From: Moraxellaceae bacterium
GTDB taxonomy: Bacteria; Pseudomonadota; Gammaproteobacteria; Burkholderiales; Rhodocyclaceae
Assembly: GCA_031119205.1 (NCBI GenBank)
Contig: JAVHYF010000008.1
Span: 62,001-126,000 of the forward strand
Direction of reading: 5' to 3'
Length of the DNA stretch: 64,000 nucleotides
A program made the translations under genes and the position numbers. This document shows positions 1-64,000 of this stretch, piece after piece. The number at the start of each line of letters is the position of its first letter. Positions within the stretch are counted from its first letter, which is position 1. The notes under the pieces are model-generated. The model searched no databases. It was not told the DNA's origin and worked only from the letters and a program-made list of their open reading frames with translations.

Positions 1-18
1 TCGGTCTCGGCCGGCCGG

Positions 19-2010
19 GTGCGGATCGACGACCGGCAATGGGACGTGTCCGCCCACCGCAGCGCGCGCCACACGGTGCTGGAGCTGGAGCCGGCCACCA
101 GCGAGACGGGCAACCTGGCGCCCATCTATTCACTGGCGCGCACCTTCCTGCCCGAATTGCAGAACGCCGGCACGGTGCTGCAGCTGGCACGGCTGGCCAC
201 ACTGGAGCTGAAGCGGCTGACCGGCTTCGGCCGCTGCCTGCTGTACCGCTTCGACGACGAAGGTCACGGCGAGGTGCTGGCCGAGAGCGCCGACGAGGGC
301 TACGACCGCTACCTGGGGCACCGCTTCCCTGCCGCGGACATTCCGCAGCAGGCGCGCGCCCTGTACCTGCTGAACCGCTTCCGCCTGATTCCCGACGCCA
401 ACTACGAGCCGGTGCCGCTGATGTCGCTGGACCCGGCGCTGGGGCCGGCCGACGTCGACCTGTCGCAGGCCTTCCTGCGCAGCGTGTCGCCGGTGCACCT
501 GGAGTACATGCGCAACATGGGCACGCTGGCGTCGATGTCGGTGTCCATCGTCGTCGACGGCAAGCTGTGGGGGCTGATCTCCTGCCATGACCATGCGCCG
601 CGCAGCCTGACGCCGGAGTGCCGCAATGCCTGCGACCACCTCGGCCAGCTGGTGTCGCTGCAGATCGCCGCCAAGGAGGCGAATGCCGACGTGGCCGAGC
701 GACTGGAGCTGCGCAAGCTGACGCTGGAGATCGTTGCCCGGCTGGGCGACAGCGACGCCACCCTGCAGCGCATCGTCGGCGAATCCGCCCCGCTGCTGCG
801 GCTGGCAGGCGCCGCCGGGGCAGCCATCGTGCTGGACGACCAGGTGTGGTCGGTCGGCGAGGTGCCAGCGGACGAGCACATCCTGGAACTGGCGGGCTGG
901 ATCGTCGGGCTGGGGCAGGACGTGTACGAGAGCCACGAACTGGCGGCGCATTTCTCGCCGGCCGCGCAGTTCGGCAGCACACCGTCGGGCAAGCACATCG
1001 CCGGCGTGCTAGCGCTGTCCATCTCGCAGGTGCACCGCCACGCCATCCTGTGGTTCCGCCCGGAGATCGTGCAGACCGTGCGCTGGGCCGGCGACCCGCG
1101 CGCCAAGATCATCGACAACGGGCGCATCCAGCCGCGCCGCAGCTTCGACAGCTGGGCGGAACAGATCAAGGGGCGCAGCGAGCCGTGGAGCGTCGCGGAG
1201 ATTGCCGCCGCGCGCGAGCTGCGCGAGGCGCTGATCGGCATCGTGCTGCGCCGCGCGGAGGAAATGGCCGTGGTGGCGCAGGAGCTGGGGCGGCTGAACA
1301 AGGAACTGGAAGCCTTCTCCTACACCGTGTCGCACGACCTGCGCGCGCCGATGCGCCACATCACCGGCTACGTGGACCTCGTGCTGGACACCGACGAAGG
1401 CGCGCTGAGCGAACGCTCGCTGCGCTACCTCGGCCACGTGAAGGACGCGGCGCTCTTCGCCGGGCAGCTGGTGGACGCGCTGCTGGACTTCTCGCGCATG
1501 GGCCGCGCCGCCCTGAAGCGACGCAACGTGAACACCCAGCTGCTGGTGGACGACCTGGTGCGCGAAATCTCCCGCCAGGAGCGCGACCATCACATCGAAT
1601 GGGCCGTGGCCCGCGACCTGCCGGACATCGACGCCGACCCGCTGCTGCTGCAGATGGCGGTGCGCAACCTGGTGTCCAACGCGGTGAAGTACAGCCGCGG
1701 CGAGGACCGGAGCCGGATTGCCGTGACCGCTATGTCAAATGAGGAAGGCGACGGGCTGGAGGTCCGCGACAATGGCGTCGGTTTCGACATGAAGTATGTC
1801 GACAAGCTGTTCGGTGTGTTCCAGCGCCTGCACAAGTCCGAGGAATTCGAAGGCACGGGCATCGGCCTGGCCAACACCAAACGCATCATCGAACGCCATG
1901 GCGGCCAGGTCTGGGCGTACGGCGAACCGGGCAAGGGTGCCCGTTTCGGCTTCACCGTACCCCGGCGCACGACGGACGCCTTGGCATCTTCCGGAGTCCC
2001 CGATGCTTAA
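19..2010 (+). CDS. Bacteriophytochrome-type sensor histidine kinase (GAF-PHY-HisKA-HATPase), probably 5'-truncated by the window edge
   Basis: FPAADIPQQARALY, SPVHLEYMRNMGTLASMSVSI and GLISCHDH are phytochrome GAF signatures; SYTVSHDLRAPMRHI H-box; DNGVGFDMKY and GTGIGLANTKRII ATPase motifs. N-terminal PAS with chromophore Cys not visible. Confidence 0.88.
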   Translation: MRIDDRQWDVSAHRSARHTVLELEPATSETGNLAPIYSLARTFLPELQNAGTVLQLARLATLELKRLTGFGRCLLYRFDDEGHGEVLAESADEGYDRYLGHRFPAADIPQQARALYLLNRFRLIPDANYEPVPLMSLDPALGPADVDLSQAFLRSVSPVHLEYMRNMGTLASMSVSIVVDGKLWGLISCHDHAPRSLTPECRNACDHLGQLVSLQIAAKEANADVAERLELRKLTLEIVARLGDSDATLQRIVGESAPLLRLAGAAGAAIVLDDQVWSVGEVPADEHILELAGWIVGLGQDVYESHELAAHFSPAAQFGSTPSGKHIAGVLALSISQVHRHAILWFRPEIVQTVRWAGDPRAKIIDNGRIQPRRSFDSWAEQIKGRSEPWSVAEIAAARELREALIGIVLRRAEEMAVVAQELGRLNKELEAFSYTVSHDLRAPMRHITGYVDLVLDTDEGALSERSLRYLGHVKDAALFAGQLVDALLDFSRMGRAALKRRNVNTQLLVDDLVREISRQERDHHIEWAVARDLPDIDADPLLLQMAVRNLVSNAVKYSRGEDRSRIAVTAMSNEEGDGLEVRDNGVGFDMKYVDKLFGVFQRLHKSEEFEGTGIGLANTKRIIERHGGQVWAYGEPGKGARFGFTVPRRTTDALASSGVPDA

Positions 2011-2461
2011 ACCCATCCTGCTGGTCGAAGACGACAAGCGTGATCTCGAACTGACCCTGGTGGCGCTGGAGCGCAGCCAGCTCGCCAACGACGTGGTGGT
2101 GCTGCGCGACGGCGCACAGGCACTCGACTACCTGCGGCGCGAAGGCGAACACGCGCAGCGCCCGGAGGGCAATCCGGCGGTGATCCTGCTGGACCTGAAG
2201 CTGCCGAAGGTGACCGGCCTGGAAGTGCTGGAGGCGGTGCGCAACAACCCCATGCTGCGCAGCATCCCGGTGGTGATGCTGACCTCCTCGCAACAGGAGT
2301 CCGACGTGCTGAAGAGCTACGAGCTGGGCGTGAACGCCTACGTGGTGAAGCCGGTGGAGTTCAAGCAGTTCGTCGCGGCGATTGCCGACCTGGGCGTGTT
2401 CTGGGCCGTGCTGAACGAGCCGCCTCCCGGCTCGACCAAGGCCCCCCGTCGTTACGAGTAA
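2003..2461 (+). CDS. Response regulator receiver protein (phytochrome-associated, Rcp1-like)
   Basis: MLKPILLVEDDKRDLELT...VILLDLKLPKVTGLEVLEAV...VVMLTSS...VVKPVEF. ATG overlaps the kinase stop (ATGCTTAA). Confidence 0.88.
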   Translation: MLKPILLVEDDKRDLELTLVALERSQLANDVVVLRDGAQALDYLRREGEHAQRPEGNPAVILLDLKLPKVTGLEVLEAVRNNPMLRSIPVVMLTSSQQESDVLKSYELGVNAYVVKPVEFKQFVAAIADLGVFWAVLNEPPPGSTKAPRRYE

Positions 2462-2489
2462 CACTGCTCACGCACACACGGCACGGGAC

Positions 2490-4514
2490 ATGGACAGGCG
2501 GGAAGACACACCGGCTACGGCGGCAACAGCGAAGCGACGCGCAACGTCCATCCTGCTGCTGGAGGACTCCGCCTTCGATGTCGACCTCATCACCGAAACG
2601 CTGAAGAGCTACCGGCCCGACGTGGTGGTGAACCACGTCAGCTCCGAACAGGGCTTCCTGGCCGCGCTGCGCATGCAGCGCTACGACGCCATCCTGTCCG
2701 ACTTCGAGATTCCCGGCTTCGGTGGCGCGCAGGCGCTGGAGATCGTGCGCCACAGCGGCATCGACACACCGTTCATCTTCGTGTCCGGCGTGATCGGCGA
2801 GGACAACGCGGTGGAGCTCATGAAGATGGGCGCCACCGACTACGTCAGCAAGTCGCGCCTGGCCCGCCTGCCGCTGGTGCTGGACCGCGCGCTGAAGGAG
2901 AGCTCCACCCGCGTGGGCCGCGCTGACGCCGAACGCAAGTTGCGCGAGGCGGACGCCGCCTACGGCCGCCTCGTCGAGTCGCTGACCGACTACGCGGTGA
3001 TCCTGCTCAGCGACGAGGGCCGCATCGAAGGCTGGAACGCCGGCGCACAGGCCATCTTCGGCTATGCGCGCGACGCGGTGCTGGGCCAGCCGCTGGAGCT
3101 GCTGATGTCGTCCATCGACGTCGCCTCTCGCGGGCTGCAGCGCGACCTCGCCGCGGCCCGCAAGCTCGGCCGCCTGCCCACCGCGCGCTGGATGGTGAAG
3201 CGCGACAACGCGACGATCTGGGTAGTGGGCGCGCTGGCCACCCTGCCCTCCGAACAGGGTGACCCGCACGGCTTCTTCTGCATCATGCGCGACACCACGG
3301 CGGAATACGTCGCCGAGGAGAACATGCGCAACGCGCGCATGCAGGCCGAGGCCGCACGCGACGAAGCGCAACGCGCCATCCAGGCGCGCGACCGCTTCAT
3401 CGCCGTGCTGTCGCACGAGCTGCGCACGCCGCTGTCGTCCATCTCCTTCGCCGCCCACCTGCTGGAAAAAGTAGCGACGGTGCCGGACAAGTACGAGCAC
3501 CTGCTGCCGATGGTCCGCCGCAACATCGCCACCGAAGCGCGGCTGATCGACGACCTGCTGGACGTGTCTGCCATTTCCAACGGCAAGCTGAACCTGAAGC
3601 TCGGGCAGGTGGACATGCACGAGTTGCTGCAGGAGACGGTGGACCTCTTCGACGACCAGGTGGTGGAGCGCCAGCTCACCCTGTCGCTGGACACCACGGA
3701 CGCCCCGGCCATCGTCACCGCAGACCGCGTGCGCATGCAGCAGGTGATCTCCAACCTGCTGCGCAACGCAGTGAAGTTCAGCAACCCCGGCGGGCACATC
3801 CGGCTGCGCACCGAGGTGCGCGGCCAGCACTTCAGCCTCGTCTGCCACGACGAAGGCGTGGGCATCGCCACGCAGGACATGGAGCGCATCTTCCGACCCT
3901 TCGAGCAGGGCGTGGCAGCTGAAGGTGACGGCGCGCAGAAGCGTGGCGGCCTGGGCCTCGGCCTGGCGATCGCCGGCCATCTGGTCGCCATGCACGGCGG
4001 GGAGTTGAACGCCGCCAGCCAGGGCCACGGCAAGGGCGCCACCTTCACCTTGCGCATGCCCGTCACCCCGCCCGGCGAGACCGCGCACCCTGCACCGACA
4101 CCAGCCGACGCCGCGGAAGCCAGCGCCAACAATGGCAACTGGCGCGTCCTGCTGGTGGAAGACAACCTGAGCGCCGCCTGGGCCTTGCAGATGTGCCTGG
4201 AGGGCTACGACTACGCGGTGGTGCACGCCGGCACCGTGGCCGAGGCGATGCTCGCCTTCCAGGAGAGCAACTTCGACGTGGTGCTGACCGACCTCGGCCT
4301 GCCCGACGGCAGCGGCGTGGAGATCGGCCGCGCATTGTCGAAGACCGTACCGGTGGTGGCACTCAGTGGCTACGGTGCGGAAGCCGACCGGCGCCGCACG
4401 CTGGAAGCCGGCTTCTCCGCCCACATCGTGAAGCCCGCCGACCCCGAGCAGGTGCACGCGATGCTGCAGCAGGTGCTATCCACAGGCCCGCAGTCCCCGG
4501 CAAGACCGCACTAG
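2490..4514 (+). CDS. Hybrid sensor histidine kinase (REC-PAS-HisKA-HATPase-REC)
   Basis: Two receiver domains (ILLLEDSAFDVDLI..., VLLVEDNLSAAWAL...), H-box FIAVLSHELRTPLSS, HATPase GLGLGLAIAGHLV. Confidence 0.9.
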   Translation: MDRREDTPATAATAKRRATSILLLEDSAFDVDLITETLKSYRPDVVVNHVSSEQGFLAALRMQRYDAILSDFEIPGFGGAQALEIVRHSGIDTPFIFVSGVIGEDNAVELMKMGATDYVSKSRLARLPLVLDRALKESSTRVGRADAERKLREADAAYGRLVESLTDYAVILLSDEGRIEGWNAGAQAIFGYARDAVLGQPLELLMSSIDVASRGLQRDLAAARKLGRLPTARWMVKRDNATIWVVGALATLPSEQGDPHGFFCIMRDTTAEYVAEENMRNARMQAEAARDEAQRAIQARDRFIAVLSHELRTPLSSISFAAHLLEKVATVPDKYEHLLPMVRRNIATEARLIDDLLDVSAISNGKLNLKLGQVDMHELLQETVDLFDDQVVERQLTLSLDTTDAPAIVTADRVRMQQVISNLLRNAVKFSNPGGHIRLRTEVRGQHFSLVCHDEGVGIATQDMERIFRPFEQGVAAEGDGAQKRGGLGLGLAIAGHLVAMHGGELNAASQGHGKGATFTLRMPVTPPGETAHPAPTPADAAEASANNGNWRVLLVEDNLSAAWALQMCLEGYDYAVVHAGTVAEAMLAFQESNFDVVLTDLGLPDGSGVEIGRALSKTVPVVALSGYGAEADRRRTLEAGFSAHIVKPADPEQVHAMLQQVLSTGPQSPARPH

Positions 4515-4686
4515 ACGAGCGCCACGCGCCGCGCCGACAGCACCCTCCCCGCTGCCGGATTCATGAAATGGCGTCACAGATGATGTGACGCCACCCCGGC
4601 TGTTTCACAGCCCGTCCCGCGTCCATCATGGCCTGCCCGTCCGTGCTCACGGACGTCACAGCTCACACACTCCGCAGGTAGCGATC

Positions 4687-5727
4687 ATGAACATGGAATA
4701 TCGACGGCTGGGCAATTCCGGCCTCAAGGTGCCGGCCCTCTCCTTCGGCGCCGGCACCTTCGGCGGCAGTGGACCGCTGTTCGGCAACTGGGGCACTACC
4801 GATGCGCAGGAGGCGCGCCGCCTTGTGGACATCTGCCTGGACACGGGCGTGAACCTCTTCGACACCGCCGACGTGTACTCTGCCGGCGCGTCGGAGGAAG
4901 TCCTGGGTGCCGCCATCAAGGGCCGCCGCGACAGCGTGCTGATCTCCACCAAGACCAGCCTGCCGACGGGCGACGGCCCCAACGATGCAGGCTCGTCACG
5001 GCCACGCCTGCTGCGCGCGGTGGACGACGCGCTGCGCCGCCTGGGCACCGACTACATCGACCTGCTGCAACTGCATGCCTTCGACGCCGGCACGCCGGTG
5101 GAGGAAGTGCTGGGCACGCTGGATGCACTGGTACGCGAGGGCAAGCTGCGCTACATCGGCGTGTCCAATTTCGCGGGCTGGCAGCTCATGAAATCGCTGG
5201 CAGCGTCCGAGCGCCATGGCTGGTCGCGCTATGTCGCGCACCAGGTGTACTACTCCCTGCTCGGCCGCGACTACGAATGGGACCTGATGCCGCTGGCGCA
5301 GGACCAGGGCGTGGGCGCACTGGTGTGGAGCCCGCTGGGCTGGGGCCGCCTCACCGGCAAGATCCGCCGCGGCCAGCCCTTGCCGGAAGGCAGCCGCCTG
5401 CACGCCACCGCGGAGTTCGGCCCGCCGGTGGATGACGAGCGCATGTACCGCGTGATCGACGTGCTGGACGCCATCGCGGAAGAAACCGGCAGGACGGTGC
5501 CGCAGGTCGCCATCAACTGGCTGCTGCAGCGGCCCACGGTATCCAGCGTGATCATCGGCGCGCGCAACGAGGCACAGTTGCGGCAGAACCTCGGCGCAGT
5601 GGGTTGGCAACTGAGCGCCGAGCAGGTGGCGCGGCTGGACGCCGCCAGCCACGTCGAGGCGCCCTACCCGCACTTCCCGTATTACCGGCAGGACGCCTTT
5701 GCGCGGCTCAACCCGCCAGCGGTGTGA
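4687..5727 (+). CDS. Aldo/keto reductase
   Basis: MEYRRLGNSGLKVPALSFG, DTADVYSAGASEEVLG, ISTKTS, YIGVSNFAGWQL, VIIGARNEAQLRQNLGAV. ATG at 4687 preferred over track start 4585. Confidence 0.9.
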   Translation: MNMEYRRLGNSGLKVPALSFGAGTFGGSGPLFGNWGTTDAQEARRLVDICLDTGVNLFDTADVYSAGASEEVLGAAIKGRRDSVLISTKTSLPTGDGPNDAGSSRPRLLRAVDDALRRLGTDYIDLLQLHAFDAGTPVEEVLGTLDALVREGKLRYIGVSNFAGWQLMKSLAASERHGWSRYVAHQVYYSLLGRDYEWDLMPLAQDQGVGALVWSPLGWGRLTGKIRRGQPLPEGSRLHATAEFGPPVDDERMYRVIDVLDAIAEETGRTVPQVAINWLLQRPTVSSVIIGARNEAQLRQNLGAVGWQLSAEQVARLDAASHVEAPYPHFPYYRQDAFARLNPPAV

Positions 5728-5851
5728 AGTGCAGGGCGACGTCCGGACCTGCGCGCCCCCACCGCGGTGGTGTTATCTGGCAGGCTGGCGCGTCCGACGC
5801 GCCGCCGCTATAGCTGCCGGCCACAGTCACTACCTCAGGGGAGAGACCACG

Positions 5852-6217
5852 ATGAATCTGTCTGTAATCGAAATGAAGGCCTACGTCCCCGCGCGGGACT
5901 TCGAGGTATCGAAGGCGTTCTACACCGCCATCGGCTTCCAGATCGGCTGGTCGTCGGAAGACATGGCCTACCTGCATCACGGCTCGGCGAGCTTCCTGCT
6001 GCAGAACTTCTACGTGGCCGAGCACGCGGACAATTTCATGATGCATCTGCTGGTCGAGAACGTGGACGACTGGCATGCGCGCATCGTCGCGTCAGGCGTC
6101 GCAGAAAAGTACGGCGTGCGTCTCGACCCGCCCGAAGACCGGCCCTGGGGTATGCGCGACTTTCCGTTCTGCGACCCCACCGGCGTGCTGTGGCGCATCG
6201 GTCAGGACATCGAGTGA
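5852..6217 (+). CDS. VOC/glyoxalase family protein
   Basis: Short beta-alpha fold with FYTAIGFQIGW and FPFCDPTGVLWRIGQ; ATG at 5852 after AGGGGAGAG. Confidence 0.75.
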   Translation: MNLSVIEMKAYVPARDFEVSKAFYTAIGFQIGWSSEDMAYLHHGSASFLLQNFYVAEHADNFMMHLLVENVDDWHARIVASGVAEKYGVRLDPPEDRPWGMRDFPFCDPTGVLWRIGQDIE

Positions 6218-6235
6218 AGCCCGCCGCACGGCCTG

Positions 6236-7156
6236 CTACGTAACCTGCAGTGCGAACTGCTGCGTGAACCATTCCCACACCGCGGCGATGCGCGGCTCGT
6301 CCCGACGCGCCGGCAGGCATGCCAGGTAGTAGCCCCCGGTCGCGAGCTGAGGCCCGAAGGGTTGCACCAGCCGGCCGCTGGCGAGTTCGCCCGCCATCAG
6401 GGTCGGGCTGAGCAGACCCACGCCGTGGCCGGCCATGACGGCGAGGATGGCGTGCGTCTCGTCGGAGAAAGCCAGGCTCTCCTTGCCCTTCGGCGGCTTC
6501 AGTTTCGCGGCTTGGAACCAGCGCGACCACAGCGCCGGTGACTTCGCCCGCGGCTGCCATTCGAAGTGGATCAGCTTGTGGCGCTGCAGGTCTGCCGGAC
6601 GCGTCACGCCCAGCAGCGGGCTGCACATCGGCGCGTAGTGTTCGAAAGCGAGGCGCTGTGCAGTGAGTGCCGGCCAGTCGCCGTCGCCGGAACGGATGGC
6701 GATGTCCGCCTCGCCACGCGCGAGGTCCACCACCGTCTCGGTGGCATTCAACCGGATGTCCACCTGCGGCACCGCTTCGCGCAAGGAGCCCATGCGCGGC
6801 AGCAACCAGTGCGCGGCAAACGCCGTGTTGGTAGTCAGCACGAGGCTGGACGCTGCCCTGCCGCGACGCATTGCCGCCAGCCCCAGCTCGATGGTGTCCA
6901 GCCCGTCCTTGACCATGTGGAACAGGCGCAGGCCTTCGGGCGTGAGTTCAACACGCCGCGCCAGGCGGTGGAACAGCGGCGTCTCCAGCAGCTTTTCCAG
7001 TGCGCGGATCTGGTGGCTGATCGCCGTGGGGCTGACGAACAGTTCCTGCGCTGCGCGCTGGAAACTGAGGTTCGCCGCCGCGGCCTCGAACGCGCGCAGG
7101 GCCGCCAGTGGTGGCAGTCGACGCGGCGGCCTGACAGGTGAGTTTCTTTCATCCAT
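6236..7156 (-). CDS. LysR-family regulator (GcvA-like)
   Basis: LPPLAALRAFEAAAANLSFQRAAQELFVSPTAISHQIRALEKLLETPLFHRLARRVELTPEG. Confidence 0.9.
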   Translation of the reverse strand: MDERNSPVRPPRRLPPLAALRAFEAAAANLSFQRAAQELFVSPTAISHQIRALEKLLETPLFHRLARRVELTPEGLRLFHMVKDGLDTIELGLAAMRRGRAASSLVLTTNTAFAAHWLLPRMGSLREAVPQVDIRLNATETVVDLARGEADIAIRSGDGDWPALTAQRLAFEHYAPMCSPLLGVTRPADLQRHKLIHFEWQPRAKSPALWSRWFQAAKLKPPKGKESLAFSDETHAILAVMAGHGVGLLSPTLMAGELASGRLVQPFGPQLATGGYYLACLPARRDEPRIAAVWEWFTQQFALQVT

Positions 7157-7232
7157 GCAGCAAGAATACTCGTTTGTCGCCGCAGATTTCCGCGCCTAGA
7201 TTGGCAGCTCCCCTCACCCCTCGGAGCAAGCC

Positions 7233-7643
7233 ATGAGTCTGGTTCAGCTGATCAACCCGCCCGCCCTGTACGACCCGGTGCCCAACGGTTACTCGCATGT
7301 CGCCGCCGTGGACACCGGCACGCATCGCCTCGTGCTGCTCTCCGGTCAGGGTGGTGAAGACCGCGAGGGGGCGCTGCAGCCGGACTTCGCGACGCAGTTG
7401 CGGCAGGCGATGGACAACCTGGGCCACGCGCTGGCCGCAGCCGATGCCACACCCGCCGACGTGGCGCGCACCCTGGTGCTGGTCGTCGACCACAGCGAGG
7501 AGAAGCTGCATTTGCTGGGCGCGGCGTTCGAGCGCTTCTGGGGCAGCGGCCTCAAGCCGGCCTGCACCCTGGTGCCGGTGCCAAGGCTCGCGCTGGACGG
7601 CATGCTGATCGAGATCGAAGCGACCGCGGTGGTCCGTCGCTAG
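7233..7643 (+). CDS. RidA family protein
   Basis: YSHVAAVDTGTHRLVLLSGQGG...RQAMDNLGHALAAADATPADVARTLVLVVDH...PACTLVPVPRLALDGMLIEIEATAV. Confidence 0.85.
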   Translation: MSLVQLINPPALYDPVPNGYSHVAAVDTGTHRLVLLSGQGGEDREGALQPDFATQLRQAMDNLGHALAAADATPADVARTLVLVVDHSEEKLHLLGAAFERFWGSGLKPACTLVPVPRLALDGMLIEIEATAVVRR

Positions 7644-7701
7644 CCCGTGGGCAGGTGGCGGGCGGGCCATCGGCCGCACCGGCCAAACCGTGCATCACGG
7701 C

Positions 7702-8844
7702 TCAGCGCCGCGCTTCGAACACCAGGTTGAAAGGCGAATGGGTGGCGCGACGGAAGTGCCTGAAGCCGGCGCTCGTCACCACCGCGCGCATGCGCGCCTC
7801 GCCCGCCTGCGCACCCAGCGCGAGGCCCACCTCCTGCGACAGCGAGCACGGCGTGCAGATCAGCGTGGAGCCGGCATAGTAGGCGCGGCCCACCGGGTTG
7901 AGGTTCTCTTCCACGCGGTCACCGGCATAGGGTTCGACGATCATCCAGGTGCCGTCTTCGGCCAGCGTGCTGCAGATGTGCTTCGACGCGCCCACCGGGT
8001 CACCCATGTCGTGCAGGGCGTCGAACACGGTCACCAGGTCGTAGTCGCGGCCGGGGAAGTCCTTGGCGCTGGCCACCTCGAAGCGGCAGCGTTCGGAGAC
8101 GCCGGCCTCCTCGGCACGCAGGCGGGCAGCCACGATGGATTCCGCGTGGTTGTCGAAGCCTATGAAGTACGAGTTGGGGAAGGCCTGCGCCATCAGGATG
8201 GTGGACGCGCCATGACCGCAGCCCACGTCGGCGACGATGGCACCGGACTTGAGCCGTGCCTCCACGCCGTCCAGCGCCGGCAACCACACCCCGGTGAGGT
8301 TGCCGACGTAGGACGAGCGGAAGAAGCGCTCGATGCCGTGGAACAGCGCGTGGTCATGCTGGTGCCAGCCGATGCCGCCACCGGTGCGGAATGCCTCCTT
8401 CAGCTTGTCGGCGATGCGGCCGGCCGCCAGTGCGGTCTGGAAGCCGCCGACGATGAAGGCCGGGCTGTTCTCGTCGGCGAACACCATGGCCTGCTCCGCG
8501 CTCAGCGTGTAGCGGCCGGTGTCGGCGTGGTAGGTCACGAAGCCGGACGCCGCCTGCGCGTTGAGCCATTCGCGCACGTAGCGCTCGGCACAGCCGGTGT
8601 GCTTCGCCAGCTCCGCCGAAGTCAGCGGGTCATGATCGGCCAGGGTCTGGTACAGGCCCAGCTCCTCGCCCAGCAGCACCAGCGGCGCGTTGGACACGGC
8701 GCCCATGTCCACCAGCGCACGGCCCAGAAGCTCGTGCAGTTTCTGTTCGTCGAACTTCGCGGCGGTGTGCGCACCCTGTACCGGTTGCTTGTGGTGGGAG
8801 TGTTCCCGGTGGGTGCTCGTTTGCGTGCTTGGTTGCGTGCTCAT
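7702..8844 (-). CDS. SAM-dependent methyltransferase
   Basis: AIVADVGCGHGASTILMAQAFPNSYFIGFDNH and DLVTVFDALHDMGDP; N-terminal winged-helix-like part. Internal ATG at 8844 preferred. Confidence 0.85.
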   Translation of the reverse strand: MSTQPSTQTSTHREHSHHKQPVQGAHTAAKFDEQKLHELLGRALVDMGAVSNAPLVLLGEELGLYQTLADHDPLTSAELAKHTGCAERYVREWLNAQAASGFVTYHADTGRYTLSAEQAMVFADENSPAFIVGGFQTALAAGRIADKLKEAFRTGGGIGWHQHDHALFHGIERFFRSSYVGNLTGVWLPALDGVEARLKSGAIVADVGCGHGASTILMAQAFPNSYFIGFDNHAESIVAARLRAEEAGVSERCRFEVASAKDFPGRDYDLVTVFDALHDMGDPVGASKHICSTLAEDGTWMIVEPYAGDRVEENLNPVGRAYYAGSTLICTPCSLSQEVGLALGAQAGEARMRAVVTSAGFRHFRRATHSPFNLVFEARR

Positions 8845-9064
8845 TCGTGTATCTCCTCGTGGAGGTGATTGAAGGAGTCCGCATCCTGCGCATCGCAAGC
8901 GATGGCCACTTTGCACGACGGCCGCCGCACTTGCCCGCGCCGCTCCCGACCCGCGCGCATTTGACCGGGCGGCCGGATTGCTTGCCCGCCAGACCGCCGG
9001 GCCGGCGACCTGCCCGCTCCGACGCTTGCCGGCAAGGCCCACGCAGGGAATCATCCCGCCCATC

Positions 9065-10069
9065 ATGGATGCCCTGTCCGAACTGCTGCGCGCCGTCCGC
9101 CTGTCCGGTGCGATGTTCTTCAACGCGCACTGCGCCGCGCCCTGGTGCGTCGCCTCGCCGCCGTCGCAGCGCTTCGTGCGCTACGTGGCCAGCGAGAGCT
9201 GCCGCCTGATCGAGTTCCACTTCATCGCCGCGGGGCAGGCCTACATCCGCGTCGGCGGTGAAACCACGCCGCTGGCCGCCGGCGACATCGTGATGCTGCC
9301 GCATGGCGACGCCCACCACATGGGCAACGGGCTGAGCGCCGACATCATCGATGGCGAGGCCTCGGCCAGCGAGATGCTGACCGGCGCCGTCAAGCTGTCG
9401 AAGCTGGGCAGCGGTGACGGCGACAGCACGCGCCTGATCTGCGGCTACCTCGCCTGCGAGGCGCGCCTCATCCAGCCGCTGATCGCCGGCCTGCCGCGCG
9501 TGGTGCGGGTGAACATCCGCCACGACGCCTACGGCCGCGTGCTGGAGGAGATGATCCATCACGCCGTGGCGCAACTGGACGACGACGCACCGGGCAGCAA
9601 GGTCATCGGCGCGCGCCTGGCCGAAGTGCTGTTCGCCGAGAGCCTGCGCCGCTACCTGCTGCAGATGCCGCCGGGTGCAAGCAGCTGGCTGGCCGGCGCC
9701 GCCGACCCGGCAGTGGGCCGCGCTCTCGCCGCCCTGCACCAGGACCCGGCCCATGCGTGGACGCTGGACGAACTGGCGAAGCAAGCCGGCCTCGCCCGCT
9801 CCAGCCTCACCGAACGTTTCGCCCGCCACTTCGGACAGGGGCCCATGGGCTACCTGGCAGACTGGCGCCTGGAACTCGCCGCCGACGCCCTGCGCAGCAC
9901 CAGCCGCAGCGTGATGCAGATTGCATCCGAGGTCGGCTACGATTCCGAAGCCGCCTTCAACCGCGCTTTCAAGCGCCGCTTCGAACTGCCGCCGGGACGA
10001 TACCGGCTGCAGTGGCGGGAGGGACGGCCTGCGCCCCTTGCAACCGGAACCGGAGAGCACGCGCAATGA
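9065..10069 (+). CDS. AraC-family regulator with cupin_6-type N-terminus
   Basis: WTLDELAKQAGLARSSLTERFARHFGQGPMGYLADWRLELA...IASEVGYDSEAAFNRAFKRRF. Confidence 0.88.
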   Translation: MDALSELLRAVRLSGAMFFNAHCAAPWCVASPPSQRFVRYVASESCRLIEFHFIAAGQAYIRVGGETTPLAAGDIVMLPHGDAHHMGNGLSADIIDGEASASEMLTGAVKLSKLGSGDGDSTRLICGYLACEARLIQPLIAGLPRVVRVNIRHDAYGRVLEEMIHHAVAQLDDDAPGSKVIGARLAEVLFAESLRRYLLQMPPGASSWLAGAADPAVGRALAALHQDPAHAWTLDELAKQAGLARSSLTERFARHFGQGPMGYLADWRLELAADALRSTSRSVMQIASEVGYDSEAAFNRAFKRRFELPPGRYRLQWREGRPAPLATGTGEHAQ

Positions 10070-10464
10070 GCGCACACCCTGTCGCAACCGTCAGCCTCAT
10101 CATCTACGCCAAGGACGTCGACAAGGTGGCGGACTTCTATACACAGGTGCTGTCGCTGCAGGTACTTGAACAGGACGCCGGTTTCGTTCTGCTCGGTGAC
10201 GCCACGATGGAGATCGCCATCGTGCGCATGCCGGCCGACATCGCCGCACGCGTCCTCATCACCACGCCGCCCGAGCTGCGGGAAGAAACCCCGCTGAAGC
10301 ACAGCTTCCTCGTGACGGATCTGGCCACGACGCGTGAGCGTGCCATTGCGGCGGGTGGCGGCACGCAGACGCCGGACACCGCCTGGGCATGGCGCGGCCA
10401 GCGCCACCTGGACGGCTTCGACCCCGAGGGCAACGTCGTGCAGTTCCGCGAGGTGATCGCATGA
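10066..10464 (+). CDS. VOC/glyoxalase family protein
   Basis: IIYAKDVDKVADFYTQVLSLQVL and HLDGFDPEGNVVQFREV; ATGA overlap with upstream stop. Confidence 0.82.
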   Translation: MSAHPVATVSLIIYAKDVDKVADFYTQVLSLQVLEQDAGFVLLGDATMEIAIVRMPADIAARVLITTPPELREETPLKHSFLVTDLATTRERAIAAGGGTQTPDTAWAWRGQRHLDGFDPEGNVVQFREVIA

Positions 10465-11369
10465 TCGACGACATCCGCGCGCTCGTCGTCTTCGGCAAGG
10501 TGGCCGAGCTGCTGTCCATCTCGCGCGCAGCGGAGCAACTCGGCCTGTCACCCGCCACCGTCAGCGCGCAACTCGGCAAGCTGGAAGACAGCCTCGGCGT
10601 GCCGCTGCTCTATCGCAACACACGCAGGCTGTCGCTGACCGAGCATGGCGCCGCGCTGCAGGAGACCACCCGCGCGATGAGCGCGCTGTACGCGCAGGGC
10701 ATGGCGGAGCTGCGCCAACAGGCACCCGCCACCGCGCTGAGCGGCACGCTGCGTATCGCGGCGCCGGCGGTGCTGATCAACTGCACACCGTTCATGGCGG
10801 CGATGGCCGGCTTCTTCGCGGCGCATCCAGCGCTGCGCGTGGAAGTGGACTTCAGCGACCGCCGCGCCGACCTGATCGGCGAGGGACTGGACGTGGCCTT
10901 CCGCATCGGTGAGTTGCCGGACAGCGGACTGCGTGCACGGCCGGTGTTCCGGCTGGAGCGCGTGGTGGTGGCCGCGCCTGCATTGCTCGCCGGCGTGCCG
11001 GCGCTTGAACATCCTGCCGCCCTCGCCGGCTTGCCGTGGATCGGGCTGAGCATGCGGCCGCAGGCGCGTGTGTTCGTCGGGCCACAGGGCGAGCGCGTGG
11101 AGGTGCGTTGCCCGCCACGCATCACCACCGACAACGTGGAGGCGGCGATGCGCTTCGCGTCCCAGGGGCTGGGCCTCGCCGCCCCGCCACGTGACCTGTT
11201 CGCGCGACAGCCGGCCGGCACGCTGCAGCCTGTGCTGCCGGACTGGTCGCTGGAACCGCTGGACGTGCAGGCGGTGTGGCCGGCGAATGCGGCGGCCGAC
11301 AGCAATGCGCATCGTCTCGTGGAACACCTGCGCAAGGCCTGCGACGCCCCGGCGGCGCAGGAGGTCTAG
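10461..11369 (+). CDS. LysR-family regulator
   Basis: VFGKVAELLSISRAAEQLGLSPATVSAQLGKLEDSLGVPLLYRNTRRLSLTEHG; ATGA overlap with 10464 stop. Confidence 0.88.
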   Translation: MIDDIRALVVFGKVAELLSISRAAEQLGLSPATVSAQLGKLEDSLGVPLLYRNTRRLSLTEHGAALQETTRAMSALYAQGMAELRQQAPATALSGTLRIAAPAVLINCTPFMAAMAGFFAAHPALRVEVDFSDRRADLIGEGLDVAFRIGELPDSGLRARPVFRLERVVVAAPALLAGVPALEHPAALAGLPWIGLSMRPQARVFVGPQGERVEVRCPPRITTDNVEAAMRFASQGLGLAAPPRDLFARQPAGTLQPVLPDWSLEPLDVQAVWPANAAADSNAHRLVEHLRKACDAPAAQEV

Positions 11370-11959
11370 CCCAGCAGTGCGGTGGCGGCGGAGACGATCA
11401 GCGCGCCACCCATCGCCACGTTGAACGCTCGCCGCCGCACTGCGGTGGTAAGGCAACGCGCCATCAGACGACCCAGTCCTGCCCAGCTGGCGAGCGAGGC
11501 GTAGCAGACCACGAAGTAGACGACGACGAACTGCAGCAGAGCCTGCCGGTCGCCATGCGGCGCGAACAGCGCGGCGCCCGAGGTGCAGGCGACCCAGGCC
11601 TTGGGGTTGAGCCACTGCAGGGCGAAGCCCTGCAGGAAGGACGGCAGGGGCGTGTCGTGCAGGCTGCGGTTGCCGGTGTCGTCACCCACATCACTGCTGG
11701 CAATGCGCCAGCCCACCCAGGCGATGAACACCGCAGCCATCCAGCCCAGCGTGTCCAGCAGTGCCGGCAGCTCGTCGAGCAGGCGACCGAGCACCAGGCC
11801 GGTCAAGGCCAGCAGCAGCACGAAGCCGATGGTCGCGCCGGACACGAAGGGCATCGTACGTCCAGCGCCATGCGTGGCGCTGGACGACAGGATGAGCATG
11901 TTCACCGGACCGGGCGACAGCGACATGGACAGCGAGAACAGGAACATCGCGAGCAGCAC
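11366..11959 (-). CDS. LysE/RhtB-family exporter
   Basis: FSLSMSLSPGPVNMLILSSSATHG, GFALQWLNPKAWVA, multiple hydrophobic segments. Confidence 0.85.
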   Translation of the reverse strand: MLLAMFLFSLSMSLSPGPVNMLILSSSATHGAGRTMPFVSGATIGFVLLLALTGLVLGRLLDELPALLDTLGWMAAVFIAWVGWRIASSDVGDDTGNRSLHDTPLPSFLQGFALQWLNPKAWVACTSGAALFAPHGDRQALLQFVVVYFVVCYASLASWAGLGRLMARCLTTAVRRRAFNVAMGGALIVSAATALLG

Positions 11960-12083
11960 GACGGCAACTCCGGCAGGCCAGCGGATCCTGGCGCCGCCAC
12001 CTTAGTGCGGCCGGCGTGCCGATTGGAGGGGGCGCAACCGGAAAGCGGTTTTCGGTTTACTGCATGCTTGAAGCGGATGCTGT

Positions 12084-13817
12084 TCACATCAGCCGCGGCA
12101 GGCACAGGGCCAGCACCAGCAGCACCGCCAGCAGCAGGGACAGCACCTTCCAGAACAGCAGCGGATTGCGCTCGATCAGAGGGGTGTGGCGCGGCCCCAG
12201 CGCGGTGCTGCCGGGGTGGCGCAGGTCGTAGGTGAATTCGGAGAGCTCGGCGTAGCGCTTGTACGGGTCGGGGTGCAGGGCCTTGCGCAGCACTTCGTCC
12301 ACCCACGCGGGGATGTCGCGCTCGTCGGACAGCGCGCTGTCGTAGCGCAGACGTGACTGTTCAGCGCGGGTGCGCGCGGCGGCCACGCGCGTGCCGTAGG
12401 GCAGTCGGCCGGTGAGCAGCTGGTAGGCGATGACGGCCAGCGAGAAGATGTCGCTGCGCGCGTCGCCCTCCTCGCCCAGGAAGAGTTCCGGCGCGGCGTA
12501 CTGCGCGGTGGCCAGCATCGCGCTGGCCTCGGTGGGCGCGGCGGCTTCCATGATGCCGGCGACGCGGGTGGAGCCGAAGTCGATGATCTTGAGCGTGCCG
12601 GCGGCGTCCACCATCACATTGGGCGGACGCAGGTCGCGATGCACCATCTCCATGCGGTGGAAGGCCTGCAGGCCGGCGGCGATCTGGTCGACGATGTCGC
12701 GCACCGCGTTGAGCGAAGGGCGCGGGTGGTCGGTCATCCACTGCGCGAGGCTGTGGCCTTCCACGTACTCCATGACGACATACAGGTAGCCGCGTTTACG
12801 GGCCTGGCCGCGCGGCTTCAGCACATGGGCGTTGTCGATGCGGCGTGCCACCCACTCTTCGAGCAGGAAGCGTTCGACGCTGCCGGGGTCTTCCTGCAGT
12901 TCAGTGGCCAGCGTCTTGATGACGACGCGCTCGCCGCTGTCATTGTCGGTGGCGAGGTAGAGGTGGCTGCGGGCGCTGTGGTGCAGTTCGCGTTCGATGC
13001 GGTAGCCGTCGAAGCTCATGCGTGCCTGCAGCAGCGGCGGGAAAGGCAGGCCGGATAGATGCTGGTAGAGCGCGTCCGCCGAGTGGCCGGGCAGGCTGTC
13101 CACACGCAGGATCTGCACGCTGAGGTTGTCGGCGCTGTCGCGCGCGAAGGCCTCTTCCACGATGAGGCGGGCCGCGTGATCGAGGTCGCCGGCATGCTCG
13201 TGGATGATGCGCGCGGCCGTGCGTGGCTCGATGTGCTCATACACGCCGTCGGTGGCGAGCAGCAAGATGTCACCCTCATCCAGCGTCAGCGTGCGGTAGT
13301 CGATCTCCAGCTCACGGCTGGCGCCGAGCGCGCGGCCGAGGTAGCTCTGGCCACCACCGACATGCACGCGGTGATCCTCGGTGAGCTGTTCCAGCGATTG
13401 CTCGTGCACGCGGTAGATGCGGGTGTCGCCGACGTGCAGCAGGTGCGCGCTACGCCCCTTCACCACCACGGCGCTGAAGGTGCACACGTAGCCGCGGTCG
13501 CGGTCGAAGCGGTACTCGCTGCGCTGGGTCTGGGCGAACAGCCAGGAGTTGGTGGCCGCCAGTACGCGATGTGCAGCGGTCTTCACCGACCAGGCGTCCG
13601 AGGTGCAGTAGTAGTCGTCGAGGAAGCCACGCACCGCGAATCCGCTGGCGACCTGGCTCACCCCGCTGCTGCTGATGCCATCGGCAAGTGCCAGCGCAAC
13701 GCCCTTGCTGGCGAGCTGTGTGCCGGTGGGCACGCAGGCACCGTGGAAATCCTGGTTGAGCGGCTTGCGTCCCTTGTCGGAATGCTGGCCGATGCTGACA
13801 CGCAGCTCAGCGGACAT
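12084..13817 (-). CDS. Bifunctional PP2C-type phosphatase / Ser-Thr protein kinase with C-terminal TM
   Basis: PP2C: LNQDFHG, LALADGISSSG, LLHVGDTRIYRV, DGVYEHI; kinase: VVIKTL, MVHRDLRPPNVM, KIIDFGSTRV; C-terminal FWKVLSLLLAVLLVLALCL. Confidence 0.9.
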   Translation of the reverse strand: MSAELRVSIGQHSDKGRKPLNQDFHGACVPTGTQLASKGVALALADGISSSGVSQVASGFAVRGFLDDYYCTSDAWSVKTAAHRVLAATNSWLFAQTQRSEYRFDRDRGYVCTFSAVVVKGRSAHLLHVGDTRIYRVHEQSLEQLTEDHRVHVGGGQSYLGRALGASRELEIDYRTLTLDEGDILLLATDGVYEHIEPRTAARIIHEHAGDLDHAARLIVEEAFARDSADNLSVQILRVDSLPGHSADALYQHLSGLPFPPLLQARMSFDGYRIERELHHSARSHLYLATDNDSGERVVIKTLATELQEDPGSVERFLLEEWVARRIDNAHVLKPRGQARKRGYLYVVMEYVEGHSLAQWMTDHPRPSLNAVRDIVDQIAAGLQAFHRMEMVHRDLRPPNVMVDAAGTLKIIDFGSTRVAGIMEAAAPTEASAMLATAQYAAPELFLGEEGDARSDIFSLAVIAYQLLTGRLPYGTRVAAARTRAEQSRLRYDSALSDERDIPAWVDEVLRKALHPDPYKRYAELSEFTYDLRHPGSTALGPRHTPLIERNPLLFWKVLSLLLAVLLVLALCLPRLM

Positions 13818-13877
13818 GCGCTCTCCTGTCTGCACGCATCAAGGCAGGCGTGAAGAAAATCGTAAGCTCGGGCGAAG

Positions 13878-13912
13878 AAAAAAAGGCCCCGCTTCCGCTG
13901 GAAGCCGGGGCC
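13878..13912 (-). terminator. Rho-independent terminator between FNT and kinase/phosphatase genes
   Basis: Minus-strand GGCCCC-g-GCTTCC-AGC-GGAAGC-GGGGCC followed by TTTTTTT. Confidence 0.9.
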
Positions 13913-14041
13913 GTGAAGTCCTGATCTGATGGCGCGCGTCGCGTCCCGAGTGTGATGCCCATCTTCCCCTGGCCTGTTGCGCGCGCTTCTTGTAGTCGAC
14001 CGGGCATGCGCTGCCCGGGGCCGAATCAGCTTGCGTAACGC

Positions 14042-14854
14042 TCAGGCAGCCGCGCGGCGCGGTGCCGTGCGGGCATGCGTGGCGTACAGCGTGAGGCCGG
14101 TGAAGGCCAAGCCGCCGACGAGGTTGCCGAGCACGGTGGGGATCTCGTTCCAGATCAGGTAGTCCATGATCGTGAAGTGCGCGCCCAGCAGCAGGCCGGA
14201 CGGGAACAGGAACATGTTGACGATGGAGTGCTCGAACACCATGTAGAAGAACAGCATGATCGGCATCCACATGGCGATCACCTTGCCGCTGACATGGGTA
14301 GAGATCATGGCGCCGACCACGCCGGCCGACACCATCCAGTTGCACAGCATGCCGCGCACGAACAGCGTCAGCATGCCGGCGGCACCGTACTCCTTGTAGC
14401 CCAGCGTGCGGCTCTCACCAACGATGCCGATGGCCTTGCCCACCGCATTCGGTTCCGTGGAGAAGCCGTTGGTGGTGTAGATCGCCATCATGATGGCGAC
14501 GGTGAAGGCGCCCAGGAAGTTGCCGGTGAACACCAGGCCCCAGTTGCGCAGCACGCCACCGATGGTGACGCCCGGGCGCTTGTCGATCAGCGCCAGCGGC
14601 GCCAGCACGAACACGCCGGTGAGCAGGTCGAAGCCGAACAGGTACAGCATGACGAAGCCCACCGGGAACAGCACGGCGCCCAGCAGCGGCTGGCCGGTCT
14701 GCACGTTGATGGTGACCGCGAACCAGGCGGCCAGCGCGAGGATGGCGCCGGCCATGAAGGCGCGGATCACGGTGTCGCGCGTCGACATGAAGATCTTCGC
14801 CTCGCCGGCGTCGATCATCTTTGTTACGAATTCCGAGGGTGCCAGGTAGGCCAT
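14042..14854 (-). CDS. Formate/nitrite transporter (FNT) family channel
   Basis: Polytopic; LFGFDLLTGVFVLAPLAL, NWGLVFTGNFLGAF, RGMLCNWMVSAGVVGA, MFFYMVFEHSIVNMFLFPSG-type FNT motifs. Confidence 0.9.
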   Translation of the reverse strand: MAYLAPSEFVTKMIDAGEAKIFMSTRDTVIRAFMAGAILALAAWFAVTINVQTGQPLLGAVLFPVGFVMLYLFGFDLLTGVFVLAPLALIDKRPGVTIGGVLRNWGLVFTGNFLGAFTVAIMMAIYTTNGFSTEPNAVGKAIGIVGESRTLGYKEYGAAGMLTLFVRGMLCNWMVSAGVVGAMISTHVSGKVIAMWMPIMLFFYMVFEHSIVNMFLFPSGLLLGAHFTIMDYLIWNEIPTVLGNLVGGLAFTGLTLYATHARTAPRRAAA

Positions 14855-14894
14855 GTTTGTCGTCCCGATGTCTTGTGTGGTGGCCGTGACCGGC

Positions 14895-14961
14895 CCAAAA
14901 ACAAAATGGCGCCCATTCCTGCCGCCACCCGGGAAAGGGAGGAAACAGGAATGGACGCCAT
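14895..14961 (-). terminator. Intrinsic terminator/attenuator in the FNT leader
   Basis: Minus strand ATGGCGTCCATTCCTG - loop - CAGGAATGGGCGCCAT (16 bp stem, one G-U) followed by TTTTGTTTTTG, about 40 nt upstream of the FNT ATG. Confidence 0.9.
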
Positions 14962-15006
14962 CATCCAGTTGAATCCGACGGGCTGTGCTTTGTCTCGCCG
15001 CCCGCT

Positions 15007-15028
15007 GTCAGGCCACCGTTAGCCTGAC
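15007..15028 (-). promoter_or_regulatory. Candidate ANTAR-binding hexaloop hairpin
   Basis: Minus strand GTCAGGC-U-[AACGGU]-G-GCCUGAC: 7 bp stem plus U-G, hexaloop with A at position 1 and G at position 4. Confidence 0.7.
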
Positions 15029-15041
15029 GTGGCGTTTAGCC

Positions 15042-15057
15042 AGCAGGTTCTGTGCCA
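15042..15057 (-). promoter_or_regulatory. Candidate sigma54 promoter (-24/-12)
   Basis: Minus strand TGGCACAGAACCTGCT, GG-N10-GC spacing, close to TGGCAC-N5-TTGCW. Confidence 0.75.
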
Positions 15058-15247
15058 CTTGCGTACTGCCTCACCGTGCATCGACGAAAGCGGCACCGGC
15101 GCTGGAGCTGCGTGAAATTTCAGGAGCCACGAACCTTGCAGGCAGCAACGCAGGGCGCCCCGCGCTGGTGCCCTTGCAGCGCAACACTGATCGGCTTTGG
15201 TGCGCGTGCTGGTCAGACCAGCACGGGTGTGCACCCGGTTGTGCGTA

Positions 15248-16477
15248 CTACTTTCCGCTACGCGTGGGCGCGAGGAATGCGGGCAAGGACAGGGCTGCCT
15301 GCGCGACGTCGACCAGCTTGCGGTTCTGGTCCATGGAGGCCTTGCGCATCATCACGTGGGCTTCGTCCTCGCTGATCTGGAAGCGCTCCATGAGGATGCC
15401 CTTGGCGCGCTCGATGAGTTTGCGCTCGTCCAGCACGCGGCGCGCGGTGTCGAGGTCCGCCTCCATGCCGGCAAGCCGCTCGGCCTGCGCCTTCAGCACC
15501 TGCACCAGCGCCTGCGAACCCTCGCTGCCGGCCAGCGCGCTGTCGTCCAGGCGTGCGGCTGGAGGGTTGTCGCGCAGGGTGCGCAGCAGGCCTTCGGCAT
15601 CGGTGAGGGCCTGCTGCGCCTCGGCCACCAGCGCGGCGCAACGCGCCTTGAGCGCGTCGACCAGCAGGCATTGCAGCGCCCACACCTCGACCAGGCGCGT
15701 GCTGCAGGCGTCGAACCACTTCTCGTTGAGGTTCGCGTCCAGCGCGGTGGCCGGGCGCGTGCTGTGCAGGACACGACGCAAGCGCTCCAGCTGCGCGGCG
15801 AAGGGCGCGTCCTGCGCGGCCTGCCAGCGCGCGGCCAGCTCGGCGTCCGCGAACTCGGCGAAGAGCTGGAAGCTGCGCTCCTGCGATTCGATCAGGTCGG
15901 TCATGCGGTCGCGGTCGGCCGCGTCGACCTGGCCGGAGGCGATGCACAGGCCGCCAAGCGCGCGTTCCTGCCCTGCCTGCTCCTTGCCCTGCACGAGGTT
16001 GAAGAGCGCCACCAGCAGGCGCGAGATGCCGGGGTCCACCGCACTGTCGGCCACTTCGAACACCAGCGCGATGAGTCCACCGATGATGCGGCAGTAGCTG
16101 TCGATGGCCTCGCGCGCAGGCACGCTGCGGCGGTCGATATTGGCGCGCAGGGCCGGCAGGCCGTCGAGGCCCAGCAGCGCCCAGGCCATCAGCGACAGGA
16201 AGCGCGCGCTGTGCGCGGCGCTCTGCAGCTGCGCGGCCAGGCTGGTGCGCAGGCGCTGCTCCACGGCCAGCGATTCGGCGACTGCCGCCTGGCGTGTATC
16301 GGCGAACTGCCCACCCTGCGACGCGAGGAAGATGCTGGTCGCACCACGCTCCTGCTGCAGGGCATGCACCAGGTGGCCGATGACGGCCACCAGTTCGCTG
16401 CGCGCACCGAGGCGGCGGAGTTCTTCGATTTCGTGCTGCTTGGCAGCCAGCACGATGCTGGAGACGGAGAGTTGCAT
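15248..16477 (-). CDS. nasR: Nitrate/nitrite-sensing (NIT) domain protein with ANTAR output (NasR-like antiterminator)
   Basis: NIT: LVHALQQERGATSIFLASQGGQF; C-terminal ANTAR: ERKLIERAKGILMERFQISEDEAHVMMRKASMDQNRKLVDVAQ. Confidence 0.88.
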   Translation of the reverse strand: MQLSVSSIVLAAKQHEIEELRRLGARSELVAVIGHLVHALQQERGATSIFLASQGGQFADTRQAAVAESLAVEQRLRTSLAAQLQSAAHSARFLSLMAWALLGLDGLPALRANIDRRSVPAREAIDSYCRIIGGLIALVFEVADSAVDPGISRLLVALFNLVQGKEQAGQERALGGLCIASGQVDAADRDRMTDLIESQERSFQLFAEFADAELAARWQAAQDAPFAAQLERLRRVLHSTRPATALDANLNEKWFDACSTRLVEVWALQCLLVDALKARCAALVAEAQQALTDAEGLLRTLRDNPPAARLDDSALAGSEGSQALVQVLKAQAERLAGMEADLDTARRVLDERKLIERAKGILMERFQISEDEAHVMMRKASMDQNRKLVDVAQAALSLPAFLAPTRSGK

Positions 16478-16621
16478 GGCGATTGCCGCGTGCTGCGGTG
16501 GATTCCGGGAAAAGCGCTGTGGGAGGCGTTCTGTTGAACGCCTTGCAGGGAAGGATGATGAACGAAACGCTCCGTCCGTGGCAAAGCGCCGCGCACCCGT
16601 AGTGCTGCGTCCGCTGTTGCC

Positions 16622-17491
16622 TCAGCGCGCGCCGCGCCCGAACATCGCCAGCGGCGTGCTGCCGAAGGCGCGGCGGAACGCGGCGATGAAAGCGGACGTG
16701 GAGGCGTAGCCGCAATCCAGCGCGACGCGGGTGACGCGCTCACCCCGCTCCAGCGCACCCAGCGCCAGCAGCAGGCGCAGGCGTAGCCGCCAGTCGCCGA
16801 AGGACAGCCCGGTCTCGTCGCGGAACAGGCGCGCCAGCGAGCGCTCGCTGAGCCCTGCTACCTCGCCCCAGGCCGCGAGGCTGCGGGTGTCATCCGGCGC
16901 CGTCTGCAGGGCGCTGCACACTTTCAGCAGGCGCGCATCACGCGGCAGCGGCAGGTTGAAGGCCACCTGCGGCAACGCGGCAAGCTGGTCCAGCAGGGTG
17001 GCCACCAGCCGGCCCGCCGGGCCCTCCTCGTCGTATTCCACCGGCAGGGTGCCTACCGCGAGGATAAGCTCGCGCACCAGCGGGCTGACCGCCAGCACAT
17101 GACAGTCCGGCGGCGCCCAGGTGGTGACCGCGCTGTCGAGGTAGAGGCTGCGCATCTCGGTGCTGGCCGTGGTGCGCACCTCGTGCTCGATGCCGGCGGG
17201 AATCCAGATCGCGCGCTGCGGCGGCGCGACGAAGCTGGCCGTCGCGGTGCGGATCTCCAGCACGCCGGAGATGGCGTAGGACAGCTGCACCCAGTCATGC
17301 GTGTGGCGCCGCGCCAGCGAGCCGGCGGGCAGCGATTCCATGCGCGCATAGACCGGGCGCGGCAGTCGCGCGAGGCGCGGGATGCGACGCTCAACGGGCG
17401 CAGCGGCCGGCGCCCTGCCCGCCGGCACGGACGCGGAGCGGGGCTGCCTGGACGGCTTCGACTGTCTGTTGTGCTGTCTGTTTTGCGGCAT
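16622..17491 (-). CDS. AraC-family regulator with N-terminal cupin
   Basis: RRHTHDWVQLSYAISGVLEI, AIWIPAGIEHEV cupin; GLSERSLARLFRDETGLSFGDWRLRLRL...VALDCGYASTSAFIAAFRRAFGSTP HTH. Confidence 0.88.
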   Translation of the reverse strand: MPQNRQHNRQSKPSRQPRSASVPAGRAPAAAPVERRIPRLARLPRPVYARMESLPAGSLARRHTHDWVQLSYAISGVLEIRTATASFVAPPQRAIWIPAGIEHEVRTTASTEMRSLYLDSAVTTWAPPDCHVLAVSPLVRELILAVGTLPVEYDEEGPAGRLVATLLDQLAALPQVAFNLPLPRDARLLKVCSALQTAPDDTRSLAAWGEVAGLSERSLARLFRDETGLSFGDWRLRLRLLLALGALERGERVTRVALDCGYASTSAFIAAFRRAFGSTPLAMFGRGAR

Positions 17492-17638
17492 ATCCTGTCA
17501 TTCTAGCGACAGCCGGCAACGATACGCGGAGAGACAATCCGCCCAGTCATCCTGAGCCTGCTGCGCGCAGCCACGACGCGTTCACCCCGCAGCCGCACGC
17601 AAAGGCGACGTACCCAACGCACAACCGACACGACGATC

Positions 17639-18637
17639 ATGCTGGACACCCTGAAGAAACTCTCGCGCGACTGGTTCCTGCTCGGCATGCTGCTGGCCGT
17701 GATCATCGCTTCCTTCGCGCCCGACATCGGTCGCAGCGGCGGCCTGCTGCATGCCGACGTGCTGTCGGACTACGGCATCTTCCTGATCTTCTTCCTGCAC
17801 GGCATCGGCCTGTCCACCGGCGCCCTGCTGAGCGGCCTGTCGCGTTGGCGCCTGCATGTGCTGGTGCAGGTGTTCACCTTCCTGGTGTTTCCGGCGCTGT
17901 GGTGGGTGCTCAACCTCGCGGTGGGCCGCTGGCTGCCGCAGGACCTGATGTTCGGCTTCTTCTACCTGTGCGCCCTGCCCTCGACGATCTCTTCGTCGGT
18001 GGCGATGACCAGCCTCGCGCGCGGCAACGTGCCCGCGGCCATCTTCAACGCCACGCTGTCCACGCTGCTGGGCATCTTCCTGACGCCGCTGCTGGTTAGC
18101 CTGCTGATGGGCCAGAGCGGCCAGCTCGACCTCGCCGAGGCGGTGCTGAAGATCGCCAAGCTGTTGTTGCTGCCCTTCGTCATCGGCCAGCTGCTGCGCC
18201 CGCTGTGGGGCGCGTGGTTCGCGCGCTACAAGAAGTACACCAACGTCATCGACCGCGCGGTCATCCTGCTGCTGGTGTTCTCCGCCTTCAGCGACTCGGT
18301 GGCGGATGGCCTGTGGAGCAAGTACGGGGTCGGACTCATCGTGCAGACGCTGATCGGCGCCGCAGTCATCCTGTTCATTGTGCTGAAGCTGACGAAGTTC
18401 GCCGCCCAGCGCGCCGGCTTCAACGTGGAAGACGAGATCACCGCGGTGTTCTGCGGCAGCAAAAAGACGCTGGCTTCCGGCGTGCCGATGGCCAAGCTGC
18501 TGTTCGGCAGCCACCCCGCCATCGGCGTCATCGTGCTGCCAATCATGTTCTACCACCAGCTGCAGTTGCTGACCTGCGCGGTGCTGGCACGCAAGTACGC
18601 CGCGCGCAGCGACGCGCCTGCTGCAAAGGCGAACTGA
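17639..18637 (+). CDS. Bile acid:sodium symporter-like (SBF-like) transporter
   Basis: Polytopic; IFFLHGIGLSTGAL, LPSTISSSVAMTSLARGNVPAAIFNA, VFCGSKKTLASGVPMAKLLF. Confidence 0.88.
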   Translation: MLDTLKKLSRDWFLLGMLLAVIIASFAPDIGRSGGLLHADVLSDYGIFLIFFLHGIGLSTGALLSGLSRWRLHVLVQVFTFLVFPALWWVLNLAVGRWLPQDLMFGFFYLCALPSTISSSVAMTSLARGNVPAAIFNATLSTLLGIFLTPLLVSLLMGQSGQLDLAEAVLKIAKLLLLPFVIGQLLRPLWGAWFARYKKYTNVIDRAVILLLVFSAFSDSVADGLWSKYGVGLIVQTLIGAAVILFIVLKLTKFAAQRAGFNVEDEITAVFCGSKKTLASGVPMAKLLFGSHPAIGVIVLPIMFYHQLQLLTCAVLARKYAARSDAPAAKAN

Positions 18638-18664
18638 AACAAAGCCGCGGGCCGGCCCCGCGGC
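18637..18664 (-). terminator. Terminator downstream of the GFA gene
   Basis: GCCGCGGG-CCGGC-CCCGCGGC (8 bp arms); on the minus strand followed by TTTGTTTC. Confidence 0.6.
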
Positions 18665-18668
18665 AGCG

Positions 18669-19067
18669 CTACCAGTTGTTGCGGCCGTCCATCTGCTCGA
18701 TGGCCACGGTGGATAGGTCGAGCCCGTCCACCAGGCGCAGGTTGACCGCGTGGATGCGCTGCGTCGGCATGCCATCCGGGTTGCCGTCCTTCGGCGTGCC
18801 GTCGGCGTTGTACATCGAGGCCCAGTCCGGCGAATCACCCCAGGTCTGCATGCCGCAACGGCTGCACAGGTAGTGGTGGTTCATGCCGCTCTGCGAGTAC
18901 ATGCCCTGCGCCTCCGCCGACAGGATCTTCAGCGCACCGGCCGGGTAGTAGGCCCAGATGGCGCCGGTGCGGAAGCAGAAGCTGCAGTTGCATTCCTTGG
19001 CGTGGGTGGGCGTATCGGGCAGTTCGATCTTCGTGCCACCGCAGTGACAGCTGGCGATCAGCGACAT
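18669..19067 (-). CDS. GFA (glutathione-dependent formaldehyde-activating-like) family protein
   Basis: SCHCGGTKIELPD, ECNCSFCFRTGAIWAY, FLCSRCG-type Cys motifs. Confidence 0.85.
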   Translation of the reverse strand: MSLIASCHCGGTKIELPDTPTHAKECNCSFCFRTGAIWAYYPAGALKILSAEAQGMYSQSGMNHHYLCSRCGMQTWGDSPDWASMYNADGTPKDGNPDGMPTQRIHAVNLRLVDGLDLSTVAIEQMDGRNNW

Positions 19068-19182
19068 GGCGCTCTCCTCGGGTGTGGGAGCGCAGACTCT
19101 AGGCGCAGCTGCTGACAGTTTCTGTCAGCAGACTGTCATGAGGTGCCGCCTGCCCACCCGCTGATCTACCCGCACAGACGCC

Positions 19183-20205
19183 CTACAGCTTCACCACCAG
19201 CTTGCCGAAGTTGCCGCCTTCCAGCAGGCCGATAAAGGCAACGGGTGCGTTCTCCAGTCCGCTCACCACGTTCTCGCGCAGCTTCACCTTGCCGCTGGCG
19301 ACCCACTCGCCCATCTCGCGACGGAAGCGGTCGAAGCGTTCGCCGTAGTGGTCGAGGATGATGAAGCCCTGCATGCGCACGCGCTTCTGCAACACCGCGG
19401 CCAGCAGTTGCGGGGCGCGGTCGACGCCACCGGACGAAGCATCGTTGTAGTGGGCGATGAAGCCACACAGCGGAATGCGCGCGCCGATGTTCAGCAGCGG
19501 CAGCACGGCGTCGAGCACCTCGCCGCCGACGTTCTCGAAGTACACGTCGACGCCGTCCGGGCAGGCCGCAGCGAGACGTTCCGCAAGCTGTGGCGCACGG
19601 CGGTCCAGGCACAGGTCAAAGCCGAGCTCCTCCACCGCGTGACGACACTTGTCCGCACCACTGGCAACGCCCACTACGCGCGCACCACGCAGCTTCGCCA
19701 ACTGCCCCACCACGGCACCCACCGCACCGGTAGCCGCCGCGACCACCAGGGTCTCGCCGGGCTGCACCTGGCCGATGTCGTTCAGCCCCACCCAGGCGGT
19801 GAAGCCGGGCATGCCGAGTCCGCCCAGGGCCAGCGAGGGCTGCGGCGTGTCGCCCAGTGGCAGCAGGTCGCTGCCATCGGACAACGCGTAGTCCTGCCAG
19901 CCGGCATTGGCGAGCACCTGCTCGCCTTCACGGAAGCGCGGATTGCGCGAGGCGACGACACGACTCACGGTGCCGCCCACCATCGGCGCACCGAGCGCGA
20001 CCGAAGGTGCGTAGGCCGGGCCGATCTCCTCCATGAGGTTGCGCATGTACGGGTCCAGCGACAGGTACTCGGTGCGCAGCAGCACCTGCCCTTCTGCCGG
20101 CGCCGGTAGCGGCTGCGTGTCGAGGCGGAAGTCCTGCGCCACCGGCCGGCCCTTCGGGCGCGCGGCGAGCAGGATGCGGCGATTCACTTGTGCGGTTTGC
20201 GACAT
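19183..20205 (-). CDS. NADP-dependent medium-chain oxidoreductase (leukotriene B4 dehydrogenase/CurA-like)
   Basis: YLSLDPYMRNLM, TAWVGLNDIGQVQPGETLVVAAATGAVGAVVGQLAKLRGARVVGVASG, DVYFENVGGEVLDAVLPLL, CGFIAHYN. Confidence 0.92.
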   Translation of the reverse strand: MSQTAQVNRRILLAARPKGRPVAQDFRLDTQPLPAPAEGQVLLRTEYLSLDPYMRNLMEEIGPAYAPSVALGAPMVGGTVSRVVASRNPRFREGEQVLANAGWQDYALSDGSDLLPLGDTPQPSLALGGLGMPGFTAWVGLNDIGQVQPGETLVVAAATGAVGAVVGQLAKLRGARVVGVASGADKCRHAVEELGFDLCLDRRAPQLAERLAAACPDGVDVYFENVGGEVLDAVLPLLNIGARIPLCGFIAHYNDASSGGVDRAPQLLAAVLQKRVRMQGFIILDHYGERFDRFRREMGEWVASGKVKLRENVVSGLENAPVAFIGLLEGGNFGKLVVKL

Positions 20206-20231
20206 GGCGATCTCCCGTTGTATCCAACTTG

Positions 20232-21482
20232 TCAGTGAGCGGCCTGCACGCGCACCGTGCCGCCGCCACGCGGACCGAATGCGAAGACCAGCAGGGTGCC
20301 CAGCGTCAGCGCGACCGCGGCGAAGGCCGGACCGCCGAGCGCGCCGATGTGTTCGACCAGCAGGCCACCACCGATGGCCCCACTGGCGATCGCGATCTGG
20401 AAGGCCGCCACCAGCAGGCCACCCACGCCCTCGGCATGGTCCGGCGCGGCACGCACGATCCAGGTCTGGAAGCCGACCGGGAAGGCACCAAAGGCGAAGC
20501 CCCACACGGCGACCGACACCGCCGTGACGCCCGCCGACGCCCCGGCCAGCAACAGCGTGACCGCCGCCAGCGCGATCACCGCACCGCCGAAGACGATGGC
20601 ATGCCGTTCGCTGCGCTCGGCGATGAAGCCACCGGCGAAATTGCCGAAGAAGCCGCCGATGCCATAGCCGAGCAGTACGCCGGAGATCGCGCTGACCGAC
20701 AGGTGGGTGACTTCTTCCATCAAGGGGCGGATGTAGGTGAAGCCGGCGAAGTGGCCGGAGATCACCAGCAGCACTGCCAGCAACGCGACGCGCACATTGC
20801 CGCGGCCCATCAGCTCGAAGAGCACGCGCAGGCTGGGGTTGTCGCGCGGTGGCAGGCGCGGGATGGTGAAGACCTGCGCCAGCAGGGTCACCACGCTGAC
20901 CACGCCGGCCGCGACGAAGGCGCTGCGCCAGCCCCACAGATCACCCATGTAGGCACCGATGGGCGCCGCGCAGACGGTGGCCACTGACACACCTGTGAGC
21001 ACAACCGACATGGCACGCGCGAACAGGGCATCCGGCACCAGCCGCATCGCCATCGCCGCGGCCATCGACCAGAAACCGCCGAGCGCCACGCCCAGCATCA
21101 GGCGCGCAGCCAGCAGCACGCCGAAGCTGGACGCGGTGGCCGAGAGGATGTTGGAAACGACGAGCAGCACGGTGAGCGCCAGCAGCACGCGCTTGCGGTC
21201 CAGGCTGCGCGTCGCCAGCGGAATGGTGGGCGCGGCAACGGCGGCGATCATGGCCGTGGCGGTGACGGCCTGGCCGGCGGCGCCGACCGACACACCGAGA
21301 TCCGCCGCCATCGCGGTGAGCAGGCTGGCGGGCAGGAACTCGGCGGTGACCAGGCCGAACACACCCAGCGCCAGCGCGGTGATGCCTGCCCAGTTGGATT
21401 CGATGACGGGGGTCGCTGGGGCTGCGCCCGGGCTGGCGCTGTGCGGCGCGGCCGCAGCGTCGTGGCGGTGGGTGTCGTGCAT
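20232..21482 (-). CDS. MFS transporter
   Basis: ALGVFGLVTAEFLPASLLTAMAADLGVSVGAAGQAVTATAMIAAVAAPTIP; 12 hydrophobic segments. Confidence 0.92.
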   Translation of the reverse strand: MHDTHRHDAAAAPHSASPGAAPATPVIESNWAGITALALGVFGLVTAEFLPASLLTAMAADLGVSVGAAGQAVTATAMIAAVAAPTIPLATRSLDRKRVLLALTVLLVVSNILSATASSFGVLLAARLMLGVALGGFWSMAAAMAMRLVPDALFARAMSVVLTGVSVATVCAAPIGAYMGDLWGWRSAFVAAGVVSVVTLLAQVFTIPRLPPRDNPSLRVLFELMGRGNVRVALLAVLLVISGHFAGFTYIRPLMEEVTHLSVSAISGVLLGYGIGGFFGNFAGGFIAERSERHAIVFGGAVIALAAVTLLLAGASAGVTAVSVAVWGFAFGAFPVGFQTWIVRAAPDHAEGVGGLLVAAFQIAIASGAIGGGLLVEHIGALGGPAFAAVALTLGTLLVFAFGPRGGGTVRVQAAH

Positions 21483-21585
21483 GGGATGCCTTCTCGTGGG
21501 CGGTGGGGGATTCAACCCGGAGGGGTTGAAAGGTTCCCGCAGCTTAGGGGTATGATTCCGGCGTTTCCATGCCGGAAAAGCCAGA

Positions 21586-22608
21586 ATGCTTGCCGATTCG
21601 TCCAAGACTTCGTCTAGAGACTTATCCAGACACGGAAAGCCCGAGGCCAGCGACGCCCTGACCGAGATGCTGCGCGGCCTGCGCCTGGACGGCGTGGAGT
21701 ACGGCCGCTGCGAACTGCACGGGCCCTGGGCCATCGCCTTCCCCGCCCAGACCACGCCGCGCTTCCATTTCGTGGCGCATGGCGCCTGCTGGCTGCGCGC
21801 CGGCGAGCAGGACTGGGTGCGCATGAATCCGGGCGATGCAGTGCTGCTGCCACGCGGCATCGCGCATGTGCTGGCGAGCGCCCCGGATGTGCCGCCGGTG
21901 ACGATCTGCAGCCTGCCGCGCGCCGCGGTGTCCGACGACATCTACCTCGTCAGCGACGACACGGCGGTGGATCACGCACCGCCCTCGCACACCATGTTCT
22001 GCGGCAGCATGCGTTTCAACCTCGACCCGCTGCATCCACTCGTGGCGATGATGCCGGACGCGATGCGCGCGGGTGATCTGTCGCAGCGCGACCCCGCCGT
22101 GCCCGCCTTGCTGGAGGCGATGGAGCGCGAAGTCGCGCTGGACCGCATCGGTGCCTGCGGCATCCTCGCGCGACTGGCCGACGTGCTCGCGGCGAGCATC
22201 ATCCGCGCCTGGGTGGAGTGCGGCTGTGCGGACCCCACCGGCTGGATCGCCGCGGTGCGTTGTCCGCAGATCGGCCGCGTGCTCGCCGCCATCCACCGCG
22301 AACCGGAACGCGACTGGACGGTGCCGATGCTGGCCGACGTCATGGGCGCCTCGCGCTCACGCTTCGCCGAGGCCTTCACCAGCTCTGTCGGTGAAACCCC
22401 GGCGAAGTACGTGGCGCGCGTGAAGATGTTCCAGGCCCGCCGCTGGATCGCGCAGGAAGGCATGCGCATCACGGTGGCGGCCAACCGCCTCGGCTACGAT
22501 TCCGAGGCCTCGTTCAGCCGCGCCTTCAAACGCATCATCGGCCATTCGCCGAGCGAGGCACGTCGGCAACAGCCCGCAGCGGGTCTCATCGCGGCCGCGT
22601 CGGTCTGA
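21586..22608 (+). CDS. AraC-family regulator with cupin_6
   Basis: FHFVAHGACWLRAG, VLLPRGIAHVLAS; MLADVMGASRSRFAEAFTSSVGETPAKYVARVKMFQARRWI...ANRLGYDSEASFSRAFKRIIGHSPSEAR. Confidence 0.92.
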   Translation: MLADSSKTSSRDLSRHGKPEASDALTEMLRGLRLDGVEYGRCELHGPWAIAFPAQTTPRFHFVAHGACWLRAGEQDWVRMNPGDAVLLPRGIAHVLASAPDVPPVTICSLPRAAVSDDIYLVSDDTAVDHAPPSHTMFCGSMRFNLDPLHPLVAMMPDAMRAGDLSQRDPAVPALLEAMEREVALDRIGACGILARLADVLAASIIRAWVECGCADPTGWIAAVRCPQIGRVLAAIHREPERDWTVPMLADVMGASRSRFAEAFTSSVGETPAKYVARVKMFQARRWIAQEGMRITVAANRLGYDSEASFSRAFKRIIGHSPSEARRQQPAAGLIAAASV

Positions 22609-22653
22609 TTGGTCCCCGGCTGATCGCCGGCCTCTCCCGGCACCGGCCAACGA

Positions 22654-23376
22654 TCAATCCGCCACGATTGCCGCCAGGCGCGGACGCAGTTCCTCCAGCG
22701 TCACATGCCCGGCGAAACCACCACTGCTGCTCGCCACCGCCTTGCGTTCGATGGCGGTGGCGAACTGCCAGGCCGGGTCCTGCTGGATGCGCGCCAGATA
22801 GCGCGCCACGTTGGGGTAGTCGCGCGCCGCATCGAACAGGCGGTGATAGGCCGCCCAGCGCGCGATGCCCGGCAGGTAGGCATCCGCCACCGTGCGCTGC
22901 CCGCCCACCAGCCAGTCGCGTGTCGCCAGCAGGGCGTCCAGCGTGGCGAAGTTCTGCGCCACGTCCGCACTGCCGAGACGCGTGAGCACAGTTCGCGTGG
23001 CGTCGTCAGCGTCCTGCATTTCGTAGGCAGCCCATAGCGGCGCGAAGGCCGCGAAGAAATCGGTGGTGAGGAAGCTCAGCATCTGGGCGAGCTGGTCGTT
23101 CCCGCGCGTGCCGGGCGCAAAGCCGAGGCCACGCTCCGGTGCGCGCGCCGCGATATGCGACAGGATGGCCGCGCTTTCGCTGAGCGGCTGGTTGGCCGCA
23201 TCCAGGTAGCCGGGCGTCAGGTTGCGAGGATTGACCTTCGCGTACAGCGCCGGCCAGGGGTGCTCCAGCATCTCGATGCGGCACAGCTGGTAGGGCTCGC
23301 CCAGCCATTCCAGCGCGACGATGGAACCGAAAGAGCAGCCTTGCGGCACGCCGTAGAACAGGACAGGGGTGTTCAT
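22654..23376 (-). CDS. Glutathione S-transferase family protein
   Basis: YGVPQGCSFGSIVALEWLGEPYQLCRIEM, NPRNLTPGYLDAANQPLSESAAILSHIA; C-terminal helical GST domain. Confidence 0.88.
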   Translation of the reverse strand: MNTPVLFYGVPQGCSFGSIVALEWLGEPYQLCRIEMLEHPWPALYAKVNPRNLTPGYLDAANQPLSESAAILSHIAARAPERGLGFAPGTRGNDQLAQMLSFLTTDFFAAFAPLWAAYEMQDADDATRTVLTRLGSADVAQNFATLDALLATRDWLVGGQRTVADAYLPGIARWAAYHRLFDAARDYPNVARYLARIQQDPAWQFATAIERKAVASSSGGFAGHVTLEELRPRLAAIVAD

Positions 23377-23485
23377 GATGTGGACCTCCATGCGGGTTGT
23401 GGAGCGTCCAGCCTGCGCGCGAAACAGGTTAGATTCCGCCCTGTATCGGACGCAGCCTGTGTCGACCTGCAAACGGAAGGAACGG

Positions 23486-24511
23486 ATGGCCCGACCCACC
23501 ACGCGCGTGCTCGCCTTACTGGAGCTGCTGCAGACCCATCGCCAGATCAGCGGCACGGAACTGGCGCAGCGGCTGGAGGTGGACGTGCGCACGCTGCGCC
23601 GTTACGTCGCCACGCTGGAAGAGCTGGGCATCCCGATCACCACGCAGCGTGGGCGCTTCGGTGGCTACAGCCTGGTGCCCGGCTTCCGCGTGCCGCCCCT
23701 GATGTTCACGCAGGACGAAACGCTGGCCGTGGCGCTGGGCCTGCTGGCAGCGCGACGCCTGGGCATGGAACAGGCCGCACCCGCCATCGAGGGCGCACAT
23801 GCCAAGCTGGAACGCGTGATGCCGCCGGCCCTGCGCAAGCGCCTGCGCGCGCTGGCCGAGCACGCCACGCTGACGCAGCCGGCAGAGCCAAGCACGCATG
23901 CCCGCGCGCAACCAGCAGGCCGCGACGCCGACCTCGTGGCACTGGCGCTGGCCATCCAGTCGCAGCAACGCGTGCGCATGGTCTACAGCGACGACGCCGG
24001 TGCTGCCAGCACGCGCGACATCGACCCCTACGGCCTGGTGTTCCGCCGCGGCCACTGGTACGTCAGCGGCCACTGCCACCTGCGCAACGGCCTGCGCTCC
24101 TTCCGGCTGGACCGGCTGCGCGACGTGACGCCACTGCCGCACAGCTTCCTGCGGCCGGGGGACTTCGACGCCGCCGCCCACCTGGACCACAGCATCGCCA
24201 CGCTGCCACGACCGATCGCGCTGCGCGTGCTGCTGCACACCGATGCCGCGCAGGCAGTCGCGGAGCTGGGCACGCAGATCGGCCTGCTGCTGCCACATGA
24301 CGAAGGCATCCTTCTGGAGGCGCGCACCGAGAGCCTCACCTGGTTCGCGCGCCAGCTCGCCCGCCTTCCCTTCGCGTTCACCGTGCTGGAACCTGCCTCC
24401 CTGCGCGAAGCCGTGAGGGCGCACGCACAAGGATTGTTGCGGAACGTGACGGACGCCGACGCCACGCCGCCAACCACACCGACCAGACGCTCACGCCCGA
24501 GCAGAGCGTGA
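23486..24511 (+). CDS. HTH/WYL-domain transcriptional regulator (YafY-like)
   Basis: RVLALLELLQTHRQISGTELAQRLEVDVRTLRRYVATLEELGIPITTQRGRFGGYSL; WYL-like central region. Confidence 0.88.
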   Translation: MARPTTRVLALLELLQTHRQISGTELAQRLEVDVRTLRRYVATLEELGIPITTQRGRFGGYSLVPGFRVPPLMFTQDETLAVALGLLAARRLGMEQAAPAIEGAHAKLERVMPPALRKRLRALAEHATLTQPAEPSTHARAQPAGRDADLVALALAIQSQQRVRMVYSDDAGAASTRDIDPYGLVFRRGHWYVSGHCHLRNGLRSFRLDRLRDVTPLPHSFLRPGDFDAAAHLDHSIATLPRPIALRVLLHTDAAQAVAELGTQIGLLLPHDEGILLEARTESLTWFARQLARLPFAFTVLEPASLREAVRAHAQGLLRNVTDADATPPTTPTRRSRPSRA

Positions 24512-24759
24512 CGGAATGCACGCTGGCGATGAACGCTTTGTGACCATCTCCGTGAAACCATCCATTCCGCCGGGAGCAAGGCAGGGCGCGGCGTTCCGGC
24601 TTGATGCCGGCTCAGGAATCTATGCCTTTTTACGTATGTTCATGTTCTGGGGCATAAAGTCTTAAGCGTGTCGCGGCGATGATTGATCGACAGGAGTCAA
24701 CCGGCACGCGACAGACCCAAGGGCGCGCGGCCCCGATCATCAACCAGACCGCAGACCGC

Positions 24760-26382
24760 ATGCGCACCAACCTTCCCGTGATCGACGTCGAGACGCCGAT
24801 CCCTGCCGACGTCTTCATCTATTCCCGTACCGATCTGAAGGGCCTGATCACCGAGGCCAATGCGGCCTTTGCCGAGATCAGCGGCTTCCAGCGCGAGGAG
24901 ATGCTGGGCCAGCCGCACAACATCGTGCGCCACCCCGACATGCCGCCCGAGGCCTTCGACGACATGTGGCGCACGCTCAAGTCCGGCCGCCCCTGGAAAG
25001 GCATCGTCAAGAACCGCCGCAAGGATGGCGGCTACTACTGGGTGGAGGCCAACGTGTCGCCGGTGCGCGAGAACGGCTCCGTCGTCGGCTTCCAGTCCGT
25101 GCGCTCACGCCCGAGCCGCGAGCAGATCGCCGCCGCGACCGAGGCCTACCGCCGCCTGCGGGAAGGAGATGCCAGCATCGAGGTGGACAACGGTCGTGTG
25201 CGCCAGCGCTACGGCGCGCTGTCGCTGCGCGCGCGTGATCTTTCCTTCCAGCTCTACACGCTTGTAGCTCTCGCTGCCGTCGCCGCCTGCCTGCTGCTGA
25301 CCGGCAACGCGGTTCCCGCCGGCATCGCTCAAGGGCTGGGCATCGTGCTGCTGCTCGCCTGTCTGCTCACCGGTGGCTGGCTGCTGCCGCGCAGCTTCCG
25401 CCACCTGCACGACATCGAGGAATCGCTGGCCGGTGTGCTGTCGCGCGGCGACCTGGTGACCTCCATGGCCACCCCGCGCAGCGACATCATCGGCCGCATC
25501 GCCACCCGTCTCGACAGCCTGCTGGCCGCCACGCGCGCCACGCTGCAGATCATCGGCGACGCCACCCGCGAAGTGTCGTCTTCCACTGGCAGCCTGAATG
25601 ACGATATGGGCCGCCTGGTCAGTACCTCGGACGCGCAGAGCAACGAGACCTCGAACGCCGCCGCTGGCATCGAGGAGATGACGGTTTCGATCAGCGAAGT
25701 GGCCGCCCATGTGCGCGACACCCACGGCATATCGCGCGAGGTGCAGGCCTGCGCGGAACGTGGTGCCAGCCTGTCGGAACAGGCACGCGCCGCCATCGAA
25801 GCGCTGTCCGGCACGGTGGGCAGTTCCGCCGGCACGGTGGAGAAGCTGGGTGAAGGCACGCAGGAAGTCGGTCAGATCGCCCGCGTGATCAAGGAGATTG
25901 CAGAGCAGACCAACCTGCTGGCGCTGAACGCCGCCATCGAGGCTGCACGCGCCGGCGAGCAGGGGCGTGGCTTCGCGGTGGTGGCCGACGAGGTGCGCAA
26001 GCTGGCCGAACGCACCACGACCGCGACGCGCGAGATCGACGACGTGATCGCGCGTATCCAGAACGACACCGAGGCCGCCGTGCAGGGCATGCGCCAGAGC
26101 GCGCAGCAGGTCGAGGGCAGCGTGGCGCTGGTGCGCGAAGCGCGTGTCGCGCTGGACGAGATCCAGGCCCAGGCGCGCGGGCTGCAGTCGCGCGTCGGCG
26201 AAATTTCGCACACCGCCAACGAGCAGACCACGGCCATGGAACACATGGCCCGCGGCCTGGAGCGCATCGCCCGCGAGACGGAAGAGAACGTCGAAGTGGC
26301 ACGCGATACACAAAGCCTCGCCCATCGCCTGGACGACAACGTGGACCGCATGAGCAAGGCGGTGCGTCAGTACCGCATCTGA
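24760..26382 (+). CDS. PAS-containing methyl-accepting chemotaxis protein (Aer-like)
   Basis: [69 protein letters not shown] core [43 protein letters not shown]. Start 24760 preferred to 24679. Confidence 0.92.
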
Positions 26383-26421
26383 CACGGCGCGGGGCCATGC
26401 CCCGCTCCCTGCAGTCAGCAA

Positions 26422-27903
26422 TCAGCGGCTGTAACGCGCCGCGTGCTTCATCCCGATCAGGGCCTTGAACGCGCGGCGTGACTCGCCTTCAGCGCCGGCA
26501 CGCGGCACTTCCGGCCGGCCGCGTACGACGAAGCGGCCACTGCCGCGCTCTGCTTTCAGCTCACCATCGCGCACCACGCTGCGGCCGCGGCTGAACACGT
26601 CGGTCGGCCAGCCGGTGAGCGAGCGGCCTTCGTAGGGCGTGTAGCCGACGTTGTCGTGCAGCATGCCGGCGGACACGTCCACCTGGCGCGTCGGGTCCCA
26701 CAGCGCGATGTCGGCGTCGGCACCCACGGCGATGACGCCCTTGCGGCCGGCCATGCCGTAGATGCGCGCGTGGTTGGTGGCGGTCAGCGCGACGAATTGC
26801 TCGATCGTCATGCGGCCCTTCAACACACCTTCCGAGAACAGCAGCGGCAGGCGCAGCTCGATGCCGGGCACGCCGTTGGCCATTTCCTTGAAGGTGGTCT
26901 TGTCGCCCTTGGGTAGCTTGCCTGATGCGTCGAAGCGGTACGGCGCGTGGTCCGATGAATACACGCCCAGCGTACCGTCGAGCAGACCGGCCCACACCGC
27001 CTCCTGCGAGGCCGCGTCGCGCGGCGGCGGGCTGCAGCAGTACTTGGCGCCTTCCATGCCGTCGGCATCGCTGTCGCTGGCTTCGAGGAACAGGTATTGC
27101 GGACAGCTTTCGGCCAGCACGGATGCGCCCATCTGCTGCGCCTTGCGGATGACCTCGATGGTCTCGCCGCCAGACACGTGCACGATCAGCACCGGCACGT
27201 CGACCAGGCGCGACAGCGTGATGGCGCGATTGGTCGCTTCGGTCTCGACCAGCGGGTCGTGCGCCACCGCGTGGAACTTCGGCGCGGTGTGGCCGCGCTC
27301 CAGCAGGCGGTGGGCGATCCAGCGGATCATGTCGTGGTTCTCGGCGTGCATCATCACCAGCGCGCCCAGCTCGCCGGCGGTGTCCATCACGTCGAGCAAC
27401 TGGTAGTCGTCCAGCTTCAGCTTGTCGTAGGTCATGTAGACCTTGAGCGAGCTGATGCCGTCGCGCACCGCCTGCGGCAGGTGCTCGCGCAGCGCGGTCT
27501 CGTCGGGGTTGGTGAGGATCAGGTGGAAGCCGTAGTCGATGACCGCCTTCTCCGCCGCGCGACGATGGTAGTCGGCGAGCACGTCGGGGATGCGGTCGTT
27601 GCGGTGTTGCGCGGCGAAGGACAGGATGGTCGTGGTGCCACCGAAGGCGGCGGACACGGTACCGCTGTAGAAGTCGTCCGCGCACATCACGCCCATGCCG
27701 GACAGCTGTTCGATGTGGCAGTGACTGTCGACGCCACCGGGGAGCACCCAGCGACCTGTCGCGTCGACATCCTCGCGCCCCGGCGGCAGGCCCGGTTGCA
27801 CCGCGACGATCACGCCATCGCGGATGCCGATGTCGGCATTGAATGTCGCGTCCGCATTGCTGATGCGGCCGTTGCGGATGGTGAGGTCGAACTGCGTGTC
27901 CAT
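26422..27903 (-). CDS. Dihydropyrimidinase/hydantoinase-like cyclic amidohydrolase
   Basis: PGGVDSHCHIE (HxH), SSLKVYMTYD (carboxylated Lys), MHAENHDMI, VHVSGGETIEVI, YSSDHAPY: all five metal/catalytic motifs present. Confidence 0.9.
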   Translation of the reverse strand: MDTQFDLTIRNGRISNADATFNADIGIRDGVIVAVQPGLPPGREDVDATGRWVLPGGVDSHCHIEQLSGMGVMCADDFYSGTVSAAFGGTTTILSFAAQHRNDRIPDVLADYHRRAAEKAVIDYGFHLILTNPDETALREHLPQAVRDGISSLKVYMTYDKLKLDDYQLLDVMDTAGELGALVMMHAENHDMIRWIAHRLLERGHTAPKFHAVAHDPLVETEATNRAITLSRLVDVPVLIVHVSGGETIEVIRKAQQMGASVLAESCPQYLFLEASDSDADGMEGAKYCCSPPPRDAASQEAVWAGLLDGTLGVYSSDHAPYRFDASGKLPKGDKTTFKEMANGVPGIELRLPLLFSEGVLKGRMTIEQFVALTATNHARIYGMAGRKGVIAVGADADIALWDPTRQVDVSAGMLHDNVGYTPYEGRSLTGWPTDVFSRGRSVVRDGELKAERGSGRFVVRGRPEVPRAGAEGESRRAFKALIGMKHAARYSR

Positions 27904-27955
27904 GCTGCGGATTCCGTGCGACGAGAGGGCCAGAAAATATTGGAGTCGCGCTGAC

Positions 27956-28735
27956 TCAGAAGGTGCCGGGATAGTGGCCGCCGTCGAGCAGCAGGTTCTG
28001 CCCGGTGATGAAGCCGGCCTGCGCGCTGCACAGGAAGGCGCAGGCATCGCCGAACTCCGCCGGGTCACCCAGGCGGCGTGCCGGGTTGGCCGCGCCGCGC
28101 TCGGCGATCACCGCCTCCACCGTCTTTCCGCTCTTCGCAGCGCCCTGCGCGGCGGTCTCGCGCAGGCGATCGGTATCGAAGGGACCGGGCAGCAGGTTGT
28201 TGATGGTCACGTTGTGGGCCACGGTAACACGCGCCAGTCCGGCGACGAATCCGGTGAGGCCCGAGCGCGCGCCGTTGGATAGACCCAGGATGTCGATGGG
28301 TGCCTTCACCGCGCCGGAGGTGATGTTCACGATGCGGCCGAAGCGGCGCGCGATCATGCCGTCCACGGTGGCCTTGATGAGCGCGATCGGCGTCAGCATG
28401 TTGGCGTCCAGCGCGGCGATCCATGCGTCGCGGTCCCAGTCGCGGAAGTCGCCGGGCTTGGGGCCGCCGGCATTGGTGACGAGGATGTCCGGCTGCGGGC
28501 AGGCCTCCAGCACCGCGGCACGACCGGCCTCGGTGGTGACGTCGGCAGCGACGGTGACGACCTTCACGCCGGTGCTCTGGCGGATTTCCTCGGCGGTGCG
28601 TTCCAGTGCCTCGGCACCGCGCGCCACCAGGGTGAGATTGACGCCATCGCGCGCGAGCGAGAGGGCGCAGGCGCGGCCGAGGCCCTTGCTGGAGGCGCAG
28701 ACGAGCGCGTTGCGGCCAGAGATTCCGAGATCCAT
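27956..28735 (-). CDS. SDR-family oxidoreductase
   Basis: ALVCASSKGLGRACALSLARDG, DILVTNAGGPKPGDF, GRIVNITSGAVKAPI. Confidence 0.9.
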   Translation of the reverse strand: MDLGISGRNALVCASSKGLGRACALSLARDGVNLTLVARGAEALERTAEEIRQSTGVKVVTVAADVTTEAGRAAVLEACPQPDILVTNAGGPKPGDFRDWDRDAWIAALDANMLTPIALIKATVDGMIARRFGRIVNITSGAVKAPIDILGLSNGARSGLTGFVAGLARVTVAHNVTINNLLPGPFDTDRLRETAAQGAAKSGKTVEAVIAERGAANPARRLGDPAEFGDACAFLCSAQAGFITGQNLLLDGGHYPGTF

Positions 28736-29035
28736 CGCGTGTGTTCCGGTTCGTTGGTGGGGAGAGGCGGATCGCGACGCACGACACGAAGCGCGAACGA
28801 CGCGAGACACCGCCTTGTGCCGCCATTTTCGGCGCTCGCCCGGCACGCGTCGCTTGCCTTTTTGTGGGCCGCTCTTAACGCGCCGTTATGCGCCGCATCG
28901 CTTCACACGCGTTCGCAGGACACATCCCGACACATCGACCCCGAACAATCACCCCGACTTCGGCACAGCGATTGCTAGTTGTAGTCGTCATTAACATCCG
29001 GTTAAGGGCGACGCTGCCCGGTACCGCGTTTCACC

Positions 29036-29971
29036 ATGTCGCTGAACCTGCGCCAGATCGAAGTCTTCCGGGCCGTCATGATCACCGGCTCCATCAGCGG
29101 CGCGTCGCAGTTGCTGTTCGTGTCGCAGCCGGCGGTCAGCCGCCTGCTGTCGCACACCGAGTCGCGCGTCGGCTTCGCCCTGTTCGAGCGCATCAAGGGC
29201 CGGCTCTACGCCACGCCCGAGGCCAAGAAGCTGTTCCGCGAGGTGGAACATGTCTACGCCGGCGTGCAGCGCGTGAACACGCTGGCGCGCGAGCTGAGCG
29301 AACACCAGGAGGGCATCCTCAACGTGGTGTCCAGCCCCAGCGTGGGCCAGATGGTGATTCCGCTGGCGATGGCGGCCTTCCGCGAGACGCACCCGCAGGT
29401 GAAGCTGGGTTTCCAGTTCCTCGGCTTCGCGCCGCTGGTGGAGCGCCTGCTCAACCGCCAGGCCGATCTCGGCGTGACCATCCTGCCGGTGGAGCACCCC
29501 AATATAGAGTCCACGCCGTTGGGCAGCGGCCGCCTGGTGTGCATCTGCCCGGTCAATCACCCGCTGGCGCTGCAGGCCTCGCTGGTCGCCACCGACCTGC
29601 TGTCCTACCCGCTGATCGCCTACGACCGCGCCTCGCCCTTCGGTGTACTGGTAAGCGGCATGTTCGAAGCGGAAGGCGCCAGCTACCGCACCGCCATCGA
29701 AGTGGGCTCGCCGCAGAACGCCTGCGCGCTGGTGATGGCCGGCGCGGGCATCGCCATCGTCGATGAATTCTCGGTACGCAGCTGGCCGAGCAGCCAGCTG
29801 GCGGTGCGTCCCATCGAAAATGCACCGAGCGTGCGCGCCAACCTGGTGCATACCCGCTTCGAACCGCTGTCGCAGATCGCCCAGACTTTCATCGCCGTAC
29901 TCCAGCAGCTCATGCAGAGCGAAGGATTCCGCTCGGACCCCGCTTTGGTGCAGGAGTCTGCGCAGGAATAA
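29036..29971 (+). CDS. LysR-family regulator
   Basis: LRQIEVFRAVMITGSISGASQLLFVSQPAVSRLLSHTESRVGFALFERIKGRLYATPEAKKLF. Confidence 0.92.
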   Translation: MSLNLRQIEVFRAVMITGSISGASQLLFVSQPAVSRLLSHTESRVGFALFERIKGRLYATPEAKKLFREVEHVYAGVQRVNTLARELSEHQEGILNVVSSPSVGQMVIPLAMAAFRETHPQVKLGFQFLGFAPLVERLLNRQADLGVTILPVEHPNIESTPLGSGRLVCICPVNHPLALQASLVATDLLSYPLIAYDRASPFGVLVSGMFEAEGASYRTAIEVGSPQNACALVMAGAGIAIVDEFSVRSWPSSQLAVRPIENAPSVRANLVHTRFEPLSQIAQTFIAVLQQLMQSEGFRSDPALVQESAQE

Positions 29972-30073
29972 AGCATGAGCTGATGTTAAGGGTGTCGCTC
30001 ATAAAAGCACGCGACACCGTGCGGGGCGGTTTCGAATAATGGCCTCAACGCAACACCACACGGCCATTCAAAC

Positions 30074-31015
30074 ATGAGCACGCTAGCCCCTCTTTCCGAC
30101 CGTCTCGCCACCGCAAAAGGCGTCTTCACGATCTGCCCGACGCCCTTCTCCACCGATGGCTCGCTGGACCTCGCCAGCATCGCTTCGCTGGTGGATTTCC
30201 AGATCGAAGCCGGCGTCAACGGCCTGGCCATCCTCGGCTTCCTCGGCGAGTCGCACAAGCTGTCGCAGGACGAGCGCAGCCAGGTCATCCGCACATTCAT
30301 CAAGCACACCCGTAGCCGCGTGCCGGTATGGGTCGGCGTGCGCGCACTCGGCGTAGCCGGTGCCATCGAACAGGCCCGCGAGGCAGAAGCGCTGGGCGCC
30401 GAAGCGGTCTTCGTCGCGCCGCTGGACACCACTGCCGACGCGGTGCAGTTCGACTACTACCGCAGCGTCGCGCAGGCCGTGAAGATCCCCGTCGTCATCC
30501 ACGATTTCCCGGACTCCTTCGGCACCGAGATCGGCGCCGACCTGGTGGCGCGCCTGGGCCGCGAAGGCGGCGTCGGCATGATCAAGATGGAAGAGCCGCC
30601 GGTGGGCCAGAAGATCTCGCGCATCCTGGAACTCGCGCAGGGCAGCACCAAGATCTTCGGTGGCCTGGGTGGCGTCTACTTCCTGGAAGAACTCCAGCGC
30701 GGCGCCGTCGGCACCATGACCGGCTTCGCCTTCCCCGAAATCCTGGTGCGCATCTACGAGCACCACGCCGCCGGCAACTTCGCTGCCGCCGCCGCGACCT
30801 TCGATCGCTACTGCCCGCTGATCCGCTACGAATTCCAGCCCAAGGTCGGCCTCGCGCTGCGCAAGGCCACCTACATGCGCCGTGGCGTGATCGCCTGCGA
30901 CGTCATCCGCTCGCCCGGCATGCGCATGGACCCGATCACGATGCGCGAGCTGGAAGCCACGGTGGAGCGCGTCGGCCTGTCGCTGTCGCATCGCGGCACC
31001 TACAGCATCGCGTGA
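30074..31015 (+). CDS. Dihydrodipicolinate synthase (DapA/NAL) superfamily protein of unknown substrate
   Basis: GVFTICPTPFSTDGSLD, GVNGLAILGFLGESHKLSQDER, VVIHDFPDSFG, GMIKMEEPP (Schiff-base Lys). Confidence 0.88.
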   Translation: MSTLAPLSDRLATAKGVFTICPTPFSTDGSLDLASIASLVDFQIEAGVNGLAILGFLGESHKLSQDERSQVIRTFIKHTRSRVPVWVGVRALGVAGAIEQAREAEALGAEAVFVAPLDTTADAVQFDYYRSVAQAVKIPVVIHDFPDSFGTEIGADLVARLGREGGVGMIKMEEPPVGQKISRILELAQGSTKIFGGLGGVYFLEELQRGAVGTMTGFAFPEILVRIYEHHAAGNFAAAAATFDRYCPLIRYEFQPKVGLALRKATYMRRGVIACDVIRSPGMRMDPITMRELEATVERVGLSLSHRGTYSIA

Positions 31016-31071
31016 TCCACGGACACCGCGCGCGCAACACCTACCGTTTTACTTGATTGAGAGAGCCTTCC

Positions 31072-32475
31072 ATGACCGTCGAGATCCACAAGCTGAGCGT
31101 CCGTGAAATCGGTGAGCGTCTGCGCACGAAGCAGCTGACCGCCGCGCAGGTCGTCGAGCATTTCCTCGCCCGCATCGAGAAGCTGCAACCCACGCTGAAC
31201 GCCTTCATCCATGTCGACGTGGAAGGTGCCCGCGCCGCCGCGAAGCACAGCGACGCCCTGTTCGCGAAGGACGAGCCGCGCAGCTGGCTGGAAGGCATCC
31301 CGGTGTCGATCAAGGACAACATCTACGTGGCCGGCATGCCCTTCGTGTTCGGCTCACCGCTGTTCAAGGACAACATCGCGCCGCATGACGAGCTGCCCAT
31401 CGAGCTGCTGCGCGAGGCCGGCGCGATCATCATCGGCAAGACCAACCTGCCGGAGTTCGCCAGCCGCGGCTCCACCTACAACCCGGTGTTCGGCGCCACG
31501 GCGAATCCGTGGAACACGGAACTCACCACCGGCGGTTCCAGCGGTGGTTCGGTGGCCTCGGTGGCGGCCGGCATGGTGCCGCTGTCGCTGGGCACCGATG
31601 GCGGCGGTTCGATCCGCCGCCCCGCCGGCTACACCGGTCTGGTCGGCCTCAAGCCCACGCTGTCGCGCATCCCGCGTGCGGATGGTTTCTCGTCAGTGCT
31701 GTACGACTGCGAAGTGGTCGGCCCCATCGGCCGCACCGTCGACGACGTGCGCCTGATGATGTCGGCGATCGCCCGCCCGCACCGTCGCGACCAGCGCTCG
31801 CGCGGCTTCGCGCCGATGACCGAGTTCACCGGTGCGCCCGGCAAGCTGCGCATCCTCTACGTGCCGCGCTTCGGTGACAGCCCGGTCGACCCGGAAATCG
31901 CCCGCAGCTGTGCGGAAGCCGCCGAGCGCTTCCGCGCCATGGGCCATGAAATCACCGAAGGCGAGCTGCCTTTCGACATCAAACCGGTGAGCGACAACTG
32001 GGCCAAGATCGGCAACGTGTGCATGTCGCTGATGGCGCGCAACAACGCCGCCTTCAAGGACCTGGTGACGCCGGAGTACCGCGACCGTGCGATCACCGGC
32101 GACGGCATCTCCGGCGGCGAGTACCAGGGCGTCATCGAGATCCTCTACCAGCTGCGCTCCGCCGTCGGCCTCGCCTTCGAGCAGTACGACATCATCATGA
32201 CGCCGGCCTCGGCCGCCAACCCCTGGCCGAAGAACGAGCCCTTCCCGCCGGTCATCGACGGCAAGAACGCCGGCCCGCGCGGCCACGCGGTGTTCACCAA
32301 CTGGGTGAACGCCTGCAGCCACCCCGGCCTCACCCTGCCCGCCGCGCCCACCGCGTCCGGCATGCCGATCGGCTTCCAGCTGGTGGCGGACTTCGGTGCC
32401 GACGAGCGCCTGCTGGACCTCGCCAGCCAGTACGAACAGCACCACGAATGGAAGGATCAGTGGCCGGCTTGCTGA
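31072..32475 (+). CDS. Amidase signature family protein
   Basis: GIPVSIKDNIYVAG, GAIIIGKTNLPEFA, TTGGSSGGSVASVAAGMVPLSLGTDGGGSIRRPAGYTGLVGLKPT (Ser-cisSer-Lys). Confidence 0.95.
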   Translation: MTVEIHKLSVREIGERLRTKQLTAAQVVEHFLARIEKLQPTLNAFIHVDVEGARAAAKHSDALFAKDEPRSWLEGIPVSIKDNIYVAGMPFVFGSPLFKDNIAPHDELPIELLREAGAIIIGKTNLPEFASRGSTYNPVFGATANPWNTELTTGGSSGGSVASVAAGMVPLSLGTDGGGSIRRPAGYTGLVGLKPTLSRIPRADGFSSVLYDCEVVGPIGRTVDDVRLMMSAIARPHRRDQRSRGFAPMTEFTGAPGKLRILYVPRFGDSPVDPEIARSCAEAAERFRAMGHEITEGELPFDIKPVSDNWAKIGNVCMSLMARNNAAFKDLVTPEYRDRAITGDGISGGEYQGVIEILYQLRSAVGLAFEQYDIIMTPASAANPWPKNEPFPPVIDGKNAGPRGHAVFTNWVNACSHPGLTLPAAPTASGMPIGFQLVADFGADERLLDLASQYEQHHEWKDQWPAC

Positions 32476-32506
32476 GCCGCCCACGGATAGCGCCGGGAGC
32501 CAGGCC

Positions 32507-33175
32507 ATGAAGCTGCTGCTGATCAATCCCAATACGAACGCCGCGACCACCCGCATGATGCTGGAGCTCGCGCGTTCGATGGCACCCGCCGACTGGGAGT
32601 GGGAGACGCTGACGGCGGAACGTGGCGCCATGCTGATCGACAACCAGGAGGCGCTGCGCATCGCCGCCGCCGAGGTGGTGGCCATGGAGGCACGCATCCG
32701 CGCACTGCAGCCGGACGCTGTCATCGTCGCCGCCTTCGGCGACCCCGGCATGCAGACCCTGCGCGATTCGCTCGACATCCCGGTGTTCGGCATCGGTGAA
32801 TGCGCGATGCGCGAGGCCGACGCGCTGGGCCTGCCCTTCTCCGTCCTCACCATCACGCCTCGCCTGCGCGAATCGACGCTGGCGCAGATCCGTCGCTACG
32901 GCTGCGAGGCTCACTTCAACACCCTCGTCATCACCGCCGATGACGCCACCGAGACGGCACGCAGCCACGAAACACTGGTCGCCCGCGTCGCCGCCTCCAT
33001 CACCCGTGCCATCCACGAGGATGGGTCGAAGGTCCTGGTCATCGGCGGCGGTCCTGTCGCCGCCGCAGCAAAGTCGCTGGACCAGTCCACGGATATCACC
33101 GTCATCCAGCCGCTGCTCGCAGCCATCAACAAGGCGCGCAGCACTCTCCGTCCCTCTGCCGCCCTCTCTTCGTAA
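32507..33175 (+). CDS. Asp/Glu/hydantoin racemase superfamily protein, canonical Cys pair absent
   Basis: MKLLLINPNTNAATTRMM, VIVAAFGDPGMQTLRD, IPVFGIGECAM, GSKVLVIGGGPVAAAA. Confidence 0.85.
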   Translation: MKLLLINPNTNAATTRMMLELARSMAPADWEWETLTAERGAMLIDNQEALRIAAAEVVAMEARIRALQPDAVIVAAFGDPGMQTLRDSLDIPVFGIGECAMREADALGLPFSVLTITPRLRESTLAQIRRYGCEAHFNTLVITADDATETARSHETLVARVAASITRAIHEDGSKVLVIGGGPVAAAAKSLDQSTDITVIQPLLAAINKARSTLRPSAALSS

Positions 33176-33185
33176 AGGAAGCATC

Positions 33186-34034
33186 ATGCGTAGCCGTTCC
33201 GTCCTGAAACTTTCCTCGCTTGCCGTCGCCGCCGTGCTGGCCAGCTCCATCGCACAGGCCACGCCTGATAACCTGCTGTCGCCGGCCGACTCGGCACTGC
33301 CGCCGTTCTCGATGTCCGACCTCGGCGGTGGCATGAAGGGCCTGACCATCGACCTGGCCGCCGAACTGTCCAAGCAGATCGGCCAGAAACTGAACATCGA
33401 CCCGGCCTCGTGGAGTGCCGCGCTGCCTGGCCTGGCTTCGGGCAAGTACGACCTGCTGCTGGCACCGGTCAACGTGACGCCGGAACGCGCCGCGATGCTG
33501 CTGTTCAGCGAGCCCTATCTCGAGAACGACTTCCTGTTCCTGGTGAAGAAGGACGCACCGGCCATCACCGATCCGGTCGGCTTCAAGGGCAAGACCATCG
33601 CGGTGAACAAGGGCTCGTCGTTCGAAGCCTGGGTGAAGAGCAAGGCCGAAGAGCTGGACCTGAAGGTGGATACCTATGGCTCGGGCGCTGACGCCATCCA
33701 GGCCGTGCAGTCCGGCCGCGCCTTCGGCACGCTGTCCAGCCTGCAGGCCGCCGAGTGGATCGGTGCCAACAACCCGCAGCTGAAGACGAGCTATCGCGTG
33801 CGCACCGGTGCGGTCGCCGCCATCGCGTTCCCGAAGAACAACCCGGAACTGCAGCTGCGCGTCTCCAATGCACTGAAGTGCCTGAAGATGAATGGCGTGC
33901 TGCCCGCCATCTACGAGAAGTGGACCGGCGCCAAGCTGGCCCCGACCTCGCCGACGGTCGTCGTGTATGAAGGCATCGGCGTGAAGGGCTTCGAGGGTTA
34001 CAAGCCCGACGCGCCCAAGCCGGTCTGCAAGTAA
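33186..34034 (+). CDS. Amino-acid-type ABC transporter substrate-binding protein
   Basis: Signal peptide plus family-3 SBP pattern (GLTIDLAAELSKQIGQKL, RAAMLLFSEPYLENDFLFLVKK, GKTIAVNKGSSFE). Confidence 0.9.
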   Translation: MRSRSVLKLSSLAVAAVLASSIAQATPDNLLSPADSALPPFSMSDLGGGMKGLTIDLAAELSKQIGQKLNIDPASWSAALPGLASGKYDLLLAPVNVTPERAAMLLFSEPYLENDFLFLVKKDAPAITDPVGFKGKTIAVNKGSSFEAWVKSKAEELDLKVDTYGSGADAIQAVQSGRAFGTLSSLQAAEWIGANNPQLKTSYRVRTGAVAAIAFPKNNPELQLRVSNALKCLKMNGVLPAIYEKWTGAKLAPTSPTVVVYEGIGVKGFEGYKPDAPKPVCK

Positions 34035-34067
34035 GCCCCCCGCCCTCGTGAAACCTGAGAAGTTGCC

Positions 34068-34820
34068 TTGACCATGCAGAAGAAGATCATTCTGGAAGCC
34101 GTCGACATCAGGAAGGACTACGGCGACCTGCGCGTGCTCAACGGCGTCGACATCCGGGTCCGCGAGGGCGAACTGGTGTCCATCATCGGCCCCTCGGGCT
34201 CCGGCAAGAGCAGCCTGCTGCGCTGCTGCAACCTGCTGGAGCGCCCGACCGCCGGGCAGATCATCTTCGATGGCGAGGACATCACGCGCGACACCGTGAA
34301 CATCAACCGCGTGCGCCAGAACATGGGCATGGTGTTCCAGCAGTTCAACCTGTATCCGCACCTGAACGTGCTGGCCAACGTGAGCCTCGCGCTGCGCTGC
34401 GTCGGCAAGCTCGGCAAGGCGGAGGCCAACGCGGTGGCCATGGAAGCGCTCACCCAGGTGGACATGGCGCACAAACGCGACGCGTTTCCCGGCCAGCTCT
34501 CCGGCGGTCAACAACAACGCGTGGGCATCGCCCGCGCGGTGGCGCTGAATCCCAAGATCATCCTCTTCGACGAGCCGACCAGTGCGCTCGACCCGGAACT
34601 GGTGTCCAGCGTGCTCGCCGTGATGAAGAGCCTGCGCGAACGCGGCATGACCATGCTGGTGGTGACACACGAGATGGGCTTCGCCCGCGACCTGTCCGAC
34701 CGTGTGATCTTCATGGACGGCGGTGTGGTGGCGGCGAACGACACGCCGGATGTGATCTTCTCGTCGCAAGGCAACGAGCGCATGCGCAGCTTCCTGTCGC
34801 GGTTCCTGAACGAGCGCTGA
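34068..34820 (+). CDS. Amino-acid ABC transporter ATP-binding protein
   Basis: [58 protein letters not shown]. Starts TTG 34068 or ATG 34074. Confidence 0.95.
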
Positions 34821-34821
34821 G

Positions 34822-35508
34822 ATGAGCCAGGCCGCCGACAGTGGATTGATCCACACCTTCTTCAACGCCGACATCGTCCGCCAGACGTCGCCGATGGTCA
34901 TGGAGGCCGTCGGCCAGACCATCGCCATCGGCGTGCTGGTGATCGTCGCCGGCATCCTGCTCGGCACCGCGCTGGCCACCTGGCGTTTCCATACGCAGAG
35001 CCGGGTGCTCCGGGCGCTGATCGTAGGCTATGTCGACGTGCTGCGCGCGATGCCGCCCCTGGTCATCCTGATCCTGGTGTACTTCGCCCTGCCCTACGTG
35101 AACATCTCCATCGGGTCGGTGCTCGCCACCTTCCTGTGCCTGAGCGTGATCCTCTCCGCCTTCATCGAGGAATGCGTGTGGTCGGGGATCATGACCTTGC
35201 CGAAAGGCCAGATGGAAGCGGCGCGCTCCACCGGCATGAGCTGGTGGCAGAGCATGCGCCACGTGATCCTGCCGCAGGCGCTGCGCCTGTCGCTGCCGCA
35301 GATCACCAACCGCTGCATCGCCGCCATCAAGAACACCGCGCTGGGCTCCGTCATCGGCTTCGCCGAAATCCTCGGCTCCGCCCAGGCCGCCAGCAGCGAC
35401 TACGCCAACCCGACGCCGCTGACCCTCTGCGCCATCCTCTACATCGGCCTCATCTATCCGCTGGTGCTGGCCTCGCGCTACCTCGAACATCGGGCAGGAA
35501 TCCGGTAA
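34822..35508 (+). CDS. Amino-acid ABC transporter permease
   Basis: IEECVWSGIMTLPKGQMEAARSTGMSWWQSMRHVILPQALRLSLPQITN EAA-loop. Confidence 0.93.
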   Translation: MSQAADSGLIHTFFNADIVRQTSPMVMEAVGQTIAIGVLVIVAGILLGTALATWRFHTQSRVLRALIVGYVDVLRAMPPLVILILVYFALPYVNISIGSVLATFLCLSVILSAFIEECVWSGIMTLPKGQMEAARSTGMSWWQSMRHVILPQALRLSLPQITNRCIAAIKNTALGSVIGFAEILGSAQAASSDYANPTPLTLCAILYIGLIYPLVLASRYLEHRAGIR

Positions 35509-36185
35509 TGCAGGAAATCCTCGACACCTTCTTCAACCCGGCCGTCGCGGTCCAGGTCCTGCCGATGCTGCTCAGCGGCCTGTGGATGACCGTGAAGCTG
35601 GCCGCGCTGATCATCCCGCTGGGCCTGCTCGGCGGACTGGCGCTCGCCCTCGCCCACACCCAGACGCGCTCGCGCAAGGTCCGCATCGCGATCAACCTCT
35701 ACGTCGATTTCTTCCGCTCGTTCCCGCAGCTGGTGCTGGTGATCTTCGTGTCCTTCGCGACACCCTTCATCGGCATCGAGCTTTCACCCGTGGTCGCGCT
35801 GGCCATCAGCTTCATGCTGTCGACCTCCGCGTACTACTGCGAGATCCTGCGCGCCGGCATCACCGCCATTCCGGCCGGCCAGACCGAGGCCGCGCGCTCC
35901 ACCGGCATGAGCGCGACGCAGACCCTGCGTCACGTCGTGCTGCCCCAGGCCTTCCGCAACGTGCTGCCGGACCTGCTGGGCAACAGCATCGAGATCTTCA
36001 AGGGCACTTCGCTGGCCAGCGTGCTCGGCATGTCGGAGCTGCTGTACAGCGCACAGTCCGCGCAGTCGGTACTGTTCAACCCGACACCCCTGGTGCTGGC
36101 AGCCGCGATCTATCTCGCCCTGCTGTGGCCGGCGGTGCGCTTCATCAGCGCACTGGAATCCTCGCGCAGGGCGCAGGGCGGCTAG
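35508..36185 (+). CDS. Amino-acid ABC transporter permease
   Basis: CEILRAGITAIPAGQTEAARSTGMSATQTLRHVVLPQAFRNVLPDLLGN; TAATG overlap with previous gene. Confidence 0.93.
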   Translation: MQEILDTFFNPAVAVQVLPMLLSGLWMTVKLAALIIPLGLLGGLALALAHTQTRSRKVRIAINLYVDFFRSFPQLVLVIFVSFATPFIGIELSPVVALAISFMLSTSAYYCEILRAGITAIPAGQTEAARSTGMSATQTLRHVVLPQAFRNVLPDLLGNSIEIFKGTSLASVLGMSELLYSAQSAQSVLFNPTPLVLAAAIYLALLWPAVRFISALESSRRAQGG

Positions 36186-36249
36186 AGGCGGGTGTCGGGA
36201 AGCTGTGCCAGGTCAACGACGCGTGCGGGGCGCCCACTACACTCACTGT

Positions 36250-36612
36250 ATGCGTCGCGTGTTCCGTGCCCTTCTCGTCTGTCTGCTGGCCCTCAGCGTC
36301 CCCGTCCAGGGCGTGGCGGCATTGCTGGCCAGTGGGTCACCGATGCAGATGCAGGACCTGTCGGGCACCGACCAGGCCAGCTGCCACGCCGCGCAGTCCG
36401 CTGCCGGCACGGATGACGGTCACCCGACCCACCATGCCGCGGCGGACAAACTGAAAGCCTGCGGCGGTTGCTACGGAACCCTGCTTGATCTCGTCAGCCT
36501 GCCCGTGATGTCCGCCCCGCTGGGCAGCGACGTCCTCGTCAGTCGAAGCAGCGATGCATTGTCCGGCCACATTCCGGCCGGGCTGGAGCGCCCTCCCCGA
36601 AACATCTCCTGA
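36250..36612 (+). CDS. Secreted Cys/His/Met-containing small protein of the metal-efflux locus
   Basis: Signal peptide; SCHAAQ...DDGHPTHHAAADKLKACGGCYG; adjacent to cusF-like gene. Confidence 0.65.
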   Translation: MRRVFRALLVCLLALSVPVQGVAALLASGSPMQMQDLSGTDQASCHAAQSAAGTDDGHPTHHAAADKLKACGGCYGTLLDLVSLPVMSAPLGSDVLVSRSSDALSGHIPAGLERPPRNIS

Positions 36613-36678
36613 TCCCGTGAAGCGTCGCCGCCACCATCGTGGCGGAGGCCTGTCCTCATCCATCAGGAGAGTCTCATC

Positions 36679-37005
36679 ATGAAGTTCCGCATCATCCTTG
36701 CGGCCACCGCACTCGCGCTGGCCGCCACCACTCCGTCCCTCTTCGCCCAGGGCAGCATGCATCACCACGGCCATGCCCCCAGCCCTGCAATGACTGCCGC
36801 CGAGGTCCGTGCAATCGACCCCGGCACGAACAGGATCACCCTCAGGCACGAGGCCGCACAAGACGCCGGCATGCCCGCCATGACCATGGCGTTCGGCATG
36901 GCGAAAGGGCTGGCGCTGCCGGCCGGCCTCAAGGCCGGTGACAAGGTGCAGGTCCGCATCGAAGACGTCGGCGGCACGCCGACCGTCACCCGTCTGACCC
37001 GCTGA
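36679..37005 (+). CDS. cusF: CusF-like periplasmic copper/silver-binding protein
   Basis: Signal peptide; ITLRHEAAQDAGMPAMTMAFGM; AGDKVQVRIEDVGG. Confidence 0.85.
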   Translation: MKFRIILAATALALAATTPSLFAQGSMHHHGHAPSPAMTAAEVRAIDPGTNRITLRHEAAQDAGMPAMTMAFGMAKGLALPAGLKAGDKVQVRIEDVGGTPTVTRLTR

Positions 37006-37015
37006 GGAGTCTCCC

Positions 37016-38425
37016 ATGCTCGACAGACCATGGCACATGGTCTGGCTCGCGGCCGTGCTCGCGCACGCCGTCGGGTCAGCACGCGCCCGCATCAGCACCA
37101 CCATCCGCGCAGGCATGCGTTCCGGCATCCGGACACATCATGCTGGCGACACCTGCGCAGCAGCACGGCGGATCACCGTGCTGCTATTGCTCGGCGCCAC
37201 TAGCGCAGCGCAGGGCACCGAAGCACTGACGCTGGCGGAGGCACAGCGGATCGCCGAAAACCGCGCACCGCAACTCACCGCGGCGCACGCGCAGGAAAGC
37301 GCGGCCCGCGACATGGCAGCCGCGGCAGGCCAGCTTCCGCCCCCCGTACTGAAGTTCGGCGTCAACAACGTGCCCGTGAGTGGCGAGATGGCATGGAGCC
37401 TGACGCGCGACGGCATGACCATGCGCCAGATCGGCCTCATGCAGGAGCTGACGCGTGGCGGCAAACGCCAGGCACAGGTCGAGCGCGCACTCGGCGAAGC
37501 AGGCCTCGCCCAGGCGGCCCGCCGCCAGGCACTGGCAGACGCGCGCCGCGACAGCGCACTGGCCTGGCTGGACCTGAGCTACCTGGAGTCCATGCGCCAG
37601 CTGGTGTCGGCACAGCTCGACGAACTGCGCCTGCAGCAGCAGGCCACAGAGGCAGCCTTCCGCAGCGGTCGTGGCCCGCAGGCCGACATGCTGGCCAACG
37701 AGCTGGCCACCGCACGCACACGCGACCAGCTTGCGCAGATGCAGCGTGACATCGCCATGGCGCGCATACGCCTGGCACGCTGGATCGGCGACGAGGCGCA
37801 GCGGCCGGTGGCATCGCCACCCGCGGCACAGGGCCTGAACTGGCAGACCGATGGGCGTGACGATGGCCTCGACGCGCATCCTGCCCTGGCCACGCAACTG
37901 GGCATGGTGAACCTGGCCGAGGCCGAGGCACGGCTGGCGCGCGAGCGTCGCACGCCCGACATGGCCATCGAGGTGATGTACAGCCAGCGCGGCTCGGATT
38001 ACGCCGACATGGTATCGGTCAACATCTCCCTGCCTCTGCCCTGGGACCGCGCCAACCGGCAGGACCGCGAGCTCGCGGCCAGCCTCGCACGCGTGGATGC
38101 TGCCCGCGCCGCCCGCGAGGACATGCATCGCGCCTACCGCGCCGAAGTGCGCGAGCGCTTCGCAGCCTGGCAGGCCGACCGCGAGCGGCTGGCCCGCTAC
38201 GACGCCGAACTGGTCCCGCTGGCCGCAGCACAGGTGGACGCCGCACTGGCGGCCTACCGCGCCGGTACCGGCATGCTGGATCGCGTGCTGGAAGCCCGCC
38301 GCATGCAGCTCGATACCCGCATGGAACGCCAGCGGGTGGCGCTGGAAGCCGCCCGCGGCTGGGCGCAGATCAATTTCCTGAATCCACAGGACGGCAACAG
38401 CGCCGTCGACGGAGCACAACCATGA
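37016..38425 (+). CDS. TolC-family outer-membrane factor (CusC-like)
   Basis: TLAEAQRIAENRAPQLTAAHAQ; long coiled-coil repeats; position in RND operon. Confidence 0.85.
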   Translation: MLDRPWHMVWLAAVLAHAVGSARARISTTIRAGMRSGIRTHHAGDTCAAARRITVLLLLGATSAAQGTEALTLAEAQRIAENRAPQLTAAHAQESAARDMAAAAGQLPPPVLKFGVNNVPVSGEMAWSLTRDGMTMRQIGLMQELTRGGKRQAQVERALGEAGLAQAARRQALADARRDSALAWLDLSYLESMRQLVSAQLDELRLQQQATEAAFRSGRGPQADMLANELATARTRDQLAQMQRDIAMARIRLARWIGDEAQRPVASPPAAQGLNWQTDGRDDGLDAHPALATQLGMVNLAEAEARLARERRTPDMAIEVMYSQRGSDYADMVSVNISLPLPWDRANRQDRELAASLARVDAARAAREDMHRAYRAEVRERFAAWQADRERLARYDAELVPLAAAQVDAALAAYRAGTGMLDRVLEARRMQLDTRMERQRVALEAARGWAQINFLNPQDGNSAVDGAQP

Positions 38426-39906
38426 AGCGCACGACTCTTCACGCCATCGTCATCGGCACCGCCTTCGTCGCCGTCGCAGCGGGTGCCTACCGACTCGGTG
38501 GCCGCCACAATGTCTCACCCGCGACCGATGCCGCGACCAGCCCGCAGGTCGACGCCACCAGCGGCCGCCGCGTGCTGTACTGGCACGACCCCATGGTGCC
38601 CGGCCAGAAGTTCGACAAGCCCGGCAAGTCACCCTTCATGGACATGCCCCTGGTGCCCGTCTATGCCGACGCGGCCGCGGATACCGGTGGCGTCAGCGTG
38701 AGCCCCCGCCAGACCCAGAGCCTGGGCCTGCGCACGGCTAGCGCCACGCCGGGCCGCCTCACACCCCAGGTGGAGGCCGGTGGCAGCGTCGCCTGGAACG
38801 AGCGGGGACTCGCCGTGGTGCAGGCACGCAACACCGGCTTCGTCGAACGGCTTTTCGTGCGCGCCACGCTGGACCATGTCGAGAAAGGACAGGCACTCGC
38901 CGAGATCTACGTACCCGACTGGGTCGCCGCACAGGAGGAGTTCCTCGCAGTGCGCAGGATGCAGGGTGAGGGCACCGTCGCGCTGGTCGACGCGGCCCGT
39001 ACGCGCATGCGCCAGGCCGGCATGCCGGAGGCATTGATTGCGGAGGTCGAGCGCAAGGGCGCGGTGCAGGCACGCGTCACGATCAGCGCGCCGCAAGCCG
39101 GCAGCGTGGTGGAGCTGGCGGTACGCGAGGGAATGACCGTGGCGCCCGGCGCCACGCTGTTCCGCTTGAACGCGCTGGACAGCGTATGGGTCGTCGCCGA
39201 AGTACCGGAGGCCCAGGCGGCCCTGCTGCGCCCCGGCGCTCCGGTGTCGGCGCTGGCCGCAGGCTTCCCCGGCGAACGCTTCGGCGGTCGGGTGCAGGCC
39301 ATCCTGCCGGAAGTGGAGGCAGCTACCCGCACCCTGCGCGTGCGCATCGAACTGGCCAATCCAGGCCGCCGTCTCGCACCGGGCATGTATTTGCGGCTGG
39401 CTTTCGACAGTGCGGCGCGCGAAGCGCTGCTCATCCCGCAGGAAGCACTGATCCGCACCGGCCGGCGCGTGGTGGTGATGCTGGCCGAAGGCGAAGGCAG
39501 GTACCGCCCGGTGGACGTCGCAACCGGGCTGGAGGCCGATGGCCAGGTGGAGATCCGCTCCGGGCTCGCAGCCGGCCAGCAGGTGGTCGTGTCCGGGCAG
39601 TTCCTGCTCGATTCGGAAGCCAGCCTGCGCGCCGTGACGCCACGCCTGGATGAACCAGGCAAGACCGCCGGCAAGGAGTACCAGGTCGAGGCGGTGTTCG
39701 AATCGGTCCTGGATGATCTCGTCATGCTGTCGCATCCGCCGGTGCCCGAACTGAAGTGGGGGGCGATGACCATGGGCTTCAGGCAACCCGCCGGTGGCCT
39801 GCCCAAAGACCTCAAGGCAGGCCAGAAACTGCGCGTTGCCTTCACCGTGCCGGAGGGCGGCGAACCGCAGCTCACGCAGGTGACGGTGACGGGAGGCGGA
39901 CAATGA
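38422..39906 (+). CDS. cusB: RND periplasmic adaptor (CusB-like) with C-terminal CusF-like domain
   Basis: [31 protein letters not shown] metal-binding N-terminus; [15 protein letters not shown]-terminal [20 protein letters not shown]. Confidence 0.92.
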
Positions 39907-42900
39907 TCGCCGCCCTGATCCGCTGGTCCATCGCCAACCGCTTCCTCGTCCTGCTGGCGACGGTCGCCCTCACGGCATGGGGCGTGATTGCCGCGCTGCG
40001 CACGCCGCTGGATGCGCTGCCGGACCTCTCCGACGTGCAGGTCATCATCCGCACCAGCTACCCGGGACAGGCGCCGCAGATCGTCGAGAACCAGGTGACC
40101 TATCCGCTCACCACCACCATGTTGTCGGTGCCGGGCGCGAAGACGGTGCGGGGCTTCTCCTTCTTCGGCGACTCCTACGTCTACATCCTGTTCGAGGATG
40201 GCACCGACCTCTACTGGGCACGCTCGCGCGTGCTGGAGTACCTCAACCAGGTGCAGTCGCGCCTGCCGGCCAGCGCGAAGCCAGCGCTGGGACCGGATGC
40301 CACCGGAGTCGGCTGGATCTATAGCTACGCACTGGTCGACAGGAGCGGCAAGCACGACCTCTCCCAGTTGCGGAGCCTGCAGGACTGGTTCCTCCGCTAC
40401 GAACTGAAGACGGTGCCCGGCGTCGCGGAAGTGGCCTCCATCGGCGGCATGGTTCAGCAATACCAGGTGCAGCTGAACCCGGAACGCCTGCGTGCCTACA
40501 ACCTCGGCCATCAGGCGGTGATCGACGCGATCGGCCGCGCCAACCAGGAGACCGGAGGTTCGGTACTGGAACTGGGTGAAGCCGAGTACATGGTGCGCGC
40601 CAGCGGCTACCTGAAGACCCTGGACGACTTCCGCAGGATTCCGCTGGCGACCCAGCCGTCCGGCATCGCCGTGCGCCTGGGCGACGTGGCCAGCGTGCAG
40701 CGCGGGCCCGAGATGCGACGCGGCATCTATGAACTGGATGGCGAAGGCGAAGTGGCCGGCGGCGTGATCGTGATGCGCTCCGGCAAGAATGCGCTGGAGA
40801 CCATCGACGCCGTGAAGGCCAGGCTGGACGAGCTCCGGCACAGCCTGCCCGAGGGCGTGGAGGTGGTGTCCACCTACGACCGCAGCGGACTCATCGAACG
40901 CGCGGTGGAGAACCTCGGCTGGAAGCTGGTGGAGGAGTTCATCGTAGTGGCCGTGGTGTGCTTCATTTTCCTGTTCCACCTGCGCTCATCGCTGGTGGCC
41001 ATCGTGTCGCTACCACTGGGCGTGTTGATGGCTTTCATCGTCATGCACTGGCAAGGCGTGAACGCCAACATCATGTCGCTCGGTGGCATCGCGATCGCCA
41101 TCGGGGCGATGGTGGACGCCGCCGTGGTGATGATCGAGAACGCCCACAAGCATCTGGAGAAATGGAAGCACGCCCACCCCGGCGAAGAACCACGCGGCGA
41201 AGCGCACTGGCGCATCATCGGCGACGCTGCGACCGAGGTCGGCCCGGCGCTGTTCTTCTCGCTGCTGGTGATCACGCTGTCCTTCATTCCGGTGTTCACG
41301 CTGGAGGCGCAGGAGGGTCGCCTGTTCTCGCCGCTGGCCTTCACCAAGACCTATGCCATGGCCGCCGCCGCCGCACTGGCGGTGACGCTGATCCCGGTGC
41401 TGATGGGCTACCTGATCCGCGGGCGCATTCCGGACGAGCAGAAGAACCCGCTCAACCGCCTGCTGATCCGCCTGTACCGGCCGCTGCTGGACGCCGTGCT
41501 GGCGCGTCCCAAGGCGACGCTGGGCGCGGCCCTCGTGCTGTTGCTGGCAAGCCTGTGGCCGCTCCAGCACATCGGTGGTGAATTCCTGCCGCCACTGGAC
41601 GAAGGCGACCTGCTGTACATGCCCACGGCACTGCCGATGCTGTCCGCCGGCAAGGCCAGCGAACTGCTGCAGCAGACCGACCGCCTCATCAAGTCGGTGC
41701 CCGAGGTCGCGCGCGTGTCCGGCAAGGCCGGCCGTGCCGAAAGCGCCACCGACCCGGCGCCGCTGGAGATGTTCGAAACCACCATCCAGTTCAGACCGAA
41801 GAGTGAATGGCGGCCCGGTATGACCACCGAGAAGCTGATCGAGGAGCTGGACCGCGTGGTGAAGGTGCCGGGCCTCGCCAACATCTGGGTGCCACCGATC
41901 CGTAACCGCATCGACATGCTGGCCACCGGCATCAAGAGCCCGGTCGGCATCAAGGTGAATGGCACGGACCTGGCGCAGATCGAACAGCTCACCACGCAGG
42001 TCGAACACATCGTGAAGGAAGTGCCGGGTGTCAGCTCCGCGCTGGCCGAGCGCCTGACCGGTGGCCGCTACATCGACGTGGACATCGACCGCGACGCCGC
42101 CGCGCGCTACGGCATGAACATCGCCGACGTTCAGAGCGTGGTGGCCTCGGCCATCGGTGGCGAGAACGTCGGTGAGACGGTAGAGGGGCTGGCGCGCTAT
42201 CCGATCAACGTGCGCTATCCGCGTGAGCTGCGCGACTCGCTGCAGCGCCTGCGCGAGCTTGCAATCGTCGGCCCCATGGGACAGCGCCTGAACCTGGGCG
42301 ACGTGGCGCAGCTGCGCATCAGCGATGGCCCGCCGATGCTGCGTAGCGAGAACGCGCGACTGTCCGGCTGGGTGTATATCGACATCCGTGGCCGCGACCT
42401 CGCCGGCACCGTGCGCGACATGCAGACCGCCGTGCGCGAGCAGTTGACGCTGCCCGCAGGCTACTCGCTCGCCTGGTCCGGCCAGTTCGAGTACCTGGAA
42501 CGGGCCACGGCAAAGATGAAGCTGGTGGTACCCGCCACGCTGCTGATCATCTTCGTGCTGCTGTACCTGACCTTCCGCCGCGTAGACGAAGCCCTGCTGG
42601 TCATGGCCACCCTGCCTTTCGCCCTGGTAGGCGGCATCTGGCTGCTGTGGCTGCTGGGCTACAACCTGTCGGTGGCCGGCGCGGTCGGCTTCATCGCACT
42701 CGCGGGCGTGGCGGCGGAGTTCGGTGTGATCATGCTGCTGTACCTCAAGCACGCCTGGGAGGACCGCGTTGCCCAGGAGAGGCACGACGATCAGGCCCTG
42801 CTCGACGCCATCCGCGAAGGCGCCGTGCTGCGTGTGCGCCCGAAGGCCATGACCGTCGCGGTGATCATTGCCGGCCTGCTGCCCATCATGTGGGGCAGCG

Positions 42901-43109
42901 GCACCGGCTCCGAGGTGATGCAGCGTATTGCCGCACCGATGGTCGGCGGCATGATCACCGCACCGCTGCTGTCCATGCTGCTCGTGCCGGCGGCCTGGCT
43001 GCTGATGCGGCGCAGGGCAGCCGCGGCTACCGGTCCGGCCATCGCCGCCGGCGACCTGCATGGTGAAGTGGCACGGACGACAGACCCTGTCACCACACCC
43101 GGCGGCTAG
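39903..43109 (+). CDS. cusA: Heavy-metal efflux RND pump (CusA-like)
   Basis: [114 protein letters not shown]. Confidence 0.95.
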
Positions 43110-43260
43110 CGCCGGGACAGGGAGACAGCCCTTCCGTTCACCCGGCGGTGACGGCAGGGCTGCCTCCGGCTGACCGATGCAGGCAAAGGCCCGCGCCCGG
43201 CAGGGAGCCCCATAGTGCAGACCCTGGAAGGGGCGCTGCCAAGCCCTCCGACCTCAGAAG

Positions 43261-43274
43261 TTGACCTGGCTCAA
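43261..43274. promoter_or_regulatory. FNR/Anr-like box upstream of nrdD
   Basis: TTGACCTGGCTCAA (TTGA-N6-TCAA). Confidence 0.65.
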
Positions 43275-43290
43275 AACCTATATGTAGTCG
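43275..43290. promoter_or_regulatory. NrdR-like box 1
   Basis: AACCTATATGTAGTCG; core CTATATGTAG against CWATATATWG (9/10). Confidence 0.6.
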
Positions 43291-43305
43291 TAAAAGGCTA
43301 AGTAG

Positions 43306-43321
43306 ATACTACCTATAGTAT
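43306..43321. promoter_or_regulatory. NrdR-like box 2
   Basis: ATACTACCTATAGTAT inside the 20-bp perfect inverted repeat AGATACTA-CCTA-TAGTATCT; 31 bp centre-to-centre from box 1. Confidence 0.65.
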
Positions 43322-43395
43322 CTGCCGGCTGTTTCGTGGCTCCCCGCAGGAGCCGCCCGTCCACGCCAGCCGGCATTCTCCAGGGAGACGCATCC

Positions 43396-45594
43396 ATGCT
43401 TCAGGTCCTCAAACGCGATGGCACAGCCGCACAGTTCGACATCCTGAAAGTCGCGGTCGCCTGCCAGAAGGCCGCCAGTGCGGCCGGCGCAGAGAACCCC
43501 AGTTCGGTCGCCCTGAACGTCGCCGCCGAAGTCGAGGAGCGCTGCCGTCGCAACAGTGGCGACGTGCTCGACATCCCCACCATCCAGCAGTACGTGGAAG
43601 ACGCGCTGATGCGCCTCCACCCCGAGGTGGCGCGGATCTACATCGAGTACCGCCACGACCGCGACAACATCCGCGTCAAGGGCTCCAGCCTGCATGCCCA
43701 GTTGATGGGCCTGGTCGACAAGACCGACGAGGACGCGGTCACCGAAAACGCCAACAAGGACGCCAACGTATTCCCGGTGATGCGCGACCTGATGGCAGGC
43801 ATCGTGTCCAAGCAGTTCGCCAGCAACTTCCTGTCGAAGGAGGTGCTGCAGGCCCACAACAGCGGTGACCTGCACTTCCATGACCTGGACTACTCGCCCT
43901 TCCTGCCGTTTACCAACTGCTGCCTGGTCGACCTGAAAGGCATGCTGGAACAGGGCTTCCACCTGGGCAACGCGGGTATCGAAAGCCCGAAGTCGGTGGG
44001 CGTGGCCTGCGCGGTCACCGCGCAGATCATCGCGCAGGTGGCCAGCCACCAGTACGGCGGCACCACCATTCCGGACATCGACCGGACGCTCGCACCCTAT
44101 GTGCAGAAGAGCTACGAGAAGAACCTGGAGGTCGCCCAGCAGTACGCGATCGCGGAACCGGAGCGCTACGCCCGCGAGCGCACCGAGAAGGAGACCTACG
44201 ACGGCATCCAGGCCTGCGAGTACGAGATCAACACGCTGTTCAGCTCCAACGGCCAGCAGCCCTTCGTGACCTTCTCCTTCGGCATGGGCGCCAGCTGGCA
44301 GGAACGCGCGGTGCAGCGCGCCATCCTGCAGGTGCGCATCAAGGGCATGGGCAAGGAAGGCATCACGCCGGTGTTCCCCAAGCTGGTGTTCTTCATCGAG
44401 GAAGGCCTGAACCTGCGTCCGGAAGACCCGAACTACGACATCAAGCAACTGGCGCTGGAATGCGCATCGAAGCGGATGTACCCAGACATCATTTCCGCGA
44501 AGCTCAACCGCCAGCTCACCGGCTCGTCGGAGCCGGTGTCGCCGATGGGCTGCCGCAGCTTCCTGTCGGTATGGCGTGACGAGGAAGGCCGCGAAGTGCT
44601 GGCTGGCCGCAACAACCTGGGCGTGGTGAGCGTGAACCTGCCGCGTATCGCCATCGAGGCACGGCAGGACCAGAAGCGCTTCTTCGAGATCCTCGACGAG
44701 CGCCTGGTGGTCGCGCGCAAGGCGTTGATGACGCGCATCGAGCGCCTGGAAGGCGTGAAGGCGAACATCGCGCCCATTCTCTACACCGAGGGCGCCTTCG
44801 GCGTGCGCCTGAAACCGGACGAGGACATCCTCACGCTGTTCCGCGATGGCCGTGCGTCGATCTCCTTGGGCTACATCGGCCTGCATGAAGTGGCGCTGCT
44901 GATGTCCGACGGCGAGCACCCGTTCGGCAACGAAGCGCTGCAAGCCTTCCTGCGCAAGGTGGTGTCGCATCTGGCGATGACCACGAAGCAATGGAAGATC
45001 GAATCCGGCTGGGGCTTCTCGCTGTACTCCACGCCCAGCGAATCGCTGTGCCACCGCTTCTGCAAGCTGGACGCCGCACGTTACGGCGACATCGCCGGCG
45101 TGACCGACAAGGGCTACTACACCAACTCCTTCCACCTGGACGTTGCGCGCAAGGTGAATCCTTTCGAGAAGATCCAGTATGAGAAGGGCTTCGCGGACGC
45201 CGCATCCGGCGGGCACATCACCTACGTCGAGCTGCCCAACATGCGCCACAACCTGAAGGCGTTGGAACGGATCTGGGACCACGCCATCGACAACGTGCCC
45301 TACTTCGGCACCAACACGCCGGTGGACTCCTGCGGCCGATGCGGCTTCATGGGCGAAGCGCTGGCCACCGCTGAAGGCTTCACCTGTCCCGAGTGCGGCA
45401 ACCACGACAGTGGCAGCCTGTCGGTGACGCGCCGCGTGTGCGGCTACCTCGGCAGCCCGAACGCACGCCCGTTCAACGCCGGCAAGCAGAAGGAAGTAAT
45501 CCGTCGCGTGAAGCATCTGGCGACGCAGTCACCGGAAGCGCTGCCGCAGCCCGGCGCGCGACCCCACACGGAGCCCGAGCCGCAGGTGGCATGA
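43396..45594 (+). CDS. nrdD: Anaerobic (class III) ribonucleoside-triphosphate reductase
   Basis: N-terminal ATP-cone; CGRCGFMGEALATAEGFTCPECGN zinc site; RRVCGYLG glycyl-radical motif. Confidence 0.95.
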   Translation: MLQVLKRDGTAAQFDILKVAVACQKAASAAGAENPSSVALNVAAEVEERCRRNSGDVLDIPTIQQYVEDALMRLHPEVARIYIEYRHDRDNIRVKGSSLHAQLMGLVDKTDEDAVTENANKDANVFPVMRDLMAGIVSKQFASNFLSKEVLQAHNSGDLHFHDLDYSPFLPFTNCCLVDLKGMLEQGFHLGNAGIESPKSVGVACAVTAQIIAQVASHQYGGTTIPDIDRTLAPYVQKSYEKNLEVAQQYAIAEPERYARERTEKETYDGIQACEYEINTLFSSNGQQPFVTFSFGMGASWQERAVQRAILQVRIKGMGKEGITPVFPKLVFFIEEGLNLRPEDPNYDIKQLALECASKRMYPDIISAKLNRQLTGSSEPVSPMGCRSFLSVWRDEEGREVLAGRNNLGVVSVNLPRIAIEARQDQKRFFEILDERLVVARKALMTRIERLEGVKANIAPILYTEGAFGVRLKPDEDILTLFRDGRASISLGYIGLHEVALLMSDGEHPFGNEALQAFLRKVVSHLAMTTKQWKIESGWGFSLYSTPSESLCHRFCKLDAARYGDIAGVTDKGYYTNSFHLDVARKVNPFEKIQYEKGFADAASGGHITYVELPNMRHNLKALERIWDHAIDNVPYFGTNTPVDSCGRCGFMGEALATAEGFTCPECGNHDSGSLSVTRRVCGYLGSPNARPFNAGKQKEVIRRVKHLATQSPEALPQPGARPHTEPEPQVA

Positions 45595-45598
45595 CGGG

Positions 45599-45658
45599 GT
45601 TGGCAACTGAGTTGGAAACTGAGTTAGCAACCAGGTTGGCGGCTGAGTTCGCATGAAC
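45599..45658. repeat. Degenerate 12-bp tandem repeat between nrdD and nrdG
   Basis: GTTGGCAACTGA / GTTGGAAACTGA / GTTAGCAACCAG / GTTGGCGGCTGA / GTTCGCATGAAC. Confidence 0.7.
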
Positions 45659-46150
45659 TACGACAGGTACTACAGCCAGGATGTCGTGAATGGAGAGGGC
45701 CTGCGCGTCACGCTGTTCGTCACCGGCTGCGCGCACGCCTGCCCCGGCTGCTACAACCGCTCGACCTGGAACCGGCTCAGCGGACAGCCCTTTACCGACG
45801 AAGTACGCGAGCGCCTGCTCGACCTGTGCGAGGAGCACGACGGCCTGAGCCTGTCCGGCGGCGATCCGCTGATGCCGGCCAACCGCGACGCCATCGCGGA
45901 CCTGTGCCGGCGCTTCAAGCAGCGCTACCCGGACAAGGACATTTGGATGTGGACCGGCTACCTCTACGAAGAGGTACAGGAACTCGAACTGCTACGAGAC
46001 GTGGACGTGCTGATCGACGGCCGCTATGTGCAGGAGCAACCGACCTGCAAACCCTGGCGGGGATCGGACAACCAGCGGCTGATCCGCCTGGACGTCGCGC
46101 GTACGGCAGCAGATCCGTCGGCGATCGGTGCGCTCAACGTCACGGACTGA
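45653..46150 (+). CDS. nrdG: Anaerobic ribonucleoside-triphosphate reductase-activating protein
   Basis: Radical-SAM motif TGCAHACPGCYN; LSGGDPLMPAN; WMWTGYLYEE; DVLIDGRY. Confidence 0.94.
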   Translation: MNYDRYYSQDVVNGEGLRVTLFVTGCAHACPGCYNRSTWNRLSGQPFTDEVRERLLDLCEEHDGLSLSGGDPLMPANRDAIADLCRRFKQRYPDKDIWMWTGYLYEEVQELELLRDVDVLIDGRYVQEQPTCKPWRGSDNQRLIRLDVARTAADPSAIGALNVTD

Positions 46151-46169
46151 ACGCGGGTCGACGACCGAT

Positions 46170-46769
46170 TCAGGACTCGCTGCCCTTCACCACCACGGCT
46201 TCACCGATCGCATAGAAGTGGCCGCCCGCGATGTAGTGCAGACTGCGCAGCGCCGGGTCGGCGTCTTCGAAATGCCAGTGGCCGTCGCGGAATACGCGAT
46301 CATCGGCCCAGGCGCCGACCACTTCGCCGATGAACAGGTCGTAGGCCTGCTGGTTGTGTGGCTCCGGCACGAGCCTGCAGGCCAACCAGGCCGAGCAACC
46401 AGCGACGAAGGGCAGGTCATGCCCCTCGATACCGAACAACTCCACGCCACACTCCCGCAACTTGTGCGGCTCGCTGTGCAGGCTGCGGTTACCGACCGCA
46501 TGCGTCATGCCTGCCTGCACCGCCGTCGGCACCTGGATGACGAAGCGACCACTGCGCTCGACCAGCGCGCGCGTGGCGGTGGCCTTGTCGAGCACGACAG
46601 TCAGCTTCGGCGGCGCATAGTCCAGCGCGCAGCACCAGGACGCGGCCATCACGTCCTCAACGCCATCGTGACGGGCGGACACCAGCACCGTGGGGCCGTG
46701 GTTGATGAGGCGGTACGACTTGCCAAGCTCGACCGGTGCCAGATGGCTTTCAGCAGGCCGGTTGTCCAT
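46170..46769 (-). CDS. Flavin reductase-like family protein
   Basis: NHGPTVLVSARHDGVEDVMAASWCCALDYAPPKLTVVLDKATATRALVERSGRFVIQVP. Confidence 0.88.
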   Translation of the reverse strand: MDNRPAESHLAPVELGKSYRLINHGPTVLVSARHDGVEDVMAASWCCALDYAPPKLTVVLDKATATRALVERSGRFVIQVPTAVQAGMTHAVGNRSLHSEPHKLRECGVELFGIEGHDLPFVAGCSAWLACRLVPEPHNQQAYDLFIGEVVGAWADDRVFRDGHWHFEDADPALRSLHYIAGGHFYAIGEAVVVKGSES

Positions 46770-46788
46770 GGTGGTTCCTTACGCAAAC

Positions 46789-46810
46789 GGGAAGGGGGAA
46801 GGGGAAGGGG
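46789..46810 (+). repeat. GGGGAA simple repeat / G-quadruplex motif upstream of the flavin reductase gene
   Basis: GGGAAGGGGGAAGGGGAAGGGG on the plus strand, ending 20 nt from the ATG of the minus-strand gene. Confidence 0.75.
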
Positions 46811-46887
46811 AAAAAGAGGGCGGATTGGTTGATCGATGCCGGAATGAGATGGGTGCCCGCGCAAGCCAGAGCCGCCCCCGTCGCGGG

Positions 46888-47787
46888 TCATGAGGAGTTT
46901 TGCTGCGTGAGCCGGAAGGCTTCGGCTTCGTCCTGCAGCCAGGAGACCAGCGCACGCGCGGCGGTGTTGCGTGCCGCCCGCTTCGACTGCACCAGGTGAT
47001 AGCCCGCCGCCAGCGGCACGTGGTCCGGCCAGGCTTCGACCAGCCGGCCTTCGCGGACGTCATTCTCGATCAGCACCGCATGGCCGACCGCGATGCCCAG
47101 CCCGGCCACCGCAGCCGTCAGCGTCGCTTCCGCGTCCTGGAACTTCATGTTCCGGTCGCTGCTGAGTTCCGCAGCGCCCAGTTCGGCCAGCCAGCGAGGC
47201 CACTTGCTGCTGCGCAGGGAGTCGTGCAGCCAGCAGAAGCGCGCGAGCTGCGCGATCCGCTTCACAGGCGTCTCGCCGAGCAGGCGTGGCGCAGCCACCG
47301 GCACGAGGCTGTCCTGCATCAGCAGGCGGGCGCCGGGCCAGGCACCATCGCCATAGTGCACGGCGAGATCGAAGCGTTCCTTGTGGTAGTCCGCGTCCCA
47401 GATCGAGGTCGCCAGTTCGATCTCGACATCGGCCAGCGCCGTCGGTAGCCGCGTGAGCCGCGGCACCAGCCAGCGCGCGGCAAAGGACGGCATGGCGAGG
47501 ATGCGGATCTTCGGCCGTTCGCCGGCACGGGTGACGCGAAGTGCGGCCTGGTCCAGCTCGTCGAGCACGCGCAGCACGGTCTCCAGGTACAGCTCGCCGG
47601 CCTGCGTGAGTTGCACGCTGCGATGGCCGCGCAGCACCAGCGTCTGCTGCAGGTGGGCCTCCAGCGCCGCGATATGCCGGCTGACGGCGGACTGCGCGTA
47701 GCCGAGGTCGCGCGCGGCGGCGGTGAAGCTGCCGCAGCGCGCGAGGGCACGGAAGGTGCGGAGGGCTGCAATCGGAATGTCATTCAT
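46888..47787 (-). CDS. LysR-family regulator
   Basis: IAALRTFRALARCGSFTAAARDLGYAQSAVSRHIAALEAHLQQTLVLRGHRSVQLTQAG. Confidence 0.92.
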   Translation of the reverse strand: MNDIPIAALRTFRALARCGSFTAAARDLGYAQSAVSRHIAALEAHLQQTLVLRGHRSVQLTQAGELYLETVLRVLDELDQAALRVTRAGERPKIRILAMPSFAARWLVPRLTRLPTALADVEIELATSIWDADYHKERFDLAVHYGDGAWPGARLLMQDSLVPVAAPRLLGETPVKRIAQLARFCWLHDSLRSSKWPRWLAELGAAELSSDRNMKFQDAEATLTAAVAGLGIAVGHAVLIENDVREGRLVEAWPDHVPLAAGYHLVQSKRAARNTAARALVSWLQDEAEAFRLTQQNSS

Positions 47788-47898
47788 GGTCATGCCAGCC
47801 AGGTTGCGGACAAGGCGGGGATCCTGTTCTCCATCCATTGTCCATCAGACCACCCTGCACGTACCGACCACGTCTGCATTCCTGCAGCCCCGGGAGGC

Positions 47899-48702
47899 TT
47901 ACAGCGCCAGTGCCTTGAGTGCGGTCACCACGGCCTGTCCGAAGGGCGTCGCCGAAGCGGGGTTCTGCCCGGTGATCAACCGGCCATCGATCACCACCTT
48001 GCTCTGGAACACCGGAGCTTCTTCGAAGACCGCCTTGTTGGCGCGTAGCGCGGTTTCCAGGTCGAAGGGCACCAGCTTGTCATACTGCCGCGACAGCTCC
48101 TCCTCGGTGGTGAAGGCCGTCAGCTTGCGGCCGGCGATCAGCGAAGTGCCGTCGGACAGCTTCAGGTCGATCAGGCCAGCCGGGCCGTGGCAGACGGCAC
48201 TGACGATGCCACCGCGCTCGTAGATGGAGCGGACGATGGTGTGCAGGCGCTCGTTGCGGGCGAAATCCCACATCGGGCCATGGCCACCCACCAGCATGAC
48301 AGCCGCGTAGCGGGTCGGATCGACGCGCGACAGCGGGATGCTGTTGGCCAGCTTGTTGCGCTGCTCGGGCTGGATCCAGAACCAGCTGTTGCCCTCGTCC
48401 TTGAGGTCGAAGCCATCGAAGGGTGGCATGCCGCCCTGCGGGCTGGCGATGTCGTAGGTATAGCCGGACTCGGTGAACACCTTCGCGGGATGGGTCAGCT
48501 CCGGAAACCAGAAGCCGGCCACCAGACCCTGGCCCTTGCGGTCATGGCTGGTGACGACGATCAGGATGCGCTTGTCAGCGCCGGCTTCCGCGCGGGCGGG
48601 CGTCGTCGGCGTGCTGGCGCTCGCGCTGCCGCTGGCCAGCACGGTGGCCGTCAGGGCCGCGCCGAGGGCTTTCATCGCCAGGCGCCGGTTGTTCGGGTTC
48701 AT
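47899..48702 (-). CDS. DJ-1/PfpI-type glutamine amidotransferase-like protein, probably exported
   Basis: Signal-like N-terminus; ILIVVTSHDRKGQG..., VMLVGGHGPMWDF, VSAVCHGPAGLIDL nucleophile elbow. Confidence 0.9.
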   Translation of the reverse strand: MNPNNRRLAMKALGAALTATVLASGSASASTPTTPARAEAGADKRILIVVTSHDRKGQGLVAGFWFPELTHPAKVFTESGYTYDIASPQGGMPPFDGFDLKDEGNSWFWIQPEQRNKLANSIPLSRVDPTRYAAVMLVGGHGPMWDFARNERLHTIVRSIYERGGIVSAVCHGPAGLIDLKLSDGTSLIAGRKLTAFTTEEELSRQYDKLVPFDLETALRANKAVFEEAPVFQSKVVIDGRLITGQNPASATPFGQAVVTALKALAL

Positions 48703-48837
48703 GGTCTGTTCCTCCACTGGATGTACGGGTTGGTCACGAGTCCGCGGGCATGCAGGACCGTGCAGCGGATTGAACGCCACAACCCGGGTCACGGTGGGGA
48801 ACGCATGCCATCCGCTTTCCGGATGGCAGAAAGACAC

Positions 48838-48867
48838 GCGGCCCGGGCATGACTGCACCCGGGCCGC
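48838..48867 (-). terminator. Stem-loop downstream of msrA
   Basis: GCGGCCCGGG-N10-CCCGGGCCGC, 10 bp perfect arms; only a weak T-rich tail (GTGTCTTTCT) on the minus strand. Confidence 0.5.
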
Positions 48868-48907
48868 TTGAGACCGACGAACGAGACCGCCAAACGAAAC
48901 GGACGGG

Positions 48908-49459
48908 TCAGCCGCTTCGCTTCGGCAGTTTCCAGCCCGGCCGGATGAAGTGGCAGGTGTAACCCGTCGGGTAGTGCTGCAGATAGTCCTGGTGCTCCGC
49001 CTCGGCATCCCAGAAGGGGCCGGCCGGTGCCAGTTCGGTCACTACCCTGCCCGGCCACAGGCCGGAGGCGTTCACGTCGGCAATGGTGTCCTCGGCGATC
49101 GCTTCCTGCTCTTCGCTGGTGAAGTAGATGCCGGAACGGTAGCTGGCACCACGGTCGTTGCCCTGCCGGTTCAGCGTGCTGGGGTCGTGGATCTGGAAGA
49201 AGAACTCCAGCAGCGTGCGGTAGCTGATACGCGCCGGGTCGAACACGATCTCGATGCCCTCCGCGTGCGTGCCGTGGTTGCGGTAGGTCGCGTTGGGTAC
49301 GTCGCCTCCGGTGTAGCCGACGCGCGTGGAGATGACGCCCGGCAGCTGGCGCACCAGCTCCTGCACGCCCCAGAAGCAGCCGCCGGCCAGCACCGCACGT
49401 TCGGTGCCGGCGGTGTCACGCGCGCTGGCGTGTTGTGTTGCCGTGGTGATGCCGCTCAT
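48908..49459 (-). CDS. msrA: Peptide-methionine (S)-S-oxide reductase
   Basis: [31 protein letters not shown]...[17 protein letters not shown]. Confidence 0.97.
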
Positions 49460-49905
49460 TTCACGTCCTCCACCTGATCCACGTAATCGCCATACCCCTG
49501 CGTCGCCATGTCGTCGCGATGGACGAAGCGCAGCGAGGCCGAATTGATGCAGTAGCGCAGGCCGCCACGATCACGCGGGCCGTCCTCGAAGACGTGGCCG
49601 AGGTGGCTGTCGCCGCTGGCGGACCGCACTTCGGTGCGGATCATGCCGTGGGTGGTGTCGCGCAGCTCGGCGACGTTGGCGGGGACCAGCGGCTTCACGA
49701 AGCTGGGCCAGCCGCAGCCGGACTCGTACTTGTCGCTGGAGGCGAACAGCGGCTCGCCGGACACGATATCGACGTAGATGCCGGGCTGCTTGTTGTGCAG
49801 ATATTCGCCGGTGCCGGGGTACTCGGTGCCGTTCTGCTGGGTGACGCGGAACTGCTCGGGCGTCAGGCGGGCGATGGCGTCGTCGGTCTTGCGGTACTGG
49901 GACAT
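49456..49905 (-). CDS. msrB: Peptide-methionine (R)-S-oxide reductase
   Basis: [32 protein letters not shown]...[29 protein letters not shown] overlap with msrA. Confidence 0.97.
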
Positions 49906-50015
49906 GCTGGGCTCCTTGCGGGGGTGGGCCTCGTGGGCACCATCTTAGATGCTGGCAGGTAGCGGAAATTCAATCCCCACCGGATCGCCCGCAGGAGACC
50001 GGGGTACGGCAGGGC

Positions 50016-50044
50016 TTGACGATGGTTTCCGGAGAAACTATGTT
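50016..50044 (+). promoter_or_regulatory. Candidate sigma70 promoter of marR-like gene
   Basis: TTGACG - 17 bp - TATGTT. Confidence 0.6.
50022..50041. promoter_or_regulatory. Candidate MarR operator 1 (fills the -35/-10 spacer)
   Basis: ATGGTTTCC-GG-AGAAACTAT, imperfect palindrome (7/9). Confidence 0.55.
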
Positions 50045-50047
50045 GAT

Positions 50048-50067
50048 ATGGTTTCCACGGATACCAT
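50048..50067. promoter_or_regulatory. Candidate MarR operator 2 (around +1)
   Basis: ATGGTTTCC-AC-GGATACCAT, palindrome (8/9), same half-site as operator 1, 26 bp away. Confidence 0.6.
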
Positions 50068-50068
50068 C

Positions 50069-50539
50069 ATGGCGCGATCACGCACATCTCCCTCTCCGCA
50101 GCCACTGGAAGCCCACGTCGGCTTCTGGATGCGCTTCGTCTCCAACCATGTATCGGACCGCTTCCGCAGGCTCGTGGAGGAGGCCGGCGTGTCAGTCACC
50201 GAATGGGTAGCGCTGCGCACCCTGTACGACGGCGAGGTGACCACCCACGCCGCCCTGATCGACGCGCTGGGCATGACCAAGGGCGCGGCCTCCAAGGTGC
50301 TGACGCGGCTGGCGGACAAGGGGCTGGCCCAGCGCCACTACGCGGAGGACAGCGCGAAGGCGCAGGTGCTGGCGCTGACGCCGGCGGGCCGCGCGCTGGT
50401 GCCGCGGCTGGCCGCGCTGGCGGACGAGAACGACGCGCACTTCTTCGGCCACCTGGATGCCACGGAGCACAAGGCGCTGATGGCCCTGCTGCAGGACCTG
50501 GTGCAACGCCACCAGCTCAAGGACCTGCCGGTGGACTGA
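50069..50539 (+). CDS. MarR-family regulator
   Basis: GVSVTEWVALRTLYDGEVTTHAALIDALGMTKGAASKVLTRLADKGLAQRHYAEDSAKAQVLALTPAG. Confidence 0.9.
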   Translation: MARSRTSPSPQPLEAHVGFWMRFVSNHVSDRFRRLVEEAGVSVTEWVALRTLYDGEVTTHAALIDALGMTKGAASKVLTRLADKGLAQRHYAEDSAKAQVLALTPAGRALVPRLAALADENDAHFFGHLDATEHKALMALLQDLVQRHQLKDLPVD

Positions 50540-50635
50540 GGCCGCCGATCCACCGCACCAGGGCCGGTAGATAGAGGCCAGCCCGCAGGCCCACGGCACC
50601 CGCCGGACGCCTGTCCCCAATCTGGAAAAGACAAC

Positions 50636-51031
50636 ATGGATACACAGACCCGCGACACCATCGAGCGCTGCGCGCAGGCATCCAGCGACGGCACGGCCAG
50701 CTTCGGCCAGATCGTGCAGGCGCTACTGGCGGCCGGCGTGGAGTCTTATCACGCCGACTACCGCGGCCGGCTCACCACCTACTATCTGCCGGACGGCGAC
50801 ACGCTGGACGTCGCCCTGCCGGTGCCGGATGTCACCATCGGCCAGCAGTTCGATGCGACAGCGGTGCAGGTGGCGATCCGCGGCTCACAGCGCGGCGAAG
50901 TGAAGTACCCGGAGTTCAAGCGACTGTCGATGACGGCAGGCTGCATCGGCTACACGGTGTGGCTGGCGGGCCGCCACGTGAGCTACTACGGCCGCCGCGG
51001 CGACACCCATGTGGAGCATTTTCCGAGCTGA
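50636..51031 (+). CDS. DUF1398-like protein
   Basis: FGQIVQALLAAGVESYHADYRGRLTTYYLPDG...AIRGSQRGEVKYPEFKRLSMTAGCIGYTVWLAGRHVSYYGRRGDTHVEHFP. Confidence 0.75.
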   Translation: MDTQTRDTIERCAQASSDGTASFGQIVQALLAAGVESYHADYRGRLTTYYLPDGDTLDVALPVPDVTIGQQFDATAVQVAIRGSQRGEVKYPEFKRLSMTAGCIGYTVWLAGRHVSYYGRRGDTHVEHFPS

Positions 51032-51065
51032 GTCCGAGCTGAGTCCGAGCTGAGTCCGAGCTGCG
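51022..51065. repeat. 11-bp tandem repeat, about 4 copies, overlapping a stop codon
   Basis: TCCGAGCTGAG x3 plus TCCGAGCTGCG; first unit contains the TGA of the 50636-51031 CDS. Confidence 0.9.
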
Positions 51066-51135
51066 TTTGACCTGAGCCCGGACTGAATCCCGGCAGCGCC
51101 CGGACCGGGCGGCAAGATTCCGCGCGCTGCGCCGC

Positions 51136-53376
51136 TCAGCGATCCGCCTGCGACGTGGCCAGCACGAAGCGGCGCTTGCCGGTCTGCTTGGCCTGGTACA
51201 TCGCCGCGTCGGCCTGCTCCAGGAGCGCTTCGCAGGTCGACACCACGGTAGCGCCTTCCGGCCCATAGCTGGCGGCGCCGATGCTGGCGGAGATGTTCAG
51301 CGTCACCTCGGCGATCAGGAACGGTTCGGACAGGCTGTCCACCAGTTTGCCGGCCACCTTGGCCGGCCCCTGGGGGCCGGAGTTCACCAGGGCGACGGCG
51401 AACTCGTCACCCCCCAGCCGCGCCACCAGGTCACCGGCGCGTACCCCCTGCAGCAGGCGGTGCGCCACTTGCTGCAGCAGGGCGTCACCCATGGAGTGGC
51501 CGTACACGTCGTTGACGGCCTTGAAGCCATCGAGGTCCACGTACAGCACGGACAATGCCGTGCCGCTGCGCTGGGCCAGCGCCAGCTGCTGCTGGACCAT
51601 CTGCCGGAACAGGGAACGGTTGGCGAGGCCGGTCAGCCCGTCGTGGTTGGCCTCGTGCTGGGCGGTGTCCAGCAGCTGCGAAGCCCGGGTCAGCGCAGCG
51701 CCCACCTTGTCGGCCTCGGTGAGCCCCAGCGTACGCACCGACACCGGCGTGCCGCTGCCCAGCGCCAGCGCCGGCGAAGTCAGCGCCTCCACCGCCTTGG
51801 CGATGCTGCCGCCGATCCGCCAGGCCAGCAGGGTGCTGATCACCAGGGTCAACAACAGCCCGGCCAGCAACCAGCTGAGCGACCGCGTCAGCGGCGCGCT
51901 GATCGACTCGCGCGGAATGCTGATGGACACCGACCAGCCGGTGTCCGGCGAGCGGCTGAACGCAGACAGGACCGGAATGCCTTCCAGCGACACGGCATCG
52001 AGCACGTCTTCACGCACCTCCTGCGCACGCTGCTGAATCAGAACCGGCCCCTTGAGGCCGACGAAGCGCGCGTTGTCATGGCTGCGCGCAACGATGGCCT
52101 CTTCCGCGTCATAGACCGCCACGATCCAGTCGGCCGAGAGCTTCTGTCGCCTCAGCGTTTCCAGCATGCCGTCAGCGCGCAACTCGGCACGCAGCTGGCC
52201 CTGCGGTCCCATCTTCGCAGCCAGCGCCGCCGGCAGATTGACCGGCGCCGCCACGCTGCGACGGAATCGTGCGGAAGAATCCGGCGGAGCGGTCTCTTCC
52301 GGCAAGGCATAGGTGCTGACGAGCACCTCACCGTGATTGTTGTCCAGGGTGATGGCCTCCACCCGCAAGTGGCGGCTGACCTCGCGCGCCTGCTGACGGA
52401 AGGCGACGAGATCGCCACTGGCCAGAGGACGGGATGTCGCCAGCACGCGCAGGCCCGACTCGACGCCGCCGAGCTCCTTGTCGATGCTCGTAACGAGGGT
52501 GCGTGCGGTGATGACCAGGCTCTCGGCCTGCTGGCTCTGCTGGCGCTGGTAGCCGTACAGCATGGCGACAATGGCCATGACCGACACCGGCAGGACAGCC
52601 GCCACCACCAGGAACACCAGCCGCGAGCGCACCGTCGGCGGGATCGCCCCGTAGATGGAGCTGAGAAGGATGGCCGCCAGCACCACCACCGCCATGCCGG
52701 CGATGATGATGCCCAGCCAGGCACCACCGATGCTGAACGCGCCGGGCAGGTCTGCGCGGCAGATGCTGTCTTCCGCAAACCCGGCAGCCGCCATGCCGAT
52801 GTAATGCATGCCGACGATGGCGAGCCCCATTACCAGCGCAGCGATCAGCCGCTTGCGCAGGCCGCCGACCACATCTTCGTGGCGCAGGTGGAAGGAGATC
52901 TTCAGGGCGACGGTGGACGCCGCGATGGCCACGGCGATCGACAGCGCGAACAGCGCGGGGTCGTAGGCGATGCGGGGGTGCATCTGCATCGCTTCCATGC
53001 CGAGGTAGTGCATGGCGGCGATACCGACCCCCATCAGCACGCCGGCAATGACGAGACGCAGCCACCCCAACGATGGCCGGCTGATGGTATGCAGCGCCAG
53101 CGCGGAGGACAGCACGGCTACCAGCCAGGAGGCAACGGTCACCACGATCTCGTAGGCGAGTGGCACCGGCAGCGAGAACGCGAGCATGCCCACGAAATGC
53201 ATGCCCCAGATACCGGACCCCATGGCCAGCGCACCGCAGGCCAGCCAGAACTTCGCCCGGTGGGCATTGCCGACTGCCGACGCAACGCGGGACGCCATGT
53301 CCAGCGCAACGAAGGAGGCAATGACTGCCGTCAGTACGGACAGCAGGACCAGCACTGCATCATAGGAGCCCTGCAT
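51136..53376 (-). CDS. Membrane diguanylate cyclase: MHYT - periplasmic sensor - GGDEF
   Basis: GMHFVGM, AMHYLGM and GMHYIGM MHYT motifs; RAGDLVARLGGDEFAVAL with RxxD I-site; no EAL. Confidence 0.92.
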   Translation of the reverse strand: MQGSYDAVLVLLSVLTAVIASFVALDMASRVASAVGNAHRAKFWLACGALAMGSGIWGMHFVGMLAFSLPVPLAYEIVVTVASWLVAVLSSALALHTISRPSLGWLRLVIAGVLMGVGIAAMHYLGMEAMQMHPRIAYDPALFALSIAVAIAASTVALKISFHLRHEDVVGGLRKRLIAALVMGLAIVGMHYIGMAAAGFAEDSICRADLPGAFSIGGAWLGIIIAGMAVVVLAAILLSSIYGAIPPTVRSRLVFLVVAAVLPVSVMAIVAMLYGYQRQQSQQAESLVITARTLVTSIDKELGGVESGLRVLATSRPLASGDLVAFRQQAREVSRHLRVEAITLDNNHGEVLVSTYALPEETAPPDSSARFRRSVAAPVNLPAALAAKMGPQGQLRAELRADGMLETLRRQKLSADWIVAVYDAEEAIVARSHDNARFVGLKGPVLIQQRAQEVREDVLDAVSLEGIPVLSAFSRSPDTGWSVSISIPRESISAPLTRSLSWLLAGLLLTLVISTLLAWRIGGSIAKAVEALTSPALALGSGTPVSVRTLGLTEADKVGAALTRASQLLDTAQHEANHDGLTGLANRSLFRQMVQQQLALAQRSGTALSVLYVDLDGFKAVNDVYGHSMGDALLQQVAHRLLQGVRAGDLVARLGGDEFAVALVNSGPQGPAKVAGKLVDSLSEPFLIAEVTLNISASIGAASYGPEGATVVSTCEALLEQADAAMYQAKQTGKRRFVLATSQADR

Positions 53377-53547
53377 TCAGCACCTGTGCAGCCGTTGGCT
53401 TACAGACATCATGGGGTCTCCCTGGCAGGACTTCCATGTGCCTGCTTGATGGGTATCCTAGTCGCAATTCACTCATCCTGCATATGGATGGCTACCCGGG
53501 GCCCGCGACAGGCCGCAGCCTGCGCCCGAAGCGCCCGGGCAGGCAGC

Positions 53548-54192
53548 ATGCCAGCTCGCGTAAAATTGGCGTCCGTACAATCCACCAGGCTGCCCGGGCA
53601 GCCCCTTCAGAACGTGCAGAGATGTCTTACCGGGTTCGTGCTGGTGCTGCTGGCCGCAGCCAGCGCCGCAAGGCCTGCCGCGGCCAGTGATGACTTCGAC
53701 GGACTGGCCTGGGGCGCCGCCAGGATCGACGTCCTGTCGCGCTTCCCCGCCTCCACCCGCGAGCGCTTCATCGGCTGCAAGGATCCGGCCAGCCTGTACG
53801 CCAAGTGGAAGGTCAATTGCGACGGGCTGGTGCTGCGCGGTTACCGCATCGGCGACGTGCGCTTCAACGCCGCCTTCTGGCTGTCAGCGGAGAACAACGG
53901 GCTGATGCGCGTGAGCCTGATCCACAACCAGGCCGAGCAGGACAAGCCGCGCGCCCTCGCCAGCTGCCACCTCACCCTCCGCCAGCTCGTCGAGCGCCAC
54001 GGCGAACCGGTCACCCACGACATGTGGATGACGGCGGTTGCCGATCACACCCAGGCGGAGTGGCTGCTGCCGGGCGACAGAACGCAGGTCAGCATGAGCT
54101 GCGTTTCAGGCGCTGCGCGATCCACCATCCACGTCACCTACCAGCCGGTGACGGAAACGGAGACGGCGCCGGAAGGAGACGCACCGCGCTGA
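53548..54192 (+). CDS. Secreted hypothetical protein
   Basis: Hydrophobic leader (CLTGFVLVLLAAASAARPAAASDDF); mature region not shared with an antisense gene. Real gene is the 3' end of track ORF 51460-54192. Confidence 0.65.
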   Translation: MPARVKLASVQSTRLPGQPLQNVQRCLTGFVLVLLAAASAARPAAASDDFDGLAWGAARIDVLSRFPASTRERFIGCKDPASLYAKWKVNCDGLVLRGYRIGDVRFNAAFWLSAENNGLMRVSLIHNQAEQDKPRALASCHLTLRQLVERHGEPVTHDMWMTAVADHTQAEWLLPGDRTQVSMSCVSGAARSTIHVTYQPVTETETAPEGDAPR

Positions 54193-54211
54193 GTGGCGTC
54201 GGGCGCGCCGC

Positions 54212-55363
54212 TCAGACCGCGGCCTTGTCGCGCTCGAACAGGCTGATGAACTTCAGCGGGTCGGTCGTGCCACGACGCGCATGTTCCAGGTCGACGCGCT
54301 TCGCCTTGATGAGCACCGCGAGGTCGTCGTTCATGGTGTGCGAACCGGAGTTCGGCACTGCACTCAACTTCTCGATCAGCGGACGGATGCCGCCGAGGTT
54401 GCGCGTCTCGATGAGGCGCGCCGCCTCAGGGTTCATGGTCAGGCACTCGGTGGCGAGGTAGTAGGAATCACCGGCCTTCGACGGCAGCAGCGCCTGGCAG
54501 ATGACACCACGCAGCGTGCTGGCCAGCGTCTGTGCCTGTGCCTCGCTGTTGCCCAGCAGGCGCAGCAGCTTCTGCAGGCCCAGCTCGGTGGAGCGCGCAT
54601 GCAGGGTAGCGAACACCAGCGGGCCGGCCTCGGCCAGTGCCAGCGCCTCCTGCGCGGTCTGCGCGTCGCGGATCTCGCCGATGACGATCACGTCCGGCCG
54701 CTCGCGCAGCGCATCCAGCGCACCGTGGTAGTAGCTCTCGACGTCGCCGTCGGCCCCCACCTCGCGCTGGGTGATGATGCAGCGGCGCTGCGGGATCACC
54801 GTCTCCACCGGATCTTCGATGGTGATGATGTGGCCCGAGCGCGTCTTGTTGATCTCGTCCAGCAGCGAGGCGATGGTGGTCGACTTGCCCTGGCAGGTGT
54901 CGCCCACGAACAGCACGAGGCCGCTGGTGATCTTCGCGAAATCCTGGATGCAGGGTCGCACGCCCAGGTCTTCCAGCGGGATAGGCTCGGCCGGAAAGCG
55001 ACGGATCACGCAGCCCAGCCGCTTCTTGCCCTGGAAGGTGAAACAGTTGACGCGGATGCGCGCGCTGTAGAGGTCCTTGGCGCGATCAAAGGCGCGGTCG
55101 GCAATGCGCTCCTGCCAGTTCGGCTCGATGACCTCGAAAAACTCCTCCAGGTCCTGCCCGGAGATCGGCGAATCACACACCGCGGCCAGTCGCTTGGGCT
55201 GGCGCAGCATGATGGGACTGTTCTGGTGGATGATCAGGTCGCTGAACACGATGTCCGAGTTGAGCAGGAAGAGAATCTGCTCGATCAGCGTGCCGCCATA
55301 GGGATACCCCGTGATCTCTTCGGCCGGCAGCGTCGCGATCGTCCCGTTGTGTTCCATGTTCAT
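54212..55363 (-). CDS. PilT/PilU-like secretion ATPase (divergent)
   Basis: GLVLFVGDTCQGKSTTIASLLDEIN Walker A, HIITIEDPVE, REVGADGDVESYYHGALDALRERPDVIVIGEIRD, FATLHA. Confidence 0.9.
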   Translation of the reverse strand: MNMEHNGTIATLPAEEITGYPYGGTLIEQILFLLNSDIVFSDLIIHQNSPIMLRQPKRLAAVCDSPISGQDLEEFFEVIEPNWQERIADRAFDRAKDLYSARIRVNCFTFQGKKRLGCVIRRFPAEPIPLEDLGVRPCIQDFAKITSGLVLFVGDTCQGKSTTIASLLDEINKTRSGHIITIEDPVETVIPQRRCIITQREVGADGDVESYYHGALDALRERPDVIVIGEIRDAQTAQEALALAEAGPLVFATLHARSTELGLQKLLRLLGNSEAQAQTLASTLRGVICQALLPSKAGDSYYLATECLTMNPEAARLIETRNLGGIRPLIEKLSAVPNSGSHTMNDDLAVLIKAKRVDLEHARRGTTDPLKFISLFERDKAAV

Positions 55364-55573
55364 GCTTTCCCCTGTGTTCCCTGAGCTTCCTGTATTTCCC
55401 GGTCGGGCGCAGGTCGTGGCCGCAATTCCGGCAGCCTGCGTATCGACCACATTCTGCGGCGCCCGCCGATGATGGGCGCCGCCGCTATGCGCGCGAAAAG
55501 CACCGCTAATCCGGGAAACGGAAGTCCGGCGATCTGCCGTGCCGTGGCAGCCGCGAACGGTAGATGAGCGCTC

Positions 55574-56590
55574 CTACCCCGCCGTATCGGCAACACTGAG
55601 CAGACGTCCCTGCCAGGTGCCGCGCGAGCGCATGTGCGCGTCCAGCATCGCCGGCAGGGCGGACAGGCGCAGGTCCCAGCCGGGTGCAGCGCGCAGGGCC
55701 GGCGGCACCTCGCTGCCCAGGCGCTGCACGCGCAGCGTCGGCGGCATGCGCTCCAGTACGTCCGCCACCCAGTCCAGATAGGTCTGCACGTCCAGCAAGG
55801 GCACCGCGTCCGGGTTGCGCTTGCGGTGCAGCGCGAGGCGCGAGCCACGCACCACCTGCAACTGGTGGAACTTGAGTGCCGCCAACGGTAGCTCTGCCAA
55901 TGCGCGTGCGCCGGCGCGGATGCTGTCGCGGGTCTCGCCGGGCAGGCCCAGCAGCAGGTGGCCGGTCACCGGCAGCCCGTGCTGCGCCGCACGCTGCAGC
56001 GCATCGACGGTGCACGCGAAGTCGTGGCCGCGCCCGCAAGCCTGCAGCACGCCGTCGTCACAGGACTCGATGCCGATCTCCAGTTCCAGAACGCAGCGCT
56101 CCGCGAGTTCGGCGAGGTAATCCAGCACCTCGTCCGGCAGGCAGTCGGGTCGCGTGCCGATGGCGAGACCAATGACCTGCGGATGCGACAGCGCCCGCTC
56201 GTACAGGGCGCGCAACTCCGCCACGCCGCTGTAGGTATTGGAGTAGGCCTGGAAGTAGGCGAGGTAGCCGCGCGTGTCGGGATAGCGCCGGCGCATGAAG
56301 CCGATGCCGGTGTCGAGCTGCGCCAGGATGTCGCGCTGCTCGCGCAGGTAGCCGGGCGTAAAGGCCAGGTTGTTGCAGAAGCTGCAGCCGCCCCGGCCTG
56401 CGCTGCCGTCACGGTTGGGACAGGTGAAGCCGGCATCCACCGACACCTTCTGCAGCCGCCCGCCATGCGCCTGTCGCACCCAGTCGTTCCACGCGTAGTA
56501 GCGCCGCGCGCCGAAATGCGCCGGAATTCCGGTCGCCCCTTCAACGGGTAGTGCCGTAGAGGCACGTGGATGAGAACTGGGGCCAGACAT
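55574..56590 (-). CDS. TIGR01212-like radical SAM protein (YhcC-like)
   Basis: YAWNDWVRQAHGGRLQKVSVDAGFTCPNRDGSAGRGGCSFCNN; GLAIGTRPDCLPDEVLDYL; LELEIGIESCDDG. Confidence 0.92.
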   Translation of the reverse strand: MSGPSSHPRASTALPVEGATGIPAHFGARRYYAWNDWVRQAHGGRLQKVSVDAGFTCPNRDGSAGRGGCSFCNNLAFTPGYLREQRDILAQLDTGIGFMRRRYPDTRGYLAYFQAYSNTYSGVAELRALYERALSHPQVIGLAIGTRPDCLPDEVLDYLAELAERCVLELEIGIESCDDGVLQACGRGHDFACTVDALQRAAQHGLPVTGHLLLGLPGETRDSIRAGARALAELPLAALKFHQLQVVRGSRLALHRKRNPDAVPLLDVQTYLDWVADVLERMPPTLRVQRLGSEVPPALRAAPGWDLRLSALPAMLDAHMRSRGTWQGRLLSVADTAG

Positions 56591-56797
56591 ACGGAAGGCC
56601 GTGAGAATGGAGGCGCCAGCCTAGCCCGAGGCGTGCCGGGCGAAGACGATCTGGCTCAAGACCGTGCAAGGCCAGTTCAGAGCATTGCGGGGAACACGGC
56701 GGCTCGCCCCCGGTCGATCCTTCTGAAGAACGCAGTTGCAGCAGGAGTCAGGCGCCGCAGACAGCCGCGCCGACCACACCACGAAGGAGGAAACACC

Positions 56798-57217
56798 ATG
56801 CAGGCACGTATCACCGTCCTGACCCTGGGCGTCGACGATCTGGAGCGCGCGGTCGCCTTCTACCGCGACGGCCTCGGACTGGCGACCAAGGGCATCATCG
56901 GCGCGGAACACGAGAACGGCGCAGTCGCCTTCTTCGACCTGCAGCACGGGCTCAAGCTCGCACTATGGCCGCGCAGGAGCCTGTCGGCCGACAGCGGCAT
57001 CCCGGTGCAGACCAGTACCTGGCCGGATGTGTCGCTGGGCCACAACGTGGCGTCCGACGAAGAGGTGGACGCGGTGATGGCGCAGGCCAGCCGCGCCGGC
57101 GCGCAGATCATCAAGGCCGCAGCGCCGACTTTTTATGGCGGCTACGCGGGCTACTTCCGCGACCCCGACGGCCACCTGTGGGAAATCGTGTTCAACCCGG
57201 CCTTCGCGGAACTGTGA
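56798..57217 (+). CDS. VOC/glyoxalase family protein
   Basis: ITVLTLGVDDLERAVAFYRDGLGL...GGYAGYFRDPDGHLWEIVFNP. Confidence 0.9.
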   Translation: MQARITVLTLGVDDLERAVAFYRDGLGLATKGIIGAEHENGAVAFFDLQHGLKLALWPRRSLSADSGIPVQTSTWPDVSLGHNVASDEEVDAVMAQASRAGAQIIKAAAPTFYGGYAGYFRDPDGHLWEIVFNPAFAEL

Positions 57218-57266
57218 CCTGTCGCGTTGATTACCGCGTTGACTCCCGCATCGTTGACCGTGCTGG

Positions 57267-57767
57267 CTACGCGTCTGCGGGCCGCAGCATGTCGCAATGC
57301 ATGATGCCGGCATCTTCGTAGTCGGGCCCGCTGCGACGGAAGCCGAAGCTGGCGTAGAAGTCCTCCAGGTGGATCTGCGCGCTGAGGAACACCGGCGCCG
57401 CCGGGTAGCGCTCCTGCGTGAAGGCCAGCGCCGACGCCACCAGCGCCCGCGCATGCCCCTGCCCCCGCCATGCCGGCGCCACGGCCACACGGCCGATCTT
57501 CGTGACCGCCGGTTGCGACCCTGACGAACCCGTCACCGCCGGCGGCACGATGCGCGCGCAGGCCACCAGCTCACCGTCCGCCGCCGTGCCAAGACCATGC
57601 CAGCACTGCGCATCCAGTCCGTCGATATCGTGGAAGCGACACTCCTGCTCGATGATGAAGATGTCCTGCCGCAGGCGCAGCAGCGCGTAGAGCCGGGTGG
57701 TGGACAGGCTGTCGAAAGGCAGCCATTGCCATGTCACAACGGCGCTCGCCGATGTCTTGTCGTTCAT
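57267..57767 (-). CDS. GNAT-family N-acetyltransferase (ElaA-like)
   Basis: LYALLRLRQDIFIIEQECRFHDIDGLDAQCWH; IGRVAVAPAWRGQGHARALVASAL. Confidence 0.88.
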   Translation of the reverse strand: MNDKTSASAVVTWQWLPFDSLSTTRLYALLRLRQDIFIIEQECRFHDIDGLDAQCWHGLGTAADGELVACARIVPPAVTGSSGSQPAVTKIGRVAVAPAWRGQGHARALVASALAFTQERYPAAPVFLSAQIHLEDFYASFGFRRSGPDYEDAGIMHCDMLRPADA

Positions 57768-57809
57768 CTCTCTTCACCTCATGACCAGTGGCACAGCTTC
57801 ATGCGTCCA

Positions 57810-58730
57810 TCACGCCACGCGCAAGGCCGCTTGGCGGATCTGTTCGTCCACCGCGGCAGCCACCAGACGCGAGATCCTCGGCAATGACCGGCGTGCATCC
57901 GCCAGTACGGACAGGGTCTCGGGCGCGGCCAGCGCATCGCGCACCTTCACGAACACCAGCTCGCCGGCCTGGATCTCCGGCGCGGCGTCGATCTGCGTCA
58001 GGAAGGCAGCGTAACCGCCGCTGCGTGCCAGTGTCTTGATCAGCTGTATGGAGTTGGTGATCACCGGCCGGCTCTCACGGCCCACCAGCCAGCCGTAATC
58101 CTCGTTGAGCATGCGGCCGATGACCAGTGCACCGCTCTGCAGCGCCAGCGGGTACTTGCCGCACTGCTGCAGCGTGGTGCTCTTCTGCTTCGCCAGCGGA
58201 TGCGAGGGGGCGACCACGCAGCCGAAAGGAAGCTCGTGGGCGTGAATGACGTGCAGCTCGCGCCGCGCGGGCGCGTTGAAGGCCACGCCGATATCCACGT
58301 CGCCCTCCAGCAGCATGCGCACCACGTCGTCGGTGCTGGCGACCTCCACGTCCAGCGAGATGCCCGGATGCCCGGCGTTCAGCGCCAGCACCACTGCGGC
58401 GATGATCCCGTTGGCATGGCTGTCCATGCAGCCGATGCGCACGGTGCCTTGCTCCACGCCGCGTAACTGCTGGATTTCCGAGAAGGCATTGCGGCTGTCG
58501 CTGCGCCACTTGCGCACCATCGCGACCAGGCACTCACCGGCCGCGGTGATCGTCATGCCGCGCGGATGGCGTTCGAACAAGGGCACACCGAGGTCGTCCT
58601 CCATCTCGCGGATATGCCTGTCGATGGCCGACGCGGCGATGTGCAGGGTGCGGGACGCCTGCTGGATGGAACCGGATCGTGCCACCTGCTCGATGTAGCG
58701 CAACGCCGCCGGAATGCTGATCTCGCGCAC
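57810..58730 (-). CDS. LysR-family regulator
   Basis: IPAALRYIEQVARSGSIQQASRTLHIAASAIDRHIREMEDDLGVPLFERHPRGMTITAAG; GTG start at 58730 favoured over ATG 58811. Confidence 0.82.
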   Translation of the reverse strand: MREISIPAALRYIEQVARSGSIQQASRTLHIAASAIDRHIREMEDDLGVPLFERHPRGMTITAAGECLVAMVRKWRSDSRNAFSEIQQLRGVEQGTVRIGCMDSHANGIIAAVVLALNAGHPGISLDVEVASTDDVVRMLLEGDVDIGVAFNAPARRELHVIHAHELPFGCVVAPSHPLAKQKSTTLQQCGKYPLALQSGALVIGRMLNEDYGWLVGRESRPVITNSIQLIKTLARSGGYAAFLTQIDAAPEIQAGELVFVKVRDALAAPETLSVLADARRSLPRISRLVAAAVDEQIRQAALRVA

Positions 58731-58911
58731 GGCTTTCTCCGTTCTGATTTCGAGAACGCATTGTACGAAAAACGGTTGTTGACGGTGGTACTGGCCAAAC
58801 CAATACTCCATTCACAGTTCAACCGGCCGCAGCTCGCGGCACCGCTTTCCGCAAGGCGTGCAGGCCTTCCAGGGCCTTCAGCCGTTCCAACTTTCCAGCA
58901 GGGAGATCAGC

Positions 58912-59898
58912 ATGCAGCGCAGACAACTTCTCAAGGGCATGGCAGGCGCCGCCCTCGGTTCCGCCTTCGGTATGCCCGCGTTCGCGCAATCGGGCGCATG
59001 GCCGACCAAACCGGTGAAGGTGGTCAATCCTTACACCCCGGGCGGCACCACGGAAGTGATCGTGCGCCTCATGGCGGAACGGCTCGACAAGGCCTTCGGC
59101 CAGCCCTTCGTGATGGACTACCGGCCGGGTGCCGGCGGGTCCGTGGGCTCCGGCTACGTGGCGACCCAGCCCGCCGACGGCCACACCATCCTGATCTCCA
59201 ACACCGGCCCACTGGCGGTCGGCCCGTCGCTGTTCCCCAACCTGAACTACGACGTGACGAAGAGCTTCAGCTACATCACGCTGTTCGGCGGCGCGCCCAT
59301 CCTGCTCGCCGTGAAGGCGGACAGCCCCATCAAGACGCTGGCCGACTACGTGGCCGCCACCAAGGTTGCGCCGGATGCGGTCACCTACGGTTCCAGCGGT
59401 ATCGGTTCGGTGGGCCACCTGGCCGGCGTGCTGTTCATGCAGAAGGCGGGCGTGACTTTCAAGCACGTGCCCTACAAGGGCGCACCGGAAGCACAACAAG
59501 GCGTGCTGTCGGGCGAAATCACCGCGCTGTGGGACACCATCGGCGCACATGCCGCGCAGATCCGTGCCGGCGCGCTGCGTCCGCTGGCGATCAGCGGGCC
59601 GGATCGCCTGTCCGTGTTCCCGAACATTCCGACCATCAAGGAGTTGGGCTACCCCGATGTGGTGGCGACCAACTGGTTCCTCTTCGCGGGCCCCGCCGGC
59701 CTGTCGAACACCGTGGCCGGCAAGATCAACGACGTGTGCCAGACGGCGATGAAGGAAGCCGTGGTGCAGGAACGCTTCTCCGGCATCGGCCTCGCCCCGC
59801 TGGGCAACATGAGCTCCGCCGAGATCGCGAAGTTCGTGGCCTTGGAAGCCGAGCGTTGGGCGCCGGTGGTGAAGGCCTCCGGCGCGAAGCCGGCCTGA
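58912..59898 (+). CDS. Tripartite tricarboxylate transporter substrate-binding protein (Bug/TctC)
   Basis: Tat-like MQRRQLLKGMAGAALG; WPTKPVKVVNPYTPGGTTEVIVRLMAERL; VMDYRPGAGGSVGSGYVA. Confidence 0.94.
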   Translation: MQRRQLLKGMAGAALGSAFGMPAFAQSGAWPTKPVKVVNPYTPGGTTEVIVRLMAERLDKAFGQPFVMDYRPGAGGSVGSGYVATQPADGHTILISNTGPLAVGPSLFPNLNYDVTKSFSYITLFGGAPILLAVKADSPIKTLADYVAATKVAPDAVTYGSSGIGSVGHLAGVLFMQKAGVTFKHVPYKGAPEAQQGVLSGEITALWDTIGAHAAQIRAGALRPLAISGPDRLSVFPNIPTIKELGYPDVVATNWFLFAGPAGLSNTVAGKINDVCQTAMKEAVVQERFSGIGLAPLGNMSSAEIAKFVALEAERWAPVVKASGAKPA

Positions 59899-59959
59899 TC
59901 CACACGGACCGGAAGCGACGCGTGCCGATCAACCGCGAGGACGAAGACAGGACCAGCGC

Positions 59960-60454
59960 ATGAGAACCACCATTCCGCGCCTGTCGCGTGAGTTCGTCCT
60001 TGCGGGCCTGCTGGTCAGCTTCGGGCTGGCCGCGGCCTGGTTCGCGAAGGACTACCCGATGGGCAACCTGCGCGACATGGGCCCGGGCTACCTGCCCTTC
60101 CACCTCGGGCTGCTGATCGCTGCAATGGGGGTGCTGGTCGCCGCAATGTCGCTCAACAGGACAGGCGACGCCCGCGCGCAGCCGAGAGCGGAAGAAAGCG
60201 CGGCACAGGAGAACGGCGACACGCCATTGCGCGCCGTGCTGGCGGCGCCCGTGGCGGTGCTGCTCTTCGGCTTCGCCGTGGAGCGCCTCGGCCTGGTCGT
60301 CGCCATCCTGCTGGCGACCGGCACGATGGGCCTGGCCTGGCCGCAGGCGCGCCGGCGCGAAGCGGTGACGGTCGCCGTCGTACTCGCCGTGGCCATCACC
60401 CTGCTGTTCCCGGTGCTGCTGCGCGTGCCGCTGCCGATCTGGCCGTCGCCATGA
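59960..60454 (+). CDS. Tripartite tricarboxylate transporter TctB-family small subunit
   Basis: Small 4-TM protein; GNLRDMGPGYLPFHLGLLIAAMGVLV; position between TctC- and TctA-like genes. Confidence 0.88.
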   Translation: MRTTIPRLSREFVLAGLLVSFGLAAAWFAKDYPMGNLRDMGPGYLPFHLGLLIAAMGVLVAAMSLNRTGDARAQPRAEESAAQENGDTPLRAVLAAPVAVLLFGFAVERLGLVVAILLATGTMGLAWPQARRREAVTVAVVLAVAITLLFPVLLRVPLPIWPSP

Positions 60455-60490
60455 GTACGCGCCTGCACGCAACGAGTGTGAGTGATTCCA

Positions 60491-62002
60491 ATGGGTGATC
60501 TCGTCGCCAACCTCTCGCTGGGCTTCGGTGCCGCCGTCACGCCCGGCAACCTGATGTTCTGCTTCCTCGGCACGCTGCTGGGTACGCTGGTCGGCGTGCT
60601 GCCCGGGCTGGGGCCGATCACCACCATCGCCCTGCTGATGCCGTTCGCATTCAGCCTGGAGCCGGTGACGGCGCTGATCATGCTGGCCGGCGTGTTCTAC
60701 GGCTCGCAGTACGGTGGCTCCACCAGCGCCATCCTGACCAACATCCCCGGCGAATCCGCGTCGGTCATCACCTGCCTGGACGGCCACCCGATGGCCCGCC
60801 AGGGGCGAGCCGGCGCAGCGCTGGCGGTCGCAGCCTGGGGTTCGTTCATCGCCGGCACGGTGGCGACGCTGCTGATCGCCGTGGCGGCGCCGCTGATGGC
60901 GGCCGTGGCACTGGCCATGACCTCGGTGGAGTACTGCGCGCTGATGCTCTTCGGCCTGGTGGCGACGGTGGTACTCGCTTCCGGCTCCGTGCTCAATGCG
61001 ATATGCATGATCATGGTGGGCCTGTTGCTCGGCCTGGTCGGCACCGACGTCAACAGCGGCACCCAGCGCTACGTGTTCGGCGTGCCGCTGCTGGCGGACG
61101 GGCTGGACTTCGTGGCGCTGGCCACCGGCCTGTTCGGCATCACCGAAGTGATCCAGACCATGATCGCAGCGCGCAGCCCCGCGGCCGAGCGCACCGGCGA
61201 GGTGAAGTCCGTCGGCCTCACCGGCGAGGAGTGGCGCCGTTCGTGGAAAGCCATCCTGCGCGGCACAGGCCTGGGCTCCCTGCTGGGCATCCTGCCAGGC
61301 AGCGGCGGCACCATTGCGTCCTTCGCGTCCTATGCGCTGGAGAAGCGCGTGTCGAAGCGGCCGGAGGAATTCGGCAAGGGCGCCATCGAAGGTGTCGCCG
61401 CCCCGGAGGCCGCCAACAACGCGGGCTCGCAAACCTCCTTCGTGCCCCTGCTGACGCTGGGCATCCCCACCAACGCGACGATGGCGGTGCTCAGCGGCGC
61501 GATGATCGTGCATGGCATCCAGCCCGGCCCCAAGGTGATCTCCGAACAGCCGACCCTTTTCTGGGGGCTGATCTGCTCCATGTGGATCGGCAACTTCATG
61601 CTGCTGCTGATCAACCTGCCGCTGGCGAAGCTGTGGGCGCGCGGCATGGAGATTCCGCAGCGCATCCTGGCCCCGGCCATCGTGTCGATCTGCTGCGTCG
61701 GCGTCTACGCGGTAACCAACTCCTTTGCGGCGCTGGCGATCATGGCCGGCTTCGGTGTCGTCGGCTTCGTGCTGCGCAGGCTGGACTGCGAGCCCGCGCC
61801 GCTGGTGCTCGGCTTCGTGCTCGGCCCCCTGCTGGAAGAGAACTTCCGTCGCGCCATGATGGTGGCGAAGGGGGACCTCGGCGTCTTCGTGTCGCGCCCC
61901 ATCAGCCTGGCGCTGCTGATCGCCACCGCGCTGGTCCTCCTCAGCCTCAGCCTGCCGCTGGTGCGCCGCGAGCGCAGCCTCCTCAAGGAATGCGAAGCAT
62001 GA
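60491..62002 (+). CDS. Tripartite tricarboxylate transporter TctA-family permease
   Basis: GVLPGLGPITTIALLMPFAFSLEPVTALIMLAGVFYGSQYGGSTSAILTNIPGESASVITCLDGHPMARQGRAGAAL. Confidence 0.95.
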   Translation: MGDLVANLSLGFGAAVTPGNLMFCFLGTLLGTLVGVLPGLGPITTIALLMPFAFSLEPVTALIMLAGVFYGSQYGGSTSAILTNIPGESASVITCLDGHPMARQGRAGAALAVAAWGSFIAGTVATLLIAVAAPLMAAVALAMTSVEYCALMLFGLVATVVLASGSVLNAICMIMVGLLLGLVGTDVNSGTQRYVFGVPLLADGLDFVALATGLFGITEVIQTMIAARSPAAERTGEVKSVGLTGEEWRRSWKAILRGTGLGSLLGILPGSGGTIASFASYALEKRVSKRPEEFGKGAIEGVAAPEAANNAGSQTSFVPLLTLGIPTNATMAVLSGAMIVHGIQPGPKVISEQPTLFWGLICSMWIGNFMLLLINLPLAKLWARGMEIPQRILAPAIVSICCVGVYAVTNSFAALAIMAGFGVVGFVLRRLDCEPAPLVLGFVLGPLLEENFRRAMMVAKGDLGVFVSRPISLALLIATALVLLSLSLPLVRRERSLLKECEA

Positions 62003-63363
62003 ACAGCCCTGCCAGCAAAACGGATTCGACCTCGGATTCCATCGAGGCGGTGGGCCGCGCGCTGCGCGCGGACGAGGTCTCGGCCACGGAAATCCTGTCG
62101 CAATGCCTCGCCGCCATCGAGCGCGACAATCCGCGGCTGAGGGCGCTGGTCAGCATCGATCCGGGAACGGCCCTGCATGCAGCGATAGCACTGGACGTCG
62201 AGCTGGCCTCGGGCCAGGACCGCGGCCCGTTGCACGGCATCCCCGTCGTCGTGAAGGACACGCTGGACGTGGCCGGCATGCCCACCATTGGTGGCAGCGC
62301 CACCTTCACCCGCATCGCCGCGAGCCGCGATGCGGCCGTGGTGGCGCGACTGCGCACGGCTGGTGCGATCATCCTCGGCAAGGCCACCACCTGGGAGCTG
62401 GGCTGCGGGGTGGGCGAGCTCCAGACCCGCGCCACGTCAGCCGAGGCACACAACCCGGTGGACCCCGCCTACTTCTCCGGTGGCTCGTCCAGTGGCTCGG
62501 CGGTAGCCGTTGCCGCCGGCTTCGCCTACGGCGCGGTCGGCGCGGATACCGGGGGTTCGATACGCTCGCCAGCGTCTGCGTGCGGCATCGCCGGCCTCAA
62601 GCCCAGCTTCGGTGCCGTGGAACGTGACGGCGCCTTCGCTCACTCGACCTCGCTGGACCATGTCGGCCCGATGGCCCGCCAGGCCTCCGACCTGCTCGCG
62701 CTGCAGGCGGCCATGCTGGGCATGCCGGCGATCAACTTCCCGGCCACCGGCCTCGACGGCGCGCGCTTCGCGGTCGTGCGCGAATGGATCGAGGACGCCC
62801 AGCTGGACGCCGCCGTCGCCGACAACTTCGAGAGCCGCATCGCCCAGCTGCGCAGCGCGGGCGCGCTTGTAGAGTTCCGCAGCATTGGCGCACCCGTCAC
62901 CGAGTGGCGCAAGGTCATGGAGATCATCGGCGGCTTCGAGTCGCTGTCGCGCAACCGGCACCTGCTGGATATGCCGGACGCCATCAGCCCGTCCATCCTG
63001 ACCTGGCTGGAATCAGCCGCGCAGATCACGCCGCAACGCTACTGGGACGCCCTGGCACAGCGTGAGGCACTGACCGCCCGGCTGCAGACGCTGATGTCCG
63101 AACAGGATTTCCTGGCCTGTCCCGCCGCGGGCAACCGCGTGCCGCGCGCCGACGACGAGGCGGGCCGCGTCACCTACAGCCTGAATTCCGTGAATGCGAT
63201 CTACAACCTGTCCGGCCATCCCGCGCTGTCCATACCAACCGGCTTCGACGACCGCGGCTTGCCGCTAGGCATGCAGGTGGCCACCCGCCGCGGGGCTGAC
63301 TTCAGGTTGCTGCAGATGGGTTGCGCAATGGAGGAGGTGTTCACGGCGGGCAACGCGCCATGA
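61999..63363 (+). CDS. Amidase signature family protein
   Basis: GIPVVVKDTLDVAGMPTIGGS, YFSGGSSSGSAVAVAAGFAYGAVGADTGGSIRSPASACGIAGLKPS; ATGA overlap with TctA. Confidence 0.94.
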   Translation: MNSPASKTDSTSDSIEAVGRALRADEVSATEILSQCLAAIERDNPRLRALVSIDPGTALHAAIALDVELASGQDRGPLHGIPVVVKDTLDVAGMPTIGGSATFTRIAASRDAAVVARLRTAGAIILGKATTWELGCGVGELQTRATSAEAHNPVDPAYFSGGSSSGSAVAVAAGFAYGAVGADTGGSIRSPASACGIAGLKPSFGAVERDGAFAHSTSLDHVGPMARQASDLLALQAAMLGMPAINFPATGLDGARFAVVREWIEDAQLDAAVADNFESRIAQLRSAGALVEFRSIGAPVTEWRKVMEIIGGFESLSRNRHLLDMPDAISPSILTWLESAAQITPQRYWDALAQREALTARLQTLMSEQDFLACPAAGNRVPRADDEAGRVTYSLNSVNAIYNLSGHPALSIPTGFDDRGLPLGMQVATRRGADFRLLQMGCAMEEVFTAGNAP

Positions 63364-63414
63364 CTGGCAGCGCGGACGCAGGGCTAATGCTCAGCCCTGC
63401 CAGCTCTCAAGCAC

Positions 63415-64000
63415 TCAGCGACGCGACTCCAGCCAGGCCTCGGTGGAGTCATCGCGCCGGCCACGCACCGGTGTGACCGCTGCGGCAGCGGGAATGGCGG
63501 TGCCGTCATCCGGCGCACCAGCCCGGAAGCCCGCCTGCTCCTTGCCGAAGGACGTCAGCCCGGCGATCAGTGCAGCCTGCTGGTAGGGGTCCAGCACACG
63601 GGCGTTCGCCAGCGGTTGCGCGGCGACGGCAGCCGCGTTCAGCGCGATGGCGTTGCCGCTGACGGCATCGGCGCCCACAGTGGTCACTGTCGCGTCGTTG
63701 GCGTTGGAAGCAACACCAGCAACGGGCGCGACGCGGGCGGGTTCCAGCTCCGCCACCGCCGGCGCCGTCACGGCAGTGGCGGCAGCCGACTGTGTCGGCG
63801 TCGCGACGACAGCCTGCGGCGCGGGTGCGGTGCTGCGTGTCACGGCAGCCTCGTTGTCAGTGGCGACGGCATCACCGCCGCCATCATCCTGCGTCAGGTC
63901 CAGCAGGCCCTGTGCACCCGTGCGTTCCGTCTGCGGTGGCGAGACCAGGGTGTCGAGCCCGGCCTGCGTGTCGACGGCGTCACTACCAGCATCCGGCGCC
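63415..64000 (-). CDS. Ala/Val/Thr-rich hypothetical protein, 5' end beyond the window
   Basis: Same frame stays open to 64000 (APDAGSDAVDTQAGLDTLVSPPQTERTGAQGLLDLTQDDGG...). Confidence 0.5.
   Translation of the reverse strand, partial: APDAGSDAVDTQAGLDTLVSPPQTERTGAQGLLDLTQDDGGGDAVATDNEAAVTRSTAPAPQAVVATPTQSAAATAVTAPAVAELEPARVAPVAGVASNANDATVTTVGADAVSGNAIALNAAAVAAQPLANARVLDPYQQAALIAGLTSFGKEQAGFRAGAPDDGTAIPAAAAVTPVRGRRDDSTEAWLESRR

Follow-up and report, generated by a model that had tools for sequence, protein, structure and literature searches.

In the window (the whole 64-kb stretch of DNA analyzed), the leader of a formate/nitrite channel (FNT) gene is very probably a transcription attenuator of the NasR type, responsive to nitrate and worked by the NIT-ANTAR protein encoded next to it; we infer both the nitrate response and the identity of the acting ANTAR protein. 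The two genes are separated by a σ54-type promoter, a hexaloop hairpin (P1), a middle hairpin, a second hairpin (P2) and an intrinsic terminator (Table 1). A NasR-type attenuation switch had been proposed in the original prediction, and it is now supported by the NIT and ANTAR domains of the protein, a covariance-model search, the conserved order of the leader elements and covariation in the hairpins.

Table 1. Features of the FNT leader and its neighbors (coordinates within the window).
Feature	Coordinates	Strand	Evidence and remarks
NIT-ANTAR (NasR-like) regulator gene, 409 aa	15248–16477	−	PF08376 and PF03861; NasR structure 4akk, E 6e-43
Perfect palindrome CGTGCTGGTC-T-GACCAGCACG	15205–15225	−	Inverted-repeat search; role putative
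σ54-type (−24/−12) promoter TGGCACAGAACCTGCT	15042–15057	−	Sequence, position, orthologous leaders
P1 hexaloop hairpin GUCAGGCU[AACGGU]GGCCUGAC	15007–15028	−	A1, G4; U-G closing pair; covariation in 15 leaders
Middle (spacer) hairpin GCGGGC...GCCCGU between P1 and P2	14978–15005	−	Folding; linkers of relatives fold better than shuffles
P2 hairpin UGGAU[GAUGGC]GUCCA	14952–14967	−	G1, G4; antiterminator half; homologous position in L009–L013, L054–L057
Intrinsic terminator stem-loop	14906–14961	−	−40.9 kcal/mol; inverted repeat; 14961–14952 common to P2
Terminator T-run	14895–14905	−	Sequence
FNT formate/nitrite channel gene, 270 aa	14042–14854	−	PF01226, E 6.4e-61; ATG at 14854
Intrinsic terminator between FNT and kinase gene	13881–13912	−	−23.3 kcal/mol stem and T-run
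PP2C phosphatase and Ser/Thr kinase fusion gene	12084–13835	−	PF13672 and PF00069; likely start ATG 13817

Promoter of the FNT leader

The pattern TGGCACN6TGCW had a single exact match in the 64-kb window, TGGCACAGAACCTGCT, with 0.60 expected. Taken alone this match would be weak; it is backed by its position and by orthologous leaders, in which TGGCA(C/T)-N6-TGC(T/A) occupies the equivalent place. It has GG at −24 and GC at −12 within consensus flanks, and the genome encodes RpoN (PF04552, E 2e-67). The predicted transcription start lies near 15031, and the leader presumably depends on σ54 and NtrC. The perfect palindrome further upstream is a candidate binding site of an NtrC-like enhancer-binding protein or, alternatively, a candidate 3′ hairpin of the NIT-ANTAR gene. 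Palindromes of the type TTGCACTGCA(G/A)(C/T)AGTGCG recur between NIT-ANTAR and nrtA genes, upstream of a σ54-like site, in loci L018, L026–L028, L050 and L051; these are also candidate NtrC-like enhancer sites.

Hairpins and terminator

Two hairpins of the leader resemble targets of ANTAR domains. P1 has a stem of at least 3 bp and a six-base loop with A1 and G4; its hexaloop form was predicted at about −12.5 kcal/mol, and its pattern occurred only once in the window even with up to 2 mismatches allowed. P2 shares the minimum stem length, the loop size and G4, but position 1 of its loop is G instead of the A of ANTAR targets. A 3-bp hairpin with A1 and G4 located just upstream, UCA[ACUGGA]UGA, was considered as P2 and dropped, the homologous position in relatives being GGAY[RAYGGC]GUCC.

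The terminator stem-loop was missed by a simple terminator scan because its apical region is interrupted, and the scan reported the P2 hairpin (14967–14952) in its place. P2 and the terminator are mutually exclusive because both use nucleotides 14961–14952. In predicted folds, RNA ending at P2 formed three hairpins (P1, middle and P2), and as the chain grew P2 gave way to the terminator stem when the 3′ arm of the latter emerged. Exclusion of this kind is also found in eut and nas leaders (PMC3369931, PMC7496416). The leader as a whole (15035–14885) was predicted at −78.3 kcal/mol compared to −56.4 kcal/mol in shuffled sequences (z = −4.98).

All elements named in the original prediction were recovered: a GG-N10-GC σ54 promoter at 15057–15042 of the minus strand, whose core is kept in orthologs; an A1/G4 hexaloop hairpin at 15028–15007, on which sequence and predicted fold agree; a terminator stem with T-run at 14961–14895; the FNT start codon after this terminator; and an upstream gene for a NIT-ANTAR protein, both domains of which were found by profile searches. 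The folding analysis it had proposed gave a leader far more stable than shuffles and a switch between P2 and the terminator. Its statement that there was no clear second hexaloop hairpin has to be revised, as P2 is such a hairpin with G1 instead of A1.

A probable folded spacer between P1 and P2

The distance between P1 and P2 in the window is 39 nt, of which ∼11 nt are left unpaired when the middle hairpin folds. Published linkers are shorter: 5–12 nt in eut leaders (PMC3369931) and 2–25 nt in actinobacteria (PMC8164766), so that the FNT leader falls outside the 2–25 nt range used to define ANTAR targets. EutV did not work with a 14-nt linker or with one extended by 20 nt (PMC3369931, PMC8934654), the 20-nt extension abolishing its antitermination in vitro (PMC8934654).

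Long linkers were common to FNT leaders, which had 26–50 nt between the P1 and P2 cores, including a hairpin whose sequence was lineage-specific, and 4–13 nt left unpaired. Linkers sampled once per lineage folded more stably than their dinucleotide-shuffled versions (mean z −1.86, n = 11, Stouffer −6.2, the lineages being not fully independent). Compensating changes were present in the middle hairpin of related leaders: most nrtA leaders have GUUCG/CGAAC, for example, where L026 has AUCCG/CGGAU. A gammaproteobacterial NIT-ANTAR leader (L141) had 43 nt with a similar hairpin, and two others had 15 nt. The likeliest role of the middle hairpin would be that of a spacer that keeps both loops close enough for a single ANTAR dimer to reach.

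Conservation of the leader in other organisms

We gathered NIT-ANTAR relatives from the family and found five loci (L009–L013) in which the NIT-ANTAR gene is followed by FNT; the σ54 site, P1, P2 and terminator preceded FNT in all five, and the kinase frame was visible in L009, L010, L012 and L013. In most other NIT-ANTAR relatives the gene was followed by nrtABC or nirB, generally with a leader of the same kind. The same leader was also detected before FNT in L054–L057, L109, L110, L117 and L124. An alignment scan for FNT over named genomes yielded 80 loci. Under a strict rule, two A1/G4 hexaloops and a T-run were present in 7 of these 80 upstream regions, compared to 0.06 in shuffled sequence: Polaromonas (L054–L056), Methylobacillus (L109), Pseudomonas (L117, L124) and Methylomonas (L123). 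At least one A1/G4 hexaloop hairpin was found in 41 of the 80 (9.9 expected). On visual inspection, the leaders of Ramlibacter (L057) and Verrucomicrobiaceae (L110) also fit. Many Bradyrhizobium FNT loci had a σ54-like site and one hexaloop hairpin, with P2 and terminator not established, and the betaproteobacterial FNT loci L058–L061 had no such leader.

Multiple alignment of 15 leaders provided additional support for the structure. In these rows, which were cut and registered by hand and therefore lean somewhat towards the structure, 92.6% of P1/P2 cells were paired, 8 of 10 pairs had changed on both sides, and 19 cells carried double changes, where shuffles gave 4.6 and slid controls no more than 5. 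The closing pair was always C-G or U-G, in line with the preference for C:G seen in SELEX with NasR (PMC7496416). Position 1 of the P2 loop was G in the window, L009, L010 and L030, and A in L011–L013, L054–L057, L109, L110, L117 and L124. A1 is needed for full EutV activity, its replacement having lowered induction (PMC3369931). In the crystal structure, however, A1 is not contacted directly (PMC8934654), and for this reason G1 in P2 may be tolerated.

Ten nrtA/nirB-type leaders of other genera were used to build a covariance model, with FNT leaders excluded from training. Its best match in the 64-kb window was 15028–14949 of the minus strand (24.4 bits, E 8e-4), a modest score for which the coincidence with an independently named site carries more weight. 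A second match (1865–1946, plus strand, 19.1 bits) was inside a phytochrome-like histidine kinase gene and was rejected. Among 44 other sources, the same model detected the FNT leaders of L054, L011, L013, L056, L117, L057, L124, L012 and L110 at E ≤ 0.06. A genome-wide run, in which 150 of 5374 candidates were scored, did not recover the known site itself, and Rfam at the gathering threshold gave no match within the window. Both comparisons suggested along with the original prediction came out in its favor: the FNT leader ranked first in the window in the covariance-model search, and promoter, hexaloop hairpins and terminator are kept, with covariation, in orthologous FNT loci.

FNT and its PP2C-kinase partner

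The FNT gene is followed by a gene for a fusion of a PP2C phosphatase and a Ser/Thr kinase. A PP2C-kinase frame was present 3′ of FNT in 77 of the 80 FNT loci, which included alpha-, beta- and gammaproteobacteria and Verrucomicrobia. The earlier view of FNT as a lone target is therefore only partly upheld: a terminator (13912–13881) cuts off the kinase gene in the window, but in relatives FNT and the kinase form a conserved pair. Terminator-like hairpins between the two genes were also read by eye in L013, L054, L057–L060 and L110. Given this terminator, transcripts here can contain FNT alone, and expression of the kinase is probably lower or separate; the terminator possibly sets a high ratio of channel to kinase. 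Conservation of the gene pair suggests that the kinase may act on the channel or on nitrite assimilation.

A second PP2C-kinase gene of the same genome belongs to a nirB-nirD-nasA-kinase cluster (C7, L045 6112–12166), which has a σ54-like site and no leader. The FNT of the window was found in 1 of 8 genomes of the genus, the other 7 having only an FNT of ∼30% identity; this distribution suggests sporadic loss or horizontal gain.

The NIT-ANTAR protein and other regulators

In the protein encoded upstream of FNT, a NIT domain (PF08376, residues 36–276, E 1.1e-47) is fused to an ANTAR domain (PF03861, residues 345–394, E 4.9e-21), the architecture that defines NasR-type regulators. Of the Klebsiella NasR residues required for responding to nitrate and for binding RNA, E175, R340, R366 and N373 are kept and W362 is replaced with His; R176 is kept as well. 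W362 of NasR appears to be the counterpart of EutV Tyr164, the residue stacked on loop G4 (PMC8934654). His at this position was observed only in the window protein and in L030, both of whose leaders have the GAUGGC (G1) P2 loop; L030 also has Gly at R340. A protein-RNA co-change is possible, yet L009 and L010 combine G1 with Tyr.

The genome also has a second ANTAR protein, NasT, whose gene lies beside nrtABC (C64, in L003), and it is conceivable, if unlikely, that NasT works this attenuator, alone or together with the NIT-ANTAR protein, which would then not be the sole regulator. In Verrucomicrobia and Pseudomonas genomes with this FNT leader, only short, NasT-sized ANTAR frames were found. 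On the other hand, the NIT-ANTAR gene is directly upstream of the leader both here and in L009–L013, and the leader that accompanies nasT in the same genome looks different. This nrtA leader (L003, about 9500–9830) has a σ54-like site, P1 (CGGGC[AACGGC]GCCCG), P2 (GAC[AGAGGC]GUC) and an overlapping terminator, with a classic short linker of 5 nt; the difference in linkers hints at separate ANTAR partners for the two leaders. Two nirB genes and one other, distant FNT were also present in the genome. Upstream of the C7 nirB copy, a σ54-like site and no leader were found; upstream of the C67 copy (L037) a terminator was not clearly found. The latter region has a hexaloop-like hairpin, CCGCU[GAUGAC]GGCGG, with G1 and G4.

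Another reading is that the leader is decayed or constitutive, part of a degenerating system in which the terminator merely lowers FNT expression. G1 in P2, the U-G closing pairs and His in the ANTAR domain could be signs of such decay, as could the recurrence of His and the GAUGGC loop in L030 together with Gly at R340, and none of the other 7 genomes searched within the genus has the locus. However, the remaining elements are intact, the NIT-ANTAR frame is of full length and retains the other key residues, and L009 and L010 have G1 with Tyr kept, so that G1 recurs in functional-looking loci; we consider decay improbable. A third reading, in which the NIT-ANTAR transcript ends at this terminator and the hairpins have no part in controlling FNT, is very improbable: the leader does lie between two codirectional genes, but the terminator is ∼290 nt past the NIT-ANTAR stop and ∼50 nt before the FNT ATG, and the σ54-P1-P2-terminator series precedes FNT in L054–L057, where no NIT-ANTAR gene was found within ∼8 kb upstream.

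Discussion

The FNT leader is best explained as acting like a NasR leader, and we class it as a variant because P2 lacks A1 and the linker is not short. When nitrogen is short, σ54 polymerase, probably activated by NtrC, would start near 15031. Without nitrate or nitrite, the nascent RNA would form the terminator stem and transcription would end before FNT. With nitrate or nitrite present, the ANTAR domain of the NIT-ANTAR protein would be freed and a dimer would grip P1 and P2; P2 being held, the 5′ arm of the terminator (14961–14952) would be occupied, the terminator blocked, and transcription would read through into FNT. The middle hairpin would reduce the spacer to a length at which one dimer can reach both loops. 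G1 in P2, the 39-nt spacer, His at the W362 position, the modest covariance-model score and the presence of NasT speak against this mechanism.

In Klebsiella, nasF is σ54-dependent, and the NasR/nasF system of K. oxytoca shares with the present locus a NIT-ANTAR protein and a hexaloop-hairpin leader upstream of an intrinsic terminator. Its target is the nasFEDCBA operon, whereas the target here is an FNT channel, whose gene usually has a PP2C-kinase gene as partner; G1 in the P2 loop and a 39-nt spacer with its own hairpin are further features of our leader. NasR binds a two-hairpin RNA in a nitrate/nitrite-dependent manner (PMC7496416). The dual-hexaloop leaders of EutV/eut (PMC3369931) also have P1 and P2, G4 in both loops and a P2 that overlaps the terminator. 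However, both eut loops have A1, the linker is 5–12 nt, and the regulator is a two-component system, in contrast to the one-component nitrate sensor of the window. ANTAR antitermination of nitrate/nitrite genes is also known from the NasT-controlled leaders of Paracoccus nasABGHC (PMC5424462) and Bradyrhizobium nosR/nirA (PMC6759348). Paracoccus nasH is a nitrite transporter within an ANTAR-controlled operon (PMC5424462); there the transporter gene is internal, the leader being that of a nitrate transporter and NasS-NasT the regulator, whereas FNT in the window has a leader of its own and comes first after it. The nrtA leader of the same genome has a σ54-type promoter, P1, P2 and overlapping terminator in common with the FNT leader, and differs in its 5-nt linker, the lack of a middle hairpin and its location beside nasT.

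FNT as an ANTAR target is not new in kind, as nitrite transporters were already named among the genes behind ANTAR RNAs (Ramesh et al. 2012, PMC3369931). The apparent novelties are the folded spacer, the G1 loop, and the FNT-kinase pair as a direct σ54/ANTAR target; in the openly searchable literature, we found no description of a hairpin inside an ANTAR linker or of an FNT-kinase pair. A broader proposal, which we consider about as likely as not, is that many proteobacterial NIT-ANTAR/NasT leaders form a three-hairpin class in which a variable folded spacer resets the distance between hexaloops, a class missed by published linker rules and covariance models, and that the σ54-driven FNT-kinase module is a widespread, overlooked target. 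If true, searches for short-linker motifs under-count the ANTAR targets of proteobacteria. Leaders of ∼40–50 nt spacing are conserved although such spacing abolishes EutV function, the third hairpin apparently taking up the slack, and they thus provide a natural test of the ANTAR spacing rule; a genome with both linker forms (5 nt before nrtA, 39 nt before FNT) allows the comparison to be made with the same proteins. If the proposed mechanism is true, the channel gene becomes the first, direct target of a nitrate-sensing antiterminator.
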